From the NCBI RefSeq assembly GCF_014652575.1, contig NZ_BMZB01000005.1, forward strand, positions 62,001 through 126,000: a DNA stretch of 64,000 nucleotides, given 5' to 3'. Below the pieces are notes generated by a model. It did not search any database. It had not been told where the DNA came from and saw only the letters and a program-made list of their open reading frames with translations. Every line of letters starts with the position of its first letter. The stretch's first letter is position 1. Shown here piece after piece: positions 1 through 64,000 of the stretch. A program made the translations under genes and the position numbers. This DNA comes from Asticcacaulis endophyticus. Its GTDB lineage: Bacteria > Pseudomonadota > Alphaproteobacteria > Caulobacterales > Caulobacteraceae.

Positions 1-148
1 TACCGGTATCGGCCTTGTCGCCGCTATCCCGGCCGTTGTGTTCTACAACTACTTCAACGCTCAGATCGCCAATTACGGCACCCGCTCGGAGCAATTTGTT
101 TCGGAACTGATGAACTCGCTGTCGCGTCAACTCGACAAAGGGGCGTAA
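1..148 (+). CDS. exbB: ExbB/TolQ-family proton channel subunit, C-terminal end only
   Basis: Only the last 48 codons are in the window (frame from base 2, stop TAA at 146-148). The visible residues run TGIGLVAAIPAVVFYNYF, then a polar helix rich in S, E and R. This is the typical end of an ExbB/TolQ/MotA-type inner-membrane subunit: the last transmembrane helix with the TGIGLxxAIPA signature, then a cytoplasmic amphipathic tail. It lies 5 bp before exbD and two tonB genes, which fits an ExbB-ExbD-TonB proton-motive energy transducer. TolQ is the alternative, but tonB rather than tolR/tolA follows. The start lies outside the window. Confidence 0.85.
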   Translation, partial: TGIGLVAAIPAVVFYNYFNAQIANYGTRSEQFVSELMNSLSRQLDKGA

Positions 149-153
149 TCTAG

Positions 154-588
154 ATGGGAGCCAAGCTATCAGGTGGCGGCGGCTCGAAGTTTCAAATCGA
201 GCAGAACAGCGAAATTAACGTTACGCCGTTCGTCGATATCATGCTGGTACTTTTGATTATCTTCATGGTGGCCGCGCCTATGGCCACCGTGTCGGTAGAG
301 GTTCAAATGCCAACAGCCGTCGCACCACCTCAACAGAACCCGCCTAAGCCGGTTTACATATCCATCCAGGAAGATGGCGATGTCTTTATCGGTGACGGTC
401 CCACATCGGTTGATAGCATGGGGGCAGACCTCAAGCGACTGATCGGTAAGCGTAATCCCGACGAAGAGCGTATCTTTATTCGTGCAGACAAAAAGGTTCG
501 CTACGGCACCTTTATGGAAGTCATGAACGCATTGCAGGACAGTGGTTTCTACAGTGTGGCTCTGGTCGGCGAAGACGGTAACAAGTAA
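154..588 (+). CDS. exbD: Biopolymer transport protein ExbD
   Basis: 144 residues, the usual ExbD/TolR size. A short cytoplasmic N-terminus leads into one membrane helix at about residues 23-43 (VTPFVDIMLVLLIIFMVAAP). It contains the conserved Asp (D28) that carries protons in this family. The remaining ~100 residues form the periplasmic domain. ExbD works with ExbB in the inner membrane to couple the proton gradient to TonB. It starts 5 bp after the ExbB-like stop, and its own stop sits inside the Shine-Dalgarno of tonB, so the genes form one translationally linked operon. Confidence 0.92.
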   Translation: MGAKLSGGGGSKFQIEQNSEINVTPFVDIMLVLLIIFMVAAPMATVSVEVQMPTAVAPPQQNPPKPVYISIQEDGDVFIGDGPTSVDSMGADLKRLIGKRNPDEERIFIRADKKVRYGTFMEVMNALQDSGFYSVALVGEDGNK

Positions 589-604
589 GGAGGGCCCAGA
601 CATT

Positions 605-1324
605 ATGGTAGAGACCCCCCACAGACGCCGCGATCCTATTCTTGATCCGCCTGAGAATAAAAACAAAGGCCCGATCTGGATTGGTATTGGCGTTGCCGCC
701 GTATTCCACGTTGCTCTCGGTTACTATATCTACAAAGAGAAGTTCGAGATCAAAGAAATCCACTATGAGGATGAGAAGATAGATACGACGCTGGAGGAGC
801 TTCTGCCACCTCCACCGCCGCCACCGCCGCCTCCGCCTCCGCCGCCCGATCTGCCGCCGCCGCCACCCAAGCTCCAGATTCGTGAGCCGGTTATGACGGA
901 TGTACCGGCACCGGAGCCTATCCGGATCGAGCCAACCAAGAAGGAAGACCGCGTTGACTATGAGGGTCCTCCTCAAGTCATTCCTGGTCCGCCACCACCG
1001 CCTGCACCCGTGGTCCCAGCCGGACCGCGTTACGTGAAAGCGGAATGGGCCAGCTATCCTTCGGGTGAAGCTGCGCTCAACTTCTACCCACCGCGCGCTC
1101 TTGACGGTGAAGTCGAAGGTGAAGCCACGGTCGAATGTACTCTGGCCGGTAACGGCAAGGTTACAGGCTGTTCGGTCATCAGCGAAAAGCCTGCGGGCTA
1201 TAAGTTTGGTGAGCAAACCGTGAAGCTGCTGGTGCGTTATGCGCGCGCCAAACCGCAAACGGCTGATGGTGCTATTCAGGACGGCGATAAGATCAAGATC
1301 CGCTATCGCTGGACCTTGAACTAG
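605..1324 (+). CDS. tonB: Energy transducer TonB (first copy)
   Basis: 239 residues from the ATG at 605; an in-frame start at 542 would run back into exbD and is less likely. An AAGGAGG Shine-Dalgarno at 587-593 supports 605. One N-terminal membrane helix (about residues 22-40, WIGIGVAAVFHVALGYYIY) anchors it. A proline-rich spacer with an uninterrupted run of 14 Pro spans the periplasm. The C-terminal ~95 residues are the TonB domain that contacts TonB boxes of outer-membrane receptors and ends in the IRYRWTLN strand. The domain matches the second copy at 1684 very closely. A strong terminator follows. Confidence 0.92.
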   Translation: MVETPHRRRDPILDPPENKNKGPIWIGIGVAAVFHVALGYYIYKEKFEIKEIHYEDEKIDTTLEELLPPPPPPPPPPPPPPDLPPPPPKLQIREPVMTDVPAPEPIRIEPTKKEDRVDYEGPPQVIPGPPPPPAPVVPAGPRYVKAEWASYPSGEAALNFYPPRALDGEVEGEATVECTLAGNGKVTGCSVISEKPAGYKFGEQTVKLLVRYARAKPQTADGAIQDGDKIKIRYRWTLN

Positions 1325-1349
1325 GCTCAACTGATCCAAGTTAAAGAAA

Positions 1350-1384
1350 CACCCCGTGGTTTTGCCACGGGGTGTTTTTTTTTG
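1350..1384 (+). terminator. Rho-independent terminator after tonB copy 1
   Basis: A perfect stem CACCCCGTGG / CCACGGGGTG with a 4-base loop is followed by about nine T. It lies 26 bp after the tonB stop and closes the exbB-exbD-tonB unit. Confidence 0.93.
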
Positions 1385-1683
1385 CGTCAAGAGCACTCAT
1401 CCGGCGCGCGAATATTTGTGATCACAGTTTATTGACTTTGAGACGCAAAAATCTGCGGTACTCTGATGCTGCATTCCCTGGCGTAAGAACAGGGAGGCCT
1501 AACAACCATATGTCCTGACGTTTCTTAAGGTTCATGAGCTTTTGTGTGTCACGGTTTCGTGGCCAAAACCGCTTCATATTTGGCCTTTGGGTTTGTAATG
1601 CCCTTGCGCTGGCAGACCCGAAATTGTGACATGACAGGCGCAACCGACTGGCGGGGCGTCGCGACCTTTTACAGGGGTTAATC
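1385..1683 (+). promoter_or_regulatory. Intergenic region before the second tonB
   Basis: About 300 bp without a convincing gene, between the terminator and the second tonB. It presumably carries that gene's promoter, since transcription from upstream should stop at the terminator. A TTGACT hexamer occurs near 1433, but I see no convincing -10 partner. No clear operator palindrome was found. An 87-residue minus-strand frame here has no recognisable features and overlaps the tonB start, so it was not called. Confidence 0.35.
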
Positions 1684-2394
1684 ATGTCCGAAGTGGCGCA
1701 CAGCCTTCATCATCCGCTTTTTGCCACGGCCGGCCAACGCCGATTGTCACCGTCTGTCATGGCCGGGCTTGGCATAGCCGCCCTGTTACATGCAGGGATT
1801 GCGGTCTATCTGTTTAATCAGAATTTTCAGATCATTGAGCCGCCAACCCTGCCGCCCGAAGTCATAACCAAGGGCGTCATGGTCCGGTTTGCGCCGCCAC
1901 CGCCTACGCCGCAACCGAAATCACCGCCCATTGATCTGCATAAGCCGACCGTAATAACTCCGCTGGCACCGCCACCAATCCCGGTTGAACCGTCTACGGT
2001 CGAAGCCGGGCCATCAACCATAACATCGCCGCCCGCCACGATAGCAACTGGGGCACCCACCGAGGCTACGGGTACATCCTCGCAACCGGCGACAAGTCCT
2101 TACGTAAAGGCGCAGTGGGCCAGCTATCCGACCGGGGAGGCGGCGCTGAGCTATTACCCCAAGCGCGCCCTTGACGGCGAAGTCGAAGGGGAGGCGTTGG
2201 TTGAATGTACGTTTAACGCTACGGGCAAGATTACGGCCTGTGCGGTTTTGTCTGAAAACCCGGCCAAGTACGGCTTTGGACAGGCAACGGTGGACCTGTT
2301 GGTTGCACACGCCCGCGCCAAGCCCCAAACCGCTAATGGTGCCTTGCGTGATGGTGACAAGATGAAGATCCGTTATCGCTGGTCGCTTGACTGA
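1684..2394 (+). CDS. tonB: Energy transducer TonB (second copy)
   Basis: 236 residues, start ATG at 1684. One N-terminal membrane helix (about 26-44, VMAGLGIAALLHAGIAVYLF) is followed by a Pro/Thr/Ala-rich periplasmic spacer without the long Pro run of copy 1. The C-terminal TonB domain is nearly colinear with copy 1 (YVKAQWASYPTGEAALSYYP here, YVKAEWASYPSGEAALNFYP there). The copies most likely arose by tandem duplication. The anchor and spacer have diverged while the receptor-contacting domain has not, which suggests different partners or expression rather than different receptors. It is flanked by its own terminator. Confidence 0.9.
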   Translation: MSEVAHSLHHPLFATAGQRRLSPSVMAGLGIAALLHAGIAVYLFNQNFQIIEPPTLPPEVITKGVMVRFAPPPPTPQPKSPPIDLHKPTVITPLAPPPIPVEPSTVEAGPSTITSPPATIATGAPTEATGTSSQPATSPYVKAQWASYPTGEAALSYYPKRALDGEVEGEALVECTFNATGKITACAVLSENPAKYGFGQATVDLLVAHARAKPQTANGALRDGDKMKIRYRWSLD

Positions 2395-2419
2395 GTAAAC
2401 GGTAAAATGTGAACATAAG

Positions 2420-2455
2420 CACTCCGGGTAGTGATGCCCGGAGTGTTCCGTTTTG
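2420..2455 (+). terminator. Rho-independent terminator after tonB copy 2
   Basis: A 9-bp perfect stem CACTCCGGG / CCCGGAGTG with an 8-base loop is followed by TTCCGTTTT. It lies 25 bp after the tonB stop. Confidence 0.85.
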
Positions 2456-2653
2456 GGGGGAGATAATGAGAATCGCCACATAGGTCGTGCCGTAATATTT
2501 GTAGCGGGATTGGGGCTGAGCCAGGTATCGGCGGTAATTGCGTATACGGCGGAGGGGGCGACGGCGCCGACTTATGAGATTGCCTGATTGTAATTTAATA
2601 CGGGCTGGGCGATAGTTCGCGAAAATTGGAACAGGCATCAGGTGACATCGCTC

Positions 2654-3409
2654 ATGAACTCAAAACATATATTCGCAGGTATAGCCGCCCTTACGTTGGC
2701 GTCGGTTGCGGCCTGCACTACCAACGAAACGCTGGGGCGGTCACAATTACTACTGGTCGATAACGCGCAACTGGCCGAACCCGCCATGGCGGCCTGGCAG
2801 GAAACGCTCAAGACCTCAAAGATTTCCAATGATGCCGAGATGAATCGCCGGGTGAAAACCGTCGGCGCCCGTATCGTTCAGGCTGCGGGCCTGTCGGGTC
2901 AAGCGTGGGAATATGTGGTGTTCGACAACCCTCAACCCAATGCCTTTGTCATTCCCGGCAATAAGGTCGGCGTCAATTCCGGCCTGTTTAAGGTCGTCAA
3001 AAACGACGACCAACTGGCCGCGGTTCTGGGCCACGAAACCGGCCACAATATCGCGCAGCATGCCGCCGAGCGCTATTCGCAGCAGGTGGCGACTTCGGTC
3101 GGTATTCAGGTCGCGGCCGGGGCCACATCTGGCCGTACCCAGCAGGCGATCTCAAGCTATGGCGGCATCGGGGCGCAACTGGGCGTTATCCTGCCGTTTT
3201 CGCGCCAGCATGAACTGGAGGCTGATAAGATCGGCGTCGATCTGATGGCTAAGGCTGGTTACAAACCGTCTGAATCGATCGCCCTGTGGCGCAATATGGC
3301 CGCGCAACGCACCGGCGGGGCTCAGCCGCAGTTCCTGTCGACCCACCCGTCGGATGACACCCGCATCAGCCAGCTAGAGGCCTATATCAAGTCGAAGGGC
3401 TATAGCTGA
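2654..3409 (+). CDS. M48-family zinc metalloprotease, lipoprotein
   Basis: 251 residues from the ATG at 2654; a GTG at 2642 in the same frame would add four residues. The N-terminus is a lipoprotein signal peptide with lipobox SVAAC (Cys21). The zinc motif HETGH lies at about residues 127-131, preceded by the beta strand typical of M48 proteins. The third zinc ligand is the Glu of ELEADKIG about 60 residues later. The size and layout match outer-membrane-attached M48 peptidases of the LoiP/YcaL type, which clear misfolded envelope proteins. The substrate cannot be told from sequence. It is monocistronic, followed by the tRNA-His gene. Confidence 0.88.
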   Translation: MNSKHIFAGIAALTLASVAACTTNETLGRSQLLLVDNAQLAEPAMAAWQETLKTSKISNDAEMNRRVKTVGARIVQAAGLSGQAWEYVVFDNPQPNAFVIPGNKVGVNSGLFKVVKNDDQLAAVLGHETGHNIAQHAAERYSQQVATSVGIQVAAGATSGRTQQAISSYGGIGAQLGVILPFSRQHELEADKIGVDLMAKAGYKPSESIALWRNMAAQRTGGAQPQFLSTHPSDDTRISQLEAYIKSKGYS

Positions 3410-3467
3410 TCCTCCACAGCAAAGTTATTCGCTTGAGCATAATTGTGCCTTTGGCATAACTTCGCAC

Positions 3468-3496
3468 TTGATCACGGGCGCGGCCTCGGTTAGAGA
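3468..3496 (+). promoter_or_regulatory. Candidate promoter of tRNA-His
   Basis: TTGATC at 3468-3473, a 17-bp spacer and TAGAGA at 3491-3496. It would start transcription about 40 bp before the mature tRNA. The match is only moderate, so this is a candidate. Confidence 0.3.
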
Positions 3497-3542
3497 CAGC
3501 GCCCTGACATTGTGTCGTGTACGCTATGTCTTGTGATAGCGT

Positions 3543-3618
3543 GCCGTCTTAGCTCACTTGGTAGAGCGCCAGATTGTGGCTCTGGAGGTAGCTGGTTCGA
3601 AACCAGCAGACGGTACCA
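3543..3618 (+). tRNA. tRNA-His (anticodon GTG), lacking G-1
   Basis: 76 nt including an encoded CCA (3616-3618). The acceptor GCCGTCT pairs with AGACGGT, leaving a G1-U72 wobble pair. The D stem is GCTC/GAGC, the anticodon GTG sits exactly at positions 34-36 (3576-3578), and the T arm is GCTGG-TTCGAAA-CCAGC. The base before position 1 is T and the discriminator is A73. The genome therefore does not encode the G-1:C73 pair found in almost all other tRNA-His. This is the known state of a subgroup of alphaproteobacteria including Caulobacter, whose HisRS reads U72, A73 and the anticodon instead. Confidence 0.96.
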
Positions 3619-3666
3619 TCACAAACCCTTTCTAATGGTCATATTGCCGCAAAAAGCGAATATGCG

Positions 3667-4752
3667 ATGACGGCATCACCCTATAGCGTAATCATAATCG
3701 GCGGTGGCATAGTGGGCCTGTGTGTGGGCTTACGCGCGCTTGATCTGGGGCTGTCGGCGACGATTGTGGCCAAGGACGATGTGATGGCGACGACCTCGGC
3801 CATGTCGGCGGGCATGGTCGCCCCCGCATTGGAGGCCATGACCGAAGCCGATCCTCACCTAAGCTTTGCCCGCTATGCGACGGCGCAGAAATCATGGACG
3901 GCCTTTGCGGACGGTATTGGGCTGAGCGAGGTGCTTGAAATGGCACAGCCGGGCATCTGGTTGTGGGAGCCGGGGCCCACGGCGGATGACATGCTGAAAC
4001 GCTTTACCGACATGGGGGCGCGCGCCAAGCTGATGACGGACGCGAGCCTTGGGGCGATTGGCTATGACGCACCGTTTGAGGGCATCGAAATTTCCGGCGA
4101 TTGGGTAATCTCGCCGGAACCAGTTTTGGCCTATCTCAAAAACCTTTTCCTTGAGCGCGGCGGGCAATGGCGTGAGGCCAATGTGCTTAAGGTCACCGCC
4201 CATGAGGTCGTGCTGACGGATGATGAACGCCTGAACGCCGGCCATGTGGTGGTGTGCGCGGGCTTTGGTTCGGCGCGCTTTGCGGAAGGCGTGCCGTCGC
4301 TGTCGGCCCTGTCGCCGATCAAAGGGCATTTGCTGGATATTACGCGCAAATCTGATCCGGCGCTGGCCGGGCGTATGGTGCGCTCGCCGTGGGGCTATTT
4401 TGTGTTCTATGACGGCCTGTCGAAATTCGGCGCGACCATGCAGAGCGGACGCGGCGATTTGGACGTCGAAGATAGTGCTGTGGCGTCCTTGAAAGACAAG
4501 TCGCCGAAATTCACGTCGGGTCTGGTGTCCGCGATTGATGATGACGCGGTGGCGCGGGTCGGGGTGCGGGCCGCCAGTCCCGATCACTGGCCGCTGATTG
4601 GTAAGGATGCAGCGTCTGGCGTGTGGGTGGCCACAGCTATGCGCCGTAATGGCTGGATCTATGGGCCCTATGCGGCCGAAGCGATTATCGCGGGTTTGAC
4701 CGGTGTAACTTTGCCGGACGATGCCGCGCTGTATGACCCGAACAGGTTTTAA
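3667..4752 (+). CDS. FAD-dependent amine/glycine oxidase, ThiO-like
   Basis: 361 residues. The Rossmann dinucleotide-binding motif GGGIVG is at residues 12-17, and the SAGMVAP segment near 47-53 is typical of the DAO/ThiO flavoprotein family. The C-terminus has the FAD-contacting GVRAASPDHWPLIG segment and the MRRNGWIYGPYAAE end seen in glycine oxidases. ThiO makes dehydroglycine for the thiazole of thiamine; other DAO-family members oxidise other small amines or amino acids. No thi genes are nearby, so the substrate is open. It is a single-gene unit, followed by an inverted-repeat region without an obvious T-run. Confidence 0.75.
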   Translation: MTASPYSVIIIGGGIVGLCVGLRALDLGLSATIVAKDDVMATTSAMSAGMVAPALEAMTEADPHLSFARYATAQKSWTAFADGIGLSEVLEMAQPGIWLWEPGPTADDMLKRFTDMGARAKLMTDASLGAIGYDAPFEGIEISGDWVISPEPVLAYLKNLFLERGGQWREANVLKVTAHEVVLTDDERLNAGHVVVCAGFGSARFAEGVPSLSALSPIKGHLLDITRKSDPALAGRMVRSPWGYFVFYDGLSKFGATMQSGRGDLDVEDSAVASLKDKSPKFTSGLVSAIDDDAVARVGVRAASPDHWPLIGKDAASGVWVATAMRRNGWIYGPYAAEAIIAGLTGVTLPDDAALYDPNRF

Positions 4753-4753
4753 T

Positions 4754-4815
4754 CCAACTTCCATTCGGAAGTTGGCAAGGGCGACTGCCCGCCGCCGCTT
4801 ATGCGGCGAGCCATG
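4754..4815. repeat. Palindromic intergenic region (REP-like)
   Basis: A perfect 9-bp inverted repeat CCAACTTCC-ATTC-GGAAGTTGG (4754-4775) sits just after the flavoprotein stop. A second short hairpin built on CGCCGC-TTAT-GCGGCG and a GCGGCG repeat follows. Neither has a T-run, so they may be mRNA 3'-end stabilisers or REP-like repeats rather than terminators. Confidence 0.5.
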
Positions 4816-4875
4816 CGGCGTTTGAGCTAAAGCAAATTAATCCCTCATTAACCATAAGGCGGCAAAATTTGCCGT

Positions 4876-5733
4876 ATGAAATTCGGTTTGATTCCCACAT
4901 CCGGCGGTGAGGCTGCGGCCAAAACCAGTACCAATCCGGTCATGCAGGCCCTGCAACGGGCTTCGCAGACGACCGGCGTGGATTTCAGCTATCTGGTCAA
5001 GACCGCCCAGCGCGAAAGCTCGCTCAATCCGCGCGCCAAGGCCCCAACGTCTTCGGCGGCGGGCTTGTTTCAATTTATCGAGCAGACCTGGCTGGCCACG
5101 GTCAAAAGCCACGGCGCCAAGCACGGCTACGGCACCTATGCCAATCAGATCGTCAAGGGCACTAATGGCCGGTACAGCGTGCCTGATGCCAGCGCCCGTA
5201 AGCAGGTGCTGGGTCTGCGCTATGATGCCACCGCCGCGTCGACCATGGGGGCGGAACTGACGGCGGGTAATGCCGCCTACCTCAAAGGGCGGACGGGGCG
5301 TAATCCGTCGGCGGGTGAGCTATATGCCGCGCATTTTCTGGGGCCAGCCGGAGCGGCGCAACTGATGCAGGCCCATGATAGCCGGCCGGGGGCATCAGCG
5401 GCGGCTCTGTTCCCGCAGGCGGCGTCGGCCAATCGCTCGATATTCTACAAACAGGGCCGGGCGGCCACCGTGGCCGAAGTCATGGCCAATCTGACCCACA
5501 AGGCCGGGGGCGCGGTGACTATGCCGGACGTGCAACCCGATGCCATCGAGGAAAGCTTGAGCGGGTTTCTGGTGGCGCGCGCCCAGCGGGTTGATGCCAA
5601 TCAGGCGTTGCTCGATATGATGTTCGGCTCGGACAACGGCGATAAGGGGATGTTGTTCCAGACCCAACTCCTGTCGGCCTTCGGTCCGGAAAAGGACGAA
5701 GACCAACAGGATAAGAGCGGTCTGTTCGGTTAG
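4876..5733 (+). CDS. Lytic transglycosylase-like protein (SLT fold)
   Basis: 285 residues. Residues ~20-110 resemble the goose-lysozyme/SLT catalytic fold: the helix AQRESSLNP has the likely catalytic Glu47 and is followed by SSAAGLFQFIEQTW, the usual second motif. No signal peptide is visible, which is common in the alphaproteobacterial members. The C-terminal ~100 residues are of unknown function. Such enzymes cleave peptidoglycan glycan strands, often locally for flagella or secretion systems, but no such genes are adjacent. Its stop overlaps the stop of the convergent Sel1 gene by 4 bp. Confidence 0.8.
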   Translation: MKFGLIPTSGGEAAAKTSTNPVMQALQRASQTTGVDFSYLVKTAQRESSLNPRAKAPTSSAAGLFQFIEQTWLATVKSHGAKHGYGTYANQIVKGTNGRYSVPDASARKQVLGLRYDATAASTMGAELTAGNAAYLKGRTGRNPSAGELYAAHFLGPAGAAQLMQAHDSRPGASAAALFPQAASANRSIFYKQGRAATVAEVMANLTHKAGGAVTMPDVQPDAIEESLSGFLVARAQRVDANQALLDMMFGSDNGDKGMLFQTQLLSAFGPEKDEDQQDKSGLFG

Positions 5734-7187
5734 GCTTGCGGGGATAACAGGGCTTCGGCGGCGGCTTTTTCAGCCGGTGTCATCCGTCCTTCCAGAATTT
5801 TAAGCACCGCTTCGGCATTGGGGTGACCGGCTGTCTGCGCCAGCGTCAACCACGCATAGGCCTTGGTGTGATCAGTCTCGCCGCCTTCGCCCTTCATCAT
5901 CATGACCCCAAGGTTAAACATGCCGTCGGCCTGACCGCGCACGGCGGCGGCTTCAAACCACTTACGAGCCATGACCTGATCCTTGGGCAGTATCTGTCCG
6001 TTGTAGAAATAGGTGCCGAGCGCATTCTGGGCGTCACCGTCGCCGCCAATCGCCGCTTCCTTATAGAGGCTCAAAGCCCTATCTGGATCGGCCTTGACGT
6101 TTTCGCCCAAATCATAGGCCCGCGCCACAGCATAGGTAGCGCCCGGATGCTTTTGCCTGGCGGCGTGCCAGTACCAGTCCAGTGCCTTATTCGGGTCAGC
6201 TTTAATAGTTTCCTCGCCGGAATAGAGTATATTGGCCAGCGCATACTGGGCGGGCGCAAAGCTATATTCCGCCGCACCCGTGTACAGTTTAGCGGCTTTA
6301 CCTAAATCACGTGGTGTATCGTAACCAAAATAATAGATGTCGCCTAAAGCCTTACCTGCGGGAACAAAGCCCAGATCATAGGCGCGGTCGAACCATTTTC
6401 GGGTCGCTTTCGGATTCTTAGGCACATCAAAACCGATCAGATAAATCTTGGCCAGCATCATGGAGGCTTCGGCCTTGGGGCTCATCCGGTCGGGACGTGT
6501 GGGATCATAAGGACGAGGCGTAACCTTTTCATGACCTGCGGCAGCGTCTTCAAACCATTTAATGGCTTCGGGGACATCCTTTTCCGTGGCCACGCCGTAA
6601 AGGTGCATTTTGGCGATCATGACGGCGGCTTCGCGATATCCCATCTTTGAATAGGACTTTTTGAACATCGCGAGGGCTTCGGGATATTTTCCAGCGTTGA
6701 ACAGGTCTGCGGCGTCGCGCATGGTTGTGTCGCGGCGAGCAATATGCGCCCGCCCGGCGGCAAACCCATAATCCGCAGCACTACAGCCGCTGAAGCCGCT
6801 GCGGTCATCGGCGGTGCGGCTTCGGTCAAAGGCAGAAAAACCTGTTGAGGCGTCACCGAACGGGCTGCTGGCGCTGAAAGTTTGGCGGTCGTAGCTTTGC
6901 TGGCGTATGGCGCCGCGGACATAGTCAGCCGTGCTGGCGTTTTGCCCTGACATGAAACCGCAGGAGGACGCGGTGTCGGTTCTGATCGTCAGCCCGCTTG
7001 TGGGGGGTTTCAGTTTGCCGAATACGGTAACTGTGGTGACGTCGCCCTCAGCCGCCGGATTTGATGGGGCGGGTTGGGACGGAGGTGGCGTCGTCGCAGG
7101 CGTTTGGGCTTGCGCAACATAGGCGGCGCACATCGTCATGACCGTCAGCACCAGTGTGCGATGGATATTTGCAGAGCTCATTTTCAT
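5730..7187 (-). CDS. Exported Sel1-repeat (TPR-like) protein, copy A
   Basis: 485 residues with a signal peptide ending AYVAQAQ. From about residue 150 it consists of Sel1-like repeats (for example AVMIAKMHLYGVATEKDVPE, then KWFDRAYDLGFVPAGKALGD), about seven units to the C-terminus. Sel1 repeats form alpha-solenoid scaffolds for protein contacts, often in envelope signalling or stress. Before the repeats is a low-complexity Ser/Thr-rich region with two motifs shared with the neighbouring gene: a SSCGF segment near residue 75 and CSAADYGFAAGR. It is a tandem paralogue of the gene at 7206-8762, 18 bp downstream of it. The partner is unknown. Confidence 0.85.
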   Translation of the reverse strand: MKMSSANIHRTLVLTVMTMCAAYVAQAQTPATTPPPSQPAPSNPAAEGDVTTVTVFGKLKPPTSGLTIRTDTASSCGFMSGQNASTADYVRGAIRQQSYDRQTFSASSPFGDASTGFSAFDRSRTADDRSGFSGCSAADYGFAAGRAHIARRDTTMRDAADLFNAGKYPEALAMFKKSYSKMGYREAAVMIAKMHLYGVATEKDVPEAIKWFEDAAAGHEKVTPRPYDPTRPDRMSPKAEASMMLAKIYLIGFDVPKNPKATRKWFDRAYDLGFVPAGKALGDIYYFGYDTPRDLGKAAKLYTGAAEYSFAPAQYALANILYSGEETIKADPNKALDWYWHAARQKHPGATYAVARAYDLGENVKADPDRALSLYKEAAIGGDGDAQNALGTYFYNGQILPKDQVMARKWFEAAAVRGQADGMFNLGVMMMKGEGGETDHTKAYAWLTLAQTAGHPNAEAVLKILEGRMTPAEKAAAEALLSPQA

Positions 7188-7205
7188 AATTCCGCCTTAA
7201 CTCAC

Positions 7206-8762
7206 TTAAGATTTGGCGGACGGTGACAGGATCGCCAGAGCCTGCGCCTTATCGGCATCGGTCATGCGCTTTTCCAATGCGGTGAGGGCGGCTTTGGCAC
7301 TTTCGTGGCCCTTGGCCTGCGCCAGACGGAACCAGACCCAGGCCTTGACCATATCTTTGTCGCCGCCTTCGCCCTTCATCAGCATGACGCCGAGGTTGAA
7401 CATGGCGTCGTCCTGCCCCTGACGGGCGGCGGCTTCGAACCATTTGCGGGCTGTGGCGTCATCCTTGACGATCTGATCGCCGCCCTGATAGAAATAGGTG
7501 CCCACTGCGTTCTGGGCGTCGGCATTTCCGGCAAGGGCGGCCTCTTTATAATAGACCAGAGCCTTGGCCGGATCAGCATCGGCGCCTTCACCGGCGTCAT
7601 AGGCGCGAGCGACGCTATAAAGCGCACCCGCATGGTTTTGCTTTGAAGCTTCGTAATACCAGGCCACGGCGGTCTTGAGGTTCGGCTCTATGCCGTCGTC
7701 TCCAAGGTAATAGATTTCCGCAAGCGCATACTGAGCGGGGGCAAAGCCGACTTCGCCCGCCTGTTTATAATAGCTGACGGCCTTTTTAACATCCTTCTGC
7801 GTATCGTAACCGTAGTAGTAGATATCGCCCAGGGTTTTGGCCGCCGGGACATAGCCGACATAGTTGGCCCGCTCAAACCACTTGCGGGCCTCTTTTGGAT
7901 TTTTAGCCACGCCGAAACCGGTCAGATATACCTTGGCCAGCATGACCGCGGCTTCGCTGATCGGGGTCAGGCTGTCATCCGGGTACTTCGGATCAAAGGC
8001 CGGCATCTGGCGTGTGGCATCAAAGCGGCTGCCGGCGGCACGTTCCAACCACTTGATAGCTTCCGGGACGTCGGCTTTCATGCCCAGGCCATTGAGATAG
8101 ATTTTACCGATCAGGAGTGACGCTTCCACGCCACCATCACTGTCGGGAAGTTTAGCGTAGGATTTTTTCGCCATCTCCAGCGCTTCGGGGAATTTACCGG
8201 CATCGAATAGGGCATAGGCTTCGGGCAGGGTCTTGTCGCGGCGGGCAATGGAGGCCCGACCGGCTGCAAAGCCACGATCCGCACCGCTGCAATAGGCGGT
8301 CTGATCGGCGGTTGTACCGGGCGCTTCGGCGGAGGGAAAGCGCATGGGCGCGCCGGGAAGGGAGGCGTCACCAAACGGGCTGCTTTCGTTAAAGTAGTCG
8401 CTCCGGCCGCCGCCGATCACATTACCGTCGTCATCAAAGGTCGTGGGGCCCGCCATGGCGTCCGGATCGCGGCTGCCGGTGGTGGATTCGATGTAGTCCT
8501 GCACATAGCTATCTGTAGACCCCAGACCCGACGTGAAGAAATTACATGAGGCAGCGGAGTTGGGGTTGAGCTTCAGGACTCTACGGGCGGTCTTGGGTTT
8601 CAGCTTGCCTTCGACGGTTACGGTCGTTTCAGAAGGTGTCTCGGCCGCGGGCGGCGGCGTTGGCGTTTGCGCGGAAACCGACGTGGGCAGGATGACGACA
8701 GCACTAATAATGAGTGCGCGCGCGATAAACGCACCTGTGGCGGCTGTGGATTTCAATGACAT
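7206..8762 (-). CDS. Exported Sel1-repeat (TPR-like) protein, copy B
   Basis: 518 residues, with a signal peptide ending PTSVSAQ. The layout is the same as copy A: a short mature N-terminus with KLKPKTARRVL, a Cys motif ASCNF, a low-complexity linker, CSGADRGFAAGRASIARRD, then about seven Sel1 repeats (KWFERANYVGYVPAAKTLGD, ALAEIYYLGDDG and so on). Copy B is transcribed first and copy A follows after 18 bp, so the two are probably co-expressed. The shared Cys motifs suggest a conserved N-terminal module with a disulphide in the periplasm. The function is unassigned. Confidence 0.85.
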   Translation of the reverse strand: MSLKSTAATGAFIARALIISAVVILPTSVSAQTPTPPPAAETPSETTVTVEGKLKPKTARRVLKLNPNSAASCNFFTSGLGSTDSYVQDYIESTTGSRDPDAMAGPTTFDDDGNVIGGGRSDYFNESSPFGDASLPGAPMRFPSAEAPGTTADQTAYCSGADRGFAAGRASIARRDKTLPEAYALFDAGKFPEALEMAKKSYAKLPDSDGGVEASLLIGKIYLNGLGMKADVPEAIKWLERAAGSRFDATRQMPAFDPKYPDDSLTPISEAAVMLAKVYLTGFGVAKNPKEARKWFERANYVGYVPAAKTLGDIYYYGYDTQKDVKKAVSYYKQAGEVGFAPAQYALAEIYYLGDDGIEPNLKTAVAWYYEASKQNHAGALYSVARAYDAGEGADADPAKALVYYKEAALAGNADAQNAVGTYFYQGGDQIVKDDATARKWFEAAARQGQDDAMFNLGVMLMKGEGGDKDMVKAWVWFRLAQAKGHESAKAALTALEKRMTDADKAQALAILSPSAKS

Positions 8763-8994
8763 GACTGTCCCCCTGAATCTATTCCCTGTCGGCAGCTTAA
8801 ATGCGCAGCCGGTTTATTGCGGTACATAATGCCCGCTTTGGTGGAGCCGTCAACTGCAATCAGGTAGTGATCAAAATCGATCATCGAAGGGTGTGCTAAG
8901 TGGCCGGAATAGCGTCGTGCGGGCAGGGGACAAACCAAGGCGTTCCGGAAACGCGTTTCCCCTTATTGTTTTTGGATTTTTCCGACATCAGGTC

Positions 8995-9023
8995 TTGACG
9001 GGGAGGGAATCCTTGGGCATAAG
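8995..9023 (+). promoter_or_regulatory. Candidate housekeeping promoter of the S10 operon
   Basis: TTGACG at 8995-9000, a 17-bp spacer, and CATAAG at 9018-9023. The -35 matches the Caulobacter-type TTGACG consensus; the -10 is weaker. Confidence 0.45.
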
Positions 9024-9109
9024 CGCGACCTCTGTTGGATCGGCTGTGGTGCCTCAAGTGATTGAGGTGTCAGACGCGGTTCGCAAATCAAACGTTCAGG
9101 CACGGAATT

Positions 9110-9130
9110 GAGCCTTATACCGTAAGGCTC
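9110..9130 (+). other. Leader hairpin upstream of rpsJ
   Basis: An 8-bp perfect stem GAGCCTTA / TAAGGCTC with loop TACCG. A run of seven T follows 14-16 bases later, so it might act as a weak attenuator or leader element. No known ribosomal leader family was recognised. Confidence 0.4.
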
Positions 9131-9294
9131 GAAACGGTGTCTGTTTTTTTGCTTTCATCTGCCGGGAAACTGGTAGATGAGGGTGGTAGTTGCGGAATAT
9201 GCGTTCAGTCTCTTTTTTAGAGCCTGAGTTGGTCTTTGAAATGGTTCACTGCACGCGTTAAACCCGCAAGCTCTTTTATTGGAATACGAGCGAT

Positions 9295-9603
9295 ATGGAT
9301 CGTCAGAATATCCGCATCAGACTCAAGGCCTTCGATCATCGCGTGCTGGATCATTCCACACGCGAAATCGTGAACACGGCCAAGAGAACGGGCGCCACCG
9401 TTCGGGGACCTATTCCCCTGCCTACGCTCATTGAGCGTTTCACCGTAAACCGTTCGCCGCACGTCGATAAGAAGTCCCGCGAACAGTTTGAAATTCGCAC
9501 GCACAAGCGTGTGCTCGACATCGTCGATCCGACTCCTCAGACCGTGGACGCGCTCATGAAGCTCGACCTGTCGGCGGGTGTCGATGTCGAGATTAAGATC
9601 TGA
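9295..9603 (+). CDS. rpsJ: Small ribosomal subunit protein uS10
   Basis: 102 residues, full length for S10. It begins [19 protein letters not shown] and has the typical GPIPLPT and [14 protein letters not shown] segments. S10 is part of the 30S head and also the NusB partner (NusE) in transcription antitermination. It is the first gene of the supercluster, with rplC 11 bp downstream. Confidence 0.98.
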
Positions 9604-9614
9604 GGATATTGACC

Positions 9615-10358
9615 ATGCGGACGGGCTTGATTGCCAAAAAGCTGGGCATGACGCGTTATTTCGATAACGATGGCGTCCATGTGCCAGTTACCGTTCTCTC
9701 TCTAGAGGGCTGCCAGGTTGTGGCGCAGCGTACGAAGGACAGGGACGGCTATGTCGCGCTCCAGCTCGGTGCTGGATCTGCGAAAGCAAAGAACACCACG
9801 AAGCCGGAGCGTGAGCGCTTCGCCAAGGCTCAGGTTGAGCCCAAGGCGATCCTCGCTGAGTTCCGTGTTTCCGAAGACGCGCTTGTCGACGTCGGTGCTG
9901 AATTATCGGCTGACCACTTCGTTGAAGGTCAGAAGGTCGACATTCAGGGCACGACCATCGGTAAGGGCTTTGCCGGCGCCATGAAGCGCTGGAACTTCGG
10001 TGGTATGCGCGCAACTCACGGTGTGTCGGTGTCTCACCGGGCACACGGTTCAACGGGTCAGCGTCAAGACCCAGGCCGTACCTTCCCAGGTAAGAAGATG
10101 GCCGGTCACTACGGTGTTGAAACCGTCACGACCCTGAACCTCGAAGTGGTTCGCGTTGATGCCGAGCGTGGCCTTCTTTATATTCGCGGTGCTGTTCCCG
10201 GTTCGGAAGGGTCTTTCGTCAAGATCCGTGACGCCGTGAAAAAGGCCGCTCCGCAAGGTCTGCCGTTCCCTGCTGGTATTAAGTCTGTAGCTGCCGCTCC
10301 GGTCGCTGCAAATGAAGCCCCGGCTGAGGCTCCTGCCGCAGAAGAGGGAGCTGAATAA
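9615..10358 (+). CDS. rplC: Large ribosomal subunit protein uL3
   Basis: 247 residues from the ATG at 9615; a TTG two codons earlier is not needed. The N-terminus [14 protein letters not shown] and the internal [15 protein letters not shown] and [11 protein letters not shown]-like ([13 protein letters not shown]) loops are diagnostic. L3 is an early assembly protein near the peptidyl-transferase centre. A low-complexity Ala/Glu/Pro tail of about 25 residues extends the C-terminus, as is common in alphaproteobacteria. Two bases separate it from rplD. Confidence 0.97.
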
Positions 10359-10360
10359 TT

Positions 10361-10993
10361 ATGAAAATCCAAGTCACCAATCTGAACGCTGATCAAGCGG
10401 GCGAGCTGGAACTTTCGGACAACGTCTTCGGTCTCGAAGATATCCGCTCCGACATTCTGGCCCGCGTCGTAAACTGGCAGTTGGCCAAGCGCCGCGCCGG
10501 TACGCACAAGGTTCAGACCCGCAATGAGAATTCTCGTACGGGTAAGAAGATGTATAAGCAAAAAGGCTCCGGCGGCGCCCGTCACGGCTCACGTCGTGCC
10601 CCGCAGTTCGTCGGTGGTTCGCGCGCTTTCGGTCCGGTCGTTCGCTCTCATGCGTTTGACCTGCCTAAGAAGGTTCGTGCGCTCGGCCTGCGTCATGCTT
10701 TGTCGTCCAAGGTAAAGTCCGGCTCGCTGATCATTCTGGATCAGGCGATTGTGGATGCCCCGAAGACCCAAAGCCTGCTGGCATCTTTCGAGAAGCTCGG
10801 CCTGAAGAACGCGCTGTTTATCGCGGGTCCTGAAGTCGACACCAACTTCGCTCTGGCCTCGCGCAACATCCCGAATATCGATGTGTTGCCGAACGCCGGT
10901 CTCAATGTCTATGACATTCTGCGTCGTGAAAAGCTGGTTCTGACCAAGTCTGCGGTCGAAGCCATCGAAGCACGCTTTGCTGTGGGAGCTTAA
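10361..10993 (+). CDS. rplD: Large ribosomal subunit protein uL4
   Basis: 210 residues, normal length. It has the long basic loop [20 protein letters not shown] that lines the peptide exit tunnel. In enterobacteria L4 represses the S10 operon through a leader; no comparable leader could be recognised here. It is followed 3 bp later by rplW. Confidence 0.97.
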
Positions 10994-10996
10994 GAG

Positions 10997-11293
10997 ATGG
11001 CTGCTACTATTCGCAATTACGACGTTCTCCTGTCGCCGCACATCACCGAAAAGGCCACTCTGCTGTCCGAGCAGAACAAGGTTGTCTTCAAGGTGTCGCT
11101 GGACTCCTCTAAAGACGAAGTCGCCTCGGCGGTCGAAGCGCTTTACGGCGTTAAGGTCACCAAGGTGAACACGATCGTTCAAAAGGGCAAGACCAAGCGC
11201 TTCAAGGGCATTAAGGGTCGCCGCATTGATGTCAAAAAGGCGATTGTTACCCTCGAAGAGGGCCAATCCATAGACATCACAACCGGCTTGTAA
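10997..11293 (+). CDS. rplW: Large ribosomal subunit protein uL23
   Basis: 98 residues starting [20 protein letters not shown]. It has the SPxxTEKA and [12 protein letters not shown] segments of L23. It lies at the exit of the peptide tunnel and is the docking site for trigger factor and SRP. Fifteen bases before rplB hold a clear AAGGAGAGG ribosome-binding site. Confidence 0.97.
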
Positions 11294-11308
11294 GGAGAGG
11301 TTTGAGCA

Positions 11309-12145
11309 ATGGCTTTAAAGCAATATAATCCGACCTCCCCCGGCCGTCGTCAGCTTGTTCTGGTTGACCGTTCGGAACTGCACAAGGGTCGCCCTGAGAA
11401 ATCACTTGTCGAAGGCTTGACCAAGTCCGGCGGTCGTGGTGCCGGTGGCCGTATCGCTGTCCGCTTTCGCGGCGGTGGTGCCAAGCGCCTGTACCGCATC
11501 ATCGACTTCAAGCGTCGCAAGTTTGATGTGGTCGGCACGGTTGAGCGTCTGGAATATGACCCTAACCGTACCGCGTTCATCGCGCTGATCAATTACGCCG
11601 ACGGCGAAAAGGCCTATATTCTGGCCCCGCAACGCCTCAAGGCCGGTGACCAGATCATCGCCTCTGAAAAGGTTGACGTGAAGCCTGGTAATGCCGCTCC
11701 GTTGCGCGCCCTGCCGATCGGCACGATCATCCACAATGTTGAGCTGAAGCCGCTTAAGGGTGGCCAGTTGGCCCGCTCGGCCGGCGCCTATGCTCAGCTT
11801 GTTGGTCGTGACGCCGGTTACGCTCAGATCCGTCTGGGTTCGGGCGAGCTTCGCATGGTGCTTGACACCTGCATGGCGACCGTCGGCGCTGTGTCCAACC
11901 AGGACCACATGAACGAAAACCTCGGTAAAGCCGGTCGCTCTGTCCATAAGGGCCGTCGTCCACACGTCCGCGGTGTCGCCATGAACCCGATCGACCACCC
12001 GCACGGTGGTGGTGAAGGCCGTACCTCCGGTGGTCGTAACCCTGTGACACCTTGGGGCAAGCCCACCAAGGGTCGTAAGACTCGTACCAACAAAGCGACG
12101 GATAAGTACATCATCCGCTCGCGTCACGTTAAGAAGGCTCGCTAA
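11309..12145 (+). CDS. rplB: Large ribosomal subunit protein uL2
   Basis: 278 residues, full length. It contains the conserved C-terminal signature [20 protein letters not shown] with the functionally important His near the peptidyl-transferase centre. It binds 23S rRNA and is needed for subunit joining and peptide-bond formation. Three bases separate it from rpsS. Confidence 0.98.
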
Positions 12146-12148
12146 TCC

Positions 12149-12427
12149 ATGGCACGCTCCGTATGGAAAGGTCCTTTCGTGGATGGTCACCTTCTTAAGA
12201 AGGCTGACGCCGCGCAGGGTTCCGGTCGCAAAGAGGTCATTAAGACCTGGTCGCGTCGCTCGGTCATCATGCCCCAGTTCATTGGGCTGACGATCGGCGT
12301 ATATAATGGTCAAAAGCATGTGCCCGTAATCGTGTCGGAAGACATGGTTGGCATGAAGCTCGGTGAATTTTCGCCTACGCGGAACTTCCCCGGTCACGCC
12401 GCTGACAAGAAGGCGAAGAGGAAGTAA
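12149..12427 (+). CDS. rpsS: Small ribosomal subunit protein uS19
   Basis: 92 residues, [20 protein letters not shown], with the conserved TWSRRS and [11 protein letters not shown]-like ([15 protein letters not shown]) segments. It sits in the 30S head with S13 near the A site. rplV starts after 2 bp. Confidence 0.98.
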
Positions 12428-12429
12428 TT

Positions 12430-12825
12430 ATGTCTCAGACAAAAAATCCTCGCCGCGTTGAAGCCAACGAAGCCCGCGTCAAGCTGGTTTCGGTGCGCAT
12501 CAGCCCGCGTAAGCTAAATCTGGTCGCTCAATCCATTCGTGGTCTGAAGGTGCAACGCGCCCTCAACGAACTGGAATTCAGCCACAAGCGCATCGCCAAA
12601 GACGTTCGCAAGGCTTTGTATTCGGCGATCTCCAATGCCGAAAACAACCACAACCTGGACATCGACAACCTGTTTGTCGCTCAGGCTTATGTGGGCAAAG
12701 GCATTGTCATGAAGCGTTTCGCTTCACGGGCTCGTGGCCGTTCGTCGCGTATCCTCAAGCCGTTTTCGGAAATCACGATTGTGGTTCGCGAATTCGGTGC
12801 CGAAGCTGCTAAAGGGGCTGCGTAA
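12430..12825 (+). CDS. rplV: Large ribosomal subunit protein uL22
   Basis: 131 residues, with the conserved [20 protein letters not shown] and RASPRARGR-like ([12 protein letters not shown]) loop that reaches into the exit tunnel and is a site of macrolide-resistance changes in other bacteria. Its stop overlaps the start of rpsC (TAATG), so the two are translationally coupled. Confidence 0.97.
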
Positions 12826-13577
12826 TGGGTCAGAAAGTTAATCCTATTGGTCTGCGCCTCGGCGTCAACCGCACCTGGGACTCGCGCTGGTTCGCTGCGC
12901 GTCAGGAATATGCCAAGCTGCTTCATCAGGACCTGAAGATCCGTAAGGAACTCAAGGAAAAGCTGAACGCAGCCGGTGTGTCGCGCATCATCATTGAGCG
13001 TCCTCACAAGAAGTGCCGTATTACCATCTACGCCGCCCGTCCGGGCGTTGTGATTGGTAAAAAAGGCCAGGACATCGATAAGCTGCGCAAGGACATCGCC
13101 ACCCTCACTGAGGGCGAAGTGTTCCTGAACCTGGTCGAAGTGCGTAAGCCCGAAGTCGACGCTCAACTGGTTGCCGAGTCTATCGCTCAGCAGCTTGAGC
13201 GCCGTATCGCCTTCCGCCGCGCCATGAAGCGTTCGATCCAGTCGGCTATGCGTCTGGGCGCCAAGGGCATCCGTATGAACCTTTCGGGCCGCCTTGGCGG
13301 TGCTGAAATCGCGCGTATGGAATGGTACCGTGAAGGCCGCGTGCCTTTGCACACCATCCGTGCTGACATCGACTTTGGTTTTGCCGAAGCCCTGACCACC
13401 TATGGTATCATTGGTATCAAGGTGTGGATCTTCAAGGGCGAAGTCCTTGAGCACGATCCGATGGCCCAGGACAAGCGTTGGGCGATTGAGGCGGCTGGCC
13501 CATCGTCAAACGAACGTCCTGAGCGCTCTGACCGTAACCGCGGCCCGCGCCGCGATCGTAATCAGAAGGAGGCTTAA
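12825..13577 (+). CDS. rpsC: Small ribosomal subunit protein uS3
   Basis: 250 residues, [20 protein letters not shown]. It contains the KH domain ([13 protein letters not shown]) that forms part of the mRNA entry site and helicase. The C-terminus is a charged Arg/Asn tail of about 30 residues. It is followed by rplP after 5 bp. Confidence 0.98.
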
Positions 13578-13582
13578 GAGCC

Positions 13583-14026
13583 ATGTTGCTCCCTAAGCGC
13601 ACCAAATACCGCAAGGCTTTCAAAGGCCGTATTCATGGCAACGCCAAGGGCGGCTTTACGCTGAACTTTGGTTCGTATGGCCTGAAGACGGTCGAGCCTG
13701 AGCGCCTGACAGCTCGTCAAATCGAAGCTGCCCGTCGTGCGATCACCCGCCAAATGAAGCGTCAAGGCCGCGTTTGGATCCGTATTTTCCCTGACCTGCC
13801 GGTCACGGGTAAGCCTGCCGAAGTCCGTATGGGTAAAGGTAAGGGTGCGGTGGATTACTGGGCTGCTCGCGTAGCTCCGGGTCGCATTCTGTTTGAAATC
13901 GACGGCGTGCCGGACGATATCGCTCGCGAAGCTCTGCGCCTCGGCGCGGCTAAGCTGCCGGTTCGTACCCGCGTCGTGACCCGCCTTGATGCCGGCATTG
14001 CGCCGGTCGCTGAGGCTGCGGAGTAG
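13583..14026 (+). CDS. rplP: Large ribosomal subunit protein uL16
   Basis: 147 residues. It begins [16 protein letters not shown] and contains the [19 protein letters not shown] region near the A-site tRNA. It is slightly longer at the C-terminus than the E. coli protein. rpmC follows after 4 bp. Confidence 0.98.
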
Positions 14027-14030
14027 GATC

Positions 14031-14222
14031 ATGACCAAGATTGCTGACCTGCGGGGCAAGACCCCTGACCAATTGCACGAAGAACTGCTCAATCTGAAGA
14101 AAGAGCAATTCAACCTGCGTTTCCAGAAGGCCACTGGCCAGATGGAAAAGACTCACCGTGTAGACGAAGTTCGTAAGGACATCGCCCGCATCAAGACCCT
14201 TTTGACGGCCCAAAAAGCCTAA
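14031..14222 (+). CDS. rpmC: Large ribosomal subunit protein uL29
   Basis: 63 residues from the ATG at 14031. An in-frame start at 13986 would overlap rplP by 40 bp and is rejected, because family members begin at the [15 protein letters not shown] equivalent. L29 is a small helical hairpin near the tunnel exit. rpsQ starts 9 bp later behind an AAGGAGAG site. Confidence 0.96.
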
Positions 14223-14231
14223 GGAGAGACC

Positions 14232-14468
14232 ATGCCCAAGCGTATTCTGGAAGGTCTGGTTGTTTCCGATAAGGGCGACAAGACCATCGTTGTTAAGGTT
14301 GAACGCACCGTTCTGCACCCGCTCTTGAAAAAGACGGTCCGCGTATCGAAGCGCTACCACGCCCACGACGAAGCTAACACCTACAAGGCTGGCGAAACCG
14401 CACGCATCATCGAATGTGCGCCTAAGTCGAAGCTGAAGACCTGGGAAGTGCTTCCTAAAGAAGCCTAA
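14232..14468 (+). CDS. rpsQ: Small ribosomal subunit protein uS17
   Basis: 78 residues, [18 protein letters not shown], with the OB-fold segments [14 protein letters not shown]. It is an early 16S rRNA-binding assembly protein. It ends the S10 half of the cluster: a 314-bp gap full of hairpins follows, at the same place where E. coli divides the S10 and spc operons. Confidence 0.97.
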
Positions 14469-14782
14469 TGGCTTCGCCAAAAAGTTTGAAAGCTATGCTT
14501 TCAATACGTTTTTGGCGGGTCAATTCAGGAAAAATGCTCTCGAAGCGGTTCTTCGAGCATTTTTGAGTTTACTTCTAACGCGGAATGAGGCTTATGCCTC
14601 ATTCCGCGAATATTTGTCGGTATAGCGTTGCGGTCTGCTTTGGCCGCAAAACCTGCCGAAAAAGAAATTCAAATCATGAGTAGGGGCTTGCCCTGATAGC
14701 GTGATTTGCTCGTATCGTTTCAAACCAAGGCACCTTAAGCAACAGCGAAGGGTTTTGGTTTGGGTTTCAAGGAAGTTTGAAC
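14469..14782 (+). other. rpsQ-rplN gap with three consecutive hairpins
   Basis: No gene fits here. Three inverted repeats lie in a row. H1 (14475-14517) has a 9-bp outer stem CGCCAAAAA/TTTTTGGCG and an inner 8-bp stem TTGAAAGC-TAT-GCTTTCAA. H2 (14530-14564) has AAAAATGCT/AGCATTTTT plus CGAAG/CTTCG and ends in a T-run, so it resembles a terminator in both directions. H3 (14579-14608) is a perfect 13-bp repeat, CGCGGAATGAGGC-TTAT and its complement. The remaining 170 bp before rplN presumably hold the promoter of the downstream (spc-like) unit, but no strong -35/-10 pair was recognised. Confidence 0.7.
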
Positions 14783-15151
14783 ATGATTCAGATGCAAACT
14801 AACCTGGATGTTGCCGATAATTCCGGCGCACGCCGGGTCATGTGCATCAAGGTGTTGGGTGGCTCTAAGCGCCGCTACGCCTCGGTGGGTGACCTGATCG
14901 TCGTTTCCGTTAAGGAAGCGATTCCGCGTGGTCGCGTGAAGAAGGGTGATGTGCTGCGCGCCATCGTCGTTCGCACCGCGAAAGACATCCAGCGTAAAGA
15001 CGGATCGGTGATCCGTTTCGACACCAATGCTGCCGTGATCGTCAATAAGTCGTCCGAGCCCGTTGGCACTCGTATCTTCGGCCCGGTTCCGCGCGAATTG
15101 CGCGCCAAGAACCACATGAAGATCATTTCGCTGGCACCGGAGGTGATCTGA
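14783..15151 (+). CDS. rplN: Large ribosomal subunit protein uL14
   Basis: 122 residues from the ATG at 14783, exactly the usual L14 length; a TTG two codons earlier is rejected. Diagnostic segments are [17 protein letters not shown] and the C-terminal [20 protein letters not shown]. It is the first gene of the second (spc-like) transcription unit and is followed by rplX after 1 bp. Confidence 0.98.
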
Positions 15152-15152
15152 T

Positions 15153-15470
15153 ATGGCTGCGAAGATTAAGAAAAACGACACCGTTGTTGTGTTGACCGGT
15201 AAGGACAAAGGCCGTCAAGGCAAGGTCCTTCGGGTACTGACTGAAGAAAACCGCGTCGTCGTGCAAGGCATTGCTGTGGTTCAACGCCACACCCGCGCCA
15301 GCCAGACGAACCCGCAAGGCGGCATCATCAACAAAGAAGCCGCTATCCACGTTTCGAACGTCGCCCACATCGACCCGAAGTCCGGCAAGCCAACCCGCGT
15401 TGGTTTCAAGATTGATGGCGACAAGAAGGTGCGCGTCGCCAAGAAGTCCGGTGAGGTCATCAATGGCTGA
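15153..15470 (+). CDS. rplX: Large ribosomal subunit protein uL24
   Basis: 105 residues with the N-terminal KOW motif ([20 protein letters not shown]). It is an early 23S assembly initiator. Its last 8 bp overlap the start of rplE (ATGGCTGA), indicating translational coupling. Confidence 0.97.
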
Positions 15471-16020
15471 TACGAAGTACACTCCGCGCCTTAAGGCGGT
15501 CTATCTTGAGACCATCCGTGAGGCCATGAAGGCTGAGTTCGGTTACACGAACGAAATGCAAGTGCCAAAGCTTGACAAGATCGTTGTCAATATGGGTATC
15601 GGCGAGGCCGTTGCTGACTCCAAGAAGGTAAAGGCTGCGATCAAGGATCTGGCTGCTATCACGGGTCAGAAGCCGGCTGAAACCAAGGCTCGTCAATCCA
15701 TCGCCGGCTTTAAGCTGCGCGAAGGTATGGTGATCGGCGCCAAGGTTACGCTGCGCAAGGATCGTATGTATGAATTCCTCGACCGCCTGATCACGATCGC
15801 GCTGCCGCGCGTGAAGGATTTCCGTGGTCTGAACGGTAACTCCTTTGACGGTCGTGGCAACTATGCCATGGGCCTGAAGGAACACATCGTGTTTCCGGAA
15901 ATCAACTACGACCAAATCGATCAGATGTGGGGCATGGATATCGTTGTCTGCACCACGGCTCCGAGCGACAAGGAAGCTAAGGCGCTTCTGAAGGCGTTCC
16001 AGTTCCCGTTCACGTCGTAA
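15463..16020 (+). CDS. rplE: Large ribosomal subunit protein uL5
   Basis: 185 residues from the ATG at 15463. The reading frame continues upstream to 15271 inside rplX, but family members begin near [11 protein letters not shown]. It contains [11 protein letters not shown] and RDFRGL-like ([18 protein letters not shown]) segments. It binds 5S rRNA and contacts P-site tRNA. Confidence 0.97.
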
Positions 16021-16039
16021 GCGGGGAGAGAAAGATATC

Positions 16040-16345
16040 ATGGCAAAGAAAAGCGCAATTAACCGCAACGAGATGGTCAAGAAGCTGGTGGCTCAATATG
16101 CCTCTAAGCGCGAAGCCCTCAAAGCGATCGCTGTCGATGAGTCTCTTCCGCTGGAAGAACGCTTCGATGCCCGTCTGAAACTGGCCAAGTTGCCTCGCAA
16201 CTCAGCGCCCAACCGCATCCGTAACCGCTGCGAAATCACCGGTCGTCCGAGAGCTTTCTATCGTAAGCTTAAGATGAGCCGTATCGCTTTGCGTGAGCTT
16301 GGCAACCAGGGACAAGTCCCCGGTCTGACCAAGTCAAGCTGGTAA
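16040..16345 (+). CDS. rpsN: Small ribosomal subunit protein uS14
   Basis: 101 residues, the long zinc-free S14 type: no CxxC pairs are present, only [20 protein letters not shown] near the C-terminus. It is part of the 30S head. Its start at 16040 follows a GGGGAGAG site. Confidence 0.97.
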
Positions 16346-16359
16346 GGGAGGATTGAAAT

Positions 16360-16758
16360 ATGTTCGTTAACGATCCTCTGAGCGACATGATCGCTCGTAT
16401 CAAGAATGCGGCCATGCGTAAGCGTTCCAGCGTTCTGACCCCGGCCTCCAAGCTGCGCGGTCGCGTGCTCGATGTCCTTAAGGACGAGGGCTATATCCGC
16501 GGCTATGAGCTTCTGGAAGTTCCCGGCGAGTTTCCTCAGTTCCAGATTGAACTGAAGTACTTCGACGGTGAGCCGGTCATCGCGGAAATCGCCCGCGTGT
16601 CAAAGCCAGGCCGTCGCGTCTATTCGTCGATCAAAGATCTGAAGCCTATCAAGAACGGCCTCGGTATCTCGATCCTGTCCACGCCCAAGGGCGTCATGTC
16701 TGACAACGCAGCCCGCGACAATAACGTCGGCGGCGAAGTCCTCTGCCGCGTCTACTAA
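16360..16758 (+). CDS. rpsH: Small ribosomal subunit protein uS8
   Basis: 132 residues, [20 protein letters not shown], ending in [19 protein letters not shown], both typical of S8. In E. coli S8 represses the spc operon by binding the rplE region of its mRNA; this was not tested here. Confidence 0.98.
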
Positions 16759-16783
16759 GACCGGCTGATAGGAAATTAAGACC

Positions 16784-17317
16784 ATGTCTCGGATTGGTAA
16801 AAAAGCTATTGCTGTTACGAAGGGCGTGACCATCACGCTCAACGGGCAGGACATTCAGGTCAAGGGCCCCAAGGGGCAACTGGCCTGGACCGTCGTTGAA
16901 GAAATCGAAGTCAAGTATGAGGGCGACGAAATCACCGTTGCTCCGCGTGGCGATACTAAGCGTCACAAATCTATGTGGGGCCTCAGCCGCACCCTGATCG
17001 CCAATATGGTGAAGGGCGTGACTGACGGCTTCGAGCAGAACCTTGAACTGGTCGGCGTGGGTTACCGCGCCGCCATGAAGGGCACCTCGCTTGAGCTGCA
17101 GCTCGGTTTCTCGCACCCGGTCGAGGTCCCGGCGCCCACCGGCGTCACCTTCGTGGTGCCTAAGCAAACCGAAATCAAGATCCAGGGAATCGACAAGCAA
17201 GTCGTCGGTGAACTGGCCGCCAAGATCCGCAAAATTCGTCCGCCTGAGCCCTATAAGGCTAAGGGTGTTCGTTATGCCGGCGAAAAGGTTCGCCGCAAGG
17301 AAGGCAAGAAGAAGTAA
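16784..17317 (+). CDS. rplF: Large ribosomal subunit protein uL6
   Basis: 177 residues starting [15 protein letters not shown], with two tandem L6 domains and the C-terminal signature [20 protein letters not shown]. It lies near the sarcin-ricin loop. rplR follows after 3 bp. Confidence 0.98.
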
Positions 17318-17320
17318 GTC

Positions 17321-17674
17321 ATGGCTCTGTCTCCTCGTGAACAATTGGCTCGTCGCGCGCAACGTAATCGTACGCGCCTCAAGAAGCTCTCCAACGGCCG
17401 CCCGCGTTTGTCGGTGTTCCGTTCGGATAAAAACATCTACGCTCAGATCATCGACGATCTGAAGGGCGTGACCGTAGTTGCGGCCTCGTCCCTCGAAGCG
17501 TCGACTAAGCGTGGTTCGGACGCCTCCGCCGCCACCGAAGTTGGTAAGCTGGTTGCCCAGCGTGCCATCGAAGCCGGTATCAAAGACGTTGTCTTTGATC
17601 GTGGTGGTTACATTTATCATGGCCGGGTGAAGGCGTTGGCAGATGCCGCGCGTGAAGCCGGTCTCAACTTCTAA
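17321..17674 (+). CDS. rplR: Large ribosomal subunit protein uL18
   Basis: 117 residues with the conserved [19 protein letters not shown] segment and C-terminal [20 protein letters not shown]. It binds 5S rRNA with L5. rpsE begins 11 bp later. Confidence 0.98.
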
Positions 17675-17685
17675 GGGGTACGTTC

Positions 17686-18261
17686 ATGGCTCGTCCTAGC
17701 GAAAACCGCAATGAGCGTCGCGATCGCACCGAAGAACCTTCGGAATTCGTAGAAAAGCTCGTCGCCATCAACCGCGTCGCCGCTACTGTTAAGGGTGGTC
17801 GTCGTTTCTCGTTCGCCGCTCTGATGGTCGTTGGTGACCAAAAAGGCCGCGTTGGCTACGGTCACGGTAAGGCCCGTGAAGTGCCGGAAGCTATCCGCAA
17901 GGCTACCGAAGAAGCCAAGAAGTCGCTCGTTCGCGTGCCGCTTCGTGAATCCCGCACTCTGCACCACGATGGCTACGGCCGTTGGGGCGCCGGTAAGATC
18001 CAGCTTCGCGCGGCCCCTCCGGGCACTGGCGTGATCGCAGGTGGTCCGATGCGTGCGGTGCTTGAAACCCTGGGCGTTTCCGACGTGGTCGGCAAGTCGC
18101 TTGGGTCTTCGAACCCTTACAACATGGTGCGCGCCACGTTTGAAGCGCTGAAGGTGCAGTCTTCGCCCCGTCAGATCGCCTCCAAGCGCGGCAAAAAGGT
18201 TGGCGACATCCTGACGCGCCGTAACGACGGCGCTTCGTCGCCTGAAGCGATCGAGGGCTAA
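17686..18261 (+). CDS. rpsE: Small ribosomal subunit protein uS5
   Basis: 191 residues with the dsRBD-like N-terminal half ([20 protein letters not shown]) and the [15 protein letters not shown] loop. It acts in translational accuracy and mRNA entry. It has a ~20-residue C-terminal extension relative to E. coli. rpmD follows after 5 bp. Confidence 0.98.
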
Positions 18262-18266
18262 TCATC

Positions 18267-18443
18267 ATGGCACAAGTCACAGTCAAGCAGACGGGTTCGC
18301 CCATCCGCCGTACCAAAGATCAGCGCGCAACGCTCGCCGGTCTGGGCCTGAACAAGATGGGCCGTGTCTCCACTCTGGAAGATACGCCTTCGGTTCGCGG
18401 CATGATCGCCAAGGTGGCTCACCTGATCGAAATCGTAGACTAA
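18267..18443 (+). CDS. rpmD: Large ribosomal subunit protein uL30
   Basis: 58 residues, ATG at 18267, stop TAA at 18441-18443. It encodes [19 protein letters not shown] and the L30 signature [20 protein letters not shown]. It is short but unmistakable and correctly placed between rpsE and rplO. A hairpin with terminator shape begins 3 bp after its stop. Confidence 0.96.
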
Positions 18444-18445
18444 AC

Positions 18446-18474
18446 AAATGCCCGGAGGAAACTCCGGGCATTTT
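18446..18474 (+). terminator. Terminator-like hairpin between rpmD and rplO
   Basis: AAATGCCCGGAG-GAAA-CTCCGGGCATTTT: a near-perfect 12-bp stem followed by T4. It sits inside what is normally one operon, so it is either a partial terminator/attenuator or separates rplO-secY-adk. It is followed at once by the second hairpin at 18485-18506. Confidence 0.75.
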
Positions 18475-18484
18475 GCTATTTATA

Positions 18485-18506
18485 GAAGCCTGAAACATCA
18501 GGCTTC
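18485..18506 (+). other. Hairpin module upstream of rplO
   Basis: A perfect 9-bp stem GAAGCCTGA-AACA-TCAGGCTTC preceded by TTTATA. A similar arrangement (terminator, TTTTTATAGAAGC, GGCTTCACT) is found before rplQ at 23455-23484. Confidence 0.6.
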
Positions 18507-18561
18507 ACTCCATCAACGCCGAGTCCGCACCTTGCGGGCGCATTCAGATATGAGGCATACA

Positions 18562-19044
18562 ATGACAAAATTGAACGAAATCCGCGATAACGAAGGCTCG
18601 ACCAAGGGCCGTATGCGCGTAGGCCGCGGCCCTGGCTCCGGCAAGGGCAAGACCGCCGGTCGCGGTGTGAAGGGCCAGAAGTCCCGTTCGGGCGTCTCGC
18701 TGCTGGGCTTTGAAGGCGGTCAAATGCCGCTGTACATGCGTATGCCTAAGCGCGGTTTCAACAACCCGTTCGCTCTGAAATTCGCTGAAGTCAACCTGTG
18801 GCGCCTGCAAGACGCCATCGACGCCGGTAAGATCGATGCCAAGGCTGAGATCACGGGCGCTGTGCTTAAGGCTGCGGGCGTTATTCGTCGTGAGCTTGAC
18901 GGCGTGCGTCTGCTGGGCGAAGGCGAGCTGAAGTCCAAGGTTACCCTCAACGTCTATTCAGCGACCGCAGGGGCTGTGAAGGCCGTTGAGGCTGCCGGTG
19001 GCACCGTGACCCAAAAGCGTCCGGCTAAGAAGCCAGCGGCGTAA
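18562..19044 (+). CDS. rplO: Large ribosomal subunit protein uL15
   Basis: 160 residues from the ATG at 18562 ([20 protein letters not shown]). The frame is open further upstream through the hairpins, but homologues start here. It contains the glycine-rich [20 protein letters not shown] region and [18 protein letters not shown]. It is a late-assembly 50S protein. A 158-bp gap without a recognisable element separates it from secY. Confidence 0.97.
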
Positions 19045-19202
19045 GTTATCCACGGGTGATATAAGCCCTTGGGCTGAGGGGCGGGCGCTTTGGTGCGTGC
19101 TGCCTCTTGGCCTTTCGGTTTTGTCCGCCTATATCTGCCTGAAGGTCGTGAGTCTGTGTCATCAGATTCTTTTGGGGACTTTCTGATTTTTAAGGGTACT
19201 TG

Positions 19203-20573
19203 ATGGCATCGGCTGCTGAACAACTTGCTGCGAATATGAATTTCGGCGCCTTTGCGAAGGCAACCGAACTTCATAAGCGTCTTCTTTTTACGCTGGGTGC
19301 GCTGATTATCTGCCGTCTGGGGACCTATGTGCCCGTTCCCGGCATTGATATGGCCGCGTTTGACCGCGCCTTTTCGGGACAGTCTCAGGGTATTTTGGGC
19401 ATGTTCAACATGTTCTCCGGCGGTGCCGTTGAGCGTATGGCCGTGTTTGCCCTGAACATCATGCCGTACATTTCCGCGTCGATCATTGTGCAACTCATGG
19501 GCTCGATCTACGGCCCGTGGGAAAAGCTGCGCAAGGAAGGCGGGGAGGCGGGCCGCAAGCAGCTTAACCAGTATACCCGCTATCTGACGCTGGTTCTGGC
19601 CATTGTTCAGTCGTTCTCGATCGCAGCAGGTATGCAGGCATCGGGGCTGGCGCTCAATCCGGGGCCGTTCTTCCTTATCGCGACCGTGACGACGCTTACC
19701 GGCGGCACCATGTTCCTGATGTGGCTGGGTGAGCAGATCACCGCGCGCGGCGTCGGTAACGGCTCCTCGATGATCATCTTTACCGGCATTGTCGCCGTCC
19801 TGCCGTCAACCATAGCCCAGCTTCTGGCGCTCGCCAAAGAAGGACAGATCGCGCCTCTGGTGCTGCTCCTGGTCGTTCTGGTGCTGATTGCCACCATCGT
19901 CTTTATCGTGTTCATGGAGCGCGCCCAGCGTCGCCTGCTGGTGCAGTACCCTAAGCGTCAGGTCGGCAACCGTATCATGGGCGGCGATACCTCGTTCATG
20001 CCGCTTAAGGTCAATACCGCCGGTGTTATTCCGCCGATTTTTGCCTCGTCGCTGTTGCTGCTGCCGACCACGATCCTGCAATTTGCAGGTTCCAACCCGG
20101 ATGCCATGCCGACCTGGTTGCAGTGGCTGCCTACGCTTACGACGCAACTGACCCATGGCCAGCCGCTGTTCATGGCTATCTATGCCGCTCTGATCATCTT
20201 CTTCTGTTTCCTGTACACCTCGCTGGTGTTCAATCCGGACGAAACCGCTGAGAACCTGCGTAAATACGGCGGCTTCCTGCCGGGTATCCGTCCGGGTAAG
20301 CGCACGGCTGAGTATCTGGATTTCGTTCTGACGCGCATTACCGTGATTGGTGCTGGCTATATCACCATCGTCTGTTTGCTGCCGGAACTGTTGATCTCCA
20401 GCCTTGGCAACAGCTTCTACTTCGGCGGTACGTCGATCCTGATCGTGGTGTCGGTAACTATGGACACGGTTGCCCAGATCCAGTCGCATCTTTTGGCCCA
20501 TCAGTATGATGGTCTGATCAAAAAATCGAAAATGAAAGGCGGAGCGCCAAGACTCCGCGGGGGAGCTCGATGA
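19203..20573 (+). CDS. secY: Preprotein translocase subunit SecY
   Basis: 456 residues from the ATG at 19203; a TTG one codon earlier is unlikely. About ten membrane helices are visible. Family segments include VPVPGIDMAAF in the first periplasmic region, GIMPYISASI-like (LNIMPYISASIIVQ) and the C-terminal QIQSHLLAHQYDGLIKKSK. SecY is the protein-conducting channel of the Sec translocon with SecE and SecG. Its stop overlaps the adk start by 4 bp (ATGA), a common arrangement in alphaproteobacteria. Confidence 0.98.
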   Translation: MASAAEQLAANMNFGAFAKATELHKRLLFTLGALIICRLGTYVPVPGIDMAAFDRAFSGQSQGILGMFNMFSGGAVERMAVFALNIMPYISASIIVQLMGSIYGPWEKLRKEGGEAGRKQLNQYTRYLTLVLAIVQSFSIAAGMQASGLALNPGPFFLIATVTTLTGGTMFLMWLGEQITARGVGNGSSMIIFTGIVAVLPSTIAQLLALAKEGQIAPLVLLLVVLVLIATIVFIVFMERAQRRLLVQYPKRQVGNRIMGGDTSFMPLKVNTAGVIPPIFASSLLLLPTTILQFAGSNPDAMPTWLQWLPTLTTQLTHGQPLFMAIYAALIIFFCFLYTSLVFNPDETAENLRKYGGFLPGIRPGKRTAEYLDFVLTRITVIGAGYITIVCLLPELLISSLGNSFYFGGTSILIVVSVTMDTVAQIQSHLLAHQYDGLIKKSKMKGGAPRLRGGAR

Positions 20574-21130
20574 ACCTAATACTTTTCGGGCCGCCTGCGG
20601 CCGGTAAGGGCACTCAGGCCAAGCGTCTGGTGGTGGCACGTAACATGGTGCAACTGTCAACCGGTGACATGCTGAGGGCCGCTATTGCTGCCGAAAGCGA
20701 ACTGGGCCTCAAGGTCAAGGATATTCTGGCCAGCGGCGGCTATGTGGCCGATGAGATCGTCATCGCCCTGATCCGTGAGCGCCTGCCAGAGGCCGAAGCT
20801 GCCGGTGGGGCGATCTTTGATGGCTTTCCGCGCACTGTGGCCCAGGCCGAGGCGCTGGACGCGATGCTTGCCGAGCGTGGCAGCCAGATCGATAAGGTCG
20901 TGCGCCTGAATGTCGATGAAGCCGCGCTGATTGACCGGATCGAGACGCGCTTTGCCGAGCAGGGTCGCAGCGACGACAACCCGCAAGTTTATAAAGAGCG
21001 TCTGGCGAAATATAATGCTGAGACCGCACCGCTTTTGCCCTTCTATGCCGCGCAAGGCAAGCTTGCTGAGGTTGAGGGCATGGGCTCAATGGAAGAGGTC
21101 GCCGCCCGTATCGAGGCGGCCCTTGCTTAA
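20570..21130 (+). CDS. adk: Adenylate kinase (short form)
   Basis: 186 residues with the P-loop GPPAAGKGTQ at residues 8-17 and the STGDMLRAAI and DGFPRTVAQAEAL motifs. The LID is reduced to a short RSDDN loop, the short-type kinase without a zinc/large LID seen in many alphaproteobacteria. It interconverts ATP+AMP and 2 ADP. It is translationally coupled to secY and is the last gene before a 355-bp gap. Confidence 0.97.
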   Translation: MNLILFGPPAAGKGTQAKRLVVARNMVQLSTGDMLRAAIAAESELGLKVKDILASGGYVADEIVIALIRERLPEAEAAGGAIFDGFPRTVAQAEALDAMLAERGSQIDKVVRLNVDEAALIDRIETRFAEQGRSDDNPQVYKERLAKYNAETAPLLPFYAAQGKLAEVEGMGSMEEVAARIEAALA

Positions 21131-21485
21131 CAGATTTCCTTTCAGGCTCCCTTAGAAGGCCTGAGAGATTTAATTGCCGGTTTTGAATTTTCACCCCAAA
21201 GCCGGTTCTACAATTAAGACCAAAGATGCTGGCCCAGCTTTTTCACCTCTGGGCTCAAGTCTTAGTCTGTAACTTCGCCGTCCAGATCGCTTAAGGCGTT
21301 AAACCTTAAGCTTTTGGGCAAAAAACCATTGACGGATGATGATTCCTTATTATAAGGGGTCGCTTCCGCGAAAATAACACGCGTGTTCTTTTGGGCTGGC
21401 CTTTACATCAGGCACGCTTAAAGGCATACGTGTCGCCTTTCGTTTTTTGGCGCGCCGTAAGGTTGTGCCCCGAGGAGAATTAGAC
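21131..21485 (+). promoter_or_regulatory. adk-rpsM intergenic region
   Basis: About 355 bp with no gene. It has no strong terminator after adk, a TTGACG-type promoter at 21329-21356, and a ribosome-binding site CGAGGAGAA just before rpsM. This marks the start of the alpha-operon unit (rpsM-rpsK-rpoA-rplQ). Confidence 0.5.
21329..21356 (+). promoter_or_regulatory. Candidate promoter of the rpsM operon
   Basis: TTGACG at 21329-21334, a 16-bp spacer and TATAAG at 21351-21356. This is the best promoter match seen in the ribosomal cluster. The leader would be about 120 nt. Confidence 0.6.
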
Positions 21486-21854
21486 GTGGCCCGTATTGCA
21501 GGCGTCAATATACCGACAAACAAGCGCGTCCTTATCGCGCTCCAATATATCCATGGCATTGGCCCGCAAAAGGCTAAGGAAATCGTGGAAAAAGTGGGCA
21601 TTGAAGATGCCCGTCGTGTCAATTCGCTGTCTGACGCCGAAGTGCTGCAGATCCGTGAAACCATCGACCGTGACTATCTGGTCGAAGGTGATTTGCGTCG
21701 CGAAGTCTCGATGAACATCAAGCGCCTGATGGACCTGGCCTGCTACCGCGGCCTGCGTCACCGTAAGGGCCTCCCGGTGCGTGGTCAACGCACTCACACA
21801 AATGCGCGTACGCGCAAAGGTCCGGCGAAACCTATCGCTGGCAAAAAGAAGTAA
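21486..21854 (+). CDS. rpsM: Small ribosomal subunit protein uS13
   Basis: 122 residues from a GTG at 21486, behind a CGAGGAGAA site. An in-frame ATG at 21447 would add 13 residues absent from the family. The protein begins [15 protein letters not shown] and has the helix-two-turn-helix and the C-terminal [18 protein letters not shown]. It bridges the subunits at the 30S head. Confidence 0.96.
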
Positions 21855-21870
21855 TCGGGACCGCTGAGCA

Positions 21871-22260
21871 ATGGCTAAGGAACCTACACGCGTTAAAAAG
21901 CGCGAACGTAAAAACATCACCTCGGGCGTGGCACATGTCAACGCTTCGTTCAACAACACCATGATCACCATCACGGACGCGCAGGGCAATGCGATTTCGT
22001 GGTCGTCGGCTGGCCACATGGGCTTTAAGGGTTCGCGTAAATCGACCCCTTACGCCGCCCAGGTTGCCGCCGAAGACGCAGGCCGTAAGGCTATGGAACA
22101 TGGCGTCAAGACGCTGGAAGTCAGCGTTGCCGGTCCGGGTTCGGGCCGTGAATCGGCTCTGCGCGCCCTGCAGGCGGTGGGCTTCACGATCACCACGATC
22201 CGTGACGTCACCCCGATCCCGCATAACGGCTGCCGTCCGCCGAAGCGTCGTCGCGTTTAA
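21871..22260 (+). CDS. rpsK: Small ribosomal subunit protein uS11
   Basis: 129 residues, with [20 protein letters not shown] and the C-terminal [10 protein letters not shown] signature. It lies in the 30S platform near the E-site mRNA. A hairpin follows at 22283. Confidence 0.98.
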
Positions 22261-22282
22261 TTTCGTCTAATTCTATTTAACA

Positions 22283-22314
22283 GCCGCCGTTTCGTTTGAT
22301 CGCGAAGCGGCGGC
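22283..22314 (+). other. Hairpin between rpsK and rpoA
   Basis: GCCGCCGTTTCG and CGAAGCGGCGGC can pair as a strong GC-rich stem (one mismatch), followed by CTTTCCC. It is placed directly before rpoA and may attenuate or protect the transcript. Confidence 0.5.
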
Positions 22315-22338
22315 CTTTCCCACAATTTGAGGGACGCA

Positions 22339-23355
22339 ATGATCGAAAGAAACTGGCAACAGCTAATTCGTCCCGAGAAGCCCCAGATCGAGTCCGGCGT
22401 GGATTCTACGCGCAAGATGCGTCTGGTCGCGGAGCCGCTGGAGCGCGGTTTCGGGGTAACTCTCGGTAACGCTTTGAGACGTGTTCTCCTGTCTTCGTTG
22501 CAGGGTGCGGCTGTTACGGCTGTGCAGATCGATGGTGTCGTTCACGAGTTTTCATCTATCGAAGGCGTTCGTGAAGATGTCGTGGATATCATCCTCAACA
22601 TCAAGCAACTGGCGCTGCGTATGCATGCCGAAGGCCCCAAGCGCATGGTGCTTCGCGCCTCTGGTGCTGGCCCGGTAACCGCCGGTCAGATTGATGTCCC
22701 GGCCGATATCGAAGTGCTTAACCCTGACCATGTCATCTGTACTCTGGATGAAGGCGCTTCGGTACGCATGGAATTCACCGTTCAGACCGGCAAGGGCTAT
22801 GTGCCTGCTGACCGTCTGCGTCCGGAAGATGCCCCGATTGGCCTGATCGCCGTCGATGCGCTTTATTCGCCGGTCAAGAAGGTTGCTTACCGCGTCGAGC
22901 CGACCCGTCAGGGTCAGTCGCTCGATTACGATAAGCTGGTGATGGAAGTTGAAACCAACGCCGCTGTGACCCCGATCGATGCCGTGGCCTTTGCTGCGCG
23001 TATCCTTCAGGATCAACTGCAAATCTTCATCACCTTTGAAGAACCTAAGCCTGCCGTTGTCGAAGAAGGTAAGCCTGAGCTGCCGTTCAACCCGGCTCTG
23101 CTCAAGAAGGTCGACGAACTGGAACTTTCAGTCCGTTCGGCGAACTGCCTGAAGAACGACAACATCGTCTATATCGGTGACCTGATCCAGAAGACGGAAT
23201 CGGAAATGCTCCGTACGCCGAACTTTGGTCGTAAGTCGCTGAACGAGATCAAGGAAGTTCTGTCGTCCATGAGCCTTAACCTGGGCATGGACGTGCCGAA
23301 CTGGCCGCCTGAGAACGTCGAGGATCTGGCTAAGAAGTTCGAAGACCAGATATAA
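22339..23355 (+). CDS. rpoA: RNA polymerase subunit alpha
   Basis: 338 residues from the ATG at 22339 ([18 protein letters not shown]), the standard size. The N-terminal domain has [20 protein letters not shown] for dimerisation and core assembly. A linker is followed by the C-terminal DNA- and activator-binding domain with the helix-hairpin-helix [14 protein letters not shown]. It is flanked by hairpins on both sides. Confidence 0.98.
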
Positions 23356-23417
23356 GAGACCTCACTTAAAAGTCCCTCGCTTTGCTCGGTGTACTTTTAA
23401 GTGTATAGATATGGACA

Positions 23418-23460
23418 AAGGCGAGACCGAAGTGAATTCGGTCTCGCCTTTGCCTTTTTA
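23418..23460 (+). terminator. Terminator after rpoA
   Basis: A perfect 13-bp stem AAGGCGAGACCGA / TCGGTCTCGCCTT with a 7-base loop, then TTGCCTTTTTA. It lies between rpoA and rplQ, which are co-transcribed in many bacteria. Confidence 0.85.
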
Positions 23461-23462
23461 TA

Positions 23463-23481
23463 GAAGCTGAGTTTTGGCTTC
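23463..23481 (+). other. Hairpin module upstream of rplQ
   Basis: GAAGC-...-GCTTC preceded by TTTTTATA and followed by ACTT. The layout matches the element before rplO (18479-18509). About 160 bp without a gene then lead to rplQ. Any promoter for rplQ alone should lie between 23482 and 23640, but none was obvious. Confidence 0.55.
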
Positions 23482-23644
23482 ACTTATCGGGAAAGACCAA
23501 AACCTTGTCCCGGTAATTTCGACCCACGTTGGGTCGACGCTTATGACGGGCAGGGGCCATTCGGGTTTCTTAGCCTTTAGATCATGGGCTCGTTTTTGGG
23601 AGGTCGGACAGGCTGCGTGCCGCCGGTCTTTTGGAGATTTTATT

Positions 23645-24061
23645 ATGCGTCACGGTTCAGGCCACCGCAAACTCGGTCGCACCAGCGCCCACCGTACGGC
23701 AATGTTTGCCAACATGGCTGCGTCGATCATCAAGCACGAACAAATCACCACCACCCTGCCGAAGGCCAAGGAAATGCGTCCCTTCGTCGAAAAGCTGGTG
23801 ACCCTGGCCAAGTCGGGCACCCTGCACGACCGGCGTATCGCCATCTCGCGCGTTCGTGACGTCGCTCAGGTCGGCAAGCTGTTCGAAGTGCTTGGCCCGC
23901 GTTACAAAGACCGCAACGGCGGCTACATCCGCATCATGAAGGCTGGCTTCCGCCACGGCGACAACGCCGCTATGGCCATCATCGAATTCGTCGAGCGTGA
24001 CGAAAACGAAAAGGGCAAGGATTCCGGCCCGGTACTGTCGGTTGAGACCGAAGAGGCCTAA
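23645..24061 (+). CDS. rplQ: Large ribosomal subunit protein bL17
   Basis: 138 residues from the ATG at 23645, behind GGAGA. The frame is open upstream to 23474, but L17 begins [20 protein letters not shown]. It contains [16 protein letters not shown] near the C-terminus and a short acidic tail. It is the last gene of the ribosomal supercluster. Confidence 0.97.
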
Positions 24062-24091
24062 AAACCTCTCCTGCCGATGCAGATTACCTAA

Positions 24092-24126
24092 AAAGGCTTC
24101 CCGTTATGGCGGGGAGCCTTTTTTAT
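24092..24126 (+). terminator. Terminator after rplQ
   Basis: AAAGGCTTCCC / GGGGAGCCTTTTTT with a short loop and a long T-run, 31 bp after rplQ. It ends the ribosomal cluster. Confidence 0.9.
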
Positions 24127-24370
24127 GTTTGCGGGTGCGTAAAAATCGGACGGGGGCATACCTAATGCCTTATGCGGCAGGCATTCGCCGGTGTGCGGCG
24201 CGTGATATTTATCACATAATTATTTATTACTGCTTAGTTAACGCGTCTGTGATCATCCGCATAAGGACTGTGACTTTCCCTGACGCGGTTTATACCCTAC
24301 GCTTCAGGTGAAGATTAAGACCACGGGGTCAGGTCTTCTACCTTACATCACCCATATTCAGGAGGTTGCT
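24127..24370 (+). promoter_or_regulatory. Region upstream of the 52-residue orphan
   Basis: About 245 bp without a recognised gene. It is AT-richer in the middle (GATATTTATCACATAATTAT near 24203). A partial inverted repeat AATGCC...GGCATT lies near 24163. It presumably holds the promoter of the small gene; the exact site was not identified. Confidence 0.35.
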
Positions 24371-24529
24371 ATGTCCAATGACGTACAAAGCCATGCGTAC
24401 ACCCCTGCTACAGGCGCACCGATCCTTTCGGAAGCGCTGCTGAGTGAGACCCTTTTCGGGCATGATGAACCCGCGTTCAGCGACGCGTCCGATATGGACG
24501 TTCTGGATCGCATCCGCACCTGCGACTAA
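24371..24529 (+). CDS. 52-residue orphan protein, function unknown
   Basis: A short reading frame from the ATG at 24371, behind a strong CAGGAGG site 8 bp upstream, with its own terminator after the stop. Both signs favour real expression. The protein starts MSNDVQSHAYTPATGAP and ends DRIRTCD. It is acidic, soluble-looking and has one Cys, three residues from the stop region. No family was recognised. The size and Ser/Glu/Leu-rich leader-like body recall peptide precursors, but no modification enzyme is adjacent, so this is only a thought. The frame is open further upstream to 24308, but without a start supported by a site. Confidence 0.6.
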   Translation: MSNDVQSHAYTPATGAPILSEALLSETLFGHDEPAFSDASDMDVLDRIRTCD

Positions 24530-24549
24530 AACGAACAGCATAAACATAT

Positions 24550-24582
24550 CAAAAGCCTCCGCAGTCGCGGGGGCTTTTTTGC
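24550..24582 (+). terminator. Terminator after the 52-residue orphan
   Basis: AAAAGCCTCCGC-AGT-CGCGGGGGCTTTTTT: about 10 bp of GC-rich stem with one wobble, then T6. It lies 20 bp after the stop. Confidence 0.88.
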
Positions 24583-24667
24583 GGCCCGCTGCCGTCTGCC
24601 CCTTGTCACCGCTCTGACGTATCTTTTATGTAGTCTGTTGTGATCGTTGGGTTAAGCCGGGTGCTTT

Positions 24668-25936
24668 ATGCGTAAACAGATTTTGGGGGCCATCGCCCTG
24701 ATCATGATGGGCCTGGGGGCGTGCGTCTCCAAACCGCAGGCGCCTGTGGCAACCGTTGAAGCGACCAATGAAAGACCGACAAGTGAAAAACCAGCCCCGC
24801 TGATACTGATTTCCATTGATGGCTTCCGGGCCGACTATCTGGATCGCGGCATAACCCCCAATCTCAAAGCCTTAGCCGACAGTGGCGCGCGCGCCGCCAT
24901 GCGTCCCAGTTTCCCCAGCCTGACCTTCCCCAATCACTATACGCTGGTCACGGGTCTGCGGCCTGATCATCATGGCATTATCGGCAATACCATGCGTGAT
25001 CCGCGCCGCCCTGATGAGCGTTTCAGGCTGGCCAACCGTGAGGCGGTCATTGATCGCTTCTGGTGGGATGATGGCAAACCGTTCTGGATCACGGCGCAGG
25101 CGAAGGGGCTTAAGGTCGCGGCTATGTTCTGGCCGGGTTCTGAGGCCGATATCCGCGGCGTGCGCCCGACATACTGGATGACCTATGATGAGGAGATGCC
25201 GCACCCGGCGCGCGTGGCACAGGTGCTCAACTGGCTGGATATGCCGGTCGCTGAACGGCCTGATGCGATTAGCCTTTATTATTCGAGCGTCGATCATGAG
25301 GGCCATGATTATGGCCCCGACAGCCCCGAAGTTAATGCCGCTCTGGCTGATGTCGATCAGTCGGTCGGGCAACTTATTGACGGGCTGAAATCGAGAGGCA
25401 TCACCGCCAATATCGTCATTGTCTCCGATCACGGCATGGCTAAGCACCAGCCTGAAACCTTTGTCCGCATCGCCGACCTTTTACCCGAAGGCAGTTATGA
25501 TCTGGTGGCGGGCGGGCAGGTGGTGATGCTTGATCCGAAGCCGGGTCATGAGGCGCAAGTCAATGACATTCTGATCCGCCATAAGCCAGCGCATATGACA
25601 TGCTGGCCGCGCGAGAAAATACCGGCCCGCTACCATTTCGGTAAACACATCCGCGTGCGCAAGATTGTCTGCATGGCCGATGTCGGGGGCTATATCGTGG
25701 CCCCCTCCCGCGATAACTGGATGCCCAAACCAGAGGGCGGTAGTCACGGCTATGACCCCTACGATCCGCACATGCAGGCGACCTTTATCGCCAGCGGTCC
25801 GGCCTTTAAATCCGGCGTGCGTCTGAATACTTTTGATAATGTCGATGTCTACGGTTTGATCATGGAACTGCTTGACCTTAAGCCTGAACCCTATGACGGC
25901 ACGGCCAAGGTGTTTCGGCCAGCCTTGAAAGACTGA
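24668..25936 (+). CDS. NPP-type nucleotide pyrophosphatase/phosphodiesterase, lipoprotein
   Basis: 422 residues, with a lipoprotein signal peptide (lipobox LGAC, Cys19). The alkaline-phosphatase superfamily core follows: ISIDGFRADYL with metal-binding Asp51, the nucleophile Thr86 in SFPSLTFPNHYTLVTGL, then SDHGM and GSHGYDPYDPHMQA, which supply the remaining zinc ligands. A Thr rather than Ser nucleophile marks the ectonucleotide pyrophosphatase/phosphodiesterase group. It should hydrolyse phosphodiester or pyrophosphate bonds at the periplasmic side of the envelope; the physiological substrate is unknown. It is independent of its neighbours. Confidence 0.88.
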   Translation: MRKQILGAIALIMMGLGACVSKPQAPVATVEATNERPTSEKPAPLILISIDGFRADYLDRGITPNLKALADSGARAAMRPSFPSLTFPNHYTLVTGLRPDHHGIIGNTMRDPRRPDERFRLANREAVIDRFWWDDGKPFWITAQAKGLKVAAMFWPGSEADIRGVRPTYWMTYDEEMPHPARVAQVLNWLDMPVAERPDAISLYYSSVDHEGHDYGPDSPEVNAALADVDQSVGQLIDGLKSRGITANIVIVSDHGMAKHQPETFVRIADLLPEGSYDLVAGGQVVMLDPKPGHEAQVNDILIRHKPAHMTCWPREKIPARYHFGKHIRVRKIVCMADVGGYIVAPSRDNWMPKPEGGSHGYDPYDPHMQATFIASGPAFKSGVRLNTFDNVDVYGLIMELLDLKPEPYDGTAKVFRPALKD

Positions 25937-26032
25937 GATCCGGCCTTTTTCAGGCGCTATCCGGCCTTGATAGCGCCGCAAAGACCTCTACATAATTGGA
26001 TGACTATTCCTTTTGTGAGCCTGACCCAACCC

Positions 26033-27487
26033 ATGACGACATCCTTGCGCAAAGCTGCCTCCATTATCGCCCTGACTATGGCCGGTTTGATGAGCGCCTG
26101 CTCCGGCCAGACCGAACCGCAGGATAATTACGAGGGTTCGGGGTTTCATCAGCAGCCGCTCGGCACACCTAACCGTAAAGTACCCGACAGCGCCATCGGC
26201 ATGAAGTCGTCCTTTGCACCGGTCGTGCGCGATACGGCGCCGGCGGTCGTCAATGTCTACGCCAAGCGCGTCTCCCGCCGCCAGGTCGATCCATTCTGGC
26301 AGATGTTCGGCGGCGTCAATCCGCGTCCGCAGGTCGAGCAGTCCCTGGGCTCCGGCGTGATCGTGCGCGGGGACGGCGTGGTGGTGACCAACAACCACGT
26401 CGTTCAGGGCGGGCAGGAATTCATGGTCGTGCTCAATGACCGGCGTGAATTTCCGGCCAAGCTGCTGCTGGCCGATGAACGCACCGATCTGGCTGTGCTT
26501 CAGCTTGAGACCAACGGCGAAAAGTTCACCACGCTTAATCTGGATGACGGGCGCGACCTGGAGGTTGGTGATCTGGTGCTGGCGATCGGTAACCCGTTTG
26601 GGGTCGGCCAGACGGTGACCAACGGCATTATCTCGGCCCTTGACCGCACCGATGTCGGGCCGGGCGAGGGGGCGTTCATTCAAACCGATGCCGCGATTAA
26701 CCCCGGCAATTCCGGCGGGGCGTTAGTCGATATGGACGGCGACCTGATCGGCATCAACAGCTTTATCCTGTCACGCTCAGGCTCTTCGGCGGGGGTTGGG
26801 TTTGCCATCCCTTCGGCTATGGTGCGCCGGGTAGTCGATACGGCACTCGGCGGTAAGTCCACGCTGGTGCGGCCGTGGCTGGGGGCCAAGGGCGATGCGG
26901 TAACCTCAGACATTGCCCGTTCCATGAACCTTCCGCGCCCCGAAGGGGTGCTGGTCAGCGATATCTATAAGGGCAGCCCCGCCGATCAGGCGGGCTTGCG
27001 CACCGGCGATGTCATCACGACCGTCGATGGCCAGCCGGTCAATGATGCCCGCGCCATCGCCTATCGGATGAGTGTGCGCAACCCCGGTGAGACGGCGCAA
27101 CTGGGCATTATCCGTGACGGTAAGCCGCAATCGGTCAAGGTCAAGGTGCAACCGCCCATCGCCACACCGGCCAAGGATGAGCGCCTGATCAAGGCCAACA
27201 CGCCACTGCTGGGGGCCAAGGTTGTCAATATGTCGCCCGCCGTGGCCGAAGAAGCGGGCATTGATATCTTTGCCGCCCCGCGCGGGGTGCTGGTGTACGG
27301 TATTGAATCGAACCGCGCCTATGCGGCCCGCGCCGGTTTCCGCCCCGGTGATATCATCAAGGATGTCAACGGCACGCCGATTACGTCGGCGGCGCAGTTA
27401 GAGCAGATTCTGAGCACCCGTCCGGCGTCATGGAAAATCAGCATAGTTCGCCAAGGGCAGACGATGACCGCGCAGTTTAGGGCGTAA
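26033..27487 (+). CDS. HtrA/Deg-family serine protease, lipoprotein
   Basis: 484 residues from the ATG at 26033, chosen because it gives a compact lipoprotein signal (MTTSLRKAAS..., lipobox LMSAC, Cys23). In-frame ATG/TTG starts at 26000 and 25967 would add a poorly conserved leader. The trypsin-like triad is visible as His122 (VVTNNHVVQGG), Asp152 (RTDLAVLQ) and Ser227 (NPGNSGGAL). Two PDZ domains follow (about 285-375 and 395-480). It is a Do-like envelope quality-control protease or chaperone; the lipid anchor is less usual. Its stop lies 2 bp before the DUF559 element. Confidence 0.92.
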   Translation: MTTSLRKAASIIALTMAGLMSACSGQTEPQDNYEGSGFHQQPLGTPNRKVPDSAIGMKSSFAPVVRDTAPAVVNVYAKRVSRRQVDPFWQMFGGVNPRPQVEQSLGSGVIVRGDGVVVTNNHVVQGGQEFMVVLNDRREFPAKLLLADERTDLAVLQLETNGEKFTTLNLDDGRDLEVGDLVLAIGNPFGVGQTVTNGIISALDRTDVGPGEGAFIQTDAAINPGNSGGALVDMDGDLIGINSFILSRSGSSAGVGFAIPSAMVRRVVDTALGGKSTLVRPWLGAKGDAVTSDIARSMNLPRPEGVLVSDIYKGSPADQAGLRTGDVITTVDGQPVNDARAIAYRMSVRNPGETAQLGIIRDGKPQSVKVKVQPPIATPAKDERLIKANTPLLGAKVVNMSPAVAEEAGIDIFAAPRGVLVYGIESNRAYAARAGFRPGDIIKDVNGTPITSAAQLEQILSTRPASWKISIVRQGQTMTAQFRA

Positions 27488-27489
27488 AC

Positions 27490-27557
27490 TATACCTCCCT
27501 GAAATCTCTGATTTTGGGGAGGGGGACCGCGACCGTTTACGGTCGGGGTGGTGGGGT
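27490..27557. repeat. Left arm of the DUF559 cassette inverted repeat
   Basis: The outer 14 bp (TATACCTCCCTGAA, 27490-27503) and the inner 42 bp (27516-27557) are exact inverted copies of 28015-28028 and 27961-28002. The 12 bases between them differ from the right arm. The arm folds into two hairpins: CCTCCCTGAAAT...ATTTTGGGGAGG and CGACCGT-TT-ACGGTCG. Confidence 0.93.
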
Positions 27558-27926
27558 GTCTTTTCTAAATTGAAGCCGCTCAAGCGCTTTAAGTCTGATG
27601 CCATCTGCGACGGTATCTACGTTTCTAAACACCTCCGCGGCAGGTACGCGATAGGTTTCAATGCCCTTTTCAGCAAACCATTTGTCGCGAATGAGGTCAC
27701 GCTCATGATGACCGGCTAAACCATGCTCATGACCATCAACTTCGATGGCAAGCTTGGCTTTGGGACAGTAAAAATCAAGGATGTACGGCCCTAGCGGATG
27801 CTGCCGACGAAAGGTTAGTGTATCGTGCCGCTCTTTCAAACGCTGCCATAATAAATATTCGGGCACTGTTAACGACTTGCGAAACTTACGGGCCAGAGCC
27901 GTTTTTGGTTTAGGGGCGTTGTCCAT
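27537..27926 (-). CDS. DUF559-family endonuclease-like protein
   Basis: 129 residues. The DUF559/Vsr-like fold is recognisable: RKSLTVPEYLLWQRLKER with a conserved Glu at 23, RRQHPLGPYILDFYCPKAKLAIEVDG with Asp51, Glu62 and Asp64 in PD-(D/E)xK positions, then HERDLIRDKWFAEKGIETYRV. DUF559 proteins are small predicted nucleases, often found alone in alphaproteobacteria; their substrate is not established. The 3' end of the gene runs into the left inverted-repeat arm (its last ~7 codons, ending PPPRP, are encoded by the repeat), so gene and repeat are one unit. It is inserted between htrA and corB. Confidence 0.85.
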   Translation of the reverse strand: MDNAPKPKTALARKFRKSLTVPEYLLWQRLKERHDTLTFRRQHPLGPYILDFYCPKAKLAIEVDGHEHGLAGHHERDLIRDKWFAEKGIETYRVPAAEVFRNVDTVADGIRLKALERLQFRKDTPPPRP

Positions 27927-27960
27927 AGTTTGAACTTAACCGACGGGCCACAGTTAAGAA

Positions 27961-28028
27961 ACCCCACCACCCCGACCGTAAACGGTCGCGGTCCCCCTCC
28001 CCGAACGCAAGACGTTCAGGGAGGTATA
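27961..28028. repeat. Right arm of the DUF559 cassette inverted repeat
   Basis: The inner 42 bp (27961-28002) and outer 14 bp (28015-28028) are exact inverted copies of the left arm. The intervening 12 bases (28003-28014) differ but still complete a 12-bp hairpin (CCTCCCTGAACG-TCTTG-CGTTCGGGGAGG on the minus strand). It ends immediately before the corB stop codon. Confidence 0.93.
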
Positions 28029-29306
28029 TTAGTCTTCAATCACGATCGGGGTGATTTTCAGCGCGGTGATCTGATTACGCTGGCGGCGCAGAATCTGGAA
28101 CTTGCGGTCAAAAAAGATGAAGGTCTGACCGGGTTGAGGGATAGTACGGGCCTCATAGATCACAAGGCCAGCAATCGTAACCGCATCATCATCGGGCAAA
28201 TCCCAGTCCATAAAGCGGTTCAGGTCGCGGATAGGTACATCACCATCAACAATAAGCGACCCATCAGCCTGCTTACGGATGCCGGTCTGGGCGGTGTCGT
28301 GCTCATCTTCGATATCACCGACGATTTCCTCCAGTATGTCCTCCAGCGTCACCATGCCCTGCAGTGCGCCATATTCATCGACCACCAGCGCAAAGTGCTG
28401 CTTTTGTTTTAGAAACGCGTTCAACTGGCTTTTGAGGTTGGTGGTGTCGGGGATGAACCACGGCTCACGGGTGATGGCGTCGATATCGAGGCTTAAGACA
28501 TCGCCTCTGGCCTTGGTGATGGCGGCGAACAGGTCACGGGCATGGAGGACGCCGACAATGTTTTCCTGATTATCGCGGTAGAGCGGGATGCGGGTATGGC
28601 CGATTTTGAGCGCCTCATCGATGATGCGCTCAATGCCAAGATCCGCGTCAATCATGAATATCTGCTTGCGATGAACCATGATCTGACTGACATCCAGCTC
28701 AGACAGATCCAGCACGCCGCGGAACATATTGCGGTCGCGCTTTTCGACTGAGCCTTCGTCGTGGTGATATTCGATGGCCCCGCGAATTTCCTGATGGGCG
28801 GCCAGAACGTCGGTTTCCATCGACATGTTGACGCCGAACAATTTCAGGGTTTTGCGCACAAACCACTGCACGGCCTGCACGACGGGACCGAAGATATAGA
28901 CGGCCCACAAAACCATCCGCGACATACCGCGCGCCACATCATCGGGCTTGGTGATCGCCAGGGTCTTGGGCAGGACTTCCCCGAACACCAGAATAAGTAC
29001 GGTCATGACGCCGGTGGAGATGGCAATGCCCATAGCACCAGGGAACATGGCCGCCAGAACCGAGGTCGTTAGCGCCGAAGCCCCAATATTGATCAGGTTA
29101 TTGCCCAGCAATATGGCGCCGATCATCTTTTCCTGATCGGTCAGCAGGCGGTTGACCCGTTTGGCCGCCTTATCGCCGTCGCGCTCAAGCTGGTGCATCC
29201 GCCCGCGTGAGGCGGCCGTCATTGAGGTTTCCCCCGCTGAGAACAATGCGGAGACAAACAATAATCCGACCAAAATCGGTGCGAGGACGAGCAGGGTGGT
29301 GATCAT
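28029..29306 (-). CDS. CNNM/CorB-type transporter (HlyC/CorC family)
   Basis: 425 residues. An N-terminal DUF21 membrane domain has about four helices (residues ~5-170). A CBS-domain pair follows (about 205-330, with [10 protein letters not shown] and [25 protein letters not shown]). The C-terminal CorC_HlyC domain (about 345-425) ends [15 protein letters not shown]. Family members take part in Mg/Co efflux or homeostasis. The start overlaps the aroB stop (ATGA), so it is the last gene of an aroK-aroB-corB operon. The stop codon abuts the DUF559 cassette. Confidence 0.9.
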
Positions 29307-30427
29307 GCGTCTAGGCGGGCCAGTGCGCCCTCCGTCAGCAGAAAATCATAGATATCGGCGGCGGGCACATCCTTGGCCACGAAGGCCTCACCGATGGCGC
29401 GGGCCAGTACGAACACCAGTTTGCCGCCTTCGGCCTTCTTATCGTGGCCCATGTGCTCGATCAGGCGATCCGCATCAAACGGTGCGTTGCGGATTTCAGC
29501 AATCGTGGTCGGCAGGCCGGACTGCGCGATGGCGGCTACGGCCCGATCAGCATCAGCTTTTGAACACAAACCGGCGCGGGCGGAATAACGGAACGCCATC
29601 GCCATGCCGATAGCGACCGCTTCACCGTGCAGCAGGGTATCACCAAAGCCGACCTCGGCCTCCAGCGCATGGCCGAAGGTGTGGCCGAGGTTGAGCAGGG
29701 CGCGTTTGCCGCCTTCGCGCTCATCGGCGGCGACGATCTCGGCCTTCATCTCGACCGAGCGGGCGACGGCATATTTTATCGCGTCAGTATCAAGCGACAG
29801 CACCTTCTGATCATTGATCTCAAGCCATTCAAAGAAGACCTTGTCGCCCAGCAGGCCGTATTTGATGACTTCGGCATAACCGCACTTGATCTCCCGTGCG
29901 GGCAGGGTCGACAGCACATCCAGATCGCACAGGACTTTGCGCGGCTGATGGAACGCGCCGATCAGGTTCTTACCGCGCGGATGGTCGATGGCCGTCTTGC
30001 CGCCGACGCTGGAATCAACCTGCGCCAGCACGGTCGTGGGGATCTGGATAAAATCGATGCCGCGCATATAGATGCTGGCCGCAAAGCCGGTCAGGTCACC
30101 AATAACCCCGCCACCCAGGGCAATCACCACGTCCTTACGATCAAGACCTGCGTCAACAAACGCATCAGTGACAGTCTCAAGCCCTTCCCAGGACTTGGTT
30201 TGCTCACCGGCGGGCACGACGGTTTTAAAGGTCTTGAAACCCGCCGCTTCAAATTGGGCGACGACGCCATCGGCATGGAGCGCATCGACATTGGCATCAC
30301 ACACAATCAGCACCCGCTTGTTTTTCAGATATGGGCTGACATGGCTGACCACATCGCTGACCAGACCGGTATCGACCAGAACGTCATAGGGGGTGAACGC
30401 GCCGCCGGCGACAGGGATGGTGGTCAT
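29303..30427 (-). CDS. aroB: 3-dehydroquinate synthase
   Basis: 374 residues, full length. The NAD-binding [14 protein letters not shown], the [18 protein letters not shown] loop and [12 protein letters not shown] with zinc-binding His are all present. It converts DAHP to 3-dehydroquinate, the second step of the shikimate pathway. It overlaps aroK at its start and corB at its end by 4 bp each. Confidence 0.97.
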
Positions 30428-30996
30428 TTGTGGGTATCCAGATAGGTTTTGAGCGCTTCCAGCACCAGATCAACGCTTTTGGCGTGCGACTGATCGCCGG
30501 TTTCAACCGTCAGATGGGCCTCAGCATAGTAGGGATAGCGGTTGATTTCATGCTCACGCAGGACGTCCATCGGGTCGCGGTCTTTCAGCAGCGGGCGATG
30601 GGGTTTATTGGCCACCCGCCGCGCCAGCACCTTAAGGTCGGTCTTGAGCCAGACGACGATCGCCTTGTCTTTCAAACTGGCGCGGGTCTGGGCGTGCATA
30701 AACGCCCCGCCGCCGGTTGCCAGTACCTGCGGGCCTTCTTCGATCAGGCGCAGGATGACGCGGTGTTCGCCGTCACGGAAATTGGCCTCGCCCAGACTTG
30801 AGAAAATATTGGCGATGGACTGGCCCGCGGCCTTTTCGATTTCCTCATCGGCATCGCGAAAGGGCAGGCTAAAATGGTCGGCCAGACGCCGCCCGACCGT
30901 GGTTTTACCCACGCCCATCAAGCCCACCAGAACCAGAGGCTTGGGCAGGTCAAAGCGCGGACGCACGTAATCGGTTATGTCGGACGGCCCGGTCAT
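30424..30996 (-). CDS. aroK: Shikimate kinase
   Basis: 190 residues from the ATG at 30996; an upstream in-frame GTG at 31005 would add three residues. The P-loop GLMGVGKT is at residues 25-32. The shikimate-binding DADEEIE and ATGGGAF segments and the [15 protein letters not shown] are present. It phosphorylates shikimate at O3. It is the first gene of the operon, divergent from xerD across about 110 bp. Confidence 0.96.
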
Positions 30997-31105
30997 GGGT
31001 GGCACGGGTGAAAAAAACAGCTCATGTTGATAGGGTTTACAGTATATTCATGGGTATTTTCCAGTGTTTATGCTAACGCACCCTCAAAGGGTTGTGGGAG
31101 TAATA

Positions 31106-32023
31106 ATGGCGCGCGATCCGGTAAAGCAGTTTTTGCAAATGATGGCGGTGGAGCGCAATGCGTCTAAGCGCACGCTGGAGGCCTACGGGCAGGACCTGAG
31201 CGACCTTGCAGCGTTTGCAGGCAATGATCTGCTGGCCTTGGGCGAGGCTGATCTGGCGCGGTTTTTCGAGCATCTGGATGCGCTGGGACTGACGGGGGCA
31301 ACACTACAGCGAAAGCGCTCGGCCATCCGGCAGTTTTTCCGTTTCTGTGTCGGTGAGAGTTTTATGCTGACCGACCCCAGCCGAAAGATTCCGGCGGCGA
31401 AAAAAGCGCAAGTCTTGCCCAAAATCATCAGCCGGGAAGAGGTTGAGGCGTTGATTTCGGCTGCCGAACTGAAAGGCCCGCACCATGCGATTCGCCTGAA
31501 ATGTCTGATTGAAATTGCCTATGCATCAGGGATGCGGGTGTCTGAGATCGTGTCTTTGCCACTGGATGCGGTGATGAAAGACCCGGCCTATCTGATCATT
31601 AAGGGCAAGGGTGGGGTGGAACGGCTGGTGCCGCTTAATCCGTCAGCGCGGGTGGCGATTAAGGACTATTTGGGTGTGCGTGAGCTGTTTGTGGCCAAAG
31701 GCGATAAGGGAAACAGCTTTCTGTTTGCTTCACGCGGCGGCGATGGTTACCTGACTCGCCGACGGGTTGGGCAGTTGCTGGATGAGGCGGCGTTGAATGC
31801 GGGCATTGATCCGGCGCGGGTGTCGCCGCACGTTCTGCGCCATGCCTTCGCCACCCATTTGCTTGAGGGCGGCGCCGATTTGCGGGTGGTGCAAACCCTT
31901 TTGGGCCATGCCGATATTTCGACCACCCAGATATATACCCATGTGGCGGGTGAGCGCCTGCGCGAAGTGGTGGAAACCCATCATCCGTTAGCCCTCAAAA
32001 AGCGCAGCGTTAGGGCGGAGTAG
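31106..32023 (+). CDS. xerD: Tyrosine recombinase XerD
   Basis: 305 residues from the ATG at 31106, which has a GGGAG site; the frame opens upstream to 31064. The N-terminal SAM-like core-binding domain (about 5-90) is followed by the catalytic domain with Arg in [12 protein letters not shown], Lys in [40 protein letters not shown] with the nucleophile Tyr. XerD with XerC resolves chromosome dimers at dif. No dif-like site was seen in the window. XerC is the alternative name, but the aroK-accA context is that of xerD in relatives. Confidence 0.9.
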
Positions 32024-32045
32024 CAATGCGGAAAACAGTAAAGTT

Positions 32046-32190
32046 TCTCCTCCCTACGCAGTGGGGACCGGGCAGCCGGAGCGGGTGGCGGCAAGCGTAG
32101 CGAGGCTGACGGAGGGGTAGCTTGTTGTACGCCGTAGAAATCCCCTCCGCCTCGTAAACTCGGCACCTCCCCATGGAATGGGGAGGAGGG
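32046..32190. repeat. REP/MITE-like element with GGGGAGG hairpins
   Basis: About 145 bp between xerD and accA, bounded by CTCCTCCC-type hairpins: TCTCCTCCCTACGCAGTGGGG at the left (32046 onward) and CCTCCCCATGGAATGGGGAGG at the right (32166-32187). Internally GGAGGGG (32111) can pair with CCCCTCC (32142). No gene is encoded. The ends resemble the hairpin plus GGGGACCG or GGGGAGG structure of the DUF559 cassette arms. Confidence 0.7.
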
Positions 32191-32285
32191 ATGCGTCATT
32201 TTTCGGCTTTTCCGAATGATCGCTTGCTGTATAAGGCCAGACTTTATAATTTGCTCGCCTTAAACGGTGTTGTGGGATTCCTTTG

Positions 32286-33242
32286 ATGCGTCATTATCTC
32301 GAATTCGAGCGTCCGATTGCTGATCTCGAAGCCAAGATCGAAGAACTGTCCAGCCTGTCCGAAAGCGGCGGCACGGACATGGTGCCGGAACTGGATGCCC
32401 TGCGTCAGCGCGCCCATGTGATGCGCAAAGAAGCCTATTCAAAGCTTGAGCCCTGGCAGAAGACGCAGGTGGCCCGCCACCCTGAGCGCCCGCATTTTGT
32501 CGATTACCTTGAGGGTCTGATTGAGGATTTTGTCGAACTACGCGGTGATCGTAAGTTCGGTGATGATCAGGCGATTATCGGCGGTCTGGGCCGCTTCCGC
32601 GGCCAGAGCGTCGTCGTTATGGGCCATGAAAAAGGCCACGACACCACCACGCGCCTCAAGCACAATTTCGGCATGGCCCGCCCCGAAGGTTACCGTAAGG
32701 CCGTGCGCCTGATGGATATGGCCGAACAGTTCGGTTTGCCCGTCTTGACGTTTGTGGATACAGCGGGTGCCTATCCCGGCATCGGTGCCGAAGAGCGCGG
32801 TCAGGCCGAAGCCATTGCCCGCTCGACCGAGCGCAGCCTGACCCTGAAAGTGCCGATGATCACGACCGTGACCGGCGAAGGCGGCTCCGGCGGGGCGATT
32901 GCGATTGCCGCTGGCAACCGCGTGCTGATTCTGGAGCACTCCATCTATTCGGTGATTTCTCCCGAAGGGGCAGCTTCGATCCTGTGGAAAGACGGCGCGC
33001 GCGCCAAGGATGCCGCCGACCGGATGAAGATCACCGCCCCCGACCTGCTGAAATTCGGGATTGTCGACCGCATTATCGAAGAACCCGCCGGTGGGGCGCA
33101 CTCCGACCCGGAACTAATGATCCGCACAGTCGGCAATGTGCTGGAAGAGGAACTGAAAGCCCTCAATTTCCTCAATGCCGATCAACTGGTCGCCCAACGC
33201 GCCGAACGGTTCTACGCCATTGGCAAGATCGGGCTGGAATAG
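32286..33242 (+). CDS. accA: Acetyl-CoA carboxylase carboxyltransferase subunit alpha
   Basis: 318 residues from the ATG at 32286 (a TTG one codon upstream is less likely). The N-terminal coiled region begins MRHYLEFERPIADLEAKIEE, and the crotonase-like core contains TFVDTAGAYPGIGAEERGQ and GEGGSGGAIAI. With AccD it transfers the carboxyl group from biotin to acetyl-CoA, the first committed step of fatty-acid synthesis. Confidence 0.98.
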   Translation: MRHYLEFERPIADLEAKIEELSSLSESGGTDMVPELDALRQRAHVMRKEAYSKLEPWQKTQVARHPERPHFVDYLEGLIEDFVELRGDRKFGDDQAIIGGLGRFRGQSVVVMGHEKGHDTTTRLKHNFGMARPEGYRKAVRLMDMAEQFGLPVLTFVDTAGAYPGIGAEERGQAEAIARSTERSLTLKVPMITTVTGEGGSGGAIAIAAGNRVLILEHSIYSVISPEGAASILWKDGARAKDAADRMKITAPDLLKFGIVDRIIEEPAGGAHSDPELMIRTVGNVLEEELKALNFLNADQLVAQRAERFYAIGKIGLE

Positions 33243-33255
33243 GTTCTGACGCGGC

Positions 33256-34152
33256 CTAGTCCGCAAGGGTTTCTGGCGTGGCCTTTGGATGCTTATCCAC
33301 CTGCACCTGATGCGGGTAGGGCAGGATGATGCCCTCAGAATCAAAACCCTTTTTGATCATCAGAAAAAGATCGGTCTCGGTCTGGAAATGATCGCCCGCC
33401 TGCACCCACGTCTGGAGGCTTATGGTCACCGATGAGTCAGCAAAACCGCGCACACCCGTCCATGTCACCGGAGCTTCAAGGGTCTTGGGGTGGCTTTCCG
33501 CGATGGTTTTCAGAACTTTGAGCGCGTGATCAAGGTCGGTGTCGTAATCGACGCCGATCATCATCTCTATCCGGCGGGTGCCGTTGTGGGTGAAGTTGGT
33601 GATCTGGTCGCTGATGATCTTGGAATTGGGGATGTTGATGCGCAGATTATTGGCATCGACCAGTTCTGTGGTGAATAGCCCCAGCCGATACACCGTACCC
33701 GATATATCATTGATGCGCACGACATCGCCGATGACATAGGGCTTGATGACCAGCAGCATGATGCCGGACGCGACATTGCTGAGGGTGCCTTGCAAGGCCA
33801 ACCCGATGGCCAGCGACGCCGCACCCAGAACCGCGATGATCGAGGTCGTCTGCACCCCTAGCTGCGACAGGATCGCCACGATGCCGATCACCATGATCAG
33901 CCAGTTGACGACCTGAGAGAAAAACTCAGGCAGGGTCCGGTCAGCCGGGTTATGCGATAGTCGGCGCGCCATCTTACGCACCATGCCCGACAGCCAGCCT
34001 GAGATAATCAGCGTGACCGTCAGGATCAGCACGACCACAATGACTTTGCCAATGATCGTGTCGGCGTTGGCGGTCAGGCCCTGAATCTGCTTTTCAGCGT
34101 GCGCGGAATATTGCCCGACGAACGCTTCCATGGCCTTGAAATCAAATGTCAT
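33256..34152 (-). CDS. MscS-family small-conductance mechanosensitive channel
   Basis: 298 residues, the compact MscS size. Three membrane helices are visible (about 30-52, 68-88, 97-125); the pore helix contains the Ala/Gly-rich AVLGAASLAIGLALQGTLSN. The beta domain (VIGDVVRINDISGTV) and the alpha/beta domain follow. The channel opens under membrane tension to release solutes. Monocistronic; it is convergent with accA, 13 bp apart. Confidence 0.93.
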   Translation of the reverse strand: MTFDFKAMEAFVGQYSAHAEKQIQGLTANADTIIGKVIVVVLILTVTLIISGWLSGMVRKMARRLSHNPADRTLPEFFSQVVNWLIMVIGIVAILSQLGVQTTSIIAVLGAASLAIGLALQGTLSNVASGIMLLVIKPYVIGDVVRINDISGTVYRLGLFTTELVDANNLRINIPNSKIISDQITNFTHNGTRRIEMMIGVDYDTDLDHALKVLKTIAESHPKTLEAPVTWTGVRGFADSSVTISLQTWVQAGDHFQTETDLFLMIKKGFDSEGIILPYPHQVQVDKHPKATPETLAD

Positions 34153-34293
34153 CCGATAACCTCTGCTAATTGCGGTAATTAAAGACCAAAATTGTGACAG
34201 GGTGAACCCTTAAAGCGGAAAAATGCGTATCTAATCGATTTTAATCAAAATGATTAAATTGTAGAGTGTCTCATATATTCAGCGGAGTTGATC

Positions 34294-34530
34294 ATGAACA
34301 CGCGCGTTGTCACCGCCCATATTCCGGTTGAACTGGCGGATCAGCTTGATGAGATCAGCTCCAGGCTCGACCGCCCAAAGGGGTGGATCGTCAAGCAGGC
34401 TTTGGTGTCTTGGGTGGAACTGGAGGCTCGTCGCCACGCTATGGTGATGGAAGCCCTAGCCGACGCCGATGAGGGCCGGGTGGTCAGCCATGCCGATATT
34501 AAGGCGTGGGTGAACGGCTTGCCCGAATAA
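34294..34530 (+). CDS. Ribbon-helix-helix antitoxin (CopG/ParD-like)
   Basis: 78 residues from the ATG at 34294 (a TTG at 34288 is in frame). The N-terminal ribbon-helix-helix RVVTAHIPVELADQLDEISS is followed by a helix RPKGWIVKQALVSWVELEARR, typical of CopG-type DNA-binding antitoxins. The C-terminal half would wrap the toxin. It lies 15 bp before a ParE-like gene, so the pair is a type II toxin-antitoxin operon that likely represses itself. Confidence 0.85.
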   Translation: MNTRVVTAHIPVELADQLDEISSRLDRPKGWIVKQALVSWVELEARRHAMVMEALADADEGRVVSHADIKAWVNGLPE

Positions 34531-34545
34531 TCGCTCCATTACGTC

Positions 34546-34821
34546 ATGACTATTGAATGGACTAAGGCGGCGCAGCGGGATTTGATCCGGCTTTATGAGT
34601 TTCTGGCACCGGTCAATCCCTCTGCCGCCAAACGCACCTTGAGCAAAATCGTGGATGCGGTCGAAGGGCTGGCGTCATTTCCGCATCTGGGCCGGCTGCA
34701 GGAAGCCTATGCGGGGCGGCAGGTGCGAAGCTTTGTGGCCGGAGATTACGAGGTTCATTATGAACTTCGGGAAAACCGGATCGTAATCTTGCGCATTTGG
34801 CACGCACGGGAAGATCGTTAA
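34546..34821 (+). CDS. ParE/RelE-superfamily toxin
   Basis: 91 residues starting MTIEWTKAAQRDLIRLYEFL, the typical ParE opening. The core includes LASFPHLGRLQEAYAGRQVR and the closing strand NRIVILRIWHAREDR. ParE toxins poison DNA gyrase; RelE toxins cut mRNA. The His/Arg in WHAREDR is shared by ParE-like members, so ParE is favoured. It is convergent with tadA, whose stop lies 4 bp away. Confidence 0.87.
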   Translation: MTIEWTKAAQRDLIRLYEFLAPVNPSAAKRTLSKIVDAVEGLASFPHLGRLQEAYAGRQVRSFVAGDYEVHYELRENRIVILRIWHAREDR

Positions 34822-34825
34822 GGCG

Positions 34826-35296
34826 TCAGGTACGCGTTTTGCGGCGGTCTTTAAAAAACGCTTTCAGCAGGTCGCGGCTGTCATCACTCAGCACGCCAGC
34901 GCGCACATCTGGTCGCCAGTGGCAGGTCGGCTGCTCAAAGAACTTGCCGCCGTGTTCAACCCCGCCGCCCTTGGGATCGGGTGCTGCGTAAATGACCCGG
35001 CCTATGCGCGCATGGGATATGGCGCCCGCGCACATGGCGCACGGCTCCAGCGTCACATAGAGCCACAAATCGGTTAGGCGATAATTACCGACAATCTGTC
35101 CCGCGGCCCTAATCGCCAGAATTTCGGCATGGGCGGTGGCGTCATGGGTCGATATCGGTGCATTTGATACAGTTGTTAGCACCTTTTGACTTGACGGATC
35201 GTAGATTAAAGCGCCTATCGGCACCTCACCGGCAAGGCCCGCTTTGCGTGCCGCGTCCAAAGCCAGTGCCATCAGGGTTTCATCTGTCGGGTCCAT
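34826..35296 (-). CDS. tadA: tRNA adenosine(34) deaminase TadA
   Basis: 156 residues with the zinc/proton-shuttle motif HAE (TAHAEILAIRAA) and PCAMCAGAI. These are the nucleoside-deaminase signatures. It converts A34 to inosine in tRNA-Arg(ACG) and is essential in most bacteria. It is not related to the pilus gene of the same name. Confidence 0.93.
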   Translation of the reverse strand: MDPTDETLMALALDAARKAGLAGEVPIGALIYDPSSQKVLTTVSNAPISTHDATAHAEILAIRAAGQIVGNYRLTDLWLYVTLEPCAMCAGAISHARIGRVIYAAPDPKGGGVEHGGKFFEQPTCHWRPDVRAGVLSDDSRDLLKAFFKDRRKTRT

Positions 35297-35410
35297 AGGC
35301 TCTTACAGACGATCCGGTGACCAATTTCAAGGGCCCCCGTACTTTTAAGGGCCAAGTGACTTTTAAGGACCTAAGTGGTTTAGGCCCTCACTCTTAGAAA
35401 GATAGCGACC

Positions 35411-37540
35411 ATGGTCGATGACCAAAACACGCCCGAAAACTCAAATGACATGCCTGCCGACGCTCCCGTTGAGATGAGTGCTGAGGCCCGTGAGGCGGCG
35501 CGCGAAGACAAGCGCGACGGTTTCCGCAAGGCGGCCTTCCTCAAAAAACACGACGCCAAAAAAGCGGGTGACAAAAAAGGTGCGGCTAGCGCCCATTCGG
35601 GTGAGCGCATCGCCAAGGTTCTGGCGCGCGCCGGCATTGCCTCACGCCGCGAAGTTGAGCGCCTGATTGGTCTGGGCAAGATCAAGGTCAATGGCCGCAT
35701 CCTCGATACACCGGCAACCCTGATTAAACCTGACGATCAGGTCACGGTCGATGGCAAACCGGTCGGTAAGGCCGAGCCCACCCGTGTGTGGCGCTACCAT
35801 AAGCCGGTTGGCCTGGTGACCACCCATTCTGACCCCCAAGACCGCCCGACTGTGTTTGCCAACCTGCCCGAAGGTTTGCCACGGGTGATTTCGGTTGGCC
35901 GCCTCGATCTCAATTCCGAAGGCCTGCTGCTGCTGACCAATGATGGTGGCTTGGCGCGGTCGCTTGAATTACCGTCGTCGGGCTGGATACGCACCTATCG
36001 CGTCCGCGCTTTGGGGCGCACGACGCAGGAGCGCCTGGATCGCCTGAAAGACGGTTTGACCGTCGAAGGCGTGCACTATGGCTCGATGGATGCCAAGCTT
36101 GATAAGGCGCAGGAAAAGGCCGACGGCCGCGCCAATCTGTGGCTGACCGTGTCGCTGACCGAAGGCAAGAACCGCGAAGTTCGTAAGGTGCTTGAAGCCA
36201 TTGGTCTTAAGGTCAACCGCCTGATCCGTCTGGCTTATGGCCCGTTTCAGTTGGGTGATCTGCCGACCGGAGAGGCTGAGGAAATCGGCCCGCGCGTGAT
36301 CCGCGAAATGCTGAGTGGCGTGGTGCCGCTGAACAATCTGCCGCTGGAAGGCGCGTCCCAGACCGCCGATGCGCCGCGTCGTGGCCGCGATGACAGCCGT
36401 TCTGACGGGCATTCTGATGGTCGGCGCGGTGGCGGCGATCGTTTCAGCGACAAGCGCGGCTTTGGCGATAAACCGGCATTTGGCGACCGCAAATCCTTTG
36501 GCGACAAAAAACCGTTCGGGGATAAGCCGCGCGGCGATCGTGGTGGTAATCGCGGCGGCGACAATGCTGGCTGGCGTCCGAAGTTCACTGATGACCGCGA
36601 TTTCAAGGAACGTGATTTCGATCATCGTCCGCGCTTCGAAGGCGACGGCGATGCCAAAGACCGCAATCCGCGCCCGGAATTTTCGGATCGCCCACGCCGC
36701 GATTTTGGCGACAAACCACGCTTTGATAAACCCAGATTCGACAAACCCAGAGGTGAGGGCGCGGGGACTGAACGTCCGCGCTTCGACAAACCGCGGGAAG
36801 GTTTCTCCGCGCGGGGTGATCGCCCTGACCGCAGCGGTTTCGGCGACAAACCACGCTTTGATAAACCCAGATTTGACAGACCCGCTGGCGACCGTCCGGA
36901 TCGTGGTGGTTTCGGTGACAAACCTCGCGGTGACTTTAAACCCCGTGGTGATCGCCCTGCTGGTGGCGGCTTCGGTGACAAACCTCGCGGTGATTTCAAA
37001 CCGCGTGGGGATCGTCCTGATCGCGGTGGTTTCGGCGATAAGCCACGCGGTGATTTCAAACCTCGCGGTGACCGTCCTGCTGGTGGTAGTTTCGGCGACA
37101 AGCCGCGTGGTGATTTCAAACCTCGCGGTGACCGTCCTGCTGGTGGTGGGTTTGGCGACAAGCCGCGTGGTGACTTCAAACCTCGCGGTGACCGTCCTGC
37201 TGGTGGTGGGTTTGGCGACAAGCCTCGTGGTGACTTCAAACCCCGTGGTGACCGTCCTGCTGGTGGTGGTTTCGGCGACAAACCTCGTGGTGATTTCAAG
37301 CCCCGTGGCGACCGTCCTGACCGTGGCGGCTTCGGTGACAAGCCGCGTGGCGATTTCAAACCTCGCGGTGATCGCCCCGAAGGTGGCCGACCCTCTTTTG
37401 GTGGTAAGCCCTCATTTGGTGGAAAACCTTCTGGTGGCCGTCCGTCGTTCTCTAATCCAGGCGGTGCTGGCCCAAGATCTTCGGCCCCCCGTTCATCCGG
37501 GCCTCGCTTTGATGGCCCGCGTAAGCCCAGAGGCGAATAG
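35411..37540 (+). CDS. rluB: RluB-type 23S rRNA pseudouridine synthase with long RG-rich repeat tail
   Basis: 709 residues. After a ~60-residue charged leader come an S4 RNA-binding domain (about 65-115, RIAKVLARAGIASRREVERL) and a pseudouridine synthase domain with the catalytic motif GRLDLNSEGLLLLTNDGG (Asp166), ending near 310. From about 320 the protein is a low-complexity Gly/Asp/Lys/Arg/Phe/Pro tail of nearly 400 residues, with eight perfect or near-perfect 20-residue repeats (36911-37390) built on FGDKPRGDFKPRGDRP. RluB modifies U2605 in E. coli; RluE/RluF are alternatives. The tail is likely disordered and RNA-binding. rsmD follows after 5 bp. Confidence 0.88.
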   Translation: MVDDQNTPENSNDMPADAPVEMSAEAREAAREDKRDGFRKAAFLKKHDAKKAGDKKGAASAHSGERIAKVLARAGIASRREVERLIGLGKIKVNGRILDTPATLIKPDDQVTVDGKPVGKAEPTRVWRYHKPVGLVTTHSDPQDRPTVFANLPEGLPRVISVGRLDLNSEGLLLLTNDGGLARSLELPSSGWIRTYRVRALGRTTQERLDRLKDGLTVEGVHYGSMDAKLDKAQEKADGRANLWLTVSLTEGKNREVRKVLEAIGLKVNRLIRLAYGPFQLGDLPTGEAEEIGPRVIREMLSGVVPLNNLPLEGASQTADAPRRGRDDSRSDGHSDGRRGGGDRFSDKRGFGDKPAFGDRKSFGDKKPFGDKPRGDRGGNRGGDNAGWRPKFTDDRDFKERDFDHRPRFEGDGDAKDRNPRPEFSDRPRRDFGDKPRFDKPRFDKPRGEGAGTERPRFDKPREGFSARGDRPDRSGFGDKPRFDKPRFDRPAGDRPDRGGFGDKPRGDFKPRGDRPAGGGFGDKPRGDFKPRGDRPDRGGFGDKPRGDFKPRGDRPAGGSFGDKPRGDFKPRGDRPAGGGFGDKPRGDFKPRGDRPAGGGFGDKPRGDFKPRGDRPAGGGFGDKPRGDFKPRGDRPDRGGFGDKPRGDFKPRGDRPEGGRPSFGGKPSFGGKPSGGRPSFSNPGGAGPRSSAPRSSGPRFDGPRKPRGE
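36911..37390 (+). repeat. Eight tandem 60-bp in-frame repeats within the rluB tail
   Basis: Each unit encodes FGDKPRGDFKPRGDRP plus four residues (AGGG, DRGG, AGGS or EGGR). The amino acids are almost invariant while synonymous positions vary (for example CCGCGT, CCTCGC, CCTCGT), so selection acts on the protein rather than the units being freshly duplicated. Confidence 0.93.
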
Positions 37541-37545
37541 GCCTC

Positions 37546-38121
37546 ATGCGGATCGTCGGCGGAGACTTGAAGGGCCGCGCCATAGCGACCCCCGAAGGTA
37601 AAACGACGCGCCCGACCTCTGATCGGGCGCGCCAGGCCGTGTTCAATATCTTGGAACATGCCGACTGGATGCCCGCCTTATCGGGCCTTCGGGTTATGGA
37701 TGTGTTTGCAGGTTCCGGCGCGCTGGGGTTTGAGGCCCTGTCGCGCGGGGCGGCCTTTTGCCTGTTTGTTGAAACCGATGATGACGCGCGCGGTGCCATC
37801 CGCGAAAATATCGAAGCGTTTGGAAAATTCGGTGTCACCCGCGTGCATCGCCGCGATGCGACCCAATTAGGGATCAGGCCCTCATCGGCGGGTGCGCCCT
37901 TTGATCTTGTGTTCCTGGACCCGCCCTACCACAAGGGGTTGGGGGAGGTCGCCCTTACTGAGCTGATCGAAGGTAAATGGGTATCTGAAAATGCCATCGT
38001 TGTGCTCGAAAAAGGGGCCGATGAAGCGACGTTTTTGTCCGAACTGTGGGAAATAATCGACACCCGTAACTATGGTGCGGCGCAGGTTTTCTTCCTGAAA
38101 CAAAAAATTCTTAAATTATAA
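37546..38121 (+). CDS. rsmD: 16S rRNA (guanine(966)-N2)-methyltransferase
   Basis: 191 residues. The opening MRIVGGDLKGRAIATPEGKT matches RsmD. The SAM-binding DVFAGSGALGFEALSRGA and the catalytic LDPPYHKG (DPPY) are present. It methylates G966 of 16S rRNA during 30S assembly. It forms a two-gene rRNA-modification operon with rluB. Confidence 0.96.
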   Translation: MRIVGGDLKGRAIATPEGKTTRPTSDRARQAVFNILEHADWMPALSGLRVMDVFAGSGALGFEALSRGAAFCLFVETDDDARGAIRENIEAFGKFGVTRVHRRDATQLGIRPSSAGAPFDLVFLDPPYHKGLGEVALTELIEGKWVSENAIVVLEKGADEATFLSELWEIIDTRNYGAAQVFFLKQKILKL

Positions 38122-38457
38122 ATTATTGATAAATATGTCTATTTCGGGCCCTCTTCGCGTCATTGTTGTATAATTGGCGCTAGTGGCAAAATAGCGGCTT
38201 GACGCCTTTCCAAATCTATCCCCAATATATGCTTAATGAGGGGTTAAATGTCCGTCATGACCCCCGTCGGGAGCCGGGGGCGACGCTTTTTTAGGGGCGT
38301 CAAAAGCGGGGTAAGGGGCCATGGGGAGAGACAGGCCATCCGGCACATGCCTTGCAGTACTCGAAACAGTACATGCGCATTTTCGCCGAATTTGAACACA
38401 CGTTCTTTTCGGGCCGGAAAACTGCGTCCTAAGTTAAATCACTAAAGGGGTTATGTG
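38122..38457 (+). promoter_or_regulatory. Intergenic region upstream of the 56-residue membrane protein
   Basis: 336 bp. AT-rich near 38122-38190, then several short hairpins (GACGC...GCGTC around 38281-38300). A TTGACG hexamer at 38199-38204 could be a -35 box, but no well-spaced -10 was found. A 65-codon frame at 38248-38445 has a site-like GAGGGG but an unnatural composition and was not called. The region may hold a leader or small RNA for the downstream gene. Confidence 0.35.
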
Positions 38458-38628
38458 ATGACTACGCAGACAATGAATATCAACTCGGCGAACATCAACT
38501 CGGCGGATACCAAGCCGGTAAAGGGTCGCTCGGACGCCCTCAAGCTGCTGCTGATCGCAGGCTTAAGCGTGCAGGCGTGGGGCGTACTGATGGGCCTCAG
38601 CCTGATTGTGCTGAATATCGCCCGCTAA
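38458..38628 (+). CDS. 56-residue single-helix membrane protein, function unknown
   Basis: The frame runs from the ATG at 38458 to TAA at 38626-38628, behind an AAAGGGG site. It encodes a polar N-terminus with a tandem NINSA repeat (residues 7-16) and a Lys/Arg patch, then one hydrophobic helix (about 28-53, LLLIAGLSVQAWGVLMGLSL). The positive residues before the helix favour a cytoplasmic N-terminus. No family was recognised. It is convergent with rimM, 9 bp away. Confidence 0.65.
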   Translation: MTTQTMNINSANINSADTKPVKGRSDALKLLLIAGLSVQAWGVLMGLSLIVLNIAR

Positions 38629-38637
38629 ATTTAGCGC

Positions 38638-39177
38638 TTAGGGCTGTTCCGCATCCGATGGTTCAGCCTGAGTTTCCGGCGGCAGTTCGATCACGACATA
38701 GCCGCCGGTGACCGAGACTTCGGGCACGTTTTCGCGCGTGAAGGCCAGATAGAAGCTGGCGCCGGATTTCGGCTGAATATCGAGCAAATCGCCCGCGCCG
38801 AAATTATCGACATTTTTGATGCGGCCCACGACTTCGCCGCTGCCGTTACGGGCCTCTAAGCCGATCAGGTCGGTGATGTAGAAATCGTCTTCGTCTTCGG
38901 GTTCGGCAAAGGCTAAGCGCGGCACATAGAGCTTAAGCCCTTTGAGCTTATCGGCCTTATCCTTATCATCGATCCCGTCAGCGCGCACAACCAGAGCGCC
39001 TTTGTGGGCGCGGGCCCCCGTCAGGCTTAGGGCGGGCTCGCCTTTATCGTTAAACAGCGGGTTATATTCCAGCACGCTGAGCGGGTCGGCGGTATAGCTC
39101 AACAGCTTGAACTCGCCCTTGACGCCGAATGACGCGGCCACCTGGGCGACAAAGATAAGGTCGGATTTTTCGGTCAT
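38638..39177 (-). CDS. rimM: Ribosome maturation factor RimM
   Basis: 179 residues from the ATG at 39177; an upstream in-frame start at 39195 is less consistent with the family. The N-terminal VAQVAASFGVKGEFKL strand pair and the C-terminal PRC-barrel (DLLDIQPKSG, ENVPEV) are typical. It acts in 30S head assembly with S19. In most genomes trmD and rplS follow; here the next gene is on the opposite strand, so the operon is split. Confidence 0.94.
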   Translation of the reverse strand: MTEKSDLIFVAQVAASFGVKGEFKLLSYTADPLSVLEYNPLFNDKGEPALSLTGARAHKGALVVRADGIDDKDKADKLKGLKLYVPRLAFAEPEDEDDFYITDLIGLEARNGSGEVVGRIKNVDNFGAGDLLDIQPKSGASFYLAFTRENVPEVSVTGGYVVIELPPETQAEPSDAEQP

Positions 39178-39193
39178 GACGAATACCTGAAAC

Positions 39194-39227
39194 AATAAGG
39201 CCGGAACATATATGCCCCGGCCTTATT
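39194..39227 (-). terminator. Hairpin between rpsP and rimM
   Basis: A perfect 11-bp stem AATAAGGCCGG / CCGGCCTTATT with a 12-base loop. On the minus strand it lies between rpsP and rimM and is followed by GTTTC only. It is probably a partial terminator or processing site that sets more rpsP than rimM. Confidence 0.55.
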
Positions 39228-39246
39228 CAGCAAATTATGAAGGCAA

Positions 39247-39714
39247 TTAAGCTTCGGTCGACTCTTCGGAAGCAGGGGCCTCTTCAGCAGCCACGTCTTC
39301 AACCGCAGCAGGCTCTTCAACCGGAGCGGCAGCCGCGGCGGCAGCTTCTTCCTTGGCAGCGGCTTCGGCGTCGAGACGGTCCTGCTCACGTTGCGCACGT
39401 TCAGCGGCGCGTTCCTGAGCCTTCTTGCCTGGTGTACCCTTTTGTGGGTTGTTGCCGTGTTCCCACTTTACCAGACCTTCTTTGGCCAGGAAGCGTGCGA
39501 CGCGGTCGGTCGGCTGCGCGCCTTTTTTCAGCCAGTCAGCAATGGCTTCAACCTTAAGCGTGACGCGGGCCTCATTGTCCTTGCCCAGCATTGGGTTGTA
39601 GGCGCCAACCTTGGCGATGAACTTACCGTCGCGGGGAGCGGCAGCGTCAGCGATAACGATGTGGTAGTACGGGCGCTTCTTGGAGCCACCGCGCGACAGA
39701 CGAATTTTCAACAT
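39247..39714 (-). CDS. rpsP: Small ribosomal subunit protein bS16
   Basis: 155 residues, about twice the usual length. The first ~80 residues are S16 ([20 protein letters not shown], then [17 protein letters not shown]). The rest is a charged and Ala/Glu-rich tail (from about 85), as often seen in alphaproteobacteria. It is needed for 30S assembly. It lies between ffh and rimM. Confidence 0.96.
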
Positions 39715-39755
39715 GATATAAGATCCTTTGAGAGATTAGATTTAAAGCGTTTCAG

Positions 39756-41339
39756 TTATTTCTTTTTCGGGTCGAAGGGGTTGCCCCCACCAAGTCCGGG
39801 AAGTCCGCCACTGCCGAGGCCGGGTAATCCCGGAAGCCCGCCAGCAGGAAGATTTGGTAATTTACCTGCGCCCAGTTGCTTAAGCCGTTCCATATCAACG
39901 GCGGCGTTTTCACCGATGGCGAGGTTGGGATCGCCTTTGAGGGCCTTACCCATTTGCTGCATCTGAGCCATGTTTGGACCGCCGCCCATGCCAAGCATCT
40001 TGGCCATAGCGCCCATGCCGCCGCCGCGCCCACCGGTATTGCGCGCCATCATCTTAAAGGCGTCGGCCATCTGGCGATGCTGTTTCAAAAGGCGGTTGAT
40101 TTCGGCGACATCGACGCCCGCACCTGCGGCAACGCGGCGCTTGCGTGAGGCGTTAAGGATGTCGGGTTTCTTGCGCTCCAGCTTGGTCATGGACGAGATA
40201 ATCGCCACCTGACGGGCGAACATCTTATCGGACATATCCAGATCGCTGATCTGCTTCTTGATCTTTTGCACGCCGGGCAGCAGGCCCATGATCCCCTGCA
40301 TACCACCCATTTTTTGCATCTGACCGAGTTGATCGGCCAGATCGTTGAGGTCAAACTGGCCCTTGGACAGCTTTTTGGCCATCTGCTCGGCCTTGGCGGC
40401 ATCAAGCTCTTGGGCGGCCTTTTCGACCAGCGCGACCACATCGCCCTGACCCAGAATACGGCCCGCAATACGCTTGGCATCAAAGACATCAAGCGCTTCG
40501 ATCTTTTCACCGGCACCGAGGAACTTGATGGGCAGTCCGGTCGTGGCGCGCATGCTGAGCATGGCCCCGCCGCGCGCATCACCATCGGCGCGGGTCAGGA
40601 TCAGGCCGGTCAGCGGCAGGCGGGCATGGAAGGCTTCGGCGGTGCGCACCGCATCCTGACCGGTGAGTGAGTCAGCCACCAGGAAGGTCTCGGTCGGGCT
40701 TGAGATTTTGGCAATCTCAGCCGCTTCGGCCATCAGGGTTTCATCCAGCGTGGTGCGGCCGGCGGTATCGAGGATCAGGACATCAAAGCCCTGAAGCTTG
40801 GCCGATTGCAAAGCGCGGCGGGTGATTTCAATCGCGGACTGACCGGCCACGATCGGCAGGACATCGACGCCGACCTGATCGCCCAGCAGTTTCAGTTGCT
40901 CCATAGCCGCAGGCCTGCGGGTATCGAGCGAGGCCATCATGACCTTTTTGCGATCAAATTTGGAAAGGCGCAGCGCCAGCTTGGCCGAGGTCGTGGTCTT
41001 ACCCGACCCTTGCAGGCCGGCCATCAGGATGACAACCGGCGGCACGGCGGCCAGATTGAGCGGTTCCGGCTCTTCGCCGCCCAGCATGTCAATCAAGCCG
41101 TCATAGACAATCTTGACCACCTGATCGGCGGGTTTAATGGCTTTGATGATCGCCTCGCCGGTCGCCAGTTCGCGGGCCTTATCCATGAACTTGCGCACGA
41201 CCGGCAGGGCGACATCGGCCTCAAGCAGGGCGACCCGCACTTCGCGCAGGGCTTCGTCAACGTCCTTTTCCGAAAGGACGCCACGGCCACTCAGTCGGTC
41301 AAACAGTCCCGATAGGCGCTCGTTTAAGCTATCAAACAT
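39756..41339 (-). CDS. ffh: Signal recognition particle protein Ffh
   Basis: 527 residues. The N and G domains contain GLQGSGKTTTSAKLALRL, DTRRPAAMEQL, DTAGRTTLDE and TRADGDARGGAML. The C-terminal M domain is Met-rich and ends in a Gly/Met-rich flexible tail (GGRGGGMGAMAKMLGMGGG). Together with 4.5S RNA it targets nascent membrane proteins to FtsY and SecY. The M-domain tail is longer than in E. coli. It precedes rpsP, a common arrangement. Confidence 0.98.
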   Translation of the reverse strand: MFDSLNERLSGLFDRLSGRGVLSEKDVDEALREVRVALLEADVALPVVRKFMDKARELATGEAIIKAIKPADQVVKIVYDGLIDMLGGEEPEPLNLAAVPPVVILMAGLQGSGKTTTSAKLALRLSKFDRKKVMMASLDTRRPAAMEQLKLLGDQVGVDVLPIVAGQSAIEITRRALQSAKLQGFDVLILDTAGRTTLDETLMAEAAEIAKISSPTETFLVADSLTGQDAVRTAEAFHARLPLTGLILTRADGDARGGAMLSMRATTGLPIKFLGAGEKIEALDVFDAKRIAGRILGQGDVVALVEKAAQELDAAKAEQMAKKLSKGQFDLNDLADQLGQMQKMGGMQGIMGLLPGVQKIKKQISDLDMSDKMFARQVAIISSMTKLERKKPDILNASRKRRVAAGAGVDVAEINRLLKQHRQMADAFKMMARNTGGRGGGMGAMAKMLGMGGGPNMAQMQQMGKALKGDPNLAIGENAAVDMERLKQLGAGKLPNLPAGGLPGLPGLGSGGLPGLGGGNPFDPKKK

Positions 41340-41393
41340 GGTAGCGAGTCAAACCTCAAAATCCTCATATCTGGCACCCGCGATTTTGAACAA

Positions 41394-41430
41394 CAAAAAG
41401 ACCCCGAGAACGCCACGCGTTGTCGGGGAG
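41394..41430 (-). terminator. Terminator of mutL (minus strand)
   Basis: On the minus strand CCCCGA...TCGGGG with a GC-rich loop, followed by GTCTTTTTGTT. It lies about 130 bp after mutL and before ffh. Confidence 0.65.
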
Positions 41431-41560
41431 CCTTCCCATCCCTGTCCGGTCGCAGTGCCGGGGTCATGATGGCGAAGGTTTGTCGTCAAAAGCGCTGGAG
41501 GGCGCCAATGTGTCGGGCCTTTTGCGCGTTTTAGTCTTAAGAGTCAAGCCCCGATAGGCT

Positions 41561-43417
41561 TTAACGTCGCCCGAACAGCTTTTCGATATCCTTGAGTTTT
41601 AACTCAACATAGGTCGGGCGACCGTGATTGCACTGGCCGGAGTGGGGTGTGGCCTCCATCTGGCGCAGCAGGGCGTTCATCTCTTCGCCTGTCAAACGGC
41701 GACCGGCGCGCACAGAATTACGGCAGGCCATATTACCGCAGATTTCAGCCATTCGCTCCTTGAGCGCCAGCGCTTGACCGTGTTCGGCGATGTCATCGGC
41801 CAGATCGCGGATCAGGGCCCCGACATCGCAATCACCCAGCAGGGCCGGAGTTTCGCGCACCAGTATCGACGACGGCCCAAAGGCTTCGATCGCCAGTCCC
41901 ATGACATCGAGATCGCCCTGCTTGGTCATCAGTCGCGACACATCGGCGGGTTCCAGATCGACAATTTCCGGGATCAGCAGGCTTTGGCGGGCGACATGGC
42001 CCTGCGCCATCGCCGTTTTCATCTGCTCATAGACCAGCCGTTCGTGGGCGGCGTGCTGATCGACGATGACCAGGCCATCGCTGGTCTGGGCGAGGATATA
42101 GGTCTCATGGATTTGCGCGCGCGCCGCCCCTAACGGATGCTGGGTCGCGATGTCTGCGGGCGGGGCAGACAGTTCGATATCGGCAATAGCTTCGGCCAGT
42201 TCGCCGTAGTGCGGCACAAAATCAGCTTCGACCCGCGCAGACGGCATGAAAGCGGGCGTCGACATATAGTTGGGATGTGGCGCGTCGAGCGAATAGGCCG
42301 GACGGGGGGCAGGCGTCGGATACTGATACCCCAAGCTGGCAATCTGCGGGCGCAGTCCAGACAGCGCCTGATCCGCCACGGTGGTGGCCGCACGGTGACC
42401 GGCGGAGGCCAGCGCATGTTTCAGCGCGCCGATAATCAGACCGCGCACCAGGTTCGGATCACGGAAACGCACTTCGGTCTTGGCCGGATGGACGTTGACG
42501 TCCAAATCCTGCGGATCGATATCGAGATAAAGCACCGCCATCGGGTGGCGATCTCTAGCCAGAAAATCGGCATAGGCCCCGCGCAGAGCCCCTTGCAGCA
42601 GCTTATCGCGCACCGGACGGCCATTGACGAACAGGTACTGATGCTGGCCATTGCCGCGCGAAAAGGTTGGCAAACCGGCATAGCCGGTCAGGCGCACGCC
42701 TTCGCGACCCTGATCAATCAGCAGCGAATTGCGTCCGAAATCCTCACCAAGAATGGCCGCTAATCGCTTCAGGCGGCCCTCAAAGCCCGGTGTTTCAGCA
42801 AACAACCGCAACTGGCGTTTACCGTCCAGCTCCAGCGTAAAGCCGACATCCTCGTGGGCCATGGCCTGACGTTTGACCTCTTCGGCAATGGCCATGTTTT
42901 CAGCCCGGTCGGTCTTCATGAACTTGAGCCGGGCGGGGGTGGCGTAGAACAGGTCTTTCAGTTCGACCCGCGTGCCGTGCGGGCGCGAAAAGGCGGCGGG
43001 GCGCAAGGGCGCGATCCGTCCGCCGTCGACTTCAATGGCAAACGCTGCGTCCTGATCGGCCGGTTTGGAGATGATATTCAGCCGCGCCACCGACCCCATC
43101 GACGGCAGGGCTTCGCCGCGAAAGCCCAGCGTCTGGATGTGCATCAGGTCCCAGGTGCCATCGGCCTGCGGTTTCAGCTTTGAGGTGGCGTGCCGCTCGA
43201 CCGCCAGCGGCAGGTCGATTTCCGACATGCCGCGCCCGTTGTCTTCTATGATTATCCGCGACAGCCCGCCCATTTCGGCCTGAATGTCGATGCTGCGGGC
43301 CCCGGCATCAATGGCGTTTTCAACCAGTTCCTTGATGGCGGATGACGGGCGCTCCACCACTTCGCCAGCGGCGATGCGGTTGATGGTTTCAGTAGGTAAG
43401 CGGGCGATGACGGACAT
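41561..43417 (-). CDS. mutL: DNA mismatch repair protein MutL
   Basis: 618 residues. The GHKL ATPase has [17 protein letters not shown] and [10 protein letters not shown]; the linker is Pro/Ala-rich. The C-terminal domain carries [12 protein letters not shown], the metal-binding nuclease motif DQHA(x)2E(x)4E of MutL endonucleases, and [16 protein letters not shown] plus [17 protein letters not shown]. It should therefore nick DNA itself, as expected in bacteria without MutH. Confidence 0.96.
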
Positions 43418-43589
43418 GCGAAAGCCTTGATTTTGGCGATCTGCGGCGTTGTCATCGCTTACAGGTACTCACTGTACCTGCGGCGCTTGACGCCTGGCAT
43501 CTCATCCAAACTGAAGGCTTTCGGTACGGCGGATTAAAGCCTTGAGTAATCACAATACAGAAACTGGTGAGCGTTTTGTAGTGATTCCT
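43418..43589. other. Intergenic region upstream of mutL
   Basis: 172 bp holding a perfect 7-bp inverted repeat CAGGTAC-TCACT-GTACCTG (43462-43480), about 45 bp upstream of the mutL start on the minus strand. It may be an operator or an mRNA hairpin. No gene is seen. Confidence 0.4.
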
Positions 43590-44333
43590 TTAAGGTTTCT
43601 GGAACACCAGCGCCATGCGGTCGGTCTTGCCGCGGATTTTGGCATCAAACACATTGAGACTGCGATCGTCTTCAGGGTGGCTGAGCGCGTCGGAATCAAG
43701 CACCAGCTTGAAGCCGGCCTTGGTGACGCCGTCAATCACGGTTTGCTGGTCGATGCGGTGGGTGGTGTTGGTGTCGCGCAGACCTGAGCCGTCCGGCGCC
43801 TTATGGTCGGTGATGATGAAATAACCGCCGGGCTTAATAGCCTTGAACAAGGCTGCGTTCATCTTGGCGACATCGGCCTTCGGATCATTGAAGGTGTCGT
43901 GATAGATCATGCCCGCAAAGATGACATCATAGGGCTTGGCGGGTGCGGGGATATCCTCAAACGGGGCCACAACCACGGTGACATTGGCGCGTTTTGAGGT
44001 CAGGTAATCGAGCGCGGGCTGCATCTTATAGTTTTCAACCCATGAGGCCGGATTTTGCACATAGACCTTACCAGTATCGCCGACCGCCGTGGACATCAGC
44101 ATGGAGGTGTAGCCGCCACCCGCGCCCATATCGAGCACGGTGTCGCCTGCCTTAATATAGGGCAGCAGGAACGCCATTTCCGGTTTGCGCGCGGCATCGC
44201 GCTCCGTGTGCTGAGGCGGACGGTCGGTGGCGGCCATGGCCGCTTCGGCGGTGACGGTCTGGGCTATCGCGGGGACGCCTGCGATAGGGGCAATCAAAAT
44301 AAGGGCTAAGGCAAGGCTTTTATATAGGCGCAT
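43590..44333 (-). CDS. Exported class I SAM-methyltransferase-fold protein
   Basis: 247 residues from the ATG at 44333; the frame is open upstream but this start gives a clean signal peptide (MRLYKSLALALILIAPIAGV...AIAQ). The mature part carries the methyltransferase motif I VLDMGAGGGYTSML and later GGYFIITDHKAPDGSG. It belongs to a family of predicted methyltransferases with signal peptides found in alphaproteobacteria. Since SAM is not expected in the periplasm, the activity is uncertain. Single gene between bamF and mutL. Confidence 0.75.
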   Translation of the reverse strand: MRLYKSLALALILIAPIAGVPAIAQTVTAEAAMAATDRPPQHTERDAARKPEMAFLLPYIKAGDTVLDMGAGGGYTSMLMSTAVGDTGKVYVQNPASWVENYKMQPALDYLTSKRANVTVVVAPFEDIPAPAKPYDVIFAGMIYHDTFNDPKADVAKMNAALFKAIKPGGYFIITDHKAPDGSGLRDTNTTHRIDQQTVIDGVTKAGFKLVLDSDALSHPEDDRSLNVFDAKIRGKTDRMALVFQKP

Positions 44334-44407
44334 GATTTTTCCTCCTGCGGTCAGGTGGCGGGAGGATAGGCGAGGACGACAGGGATGCAAGTTACATCCG
44401 CGTTAAC

Positions 44408-44440
44408 AAAAAAGGCGGCCCGTTAAGAGCCGCCTTTTTA
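44408..44440 (-). terminator. Bidirectional terminator after bamF
   Basis: An 11-bp perfect stem AAAAAGGCGGC / GCCGCCTTTTT. It has A- and T-runs on either side, so it can act on both strands; on the minus strand it follows the bamF stop. Confidence 0.92.
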
Positions 44441-44458
44441 AATCTTAAAATCCTTGGC

Positions 44459-45019
44459 CTAAAGACCCGGAAGCTTGAACTTAGCGTCTTTTTTCTGCTC
44501 GATGATGATCGGCTGTTCACCGACCAGCTTGGTCAGGCGTTCCTTTTCAGCGGCGGCATCCAGCGGGGCGACTTCGGCACCGAGAGCGGCGTTAGAGCCA
44601 GCGACCACATTTGTTTCCGGCTTTTTCCAGAACATGACCGAATCGGAAAACGACTTTTCCTTATAGGTCAGGTCGCCAAATTCATCATCAACCACATAGC
44701 GGGCCAGAGGATCGGCGCGGTCGGCTCCGGTTTTTGAGGCAAAAATCTTTTCACCCTCAGAGCGGGTAAAGCCCTGACGCTGACCCAGCAAAGCTTCGCG
44801 GGCCGCACTTTCGGGCTGAAGCTCCTGCGGACGGGGCTCACCGGGCGCGGGCGGGCGCAGGGCGTAATCGGGCGGTACGATCAGCGGAGCCTTGGTGACC
44901 ACGCGGAATTCATCGGGGGTAACCTTGTTGAGGCCCAGCGCGGACTTGGTGGATTCGCAACCCGATAGGGCCAGACCCGCCAGCACCGTTAAACCCAAAA
45001 CGACCTTAACCGACTTCAT
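44459..45019 (-). CDS. bamF: BamF-type lipoprotein (DUF3035)
   Basis: 186 residues with lipoprotein signal (lipobox LSGC, Cys21). The mature start VTPDEFRVVTKAPLIVPPDYALRPP is the hallmark of DUF3035. This family is an accessory lipoprotein subunit of the alphaproteobacterial beta-barrel assembly machine. A mid-region ERGE-like segment and C-terminal charged helix follow. It lies downstream of lspA, the peptidase that would process it. Confidence 0.82.
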   Translation of the reverse strand: MKSVKVVLGLTVLAGLALSGCESTKSALGLNKVTPDEFRVVTKAPLIVPPDYALRPPAPGEPRPQELQPESAAREALLGQRQGFTRSEGEKIFASKTGADRADPLARYVVDDEFGDLTYKEKSFSDSVMFWKKPETNVVAGSNAALGAEVAPLDAAAEKERLTKLVGEQPIIIEQKKDAKFKLPGL

Positions 45020-45154
45020 ATTTCGCTCCAGACCTGCCTGTAATGGCGAGGCACCAAAATTAACAAACTAACCGTTACTGTGTTTAAGCGGCTGTGCCAA
45101 GCCCCCAAAGATGACGAAACCTAACCGGCAATTAAGCCTTTTTTTCGCCCGTAA

Positions 45155-45679
45155 CTAAGCTTTCGCGTCACTTTCCTTGGTGGTGAACACTTCCCAGATC
45201 AGCATGACCACACCAACCGAAATGCAGGCGTCAGCAATATTGAACACCCACGGGAAATAAAGCCCGGAAAAGTCCAGAAAATCGACCACGGCCCCGAACC
45301 TTATGCGGTCAATGGCATTACCGATCGCGCCGCCGATGACGAGACCCAGTGACCACGCCAGCCACGGCCGCTCAGCCTTACGCACCCAGTTGATCAGAAA
45401 GATCGAGACCACGATTGAGAACAGCACCAGCAACCACCGGCCCAGACCGTCCGCGCCCAGAAGGCCAAAGCTTACGCCATCATTCCACACCATGCTGAGG
45501 TGAAAAAACGGCAAAACCTCAATCTGCTGCTGGACCGGCAGGTTAATGCCGAACAGAATCCAGTGCTTTGAGATCTGATCAAGAATTAGGGCGACGATGG
45601 CCACAATCAGACCCAGCGCACCGTAACGGCTCACACGGCCCTTCAAACGGGTTTCAATCCCCGTCAATATATCAGCCAT
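45155..45679 (-). CDS. lspA: Lipoprotein signal peptidase II
   Basis: 174 residues from the ATG at 45679; the frame is open upstream inside ileS. Four membrane helices are visible. The two catalytic Asp lie in GNAIDRIRFGAVVDF and VFNIADACISVG. It cleaves the signal peptide of diacylglyceryl-prolipoproteins. It overlaps the ileS 3' end by 8 bp, the usual ileS-lspA coupling. Confidence 0.96.
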   Translation of the reverse strand: MADILTGIETRLKGRVSRYGALGLIVAIVALILDQISKHWILFGINLPVQQQIEVLPFFHLSMVWNDGVSFGLLGADGLGRWLLVLFSIVVSIFLINWVRKAERPWLAWSLGLVIGGAIGNAIDRIRFGAVVDFLDFSGLYFPWVFNIADACISVGVVMLIWEVFTTKESDAKA

Positions 45680-48671
45680 GTAATTTGTCCCAATAGGCGA
45701 CCGCATCGGCATCACGGTGCGACAGGTCGGGGTAGCGCGGATCAGTGCCCACTTCGGGCAGGATGCGCCATGAGCGCTGACACTTCTGACCGTGGGCCAG
45801 CAGCACAACCACGCTGACGTCTTTCACGTCCTCAAGGCGGAAGGCGTGTTCCGGCCCCATTGAGTTGGACAAAACCGCCTGAGAGGTGCGGAACACTTCG
45901 GCGGCATCAATGCCGTCAAAAGCCGCCATCAGCACGTCGTTATCTATATAGACATGTGGCGCGGCTTCTAACGCGGCCCCGATGACCTTTTCACGGCGTT
46001 TTTCCTCTAACGCGCCGGTGACGACATCCAGCACATGCTCGATCTTTTCCCAGCGCGCGGCCTCGGCTTCATTGTGCCATTCGGCCGGGACGGGATTGAG
46101 CGTGCGGAAGACGTTTTCGGAGGCGTCGGGGTAGCGGTACGACCACGCTTCTTCGGTGGTGAAGCTCATGATCGGCCCCAGCCACGCGGTCAGGCGCTCA
46201 AACAGGATATTGAGCACGGTGCGGGTGGCGCGGCGTTTCACGCTGTCGGGGCGGTCGCAATAGAGGCAATCTTTGCGGATATCGAAATAGAGCGCCGACA
46301 GGGTTTGTGAGGCGAAATCCGCGACCGGGCGGATGACGCCGGCGAAATCATAGACGCCGTAAGCATCGCGCACTTGCGCATCCAGCGCATGAACGCGGTG
46401 CAGGATATAGCGTTCCAATGACGGCATGTCCTTATAGGCGACCTGCTCGGCCTCGGTGTAGCCGTTGAGCGCACCCAGCAGATAGCGGATTGAGTTACGC
46501 AGCTTGCGATAGGCATCGACGGTGGTTTGCAGGATCTGCTTACCGATGCGCAGGTCTTCGGAATAGTCGCTGAGGGCTACCCACAGACGCAGGATTTCAA
46601 CACCCGATTCCTTGGCCACGTCCTGGGGGCTGACGACATTGCCCTTGGATTTCGACATTTTTTCGCCCTGTTCATCCAGGACGAAACCGTGGGTCAGAAC
46701 CCCTTTGAACGGGGCATGGCCGCGCGTGCCGCAGGATTCCAGCAGCGATGACTGGAACCAGCCGCGATGCTGATCCGAGCCTTCGAGATAGAGGTCAGCA
46801 GGGCTACGCGTGTTTTCGCGGCCCTCCAGCGTAAAGGCGTGGGTTGAGCCGGAATCAAACCAGACATCGAGAATGTCGGTGATCTTTTCATAATCGTCCG
46901 GGTTATAGCCGTTGCCCAGAAACTCGGCGTCGGGCAGGGTAAACCAGGCATCGGCCCCGCCGTCGCGGATACGGTCGATGATGCGCTTATTGACCGCTTC
47001 GTCGCGCAGCGGCTCACCCGTCGATTTACTGACGTACATGGCCAGCGGCGTGCCCCAGTTGCGCTGGCGGCTGATCAGCCAGTCGGGGCGGGTTTCGACC
47101 ATCGAGCGGATACGGTTCTTGCCTTGTGCGGGGTAGAAGGCGGTTTGGTCGATGGCGGTGAGCGCGGTATCTCGTAACCCGCCATCCATGCGGATAAACC
47201 ACTGCGGCGTATTGCGGAAGATGACCGGGGCCTTCGAGCGCCATGAGTGCGGGTAGGAGTGTTCGACCCGTCCGCGCGCCAGCAGGTTACCGGCTTCGAT
47301 CAGCTTTTCCATGACGATCTTATTGGCGTCGCCGAACTTACCGGCCTTCTTGCCTTCGGTTTCCAGAACTTTCAGACCTGCAAACAGCGGGACATGGGAA
47401 TAGTAGGCGCCGTCGGGATCAACCGTGTCGGGGATGGATGCAATAGAATAACGGCCAATCCAGACCATGTAATCTTCGACGCCGTGCCCTGGTGCGGTAT
47501 GCACAAAGCCTGTACCTGCGTCTGCGGTAACGTGGCCCCCTGCGATCAGTGGAACAGGAAAACCATAACCTTTTTTATCATCTGGATCTGGCGCAAGTGC
47601 TCTGAGCGGATGCTCACAAACTAATCGGCTCAACTGAGTATTACGATTGTAAGGCTCCTTGGTTTCCTTACCGTCATCAATTTTTTGTACCAATCTGTAT
47701 TCAGCATTTGCTGCTTTAAATACAGATTCCGCCAAGGCTTCTGCAACAATTAGTCGTTCGCCAATTTTAGCCCAAGGTTCAAACCCAAGCTCTTCGACAG
47801 ACTTCACCGCGGTAATTTCATACAGAGCGTAATTGATATCTGGCCCGTATGAAATAGCCCTGTTAGCCGGAATTGTCCAAGGCGTGGTTGTCCAGATAAC
47901 AATTGAAGCGTTGTCAAAGGGTGATGAAGTGATGGTATGCCCGTCGACGGTTTCACCTACAGAAGGGTCGCTCACCGGAAATTTCACCCACACCGTCGGG
48001 CTGACATGGTCGGCATATTCGACCTCGGCATCGGCTAGCGCCGTGCGCTCAACCGGCGACCACATCACCGGCTTTGAGCCGCGATAAAGCTGGCCCGACA
48101 TCATAAATTTGTGGAATTCTTCGGTCACCTTGGCTTCGGTGTCGAAATCCATGGTCGCGTAACGGTTATCCCAGTCGCCCAGGCCGCCCAGACGCTTGAA
48201 CTCATCGCGCTGAATGTCGATCCATTTGGCGGCGTATTCGCGGCAGGCCTTACGGAACTCAGCGGCGGGGACATCGCCTTTTTTGCGGCCCTTGGCGCGG
48301 AATTCCTCTTCGATCTTCCACTCGATCGGCAGACCATGACAGTCCCAGCCGGGAACGTAATCGACATCATAGCCCATCAGGAACTTTGAGCGGACCACGA
48401 AATCCTTCAGCAGCTTATTGAGCGCGTGACCGATATGAATATTGCCATTGGCATAGGGCGGGCCGTCGTGCATGACAAACAAAGGCGCGCCCTTACCCTG
48501 ACGGGCCTTGCGCACTTCGTTATAGAGGTCGGCCTCAGCCCATTTTTTGAGCATCTCCGGCTCGGCCTTGGGCAGGCCGCCGCGCATCGGAAAGTCGGTT
48601 TCGGGCAGGAACACCGTTTCGCGATAATCGCGTGCGGTCTGTTCAGTTGTGGTGTCGGTATCAGAAGCCAT
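45672..48671 (-). CDS. ileS: Isoleucyl-tRNA synthetase
   Basis: 999 residues. The class I motifs are NGNIHIGHAL (HIGH-like) and EKMSKSKGN (KMSKS); WTTTPWTIPANRA in the CP1 editing domain and C-terminal anticodon-binding domain are present. The C-terminal zinc domain is abbreviated with no clear Cys cluster visible. About 47490-47990 (residues ~228-394) is much more AT-rich than the rest of the gene and its neighbours; two 60-bp lines counted by hand were 37% and 43% GC. The frame is intact. lspA follows. Confidence 0.97.
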   Translation of the reverse strand: MASDTDTTTEQTARDYRETVFLPETDFPMRGGLPKAEPEMLKKWAEADLYNEVRKARQGKGAPLFVMHDGPPYANGNIHIGHALNKLLKDFVVRSKFLMGYDVDYVPGWDCHGLPIEWKIEEEFRAKGRKKGDVPAAEFRKACREYAAKWIDIQRDEFKRLGGLGDWDNRYATMDFDTEAKVTEEFHKFMMSGQLYRGSKPVMWSPVERTALADAEVEYADHVSPTVWVKFPVSDPSVGETVDGHTITSSPFDNASIVIWTTTPWTIPANRAISYGPDINYALYEITAVKSVEELGFEPWAKIGERLIVAEALAESVFKAANAEYRLVQKIDDGKETKEPYNRNTQLSRLVCEHPLRALAPDPDDKKGYGFPVPLIAGGHVTADAGTGFVHTAPGHGVEDYMVWIGRYSIASIPDTVDPDGAYYSHVPLFAGLKVLETEGKKAGKFGDANKIVMEKLIEAGNLLARGRVEHSYPHSWRSKAPVIFRNTPQWFIRMDGGLRDTALTAIDQTAFYPAQGKNRIRSMVETRPDWLISRQRNWGTPLAMYVSKSTGEPLRDEAVNKRIIDRIRDGGADAWFTLPDAEFLGNGYNPDDYEKITDILDVWFDSGSTHAFTLEGRENTRSPADLYLEGSDQHRGWFQSSLLESCGTRGHAPFKGVLTHGFVLDEQGEKMSKSKGNVVSPQDVAKESGVEILRLWVALSDYSEDLRIGKQILQTTVDAYRKLRNSIRYLLGALNGYTEAEQVAYKDMPSLERYILHRVHALDAQVRDAYGVYDFAGVIRPVADFASQTLSALYFDIRKDCLYCDRPDSVKRRATRTVLNILFERLTAWLGPIMSFTTEEAWSYRYPDASENVFRTLNPVPAEWHNEAEAARWEKIEHVLDVVTGALEEKRREKVIGAALEAAPHVYIDNDVLMAAFDGIDAAEVFRTSQAVLSNSMGPEHAFRLEDVKDVSVVVLLAHGQKCQRSWRILPEVGTDPRYPDLSHRDADAVAYWDKLHG

Positions 48672-48821
48672 TGGGGTAATCTCATCAGGCCGGGTTACGC
48701 GGGCACACAGGGCATCGCACCGGCAAAAAACATGGCCTCAGCGTTTATCAGAGCGAACTTTGATTGCCTAGCGCTTTCGGGCGTGTCATTCGACTTTTGG
48801 GACATGCTGAAAGGGGCGGGG

Positions 48822-49226
48822 ATGCCAGACAAGAAAGCACTATCTTGGCCAAGATTTGTCGTGGGGCTTTTTTTATCACCGCTTTTGTGGGTGATTGAGT
48901 TCTATGTGGTTCCGCACGACGAGCTTTTGGCTGGCGGGCAACTCCTATTTTACATTGCCGGAATTATATGGCTGATTGTCGTGTTGCTTTTGACCAAAGC
49001 CATTAGTCTGGCGCGTAAGCAAAAAATGTCGGCAACAGTTCTTATGTGGGTCTCGATAGGGCTCTCAATTCCGATAATGCTTAATCCGGCGAGTAAAGGC
49101 CCTAGTATGCCTGACTTCCAAATATTGGGCATAGTCGTGCCTGACATACTCATCTTACCAATCTTAAGCCTATTGACCGCCTTGGTATTCGCACTGATAG
49201 CCGGGCTGAGATGGCGCGCCAAATGA
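48822..49226 (+). CDS. Small multi-helix membrane protein, function unknown
   Basis: 134 residues from the ATG at 48822 (48804 is an alternative). The frame is open far upstream antisense to ileS, but that part has no plausible composition. Four hydrophobic helices are visible (about 11-28, 38-58, 72-86 and 104-129). Base composition is AT-richer than neighbouring core genes, suggesting recent acquisition. No family was recognised. Its last 57 bp overlap a candidate minus-strand gene at 49170. Confidence 0.6.
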   Translation: MPDKKALSWPRFVVGLFLSPLLWVIEFYVVPHDELLAGGQLLFYIAGIIWLIVVLLLTKAISLARKQKMSATVLMWVSIGLSIPIMLNPASKGPSMPDFQILGIVVPDILILPILSLLTALVFALIAGLRWRAK

Positions 49227-49328
49227 GGCGCAGTCTTGTCGCGGTGCAAAAATCGCACTGATCACAAGCCACCACATAGCGGCACAAAACGCGATGATGC
49301 TCAAAAACCCATAGCCTCTGATCGACAT
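49170..49328 (-). CDS. Candidate 52-residue membrane peptide
   Basis: A short frame from ATG at 49328 to TAG at 49170, reading MSIRGYGFLSIIAFCAAMWW and continuing with one hydrophobic helix, then a Cys-containing polar tail (two Cys). A weak AAAGG site lies upstream. It overlaps the end of the membrane protein on the other strand. It is too short to be sure of, but its helix looks protein-like. Confidence 0.35.
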   Translation of the reverse strand: MSIRGYGFLSIIAFCAAMWWLVISAIFAPRQDCASFGAPSQPGYQCEYQGGQ

Positions 49329-49594
49329 GGCTTTTGCCTTTATATGTTCCGAACCCTGTACTTTATGAACCTACTCTCTCATGAGGCGATTATACCGTCT
49401 ATCGGGTATCGGCATATTCGCCCCATTTGAGGTATATAGTTAGGCATTAGGGTGTGGATAAAAAAGGGCGAAACCCGTTATCTATAACGAAAGTGATAAC
49501 TGATCACCGCTATGTTATTAGGTTGTGTAGTCTGTAACGACAGCTCAAACTCAAGCTGAGTCTGCTCAGGCTGTGTTCGCAGTTGCGGCATCAA
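49329..49594 (+). other. AT-rich gap before ribF
   Basis: About 265 bp with no convincing gene. It is AT-rich with scattered TTATAC/TATAGTT sequences and a GTTATCTATAACGA-type imperfect inverted repeat near 49480. No terminator was seen for ribF. Confidence 0.3.
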
Positions 49595-50632
49595 CTACTT
49601 AGACGGGTGCATGTTCAGCCAGGATTTTGCCTGATCTGTGTCGGTCGCGATTTGCGCCTTAAGCTCATCTAATGATGAGAACTTCATGTCGGGACGCAGA
49701 TAATGCAGCAGCTCGACCTCGATCGTCTGGCCGTAAACCTCATATTGCAGATCAAACACATAGGTCTCAAACCGTTCGCTCAAACCCTCAGCAATCGTCG
49801 GGCGACGGCCCAGATTGGTGACCGAGCCCAAAACCTGTCCATCCTCAAAGCGGGTGCGGGTGGCATAGACGCCGTATTTTGGCCGGACATAGTCGCCTAA
49901 ATCAACATTCAGGGTCGGAAAACCGAGCGTACGGCCGATCTGATCGCCCTTGATGACCGTGCCCATATAGGCCTGCGGGTGGCCGAGTATCGCCGTGGCG
50001 CGTTCAAAATCTCCGACGTGCAAAGCTTCCCGGACGGCGGACGACGACAGCTTATTGCCGTCGGCATCGTCCTGACGATCCAGAATAGTGGTCGTGAAAC
50101 CGAACTGCGTCCCAAACGCCACCAGATCGGCGGCCTGACCCGCCGGTTGGTTCGGGCCGCGCTTGCCGAAGCTGAAATCAAACCCGGCACTGACGTGGGA
50201 GGCCCGTAACTGCTCGCTCAGGATGATGCGCCCGAAATCCTCAGCGCTTAAGGCCGACAGGTTCGCATCGAAATCGCAGATCAGCGCATAATCCGCGCCC
50301 AGGGCCTCATAGGAGCGCAACTGCTGCGGGACGTGCATCAGGCGGAATGGCTCGGCGTCAATGCCTCTGAGGTTTTGAAAATACTGCTGCGGGTGCGGAT
50401 CGAAGCTGATGACCGCACTTTTGTGGCCGCGCACGTGGGCGGTCTCGGTCGCCGCGGCAATCACACTGTGGTGGCCTTCGTGGACGCCGTCAAAGCTGCC
50501 GATCGCCACGCACAGGTTGGGCGGGATGCCCTCACCATGCGCCGGTTCATTGATGGCATAGGCCTCAAGCTTACCCTCGGCGGTCAGGCGCAGATGAAAG
50601 GCTTTGATATGATGGGCGGTGAACGGGGACAC
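49595..50632 (-). CDS. ribF: Bifunctional riboflavin kinase / FAD synthetase
   Basis: 345 residues from a GTG at 50632. The N-terminal FAD synthetase (nucleotidyltransferase) has AIGSFDGVHEGHHSVI and FDPHP; the C-terminal riboflavin kinase has GRTLGFPTLNVDL, YATRTR and the end segment RPDMKFSSLDELKAQI. It makes FMN from riboflavin, then FAD. It starts 2 bp after the MaoC-type gene, so the two are coupled. No FMN riboswitch was seen. Confidence 0.95.
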   Translation of the reverse strand: MSPFTAHHIKAFHLRLTAEGKLEAYAINEPAHGEGIPPNLCVAIGSFDGVHEGHHSVIAAATETAHVRGHKSAVISFDPHPQQYFQNLRGIDAEPFRLMHVPQQLRSYEALGADYALICDFDANLSALSAEDFGRIILSEQLRASHVSAGFDFSFGKRGPNQPAGQAADLVAFGTQFGFTTTILDRQDDADGNKLSSSAVREALHVGDFERATAILGHPQAYMGTVIKGDQIGRTLGFPTLNVDLGDYVRPKYGVYATRTRFEDGQVLGSVTNLGRRPTIAEGLSERFETYVFDLQYEVYGQTIEVELLHYLRPDMKFSSLDELKAQIATDTDQAKSWLNMHPSK

Positions 50633-50634
50633 GA

Positions 50635-51075
50635 CTATGCTGTGACCGGCTTTTTCGGCGCGAGAACTTCGGCCACGCCGTCGACAAAGACCTTACCCCG
50701 CACCCTGACCGTGGTCTGAAGCTGGACGTGGGCGGTTTTCAGGTTGATGTCCTTGACGCGAATATGGACGGTGGCCTCATCACCCGGACGGATGGCGCGC
50801 TTAAAGCTCAAAGTTTGCCCGACATATATAGTGCCCCAGCCGGGCAGGCCGCCGGCAACGGTTGCCGAAATATAGGCGCCGGCCAGCATACCGTGGGCAA
50901 CCTTGCCTTTAAACGGTGACGCGGCCGCATAGGCTTCATCGACATGGATTGGGTTATGATCGCCTGAGACTTCGGCAAAGGCGGAGATAGCTGCGTCCGT
51001 CACCTGAAAGGTGCGGGTGATCTCCTGATCGATCATCAGGTCTTCGAGGTACACAGTGGGGGCGGAATCGGACAT
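50635..51075 (-). CDS. MaoC-like (R)-hydratase / dehydratase
   Basis: 146 residues from the ATG at 51075; the longer frame to 51207 adds a leader unlike the family. The hot-dog fold signature VSGDHNPIHVDEAYAAASPFKGKVAHGMLAGAY is here in part (FAEVSGDHNPIH, then KVAHGMLAGA), with the catalytic Asp/His. Such proteins hydrate enoyl-CoA/enoyl-thioesters. Its link to ribF is probably positional. Confidence 0.85.
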   Translation of the reverse strand: MSDSAPTVYLEDLMIDQEITRTFQVTDAAISAFAEVSGDHNPIHVDEAYAAASPFKGKVAHGMLAGAYISATVAGGLPGWGTIYVGQTLSFKRAIRPGDEATVHIRVKDINLKTAHVQLQTTVRVRGKVFVDGVAEVLAPKKPVTA

Positions 51076-51371
51076 GTTGGCTTTAAGTCGCTTAAAAAAA
51101 TTAAGCGTCACCGTTATTATGTGACGATGCCAATTGCCAAATCTTTTTGCAGTTTCATCCGTGAAATTATGTCCCAAACTGACAAAAAAGTTTTGCACCT
51201 GTCCCAAAATTTCACCATAATCGTGGTTAATTTAAGGTATATCATTGAATTTAAACGATAAATATAAAATCGGCTCTTAACCGAATTTTTGTCTGTCTTT
51301 GTCATGATGGCCCTGTCTTCAAATGAAGGGCGTCGCGTGTTGCGGGTCCAAAAAAATAGGTGGGGCTTTAC
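51076..51371. promoter_or_regulatory. Divergent promoter region between maoC-ribF and cheY-cheZ
   Basis: About 295 bp, AT-rich (51180-51290). It contains two copies of TGTCCCAAA at 51170-51178 and 51200-51208, exactly 30 bp apart (about three helical turns), a possible regulator-binding pair. No gene was recognised. Confidence 0.4.
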
Positions 51372-51758
51372 ATGGCCATCGATATGTCCATGCCGGTGCT
51401 GGTCGTAGATGACTACAAAACCATGCTTCGGATCATTTCCAATCTGCTCAAGCAATTGGGCTTTGAAAATGTCGAAGAAGCTTCGGACGGCACCGAAGCA
51501 CTCGATAAGATGAAAAAAGGCGCCTATGGCCTGGTCATTTCTGACTGGAACATGGAACCCATGACAGGCTACGAACTGCTGTTGAAGGTCCGCGCGGACG
51601 ATTCTCTTAAGCGCACGCCTTTCATCATGGTTACGGCTGAGTCCAAGACGGAAAACGTGATTGCGGCCAAAAAAGCCGGTGTGAACAACTATATCGTGAA
51701 ACCGTTCAACGCCGCGACTTTGAAGCAAAAAATCACCGCCGTTCTTGGTGATTTCTAA
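51372..51758 (+). CDS. cheY: Chemotaxis response regulator CheY
   Basis: 128 residues from the ATG at 51372 (MAIDMSMPVLVVDDYKTMLR), a stand-alone receiver. The phosphoacceptor Asp is in ISDWNMEPM, the conserved Thr in MVTAESK, and Tyr/Lys in NYIVKPF. This is the CheY pattern, including the Tyr of the flagellar-switch-binding surface. A CheZ gene follows after 52 bp, supporting a motor-binding role. Other single-domain regulators are possible. Confidence 0.85.
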   Translation: MAIDMSMPVLVVDDYKTMLRIISNLLKQLGFENVEEASDGTEALDKMKKGAYGLVISDWNMEPMTGYELLLKVRADDSLKRTPFIMVTAESKTENVIAAKKAGVNNYIVKPFNAATLKQKITAVLGDF

Positions 51759-51810
51759 GCTTTAAACTGACTAACAGTAGCCTTAAACTAACATAATAAC
51801 AGGTTCATCA

Positions 51811-52857
51811 ATGGCCCAGGCATCACATAAGGCAGAGACTGACATGGACGGGTTCGACCCCGCTCTGGTTCAGGAACTTGAGCCTAAGCTTATCAATCTG
51901 ATGCAGCAATCCGAAGCGCTGGTCGCTTTGATGCGTGGCTTTTTCCAGCAGCTTGATAAGCGTCGCTCCGATGAGTTCAGAATCATCGCGGGCTATATCG
52001 CTAAGGCCAAGGAAGAGATCCGCGAACTGCGCCCGCATGATCTGTCGAACGACCGTATTCCGACCGCCGGGGCCGAGCTTGAGGCCATCACCCGCGATAC
52101 TGAAAACGCCACCCACACGATCATGAACTGCGCCGAAGCCATGATGGGCTTTTCGGTTAAGGATTTTGGTGACGACCCCAAAGCCTATAAGGCAGCGGTC
52201 GATGATCAGGTCATGATGATTTTTGAGGCGTGCAGCTTTCAGGACATCACGGGACAGCGCGTCTCCAAGGTCGTCAATGTCTTAAAGCAGATCGAAGACC
52301 GCGTCACGCGCCTGGCCGATAAGCTGGGCATAGAGGACAAGAGTGTTGAACTTACCGACCGTGAAAAGCGCGACCGTGACCTGCTGCTGAACGGTCCGGC
52401 CATCGGTGGGCCTGAAACCGGACAGGATTCGATTGATGCTCTGTTTGCCGGTGGTTTCGACAGCTTTGATGCGATTGAAGCGGCCCCTGCACCTGTGGTC
52501 GAGGCGCCAGCACCGGTAGCCCCTCCTGAACCGGTAGCCAAGGCGCCGGAACCAGAGCCCGCGCCTAAACCCGAACCAAAACCCGAAATTAAGGTGGCAC
52601 CTGCTCCGGCGCCCGTAGCGCCTGCGCAGGTGGCTCCAAAGCCAGCACCGGCCCCCCAACCGGCACCTGTGGCCAAAGCGCCAGAGCCTAAGCCTGCGCC
52701 TCAACCGGCTCCGGCACCCAAACCTGCGCCCGCTCCAGCCCCCGTGGCCGCCGCAGAAAGTAATTCTCAGGACGATATCGACTCATTGTTCGACATGAGC
52801 CCCGAAGACCTGAACAAGACAAACTCACAGGACGATATCGACGCCCTGTTTGACTAA
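51811..52857 (+). CDS. cheZ: CheZ-type CheY-P phosphatase with three FliM-like peptide motifs
   Basis: 348 residues. The N-terminal ~170 residues form the helical CheZ body; ACSFQDITGQRVSKVV has the catalytic Gln of the DLTGQ region (here DITGQ). From about 215 the chain is a Pro/Ala/Lys/Glu-rich linker, then C-terminal acidic motifs. Three segments resemble the FliM/CheZ CheY-binding consensus SQxxIDxLF: GQDSIDALFAGG (about 52420), SQDDIDSLFD (about 52766) and SQDDIDALFD at the very end. The first precedes the linker, the other two follow it. A bidirectional terminator follows. Confidence 0.82.
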   Translation: MAQASHKAETDMDGFDPALVQELEPKLINLMQQSEALVALMRGFFQQLDKRRSDEFRIIAGYIAKAKEEIRELRPHDLSNDRIPTAGAELEAITRDTENATHTIMNCAEAMMGFSVKDFGDDPKAYKAAVDDQVMMIFEACSFQDITGQRVSKVVNVLKQIEDRVTRLADKLGIEDKSVELTDREKRDRDLLLNGPAIGGPETGQDSIDALFAGGFDSFDAIEAAPAPVVEAPAPVAPPEPVAKAPEPEPAPKPEPKPEIKVAPAPAPVAPAQVAPKPAPAPQPAPVAKAPEPKPAPQPAPAPKPAPAPAPVAAAESNSQDDIDSLFDMSPEDLNKTNSQDDIDALFD

Positions 52858-52972
52858 AGACAAGCGCATTGGCTTCGCCAAACTTCGTTTCCAAAAAGTG
52901 TAACGCGGTTTTTGGACTCAGATGCGCGTAGAAAATAAGCAGAATAATCAGACGAAGATCTGGTGATGGTGA

Positions 52973-53010
52973 AAAACCGGCCGCGAAATCCCCTCGCGGC
53001 CGGTTTTTTG
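52973..53010. terminator. Bidirectional terminator between cheZ and the HAD gene
   Basis: AAAACCGGCCGCGA-loop-TCGCGGCCGGTTTTTT: 14-bp perfect stem with A- and T-runs, serving both convergent genes. A weaker CCAAAAA...TTTTTGG hairpin (52891-52915) precedes it. Confidence 0.93.
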
Positions 53011-53014
53011 TGAT

Positions 53015-53884
53015 TTAAGCCAGTTCAGCCGCCACATATTTGGCTTGGGCGTTCTGCGATTGCAGCACGGCGGTCAGAAGATGCGGATCAAGCTTACCGT
53101 CAGCGCCGGTGGCCTCAACGGCGTGAATACCGGCGGCGATAAACAGCAGATCAAGCCCTTGGGCATTGGCCCCCAGTACATCGGTCGGCAGGCCATCACC
53201 AATCGCCAGAACCCGTGATTTATCAATGGCTTTGCCGGTCAGGTTTTCGAGCGCGGCATAACACAGGTCATAAATCGGCGGGTAAGGCTTACCGGCCATG
53301 ATGACCTCACCGCCGAGCGCCGTATAAAGATCGGCCAACGATCCGGCGCACAGGATGATCTGATCACCGCGCTGAACGATGCGATCGGGATTGGCGCAAA
53401 TCAGCGGAATGCCGCGTTTGGCGGCGACGGCGAACGTGTCGCGATATTGCTCAATCGTGTCGCTCTCGTCGTTGAACAAGCCGGTGCATGAAATGAAAGC
53501 CGCCGTCTCTGGCGTGCCGGTGCGGTCAAGCTCAAGGCCAGTATAGAGGTGATCATCGCGCTCAGGCCCTACGATCCAGGCGGAACCGAGCGGGGCGTAT
53601 TGGCTTAAAAATGCGCGGGTAGCGTCACCGGAAGAGACAATGGCGCTGTAGGCATCCTCAAAAATGCCGAGTTCGGCCAATTGCGCGGCCAGCCCGTCAT
53701 TGGGGCGCGGCGAGTTGGAAATCAGCACTACCGGCCCGACCGTGGCCTTAAAGGTTTTCAGCGCCGCATAGGCGGCTGGAAAATGCCATTTGCCGTTATG
53801 GATCACCCCCCATATATCGCAAAACACAGCGTCATAACGACCGGAGATCGAGGCGAGGGACGTAATCAATTCAGGGGAGGGCAT
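53015..53884 (-). CDS. HAD-superfamily class IIA hydrolase (TIGR01459-like)
   Basis: 289 residues from the ATG at 53884; the longer frame to 53935 has no support. Motif I is VFCDIWGVIHNG (nucleophile Asp), motif II VVLISNSPRPN, then a class IIA cap and the C-terminal LAIGDGLPTDVLGANAQGLD. The family contains sugar-phosphate and nucleotide phosphatases; the substrate is unknown. It may be transcribed behind the TipF-like gene, 80 bp upstream of its start. Confidence 0.83.
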   Translation of the reverse strand: MPSPELITSLASISGRYDAVFCDIWGVIHNGKWHFPAAYAALKTFKATVGPVVLISNSPRPNDGLAAQLAELGIFEDAYSAIVSSGDATRAFLSQYAPLGSAWIVGPERDDHLYTGLELDRTGTPETAAFISCTGLFNDESDTIEQYRDTFAVAAKRGIPLICANPDRIVQRGDQIILCAGSLADLYTALGGEVIMAGKPYPPIYDLCYAALENLTGKAIDKSRVLAIGDGLPTDVLGANAQGLDLLFIAAGIHAVEATGADGKLDPHLLTAVLQSQNAQAKYVAAELA

Positions 53885-53964
53885 GGGCAATTCGCAATTT
53901 GTAATGTGAGGAGCTGAATATTCCGCCGACTCCAACTAACGGGTCAAAGGGGCTTGCCCCCTTG

Positions 53965-55302
53965 CTAAGCCCGGCGACGCAGGGGCGGCAGGGTTGAGCG
54001 GGCAAAGCCAGCGGGTGGGGCGGTTTCCAGCAGCACTTGCTCCTTGATGGCGCGCGGTTCACCGAACAGATGGCCCTGACCATAGCCGATATCGGCTTCG
54101 AGCACGTCAACGACCTGACGCTCAGACTCGATCTTTTCGGCAATGACTTCGATGCCGTAACGCGCCAGCAGTGAGGCGTAATCACCGGCGTGAATATCTT
54201 TTAGGAACTTCATGGCCGGGCGACCGTCGATGTCGAGCAATTGCTCCATCAAAAGCTTGGCCGAAATTTTGACGAAGCGTACGTCCGAGCGTTGCAGGTC
54301 ATGAACGTCGAAATCAATCGTCGTGACCTTATCGATCGAGAAGCGGAAGCCGAGATCGGCCAGTTTGGCCATATTGCGGGCTTCGGCCGACCCGCGGGCG
54401 ATAAAGGCGTCCTGACCCAGTTCAAAAATCAGCGCGCCGGACAGGTCGCGGTTTTCCTTAAGGAACTCCAAAAACTGCGGGAAAAAGCTGTCGTCACGCA
54501 GGGTCGAGAGCGAGATATTGCAGAAAATACCAATGCGACGATCGTTCTTGGCCAGTTTGCGCACAATCTGCACACAACGAAACAGCAGCAGATTGTCAAT
54601 CGACGGCAGCAAACCTTCGGGTTCGGCCACGGTCAGATATTCTGCGGGCATCATCACGCGGCCGGTCTCATCGCGCAGACGCGAAAAGCTTTCGTAAAAC
54701 ACCGTCTTACGCTGTGGCAGGGACACGACGGGTTGCAGATAGAGATCGACGCGATTCTCAATTAGGGCCTCACGCACGGTCTCAATCAGGGCTATGGCCT
54801 GTTGTTCCTGACGCGACATCTGGCGTACAGCCTCGGCAGCATTGGGGCCGCGCGCATAGCTTGGCTGGGTGGGGGCTGGCGCACGGTTTTGCCATTGGTT
54901 GAGGCGATCTTCGATGCTTTCGCCGAGCTTAAGCACCAGCCCTTCCAGCATCTTAACCTCAGATGTCAATTCTTCGGTGCGGGTGGTGCGTTGATGCTGC
55001 ACGCTGTCGGCCAGATCGAGCATGTCTTTTTGGGTGGCGTCAATGGCTTCGACCATCAGGCGGTGGGCTTCGCGCACCCGGTCGAGATCCTTATCGATGC
55101 GGGCGGCCATCAGCTTTTGGCCGACAAACACATGGAACCCGGTACACAGGCCCATGGTGCCCAGAAACGCCGCTACGCACGCACCGCCGTCTGAGCCGCC
55201 GCGCCACAACAGGGCGGCCACCGTCAGCGACAGAAAGATGTAGGTGCCCATCAACAGGGCAGGGGTGGCTCTGGCCATGAATGCGTGGTCCTGAAGAATC
55301 AC
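53965..55302 (-). CDS. TipF-like membrane protein with degenerate EAL domain
   Basis: 445 residues (an ATG at 55278 is the alternative start). Two membrane helices (about 8-30, 38-58) are followed by a coiled coil (about 70-125) and an EAL domain (about 175-430). EAL residues kept: ESF, NISL, FELGQ, the first Asp of FSID, FVKIS, AEKIES and GQGHLFGEP. The second catalytic Asp and the DFGTGYSS loop are replaced by KVTTIDFD, so phosphodiesterase activity is unlikely. This layout and size match Caulobacter TipF, a c-di-GMP-binding organiser of flagellar assembly at the new pole. Confidence 0.75.
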   Translation of the reverse strand: MILQDHAFMARATPALLMGTYIFLSLTVAALLWRGGSDGGACVAAFLGTMGLCTGFHVFVGQKLMAARIDKDLDRVREAHRLMVEAIDATQKDMLDLADSVQHQRTTRTEELTSEVKMLEGLVLKLGESIEDRLNQWQNRAPAPTQPSYARGPNAAEAVRQMSRQEQQAIALIETVREALIENRVDLYLQPVVSLPQRKTVFYESFSRLRDETGRVMMPAEYLTVAEPEGLLPSIDNLLLFRCVQIVRKLAKNDRRIGIFCNISLSTLRDDSFFPQFLEFLKENRDLSGALIFELGQDAFIARGSAEARNMAKLADLGFRFSIDKVTTIDFDVHDLQRSDVRFVKISAKLLMEQLLDIDGRPAMKFLKDIHAGDYASLLARYGIEVIAEKIESERQVVDVLEADIGYGQGHLFGEPRAIKEQVLLETAPPAGFARSTLPPLRRRA

Positions 55303-55376
55303 TAATACGCGTAGAGCGTACTATGGGGTGATTTTCCTCTGACGCAAAGCGCGGCGTTAACTTTTGAGGGTGCGAC

Positions 55377-55871
55377 CTAAAACATGCCGTCGGTATTGCG
55401 CCGGTAAGGGCCTTTGTAGCCTTCATCGGTCTTTCGCCTGCGATCCGGCCCGAAATAGCTGGAGCAGCGGATAAACGGACGCGGGCGCATGATGATGGTG
55501 TCGATACGGCCCAAAAGCGCGCGCGCCGTCAATGGCTTGACCACAAACTCATTGACCCCGGCGTCGCGGGCTTCCATCACGCGGGTTTTCTCGGAATGGC
55601 CGGTGATCATTACGACCGGCAGGTAAGGGTTGGGGCTGTCGCTGGAATTACGCAGCATGCGGGTAAATTCAACCCCGTCGATGGGCTGCATGTTGAAATC
55701 GACAATGGCAATGTCGGCTTCGTATTGCCGCAGCATCTCCAGGGCCTCAGCGCCGTCGCGCGCTTCGCGAATGTTACGCAGACCCGTGCCTTTGAGGATA
55801 GCCATGACGATTGAGCGCATGTGCTGATTGTCTTCGACCAGCAGAATTTTAAGGGCACTATAATCAGTCAT
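55377..55871 (-). CDS. CheY-like response regulator with Arg-rich C-terminal tail
   Basis: 164 residues. The receiver domain (about 5-125) has LLVEDNQHMRS, IVDFNMQPIDG with the phosphoacceptor Asp, MITGHSE and VVKPLTARALL. A ~38-residue tail follows (FIRCSSYFGPDRRRKTDE, then GPYRRNTDGMF). Arg-rich tails after a receiver are known from Caulobacter Cle-type CheY-like c-di-GMP effectors, but the YFGPDRRR motif also occurs in other receivers. It is 75 bp upstream of the TipF-like gene on the same strand, so likely in one unit. Confidence 0.8.
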   Translation of the reverse strand: MTDYSALKILLVEDNQHMRSIVMAILKGTGLRNIREARDGAEALEMLRQYEADIAIVDFNMQPIDGVEFTRMLRNSSDSPNPYLPVVMITGHSEKTRVMEARDAGVNEFVVKPLTARALLGRIDTIIMRPRPFIRCSSYFGPDRRRKTDEGYKGPYRRNTDGMF

Positions 55872-56139
55872 GACACATAAGTCCGTTCTGCCTCAACACG
55901 GCAGATGATTTAACTTAAAATCTAAAAAGGAGGTACGCGGTACTGATGGGATCGGCACCGTTCGTTTTAGAAACTGAAGGGGCGATCCGTGCCAGCGGTT
56001 AAGCAAACCCGTCCTAAAGATCAAGTGCGGCGCACACATATTGTCGCTGATTGAGCATGGTGGACACAATATTTCCATAAAATGTGACGCATTTTGCAAT
56101 AGTATGCACTCTTGATGGCGAATTTGACGCCAATTGGTC
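55872..56139 (-). promoter_or_regulatory. Region upstream of the response regulator
   Basis: About 268 bp between the M23 gene (stop) and the response-regulator start, on the minus strand. It should hold the promoter for the regulator/TipF-like unit and the terminator of the M23 gene. No clear box or stem was identified. Confidence 0.3.
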
Positions 56140-57000
56140 TCAGGCGCTGGCCATCAGGCTGGGGTCCAGCGCCCGGTCACGCCACTTGAGTCGCCAGCAC
56201 AGATGAGGGCCGGTGGCGCGGCCTTTGGCGCCGACATAACCGATCAACTGGCCCTTTGGGATCAACTGGCCTTTGGTGACAAACAGTTGCGACAGGTGCA
56301 GGTACATGGAAATCACCCCCTGACCGTGATCGATCAGGATCAGCCCGCCTTCAAAGTGCAGGTCGGGTTCGGCCAGCACCACCCGCCCGGTCTGAGGCGC
56401 ATGTACCGGTGTGCCGACGGGGGCGGCCATGTCATAGCCATAGTGCGGCCGCGACGGCACGCCGTTTAAGATGCGCTGATTACCGAAGGTGCCCGACACG
56501 CGGTAGATATCAAGCGGCCATGAAAACCCGTCCCGGAACCAGTCAGCGTCTTCGCGGTGGGCAAAGGCTTCGTTCTTGAGTGCGACCTCGGCGGCGATAC
56601 GCTCCAGCAAGGCGGGATCGCTGGGGGTGACGGTATTTTGCGGCAGGCCATCAATGCGCTGCACGTCATAGCTGGTGGGGTAGATTTCGCAGATCGTCTT
56701 TTGGTACTGGCCTGAGACCGGGCCTTTCAATTCAATCAGGCACTGGGGCGGGCTGTCGCGATCAAAGCCTACGAAAAAGCTGCCGATATCAGAGGCTTTC
56801 GTGCGCCATTCGCCGTCAACCCAGACATCGGTATGGGGATCGGCCTGGCCTATGGCATAGCCGCCCTGCTTAAAACGGCCACGAAGATTCAACGTGCGCG
56901 GGATCAGGGGCACCGCATAGGCGGGCATGGCCGCAAGGCCCATCAGGCCTGCGGCTGTCAGTAAGTGTCTGCGGTTCAGCGCTGGTTCTGGGCTTTCCAT
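56140..57000 (-). CDS. LytM/M23-family metallopeptidase-like protein
   Basis: 286 residues. A twin-arginine-type signal (NRRHLLTAAGLMGLAAMPAYA) begins at about residue 9. The mature C-terminal third is an M23 fold: RPHYGYDMAAPVGTPVHAP (HxxxD), YLHLSQL and GPHLCWRL. All zinc ligands are present, so activity is plausible; many LytM proteins are regulators of amidases. The start overlaps the DUF2093 gene by 25 bp and the two are probably coupled. Confidence 0.85.
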   Translation of the reverse strand: MESPEPALNRRHLLTAAGLMGLAAMPAYAVPLIPRTLNLRGRFKQGGYAIGQADPHTDVWVDGEWRTKASDIGSFFVGFDRDSPPQCLIELKGPVSGQYQKTICEIYPTSYDVQRIDGLPQNTVTPSDPALLERIAAEVALKNEAFAHREDADWFRDGFSWPLDIYRVSGTFGNQRILNGVPSRPHYGYDMAAPVGTPVHAPQTGRVVLAEPDLHFEGGLILIDHGQGVISMYLHLSQLFVTKGQLIPKGQLIGYVGAKGRATGPHLCWRLKWRDRALDPSLMASA

Positions 57001-57194
57001 CGGGCCGTGGCTTCTTCAGGGCCGGCATAGGCTTCCTGAGCGGTGGGGTTCCAGTAGCGCAGGGCCTCCAGCGGGATGTGCTTGCCCGATACGGCGCAGA
57101 TGACGAACTTACCGGGCTTCATGACGACATATTCGCCGTCGCCATAGTGCAGAACGGCCTGATCGGGCAGGGGGGAAGGGGTGTGCATATTCAT
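56976..57194 (-). CDS. DUF2093 protein
   Basis: 72 residues. HYGDGEYVVMKPGKFVICAV and GKHIPLEALRYWNPTAQEAY match the DUF2093 pattern, a small alphaproteobacterial family of unknown function. It sits between xseA and the M23 gene in what looks like a single operon. Confidence 0.85.
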   Translation of the reverse strand: MNMHTPSPLPDQAVLHYGDGEYVVMKPGKFVICAVSGKHIPLEALRYWNPTAQEAYAGPEEATARWKAQNQR

Positions 57195-57221
57195 TATCGC
57201 AATATAGGGGCAGATGGCGGC

Positions 57222-58727
57222 CTAAAACAAGCTCCCCTGATCGGAAGACGGGGGCGGTGTGACTTTTTTGGGCGCGGGCTTGGGTTGTGAAGATTGAGGT
57301 GGTGCCTCGGTGGTGGCGACCACATCGACGATGCCGTCCTTGAAATGCAGTTCCAGCGCATCGTTGGTGATGATGGCTGCCGCAGACGCGACCAGCGCCC
57401 CGTCCTTACGGTGCACGCGGGCAAAACCGAGATTAAGCGGACGGTCGGGGTTCAGGCTCTGGCGTAGTTGCTCAAGGGACGACAACCGCTCGCGGCGTTG
57501 TTTCAACTGGCGTTGCATGGCGTCATCCATCCGCTGCGCCCATGCGGGCAGACGCGCATGTGACTCAGCAAGCGCCACGCGGCGGGTCAAGGCGGCCAGG
57601 GCACGGGTTGATAGTTGCGACACCTGATCGGCTTTAAGCGCCTGCGGACGGGCCAGCAAGGCCGGATTGAACCGTCCCGCCACCCGCACAAAACCGGTTT
57701 CATGCAGGTTGAGATTTTTCAAGAGGCCCCCATCCAGACGATGGGCGATATAATCGAGCCTCTGCTGGGCGGAGTTGATCAGGTCCTGCGGCTTGGGCAG
57801 GGCGCGGCTCAACAGCGCCACCCGTTCGCGACGGGATTCCATAGAGCGGCCAAAAGTGCCGACGCGGCGGCGCTCCAGATCGAGCACAAAGCCTTTGAGT
57901 TCGCTCAACACCGGTGTAGCCATTTCCGCAGCCCCCGTGGGGGTGGGGGCGCGCCGGTCAGATACAAAATCGATCAGGGTGGTGTCGGTTTCGTGACCGA
58001 CGGCGGAAATGATCGGGATGGGGCAGGCGGCGACGGCGCGCGCTAATGCCTCATCGTTGAACGGCCACAGATCCTCGACCGACCCGCCGCCGCGGGCGAT
58101 GATCAGCACATCCGGTTTGGGAGCTTCGCCAGCCTCAAACCCTTTGATCGCGCGGATCACCTGACCCGGTGCGGCATCGCCTTGCACCACCACCGGCCAG
58201 ACAATGACCCGGCACGGCCAGCGGTCACGGATGCGGTGCAGGATGTCGCGGATCACCGCCCCGGTGGGCGAGGTGATGACGCCGATGGTTTTGGGCGCGA
58301 ACGGCAACGGCTTTTTACGGGCCGGATCGAACAGGCCCTCGGCATTAAGCTTCCCCTTGAGCCGCTCAAGCTGGGCCAGCAACGCGCCCATGCCGGCGGC
58401 CTCAAGCGACTCGATGACGATCTGGTACTTGGATGAGGCCGGAAAGGTCGTGATCTTGCCCGTCACAATGACCTCAAGCCCCATTTCCGGCTGGGCTTTC
58501 AGGCGGCTGACATTGCCTTTCCAGATCACGCCGTCAATGGCAGCACGGTCGTCCTTGAGCGTCAGATAGACGTGACCGGACGAATGGCGCGTGACCTTGG
58601 AAATCTCAGCCCGTACCCGCACATGGTCGTAAGTGGTCTCTAAGGTGCGTTTCAGCGCCCCCGCCAGTTCGGATACCGAATAGGGGGCGGCATTGGTCGA
58701 TTCAGTCGGGGGGAGAAGGTCGGTCAT
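57222..58727 (-). CDS. xseA: Exodeoxyribonuclease VII large subunit
   Basis: 501 residues. An N-terminal OB fold ([37 protein letters not shown]) is followed by the catalytic core ([65 protein letters not shown]). A helical stalk lies before the C-terminal KDGIVDV strand. With XseB it degrades single-stranded DNA. Confidence 0.96.
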
Positions 58728-58784
58728 GACCTCTGTTTATTCTGCGCCGAACGGGCTGTCTACATGAAGGATGGTGACGCCACA

Positions 58785-60434
58785 TCAGCTCACTAAGGCA
58801 GCGCCCGAACAGCGCAGACCGTGGACCTGAACGTCGGCTTCACCCAGACCAATACCGAGCGTCCCCAGCAGGGTATTAAGCACCCCATCCACCAGGGGGG
58901 CGGCAAAACTCAGCAGCGATCCTATCGCGGATACTGCGGGGCCCACCTTGATCTTAATGCCCGCTAAGACGACCGTTAGATCAACCTTATCGACCAGAGA
59001 TTGGGTCAGACTTTGGACAGCATCATCGGTTTTTACCGTCTTGATGGTGTGGTTTTTGATGTCGTCGGCGGTGAACGCTTGCGATTTCCAGGTCTCGCCG
59101 CCCAGTTTGATCTGGGCCTTGGCGGTGGCGCTGATGACAGGAATCCCCAGGGCGCTGATATTGACCAAGGTGGCGTCATTGACCGTCAGGGTTTTCTTGA
59201 AATTATTGAGATCGGCCACATTGATTTCGCCGATATTGACCTGTCCGATGCTGGGACGAACGCTTAGGGTCACGCTTTTTGAGCCTGTGCAGGTGATACT
59301 GGCCAGTTTCGCTTCACCCGATGCCAGTTCGATAAACACCGGCAGTTTCAACGCCTTGACACCGAGCGCGCTCAACACCGAACCGACGCCACCGATGGAG
59401 GCTTCGACATAAAGTCGCGTCTGGGCCGTGCGAATGATGGGCTCACCGGAGCGCGTGACGGTGATCCACGGCGATGAATTGGGCCGCTCCCCTATGGCCA
59501 GCCAGACCTTGAGCGCACTTAAACTTGGCACCTGCGAAGACAGGTTCAGTTCGACTTGCCGGTTCTTATTGGCGGTGGTCAGCATGGCGTTCACCAGCGC
59601 CAGGGAATCGACCGATACGGCTGAGTCCGAAGCCCCTTTGATGTAGTCCTGATTGCCGTAAACCCCCAGATCGATCAGATCGTTCAGTTTGATTTTGGTG
59701 TCCTTGATATTGGTGGCCGCCAGAACCTTAAGCGGGCCGCGGGCATTGAGATCGACCTCTTCGGCCAGCAGATTGAGCGCATCGCCGAGTTTCACCTCAG
59801 CGTTCAGGGTGTCATCGAAACTGGCGGCATCCAGCGCAACGGTTTCATGCAGGGCACTGACATAGCTCAAAAGATCCACGCGCGCGCTGACCAGATGATT
59901 ATAATCCATCACGGTCAGGCTGACGCTGGAGCCGGTCAGGCCGCTCAGCAGACTGTTGAGCAGGCCACCGTTGAGGGACGCCAGCCGTGAGCCAATGCTA
60001 AAGGCGGCCAGTTGCGTCTGGCTGGCCGTAGCCGTGCGGCTGATGGTGATGGAGGGTTTATCCAACAGCACCTGCCCAAAATAGAGCGGGGCCTGCGCGG
60101 TCAGGGTGACGCGGGCGGCATTGGCTGAGGTCAGGGCCGTGGTCTTAAAGCGGTTGTCGTGGCTGAGGCTTTGATCATACTGGCCGATCTCGGTGACCGT
60201 CGTGGTGCCGGTAAGATTGGCGGCGACGGTGGCGGATGCGGCGGCATCGGCACGGCTGAGGTCGGCGGCGGCGGTCATGGCGGCCAGATCGGCCGCGCCT
60301 TGAAGCTTACGGGTATGGAGAAATATTGAGCCAATATCGACGGCCAGAGCGGCCAGGCAGATCACCATGCTCATCGACAATGCCATGATGATGGCTGAGG
60401 CGCCGCGTTCGTCGTTAAAGAAGCGGCGGAACAT
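58785..60434 (-). CDS. TadG-like protein (DUF2134) of Tad-type pilus region
   Basis: 549 residues. A single N-terminal membrane helix in a Flp-like opening (DERGASAIIMALSMSMVICLAALAVDIGSIF) is followed by DUF2134-type (TadG-like) extracytoplasmic region with long hydrophobic beta repeats. It lies 11 bp after the TadE-like gene. TadE/TadG are pseudopilins or accessory proteins of tight-adherence pili; no other tad genes are nearby, so this is an isolated pair. It may instead belong to a related surface system. Confidence 0.82.
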   Translation of the reverse strand: MFRRFFNDERGASAIIMALSMSMVICLAALAVDIGSIFLHTRKLQGAADLAAMTAAADLSRADAAASATVAANLTGTTTVTEIGQYDQSLSHDNRFKTTALTSANAARVTLTAQAPLYFGQVLLDKPSITISRTATASQTQLAAFSIGSRLASLNGGLLNSLLSGLTGSSVSLTVMDYNHLVSARVDLLSYVSALHETVALDAASFDDTLNAEVKLGDALNLLAEEVDLNARGPLKVLAATNIKDTKIKLNDLIDLGVYGNQDYIKGASDSAVSVDSLALVNAMLTTANKNRQVELNLSSQVPSLSALKVWLAIGERPNSSPWITVTRSGEPIIRTAQTRLYVEASIGGVGSVLSALGVKALKLPVFIELASGEAKLASITCTGSKSVTLSVRPSIGQVNIGEINVADLNNFKKTLTVNDATLVNISALGIPVISATAKAQIKLGGETWKSQAFTADDIKNHTIKTVKTDDAVQSLTQSLVDKVDLTVVLAGIKIKVGPAVSAIGSLLSFAAPLVDGVLNTLLGTLGIGLGEADVQVHGLRCSGAALVS

Positions 60435-60445
60435 GGGAAATGCCT

Positions 60446-60946
60446 TTAATAGCCGCCGCGAGCGACGGCGGCGGTACGGGTAATGGTCGTGGGCATACCG
60501 GGCAGGGCGCCGATCAGGTCAAAGCTGCCGTCATCGGGCGTAAAGGTAATGGTGACCTGATAGGTATCGGTTTGCTCGTTCAGGTTGATTGATAGGTCGC
60601 CGGGTGTCATGAAGTCGTATTCGGATTTTTGGACATCAAACATCGACTGAGCCAGTGCCAGCCTCTCTGGCGCTGTGGTTCCGCCAATAGCGGCACGGGC
60701 GGAATCATTGGCCATCTGCTGGACGGCGTGGGAGGTCCAGAAATAGCCGCCGTAGTCGACAATCCCTGCTAACATAAGGATAAGGATCGGACTAATCAGG
60801 GCGAACTCAACCGCGGTGGCGGCGTGTGTGTTGCGGGCAAAATGGCGGAAAATTGAGGTTCGAAAAAAGCGCGTCCAAGGCTTTGGTCTGCGGCGGGGCC
60901 CGGACGCGCTTTTCACTTCTGAGATGTCATCTACGGTACGTCTCAT
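60446..60946 (-). CDS. TadE-like pseudopilin
   Basis: 166 residues. The TadE signature AATAVEFALISPILILMLAGIVDYGGYFW at about residues 41-70 (pseudopilin cleavage site before the Glu-containing helix) is present in part: the helix with Glu+5 is characteristic. The remaining residues are periplasmic with a C-terminal strand ITFTPDDG. It starts an operon with the TadG-like gene. Confidence 0.83.
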   Translation of the reverse strand: MRRTVDDISEVKSASGPRRRPKPWTRFFRTSIFRHFARNTHAATAVEFALISPILILMLAGIVDYGGYFWTSHAVQQMANDSARAAIGGTTAPERLALAQSMFDVQKSEYDFMTPGDLSINLNEQTDTYQVTITFTPDDGSFDLIGALPGMPTTITRTAAVARGGY

Positions 60947-61127
60947 GCAACCATAGATAGTTGTTTTTGATTAATGCGAGATTAACGCGTGCGCTTTTTG
61001 ACGTGACGCTGAAAAAAATATTTCGAGCGAAGGTGAAATTATGAGAACTCCTCCATATTTGAGGTGACGTTATTCCTGAAAAATCATAGGTTCCGTCCGT
61101 AATAGCCCCAGCATTTAGGAGGTAATC

Positions 61128-62021
61128 ATGTCTGCCGAAGATTCAGGTGTGACCGACAGCGTTATTGATATGATCGTGCCGCCGCGCGCCAAGGATTTAG
61201 GCGGGTTTCAGGTGCGCCGGCTGCTGCCGTTTGCCAAACGGCGCATGGTCGGGCCGTGGATATTTTTTGATCACATGGGGCCGGTCGATTTTGCGCCGGG
61301 CGCCGGATCGAATGTCCGCCCGCATCCGCATATCAATCTGGCGACCGTGACCTATCTGTTTGAAGGCGCGATCCTGCACCGCGATTCGGTGGGGTCGGTC
61401 GCGACCATAGTGCCGGGGGATATTAACCTGATGGTGGCGGGGCGCGGGATCGTCCATTCGGAACGCGAAGTGCCCGAAACCCTGGATCAACCGCGCCGTA
61501 TGCACGGCCTGCAACTGTGGCTGGCCTTACCCGAAGCCGATGAGGAAATTGATCCGGTCTTTTTTCATTATGATGGGGCTGAACTGCCAAAAACCGAGAT
61601 TGCCAGCGTACCGGTACGGGTCATGATGGGGCAGGCGTTCGGGGTGACTTCGCCCGTTAAGACCTATTCCCCGACCCTCTATGCCGAGGCGGCGCTTACC
61701 GCCGGACAAACCCTTGAACTGCCGGAAGGGGTGGACGAGATGGCGGTTTATGTCGCGGCAGGAGCAGTGTCAGTTGACGGCGTTCCGGTCGATGAGTTCC
61801 ACATGGCAATCCTTAAGCGCGGAACGACGGCGACCCTGACCGCGACGGTGGATGCCCGTATCGCCATTATTGGCGGTGAGGGCATGACTGAGCGCCATAT
61901 CTACTGGAACTTTATCTCCTCACGGCCGGAACGGATCGAGCAGGCCAAGGCCGACTGGAAAGCGGGCCGGTTCCCCAAGGTGCCCGGCGACGACATCGAA
62001 TTCATTCCTTTGCCAGAATAG
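61128..62021 (+). CDS. Pirin-family protein
   Basis: 297 residues. Two cupin domains: the N-terminal one has the metal-binding HPHINLATVTYLFEG and the GIVHSER segment of bacterial pirins. Its family role is a quercetin-dioxygenase-like or regulatory iron protein; the substrate is unclear. Preceded by an AGGAGG site and a ~180-bp intergenic region with the divergent TadE-like gene. An OsmC gene follows after 8 bp, so both may respond to oxidative stress. Confidence 0.9.
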   Translation: MSAEDSGVTDSVIDMIVPPRAKDLGGFQVRRLLPFAKRRMVGPWIFFDHMGPVDFAPGAGSNVRPHPHINLATVTYLFEGAILHRDSVGSVATIVPGDINLMVAGRGIVHSEREVPETLDQPRRMHGLQLWLALPEADEEIDPVFFHYDGAELPKTEIASVPVRVMMGQAFGVTSPVKTYSPTLYAEAALTAGQTLELPEGVDEMAVYVAAGAVSVDGVPVDEFHMAILKRGTTATLTATVDARIAIIGGEGMTERHIYWNFISSRPERIEQAKADWKAGRFPKVPGDDIEFIPLPE

Positions 62022-62029
62022 AAAACCTT

Positions 62030-62452
62030 ATGACCAAAGTTCGCATAAATGAGACCCACGCCAGTACCTACAGTGTCGCGATTGAGGTCGGTGCCCATAG
62101 CCTGATCGGTGATGAACCGGCCGATAAGGGCGGACTGGATCTGGGGCCGTCGCCCTATGATCTTTTGACCTCTGCTTTAGGCGAATGTACGGCCATGACC
62201 GTGCGTTGGTATGCCCGCAGTCAGGGCTGGCCGGTCGATCAGATTGAGGTACGTGTCACCCACGAAAAGCGCGGAAGGCAGGATGTATTCACCAAATCCG
62301 TTCACATAACGGGCGACCTGCTGAGTGATGATCAGCGCGTAAAGCTGATCGAGGTTGCGTCCAAATGCCCGGTTCAACGCACCTTGCTGGCGTCGGATAC
62401 GGCGATTGAGACGGTGCCCGATATCGATGTACCGGCGCAAAATCGGGCCTGA
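62030..62452 (+). CDS. OsmC-family hydroperoxide reductase
   Basis: 140 residues. The two redox Cys are in GECTAMTVRWYAR and SKCPVQRTL, and the Glu/Arg environment matches OsmC/Ohr proteins. The family reduces organic hydroperoxides with lipoylated partners; this short type (YhfA/OsmC-like) may have other roles. Co-oriented with pirin, 8 bp downstream. Confidence 0.88.
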   Translation: MTKVRINETHASTYSVAIEVGAHSLIGDEPADKGGLDLGPSPYDLLTSALGECTAMTVRWYARSQGWPVDQIEVRVTHEKRGRQDVFTKSVHITGDLLSDDQRVKLIEVASKCPVQRTLLASDTAIETVPDIDVPAQNRA

Positions 62453-62824
62453 TAGCGGGCCAAAATCCCCAGTTCAAGTATATCCGTAAGCATAGAGGTG
62501 GGTGGCCATCTCTATGCCATAAGAGACGCGTTTAGACTTCAAATGCGCATTTTTACTAAAAATTTACAAATTTTAACTGATTTTATTTCACGTTTTTAAC
62601 GGATTCGTCAAAAAATTAAACCATTGAAATTAAATGTAAAATTATCAAAATTAATCATTAATTTACCTTTTGGGGGTGGGCTTAAGTAAAAATTTTGACC
62701 GCTATGTTTATTTTTTGCTTTTCATTAGGGTTAATATGCGCTTTATTGCCTCACAGGCGAAAAATGCGCCGGATTCCTCCCTCGGTAGGTGCCGAGACCG
62801 GTAACAAGTATAAGAGTTAAACCC
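62453..62824 (+). promoter_or_regulatory. AT-rich intergenic island
   Basis: About 370 bp, of which 62540-62720 is strikingly AT-rich (one 60-bp line counted 13 G+C, 22%). It holds T/A tracts and a TTGACC at 62695. No gene is seen until 62825, apart from a 22-codon frame at about 62736. An imperfect CTCGG...CCGAG hairpin (about 62781-62796) lies close to the next gene. Confidence 0.5.
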
Positions 62825-63061
62825 ATGTATGAGAAAAAAGTCCTGAATGGTTATGTAGTTGGCGGCTATGCTTGCGCCTTTGCATTTAGCCTCGTGGTCT
62901 GGGGTCTGCTTTTGTTTCAGGTCACCAAGTTTGACTTGCCGTTTGATGGCGCCTTCAATGCGTCCATGGCCGATGCCAGCGTGAACCTTAGTCATCAGCA
63001 GGTTCGCAGCGACATGATCACGCGCGACACGCGTCTGCGCGCCGTACCATCGGCGGGTTAA
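62825..63061 (+). CDS. 78-residue single-helix membrane protein, function unknown
   Basis: From the ATG at 62825; the frame opens at 62789 but without site support. A Lys-rich N-terminus (MYEKKVLNGYVVGGYACAF) leads into one membrane helix (about 8-33), then a soluble C-terminal segment of ~45 residues (SVNLSHQQVRSDMITRDTR). No family was recognised. It follows an AT-rich island and lies 90 bp before an M61 peptidase gene. Confidence 0.6.
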   Translation: MYEKKVLNGYVVGGYACAFAFSLVVWGLLLFQVTKFDLPFDGAFNASMADASVNLSHQQVRSDMITRDTRLRAVPSAG

Positions 63062-63150
63062 GCCGTTTCATCTGTAATTTTTAGGGCTTTACAAACCCGA
63101 ACCGCTTTTCAATAGTGTCGTCTTTGCGTTGGTTAAGCAGGGGCGTTTCA

Positions 63151-64000
63151 ATGAAAAAACGGGTGTCGGTGGCGAGCTTCAGCGCGTCAGTGAGTTTGGT
63201 TGTGGCCGCCTTAATGGCCCAGACCGCGTTGGCGCAACCCGTGCCACCTCCGCCGTATCAAGCCCCGCCAACCCCTGCCATTCCCGCCGCGCGCGATATT
63301 GCCTATCCCGGCACACTTAAGGTCTTTGTCGACGCCACCGATCTGGATCATCGCCGCTGGGTGGTGCGTCAGGTGGTGCCGGTCGACAAGGCCGGTGAGA
63401 TGGTGCTGATGACGCCGCTGTGGCTGCCGGGCAAACATTCGGCACAAAAGTTTTCCGATAAAATCGCCAATGTCCGCTTTAGCGCGGGCGGGCAAACCTT
63501 GACCTGGCTGCGTGATCCGGTGGCGGTCAATGCGTTTCGCTTTACGGTGCCGGATGGGGTGACCGAAGTGGTCGCTGAGTTTGAATATCTGGCGCCGATG
63601 ACCTCAACCGCGGGACGGGTGGTGCAGACCGACCTGATGGCGAATTTTCAGTGGGAACTGGCCTCCATGTATCCGGCTGGCTATTTCACCAGCCGTATCC
63701 CCATCCAATTGACCCTGAAACTGCCGCAAGGCTGGTCGCACGCCAGCGCTTTGGAGGTCGAGTCCACGGCCGCAGATAATACCGTTACCTTTAAGCCGAT
63801 TTCCTACGACAACTTCATCGACTCGCCGATGTTTGCGGGCAAATATTATAAGCAGTGGGATCTGACGCCGGCGGGTAAAAAGCCGGTCCGCCTCAACGTC
63901 TTTGCCGATAAGCCCGAATATATGGAGGCCAAGCCCGAAGTCATCGACCTGCACCGTAAGATGGTGGCCCAGTCGGTTAAGCTGTTCAAATCTGAACATT
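63151..64000 (+). CDS. M61-family peptidase, N-terminal part (runs off the window)
   Basis: The frame starts at ATG 63151 and is still open at base 64000 (283 codons visible). A signal peptide (MKKRVSVASFSASVSLVVAA...ALAQ) and a short Pro-rich spacer (PPPPYQAPPTPAIP) are followed by the N-terminal beta-sandwich of M61 (glycyl-aminopeptidase-like) proteins: LMTPLWLPGKHS and WELASMYPAGYFT. The zinc HExxH would lie beyond the window. The terminal truncation is due to the window edge. Confidence 0.8.
   Translation, partial: MKKRVSVASFSASVSLVVAALMAQTALAQPVPPPPYQAPPTPAIPAARDIAYPGTLKVFVDATDLDHRRWVVRQVVPVDKAGEMVLMTPLWLPGKHSAQKFSDKIANVRFSAGGQTLTWLRDPVAVNAFRFTVPDGVTEVVAEFEYLAPMTSTAGRVVQTDLMANFQWELASMYPAGYFTSRIPIQLTLKLPQGWSHASALEVESTAADNTVTFKPISYDNFIDSPMFAGKYYKQWDLTPAGKKPVRLNVFADKPEYMEAKPEVIDLHRKMVAQSVKLFKSEH

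Follow-up and report, generated by a model that had tools for sequence, protein, structure and literature searches.

A DUF559 gene framed by two-hairpin arms

In the genome of Asticcacaulis endophyticus, a lone gene for a DUF559 nuclease-like protein lies between long inverted repeats in the gap that separates an htrA-like from a corC-like gene, and this arrangement raises the question of whether the cassette is a mobile unit and, if so, which enzyme spreads it. We refer to the whole 64,000-nucleotide stretch of DNA analysed as the window; window coordinates equal those of contig C5 minus 62000, and this genome is labelled G000. The left arm (27490-27562, + strand) and the right arm (27956-28028, - strand) are 73 nt each, are 88% complementary and have 393 nt between them. 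The 14-nt (TATACCTCCCTGAA) and 42-nt (GGGGAGG...GGTGGGGT) exact inverted matches reported in the original prediction are both present within these arms. Its placement of the cassette precisely between the stop codons of htrA and corB is borne out by the ORF ends: the HtrA-like protease gene (25967-27487, + strand) ends at 27487 and the CorC/CNNM-CBS gene (28029-29306, - strand) ends at 28029, and the cassette fills the gap, with both of these immediate neighbours of the DUF559 gene lying outside the element. The DUF559 gene itself (27537-27926, - strand, 129 aa) has its last codons and stop codon inside the left arm, as had also been described, and is the sole gene recognized between the arms, where no DDE transposase was found. 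A chance inverted repeat was rejected, since the arm pair scores 109 compared with 18-22 in eight windows of the same size at the same locus, and since dozens of partial matches to the arms are scattered through the genome (74 at E values up to 10, many of them weak). Searching positions 27300-28200 against Rfam gave no RNA family match at E values up to 1.

Two hairpins make up the unit that forms each arm: hp1 (CCTCCC..loop..GGGGAGG) lies outermost and is followed by a linker, hp2 and a tail (GGWGGGG) that points toward the gene. The left unit (27494-27556, + strand; pattern match C5:89494-89556) consists of hp1 (27494-27522, + strand, read from the sequence), the linker GGGGACC, hp2 and the tail GGTGGTGGGG, and its counterpart in the right arm occupies 27962-28024 on the - strand (pattern match C5:89962-90024). 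The linker is TGGC or TGTC elsewhere. Many units of a second kind, type II, have hp2 between CCGTC and GCCACC, which is not so for the type I units of this cassette, and a GTAG-type tag is absent from both of its arms as read from the sequence. Approx. 4 kb from the cassette there is a solitary member of this palindrome family (32142-32186, - strand; pattern match C5:94142-94186).

The arms also occur away from this locus. Counting overlaps, the unit pattern has 120 matches in this genome (58+62), compared with 20+21 for the reversed pattern, and it occurs in all 25 genomes of the genus with 13-276 matches each, again with overlaps counted, the reversed pattern giving 0-91 matches per genome and always fewer than the unit pattern. 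Of 115 DUF559 loci, 83 have one or both arms matched by a strict pattern for this particular unit; both arms match in just 36 because arm types differ. Among the 119 arms found by the strict pattern, the outer stem of hp2 has a median of 6 bp compared with 3 bp after shuffling of the letters; 98 have an hp2 stem of at least 5 bp, these stems using 36 different 5-bp sequences, and the middle of hp1 is represented by 94 different sequences. The structure of the unit is kept while its letters change. An alignment of 54 arms with MAFFT and RNAalifold recovered four pairs, none with changes on both sides, which reflects the fact that hp2 sequences are not aligned by structure.

Inverted arms at other DUF559 loci

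Each of the eight DUF559 genes in this genome is flanked on both sides by inverted palindromic arms. Several arm types are represented, those at L028, L030 and L034 differing in type from the arms of the cassette. Seven of the eight loci beat 100 shuffles, L032 being judged by eye, and six reach a score of 35 under the stricter scoring used for the genus census. That census started from 113 DUF559 matches in 25 genomes, from which 108 rows were taken after five short fragments had been dropped; 107 were scorable and 83 of these had an inverted-arm score of at least 35. The 24 loci below this value comprise 13 that show the motif by eye and 11 that do not. In addition, we scored a set of 80 loci from named genomes of the Caulobacterales, Sphingomonadales and Rhizobiales and from one MAG labelled Planctomycetota; these are the best 80 of a pattern search rather than a random sample, and eight of them are also in the genus census. 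Arms scoring at least 35 were found at 62 of the 75 scorable loci and in none of 266 control windows of the same geometry at the same loci, the controls often lying inside genes and not being matched for intergenic position.

Over a broader range, DUF559 occurs in 108 of 299 Pseudomonadota genomes, this one included. From these genomes a sample of 30 loci (29 scorable) gave 14 that reach a score of 40 and 15 below it, as against 2 of 116 control windows, mostly with another arm type (CCCTCTCCC..GGGAGAGGG). A collection of plasmid records held 38 with a DUF559 match, and strong arms were found in six of the nine examined, Cyanobacteria and Deinococcus included: Sphingobium (66), Sphingomonas (44), Pseudanabaena (128), Deinococcus (115), Azospirillum (52) and S. 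meliloti (208), with local controls reaching 28. Synechocystis (27) is doubtful, and the E. coli YcjD-like (20) and Methylobacterium (22) records are without arms. The association implied by the original prediction, in which DUF559 genes go with inverted repeats, thus held for most homologues examined and failed for a minority, namely the E. coli YcjD-like and Methylobacterium genes and the 11 of the 107 loci in the genus at which inspection by eye also revealed no motif. Two of the plasmid genes are part of operon-like gene clusters: the one on the Sphingomonas plasmid (L333) stands between genes for transhydrogenase subunits, and the one on the Deinococcus plasmid (L336) between paaD and paaZ. 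DUF559 genes also occur in tandem, at L077/L091 (G018:C52), where the two are 88% identical over approx. 650 bp, and at L381/L085 (G010:C12).

Units without a gene

Copies of the arms without a gene, for which the original prediction had proposed a search, do exist and take the form of inverted dimers. We examined 97 units, out of 187 pattern matches, in genome G001 and found 33 neighbouring pairs within 500 bp, of which 31 are inverted with their tails facing. The spacers of these tail-facing pairs measure 43-47 nt in 23 cases and 18-19 nt in five, the remaining three being 37, 51 and 396 nt, and the pair with the 396-nt spacer is the gene-bearing element. In 13 dimers of the long class the spacer ends are GTTCTTGCTT...AAGCAAGATA and variants thereof, closely resembling the arm-adjacent sequence of the gene-bearing element (GTTCTTACTT... 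and ...AAGCAAGAAA). The 95 listed units of the A. endophyticus genome form 17 tail-facing pairs, four that face through hp1 and one on the same strand; the tail-facing spacers are 16-24 nt in ten pairs and 50-81 nt in four, and the other three pairs bear the gene. Gene-free inverted dimers of fixed spacing are REPIN-like. Two genomes of the genus, G005 and G024, have no DUF559 match yet contain 38 and 115 matches to the unit pattern respectively, and across the 25 genomes the number of DUF559 genes shows no link with the number of units (Spearman 0.14, p 0.50). These two genomes and the missing copy-number link speak against a strict requirement for DUF559, so that many units may be relics or may need another enzyme.

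Nuclease lineage and arm type

We typed arms by their tails as GGTGGGG, GGAGGGG or GAGAGGG, using the left arm first and otherwise the right, and mapped the types on to a tree of the nucleases. Over the 105 typed rows (a further 38, out of 143 in all, had no arm type and were excluded, and in two cases a pair of rows represents one and the same protein) the arm type changes four times, compared with a mean of 31.4 and a minimum of 27 in 300 shuffles. Within the genus, 32 typed rows require two changes (mean 15.4 and minimum 11 in 300 shuffles), which is the least possible given that three arm types coexist there. Many of the genus rows typed GAGAGGG may derive from a single inherited locus, and the two-change result therefore rests on few independent events. 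Where both arms could be typed, the types agree in 56 of 57 elements, and in genomes with at least four elements scoring 35 or more, 57 of 72 left arms have their best partner within the genome in the right arm of their own element. On these comparisons, DUF559 is the cognate partner of a spreading family of palindromes.

A deaminase ORF that we take to be RibD-like continues the reading frame of DUF559 in many of these GAGAGGG rows. At L066, L067, L068, L070, L071, L080 and L081 the DUF559 gene is in frame with this ORF, and in several cases the linker between the two is of the PHPNPLPxxGERG kind and is encoded by the palindrome. It seems that, in this genus, the palindromes joined the nuclease to a riboflavin gene.

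The predicted nuclease and a search for Y1 transposases

The cassette protein matches PF04480 in a profile search with an E value of 4e-24 (85 bits against a cut-off of 20.6). Its AlphaFold2 model has a mean pLDDT of 89.9, and a Foldseek search with this model gave 3hrl, a putative endonuclease-like protein, as the nearest structure, followed by the homing endonuclease I-Bth0305I (3r3p, rank 2, E value 5e-4), with PvuRts1I and AbaSI among the next matches; a solved Vsr was not among the structural matches listed. Profile searches against structures gave E values of 1.2e-26 for 3hrl, 3.8e-4 for 3r3p and 1.7e-6 for PvuRts1I. The residues Glu23, Asp51, Glu62, Asp64, His68 and Asp77 do not vary among the 23 genus proteins compared. 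The protein is predicted to have a Vsr-like fold with EDxHD residues and to be related in fold to I-Bth0305I. One Caulobacter protein with DUF559, VsrA, has been linked to cytosine methylation or a cytosine methylase, to the SOS response and to DNA damage (PMC12907096). A role as a defence gene was considered and set aside, PADLOC matching just a partial DpdF and a model for modification-dependent restriction.

We also searched for the enzyme known from comparable palindromes elsewhere, the Y1 (RAYT-type) transposase PF01797, and found none in this genome at E values up to 0.001. Y1 genes were found in four of the 25 genomes of the genus, the other 21 giving no match. None of the nine Y1 loci holds a unit, and all seven that could be scored are without arms. 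A RAYT as the mover is unsupported in this genome, with no Y1 match here and no units beside the Y1 loci of the genus.

Occupied and vacant sites

Whole elements recur in unrelated contexts, and homology between copies stops at or just inside the element ends. L030 of this genome and L083 of G013 share 501 bp at 81%, from one end of the element to the other and no further, and L032 and L035, both of this genome, share 485 bp at 79%, inside the element and no further. G000, G020 and G007 carry the 471-bp element at L031, which is cleanly missing from G013 and G017; its site measures 40-79 nt in eight more distant loci of the genus.

At the htrA-corC junction, a comparison that the original prediction had called for, the cassette is missing in all four relatives in which both sides were found. 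In G007 (L040) the junction holds nothing but an hp1-like hairpin next to corC and an unrelated ORF, whereas G013 (L038) and G020 (L037) have a truncated right arm and the same unrelated ORF, which is approx. 165-180 aa long in the three genomes. G017 (L039) has a left unit with the same hp2, a gene named by eye as CorA-like and a lone hairpin, and the 3' end of htrA is duplicated there. In G007 and G017 a hairpin resembling the left hp1 of the cassette, with no unit behind it, adjoins the corC stop codon. On these data the junction is a hot spot for gene gain.

We compared six dimer sites with four relatives by eye, covering 22 of the 24 site-relative pairs. The same dimer was present in seven comparisons and different units at the same place in ten, once of the GAGAGGG type; a lone hairpin was seen in one and no units in four. 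Vacant sites fall into two kinds. A hairpin is present at this junction, at L029 and at L406 (lone hairpins in G007 and G017 both at the junction and at L029, and in G017 at L406), and any palindrome is missing at L031 in G013 and G017, at L410 in G020 and at L412 in G020, G007 and G013. At the dimer site L406, the corresponding stretch of G020 (G020:C1:2048845-2049259) has both 140-nt flanks 100% identical, compared with approx. 89-97% for other flanks, which suggests that this stretch was recently exchanged.

Target-site duplications, for which the original prediction had suggested looking, were searched for and not detected. Among 76 elements with an arm score of at least 50 there was no target duplication of fixed length: direct repeats of 2 nt were found at the ends of 27 elements (shuffled mean 30.4), of 3 nt at five (9.2) and of 4 nt at none (2.6), with the ends taken from alignments, so that they can be off, and with a few loci being duplicates. 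Classical transposition with target duplication was rejected on this basis.

Discussion

The idea that the cassette is a compact mobile unit working by a RAYT-like logic is supported by this analysis, most comparisons turning out as a mobile unit predicts. On balance we favour the view that the cassette represents the gene-bearing form of a REP-like family of mobile palindromes, for which the stand-alone DUF559 protein would be the dedicated enzyme or mobilizer. The comparisons in its support are the architecture, the matching of nuclease and arm, the recurrence of one element in several contexts, the dimers of fixed spacing and the lack of a Y1 (RAYT-type) match in this genome. That DUF559 would be the mover we infer by analogy with RAYTs and from its being the gene between the arms. 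The substrate would be two inverted two-hairpin units and the enzyme the DUF559 protein encoded between them, and the gene-free inverted dimers would be the non-autonomous members, standing to DUF559 as REPINs stand to RAYTs. The likeness to the REPIN-RAYT system lies in a small enzyme gene between inverted REPs, in dispersed, non-autonomous inverted REP doublets of constrained spacing, both of which are found here, and in the several enzyme-REP pairs per genome. However, the enzyme of that system is an IS200-like Y1 HUH tyrosine transposase, whereas the protein here is a predicted Vsr-like nuclease of the PD-(D/E)XK kind; moreover, the unit here has two hairpins, the cassette is without a GTAG tag and no Y1 gene was found in the genome.

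Other known systems share part of this description. EDxHD homing endonucleases such as I-Bth0305I, and Vsr, are alike in predicted fold and in conserved acidic and histidine residues, an equivalence read from the residues and not from superposed structures. Homing enzymes sit in introns or beside one allelic target. Unlike them, the DUF559 gene is framed by palindromes that are present in many copies at unlinked sites. DDE insertion sequences and MITEs are marked by a target duplication of fixed length and a DDE transposase, neither of which was found here. The CGTC-tagged REPs of the Alphaproteobacteria, as described in PMC3733652 (Di Nocera et al. 2013), are likewise palindromes that form inverted dimers, often beside stop codons, and their CGTC tag and CCA tail come close, by description, to the CCGTC-hp2-GCCACC of many type II units; however, they are single hairpins of 20-40 bp with a stem that begins AT, whereas the units here are longer and carry hp1. 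The same paper reports a dedicated transposase to be missing for these REPs. The CIR elements of Caulobacter, as described in PMC2229807, are intergenic alphaproteobacterial elements of approx. 110 bp with two inverted-repeat arms and a linker; they are defined by a GANTC site, their likeness to the units here is by description alone, and their mobility mechanism is said to need more information. Searches of the literature, excluding preprints and most subscription journals, found no paper joining DUF559 with inverted repeats or 'endonuclease domain-containing protein' with repetitive extragenic palindromic, and no link between DUF559 and repeats appears in the available sections of PMC3733652, PMC12907096, PMC8266576, PMC10969869, PMC2229807 and PMC3116915.

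As to how the units would spread, we tentatively propose a break-and-copy step, based on predicted cleavage, to which we give somewhat less than an even chance. The nuclease, which the original prediction had suggested may act on the hairpin ends, would cut or nick the DNA at a unit or at a hairpin like it, in many cases next to a stop codon. The host's repair machinery would then copy in another unit, a dimer or a gene-bearing element, the copying partners being paired through their common GGGGAGG/CCTCCC stems; REP content could in this way enter palindromes without a target duplication. The proposal fits because target duplications are lacking, unit types are exchanged at fixed sites, some vacant sites hold hairpins and the enzyme is predicted to be kin to a homing endonuclease. 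Counting against it, several vacant sites are without a palindrome, and the target therefore need not always be a unit already in place. Where different units occupy one site, they could also have inserted independently, few gaps being tolerated, and the lone hairpins could be scars left by deletion.

A second explanation is that of an excision-and-insertion transposon in which DUF559 frees the element at its hairpin ends, in linear or single-stranded form, and reinserts it, so that the element would resemble a very small IS with long inverted ends and without a DDE or Y1 enzyme. The inverted ends, homology limited to the element in different contexts, sites of presence and absence, some of the vacant forms being without a palindrome, and dimers that resemble internally deleted elements would all agree with such a transposon. 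We nevertheless consider it unlikely, since no target duplication was detected at ends taken from alignments and the same site is occupied by different units in relatives; we also know of no strand-transfer activity in a lone PD-(D/E)XK-type nuclease.

Two further explanations leave DUF559 without a part in the movement. As a Vsr-like repair nuclease, it would be a repair gene around which unrelated REPs gather in the same gene gaps, as its predicted fold, its conserved active-site residues and the link of Caulobacter VsrA with a cytosine methylase and the SOS response (PMC12907096) might suggest; however, most loci have arms in mirror order on both sides, with close to zero in controls, though these were not matched for intergenic position, the arm type follows the nuclease tree, and element-limited homology occurs in unrelated contexts, all of which makes this account very improbable. 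Alternatively, the palindromes would be moved by a RAYT/Y1 or another transposase with DUF559 as cargo or passenger, and RAYTs do move, or are thought to move, similar REP doublets elsewhere (PMC3116915 and PMC8266576). With no Y1 match in this genome or in 21 of the 25 of the genus in a search that covered the Y1 family, with Y1 loci free of units and with DUF559 repeatedly the gene inside the arms, we regard a separate transposase as the least probable account of all.

Small palindromes count among the repeats commonly found in bacterial genomes, and RAYTs account for part of them. Under the break-and-copy proposal it is possible, if less than probable, that a large class of mobile DNA is driven only by a nuclease of the Vsr/EDxHD type, with hairpins being broken and repair copying units, dimers or the gene. 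If this is true, the units would be a dispersed, self-renewing homing target, and many REP families without a known transposase, in the Alphaproteobacteria and in other phyla, would be explained. Well over a hundred natural enzyme-arm pairs are seen here, which makes the question directly testable. The cognate pairing offers DUF559 a function and suggests a transposon-like life without a transposase, in what is possibly a minimal form of mobile DNA, the enzyme that spreads it having perhaps been overlooked.
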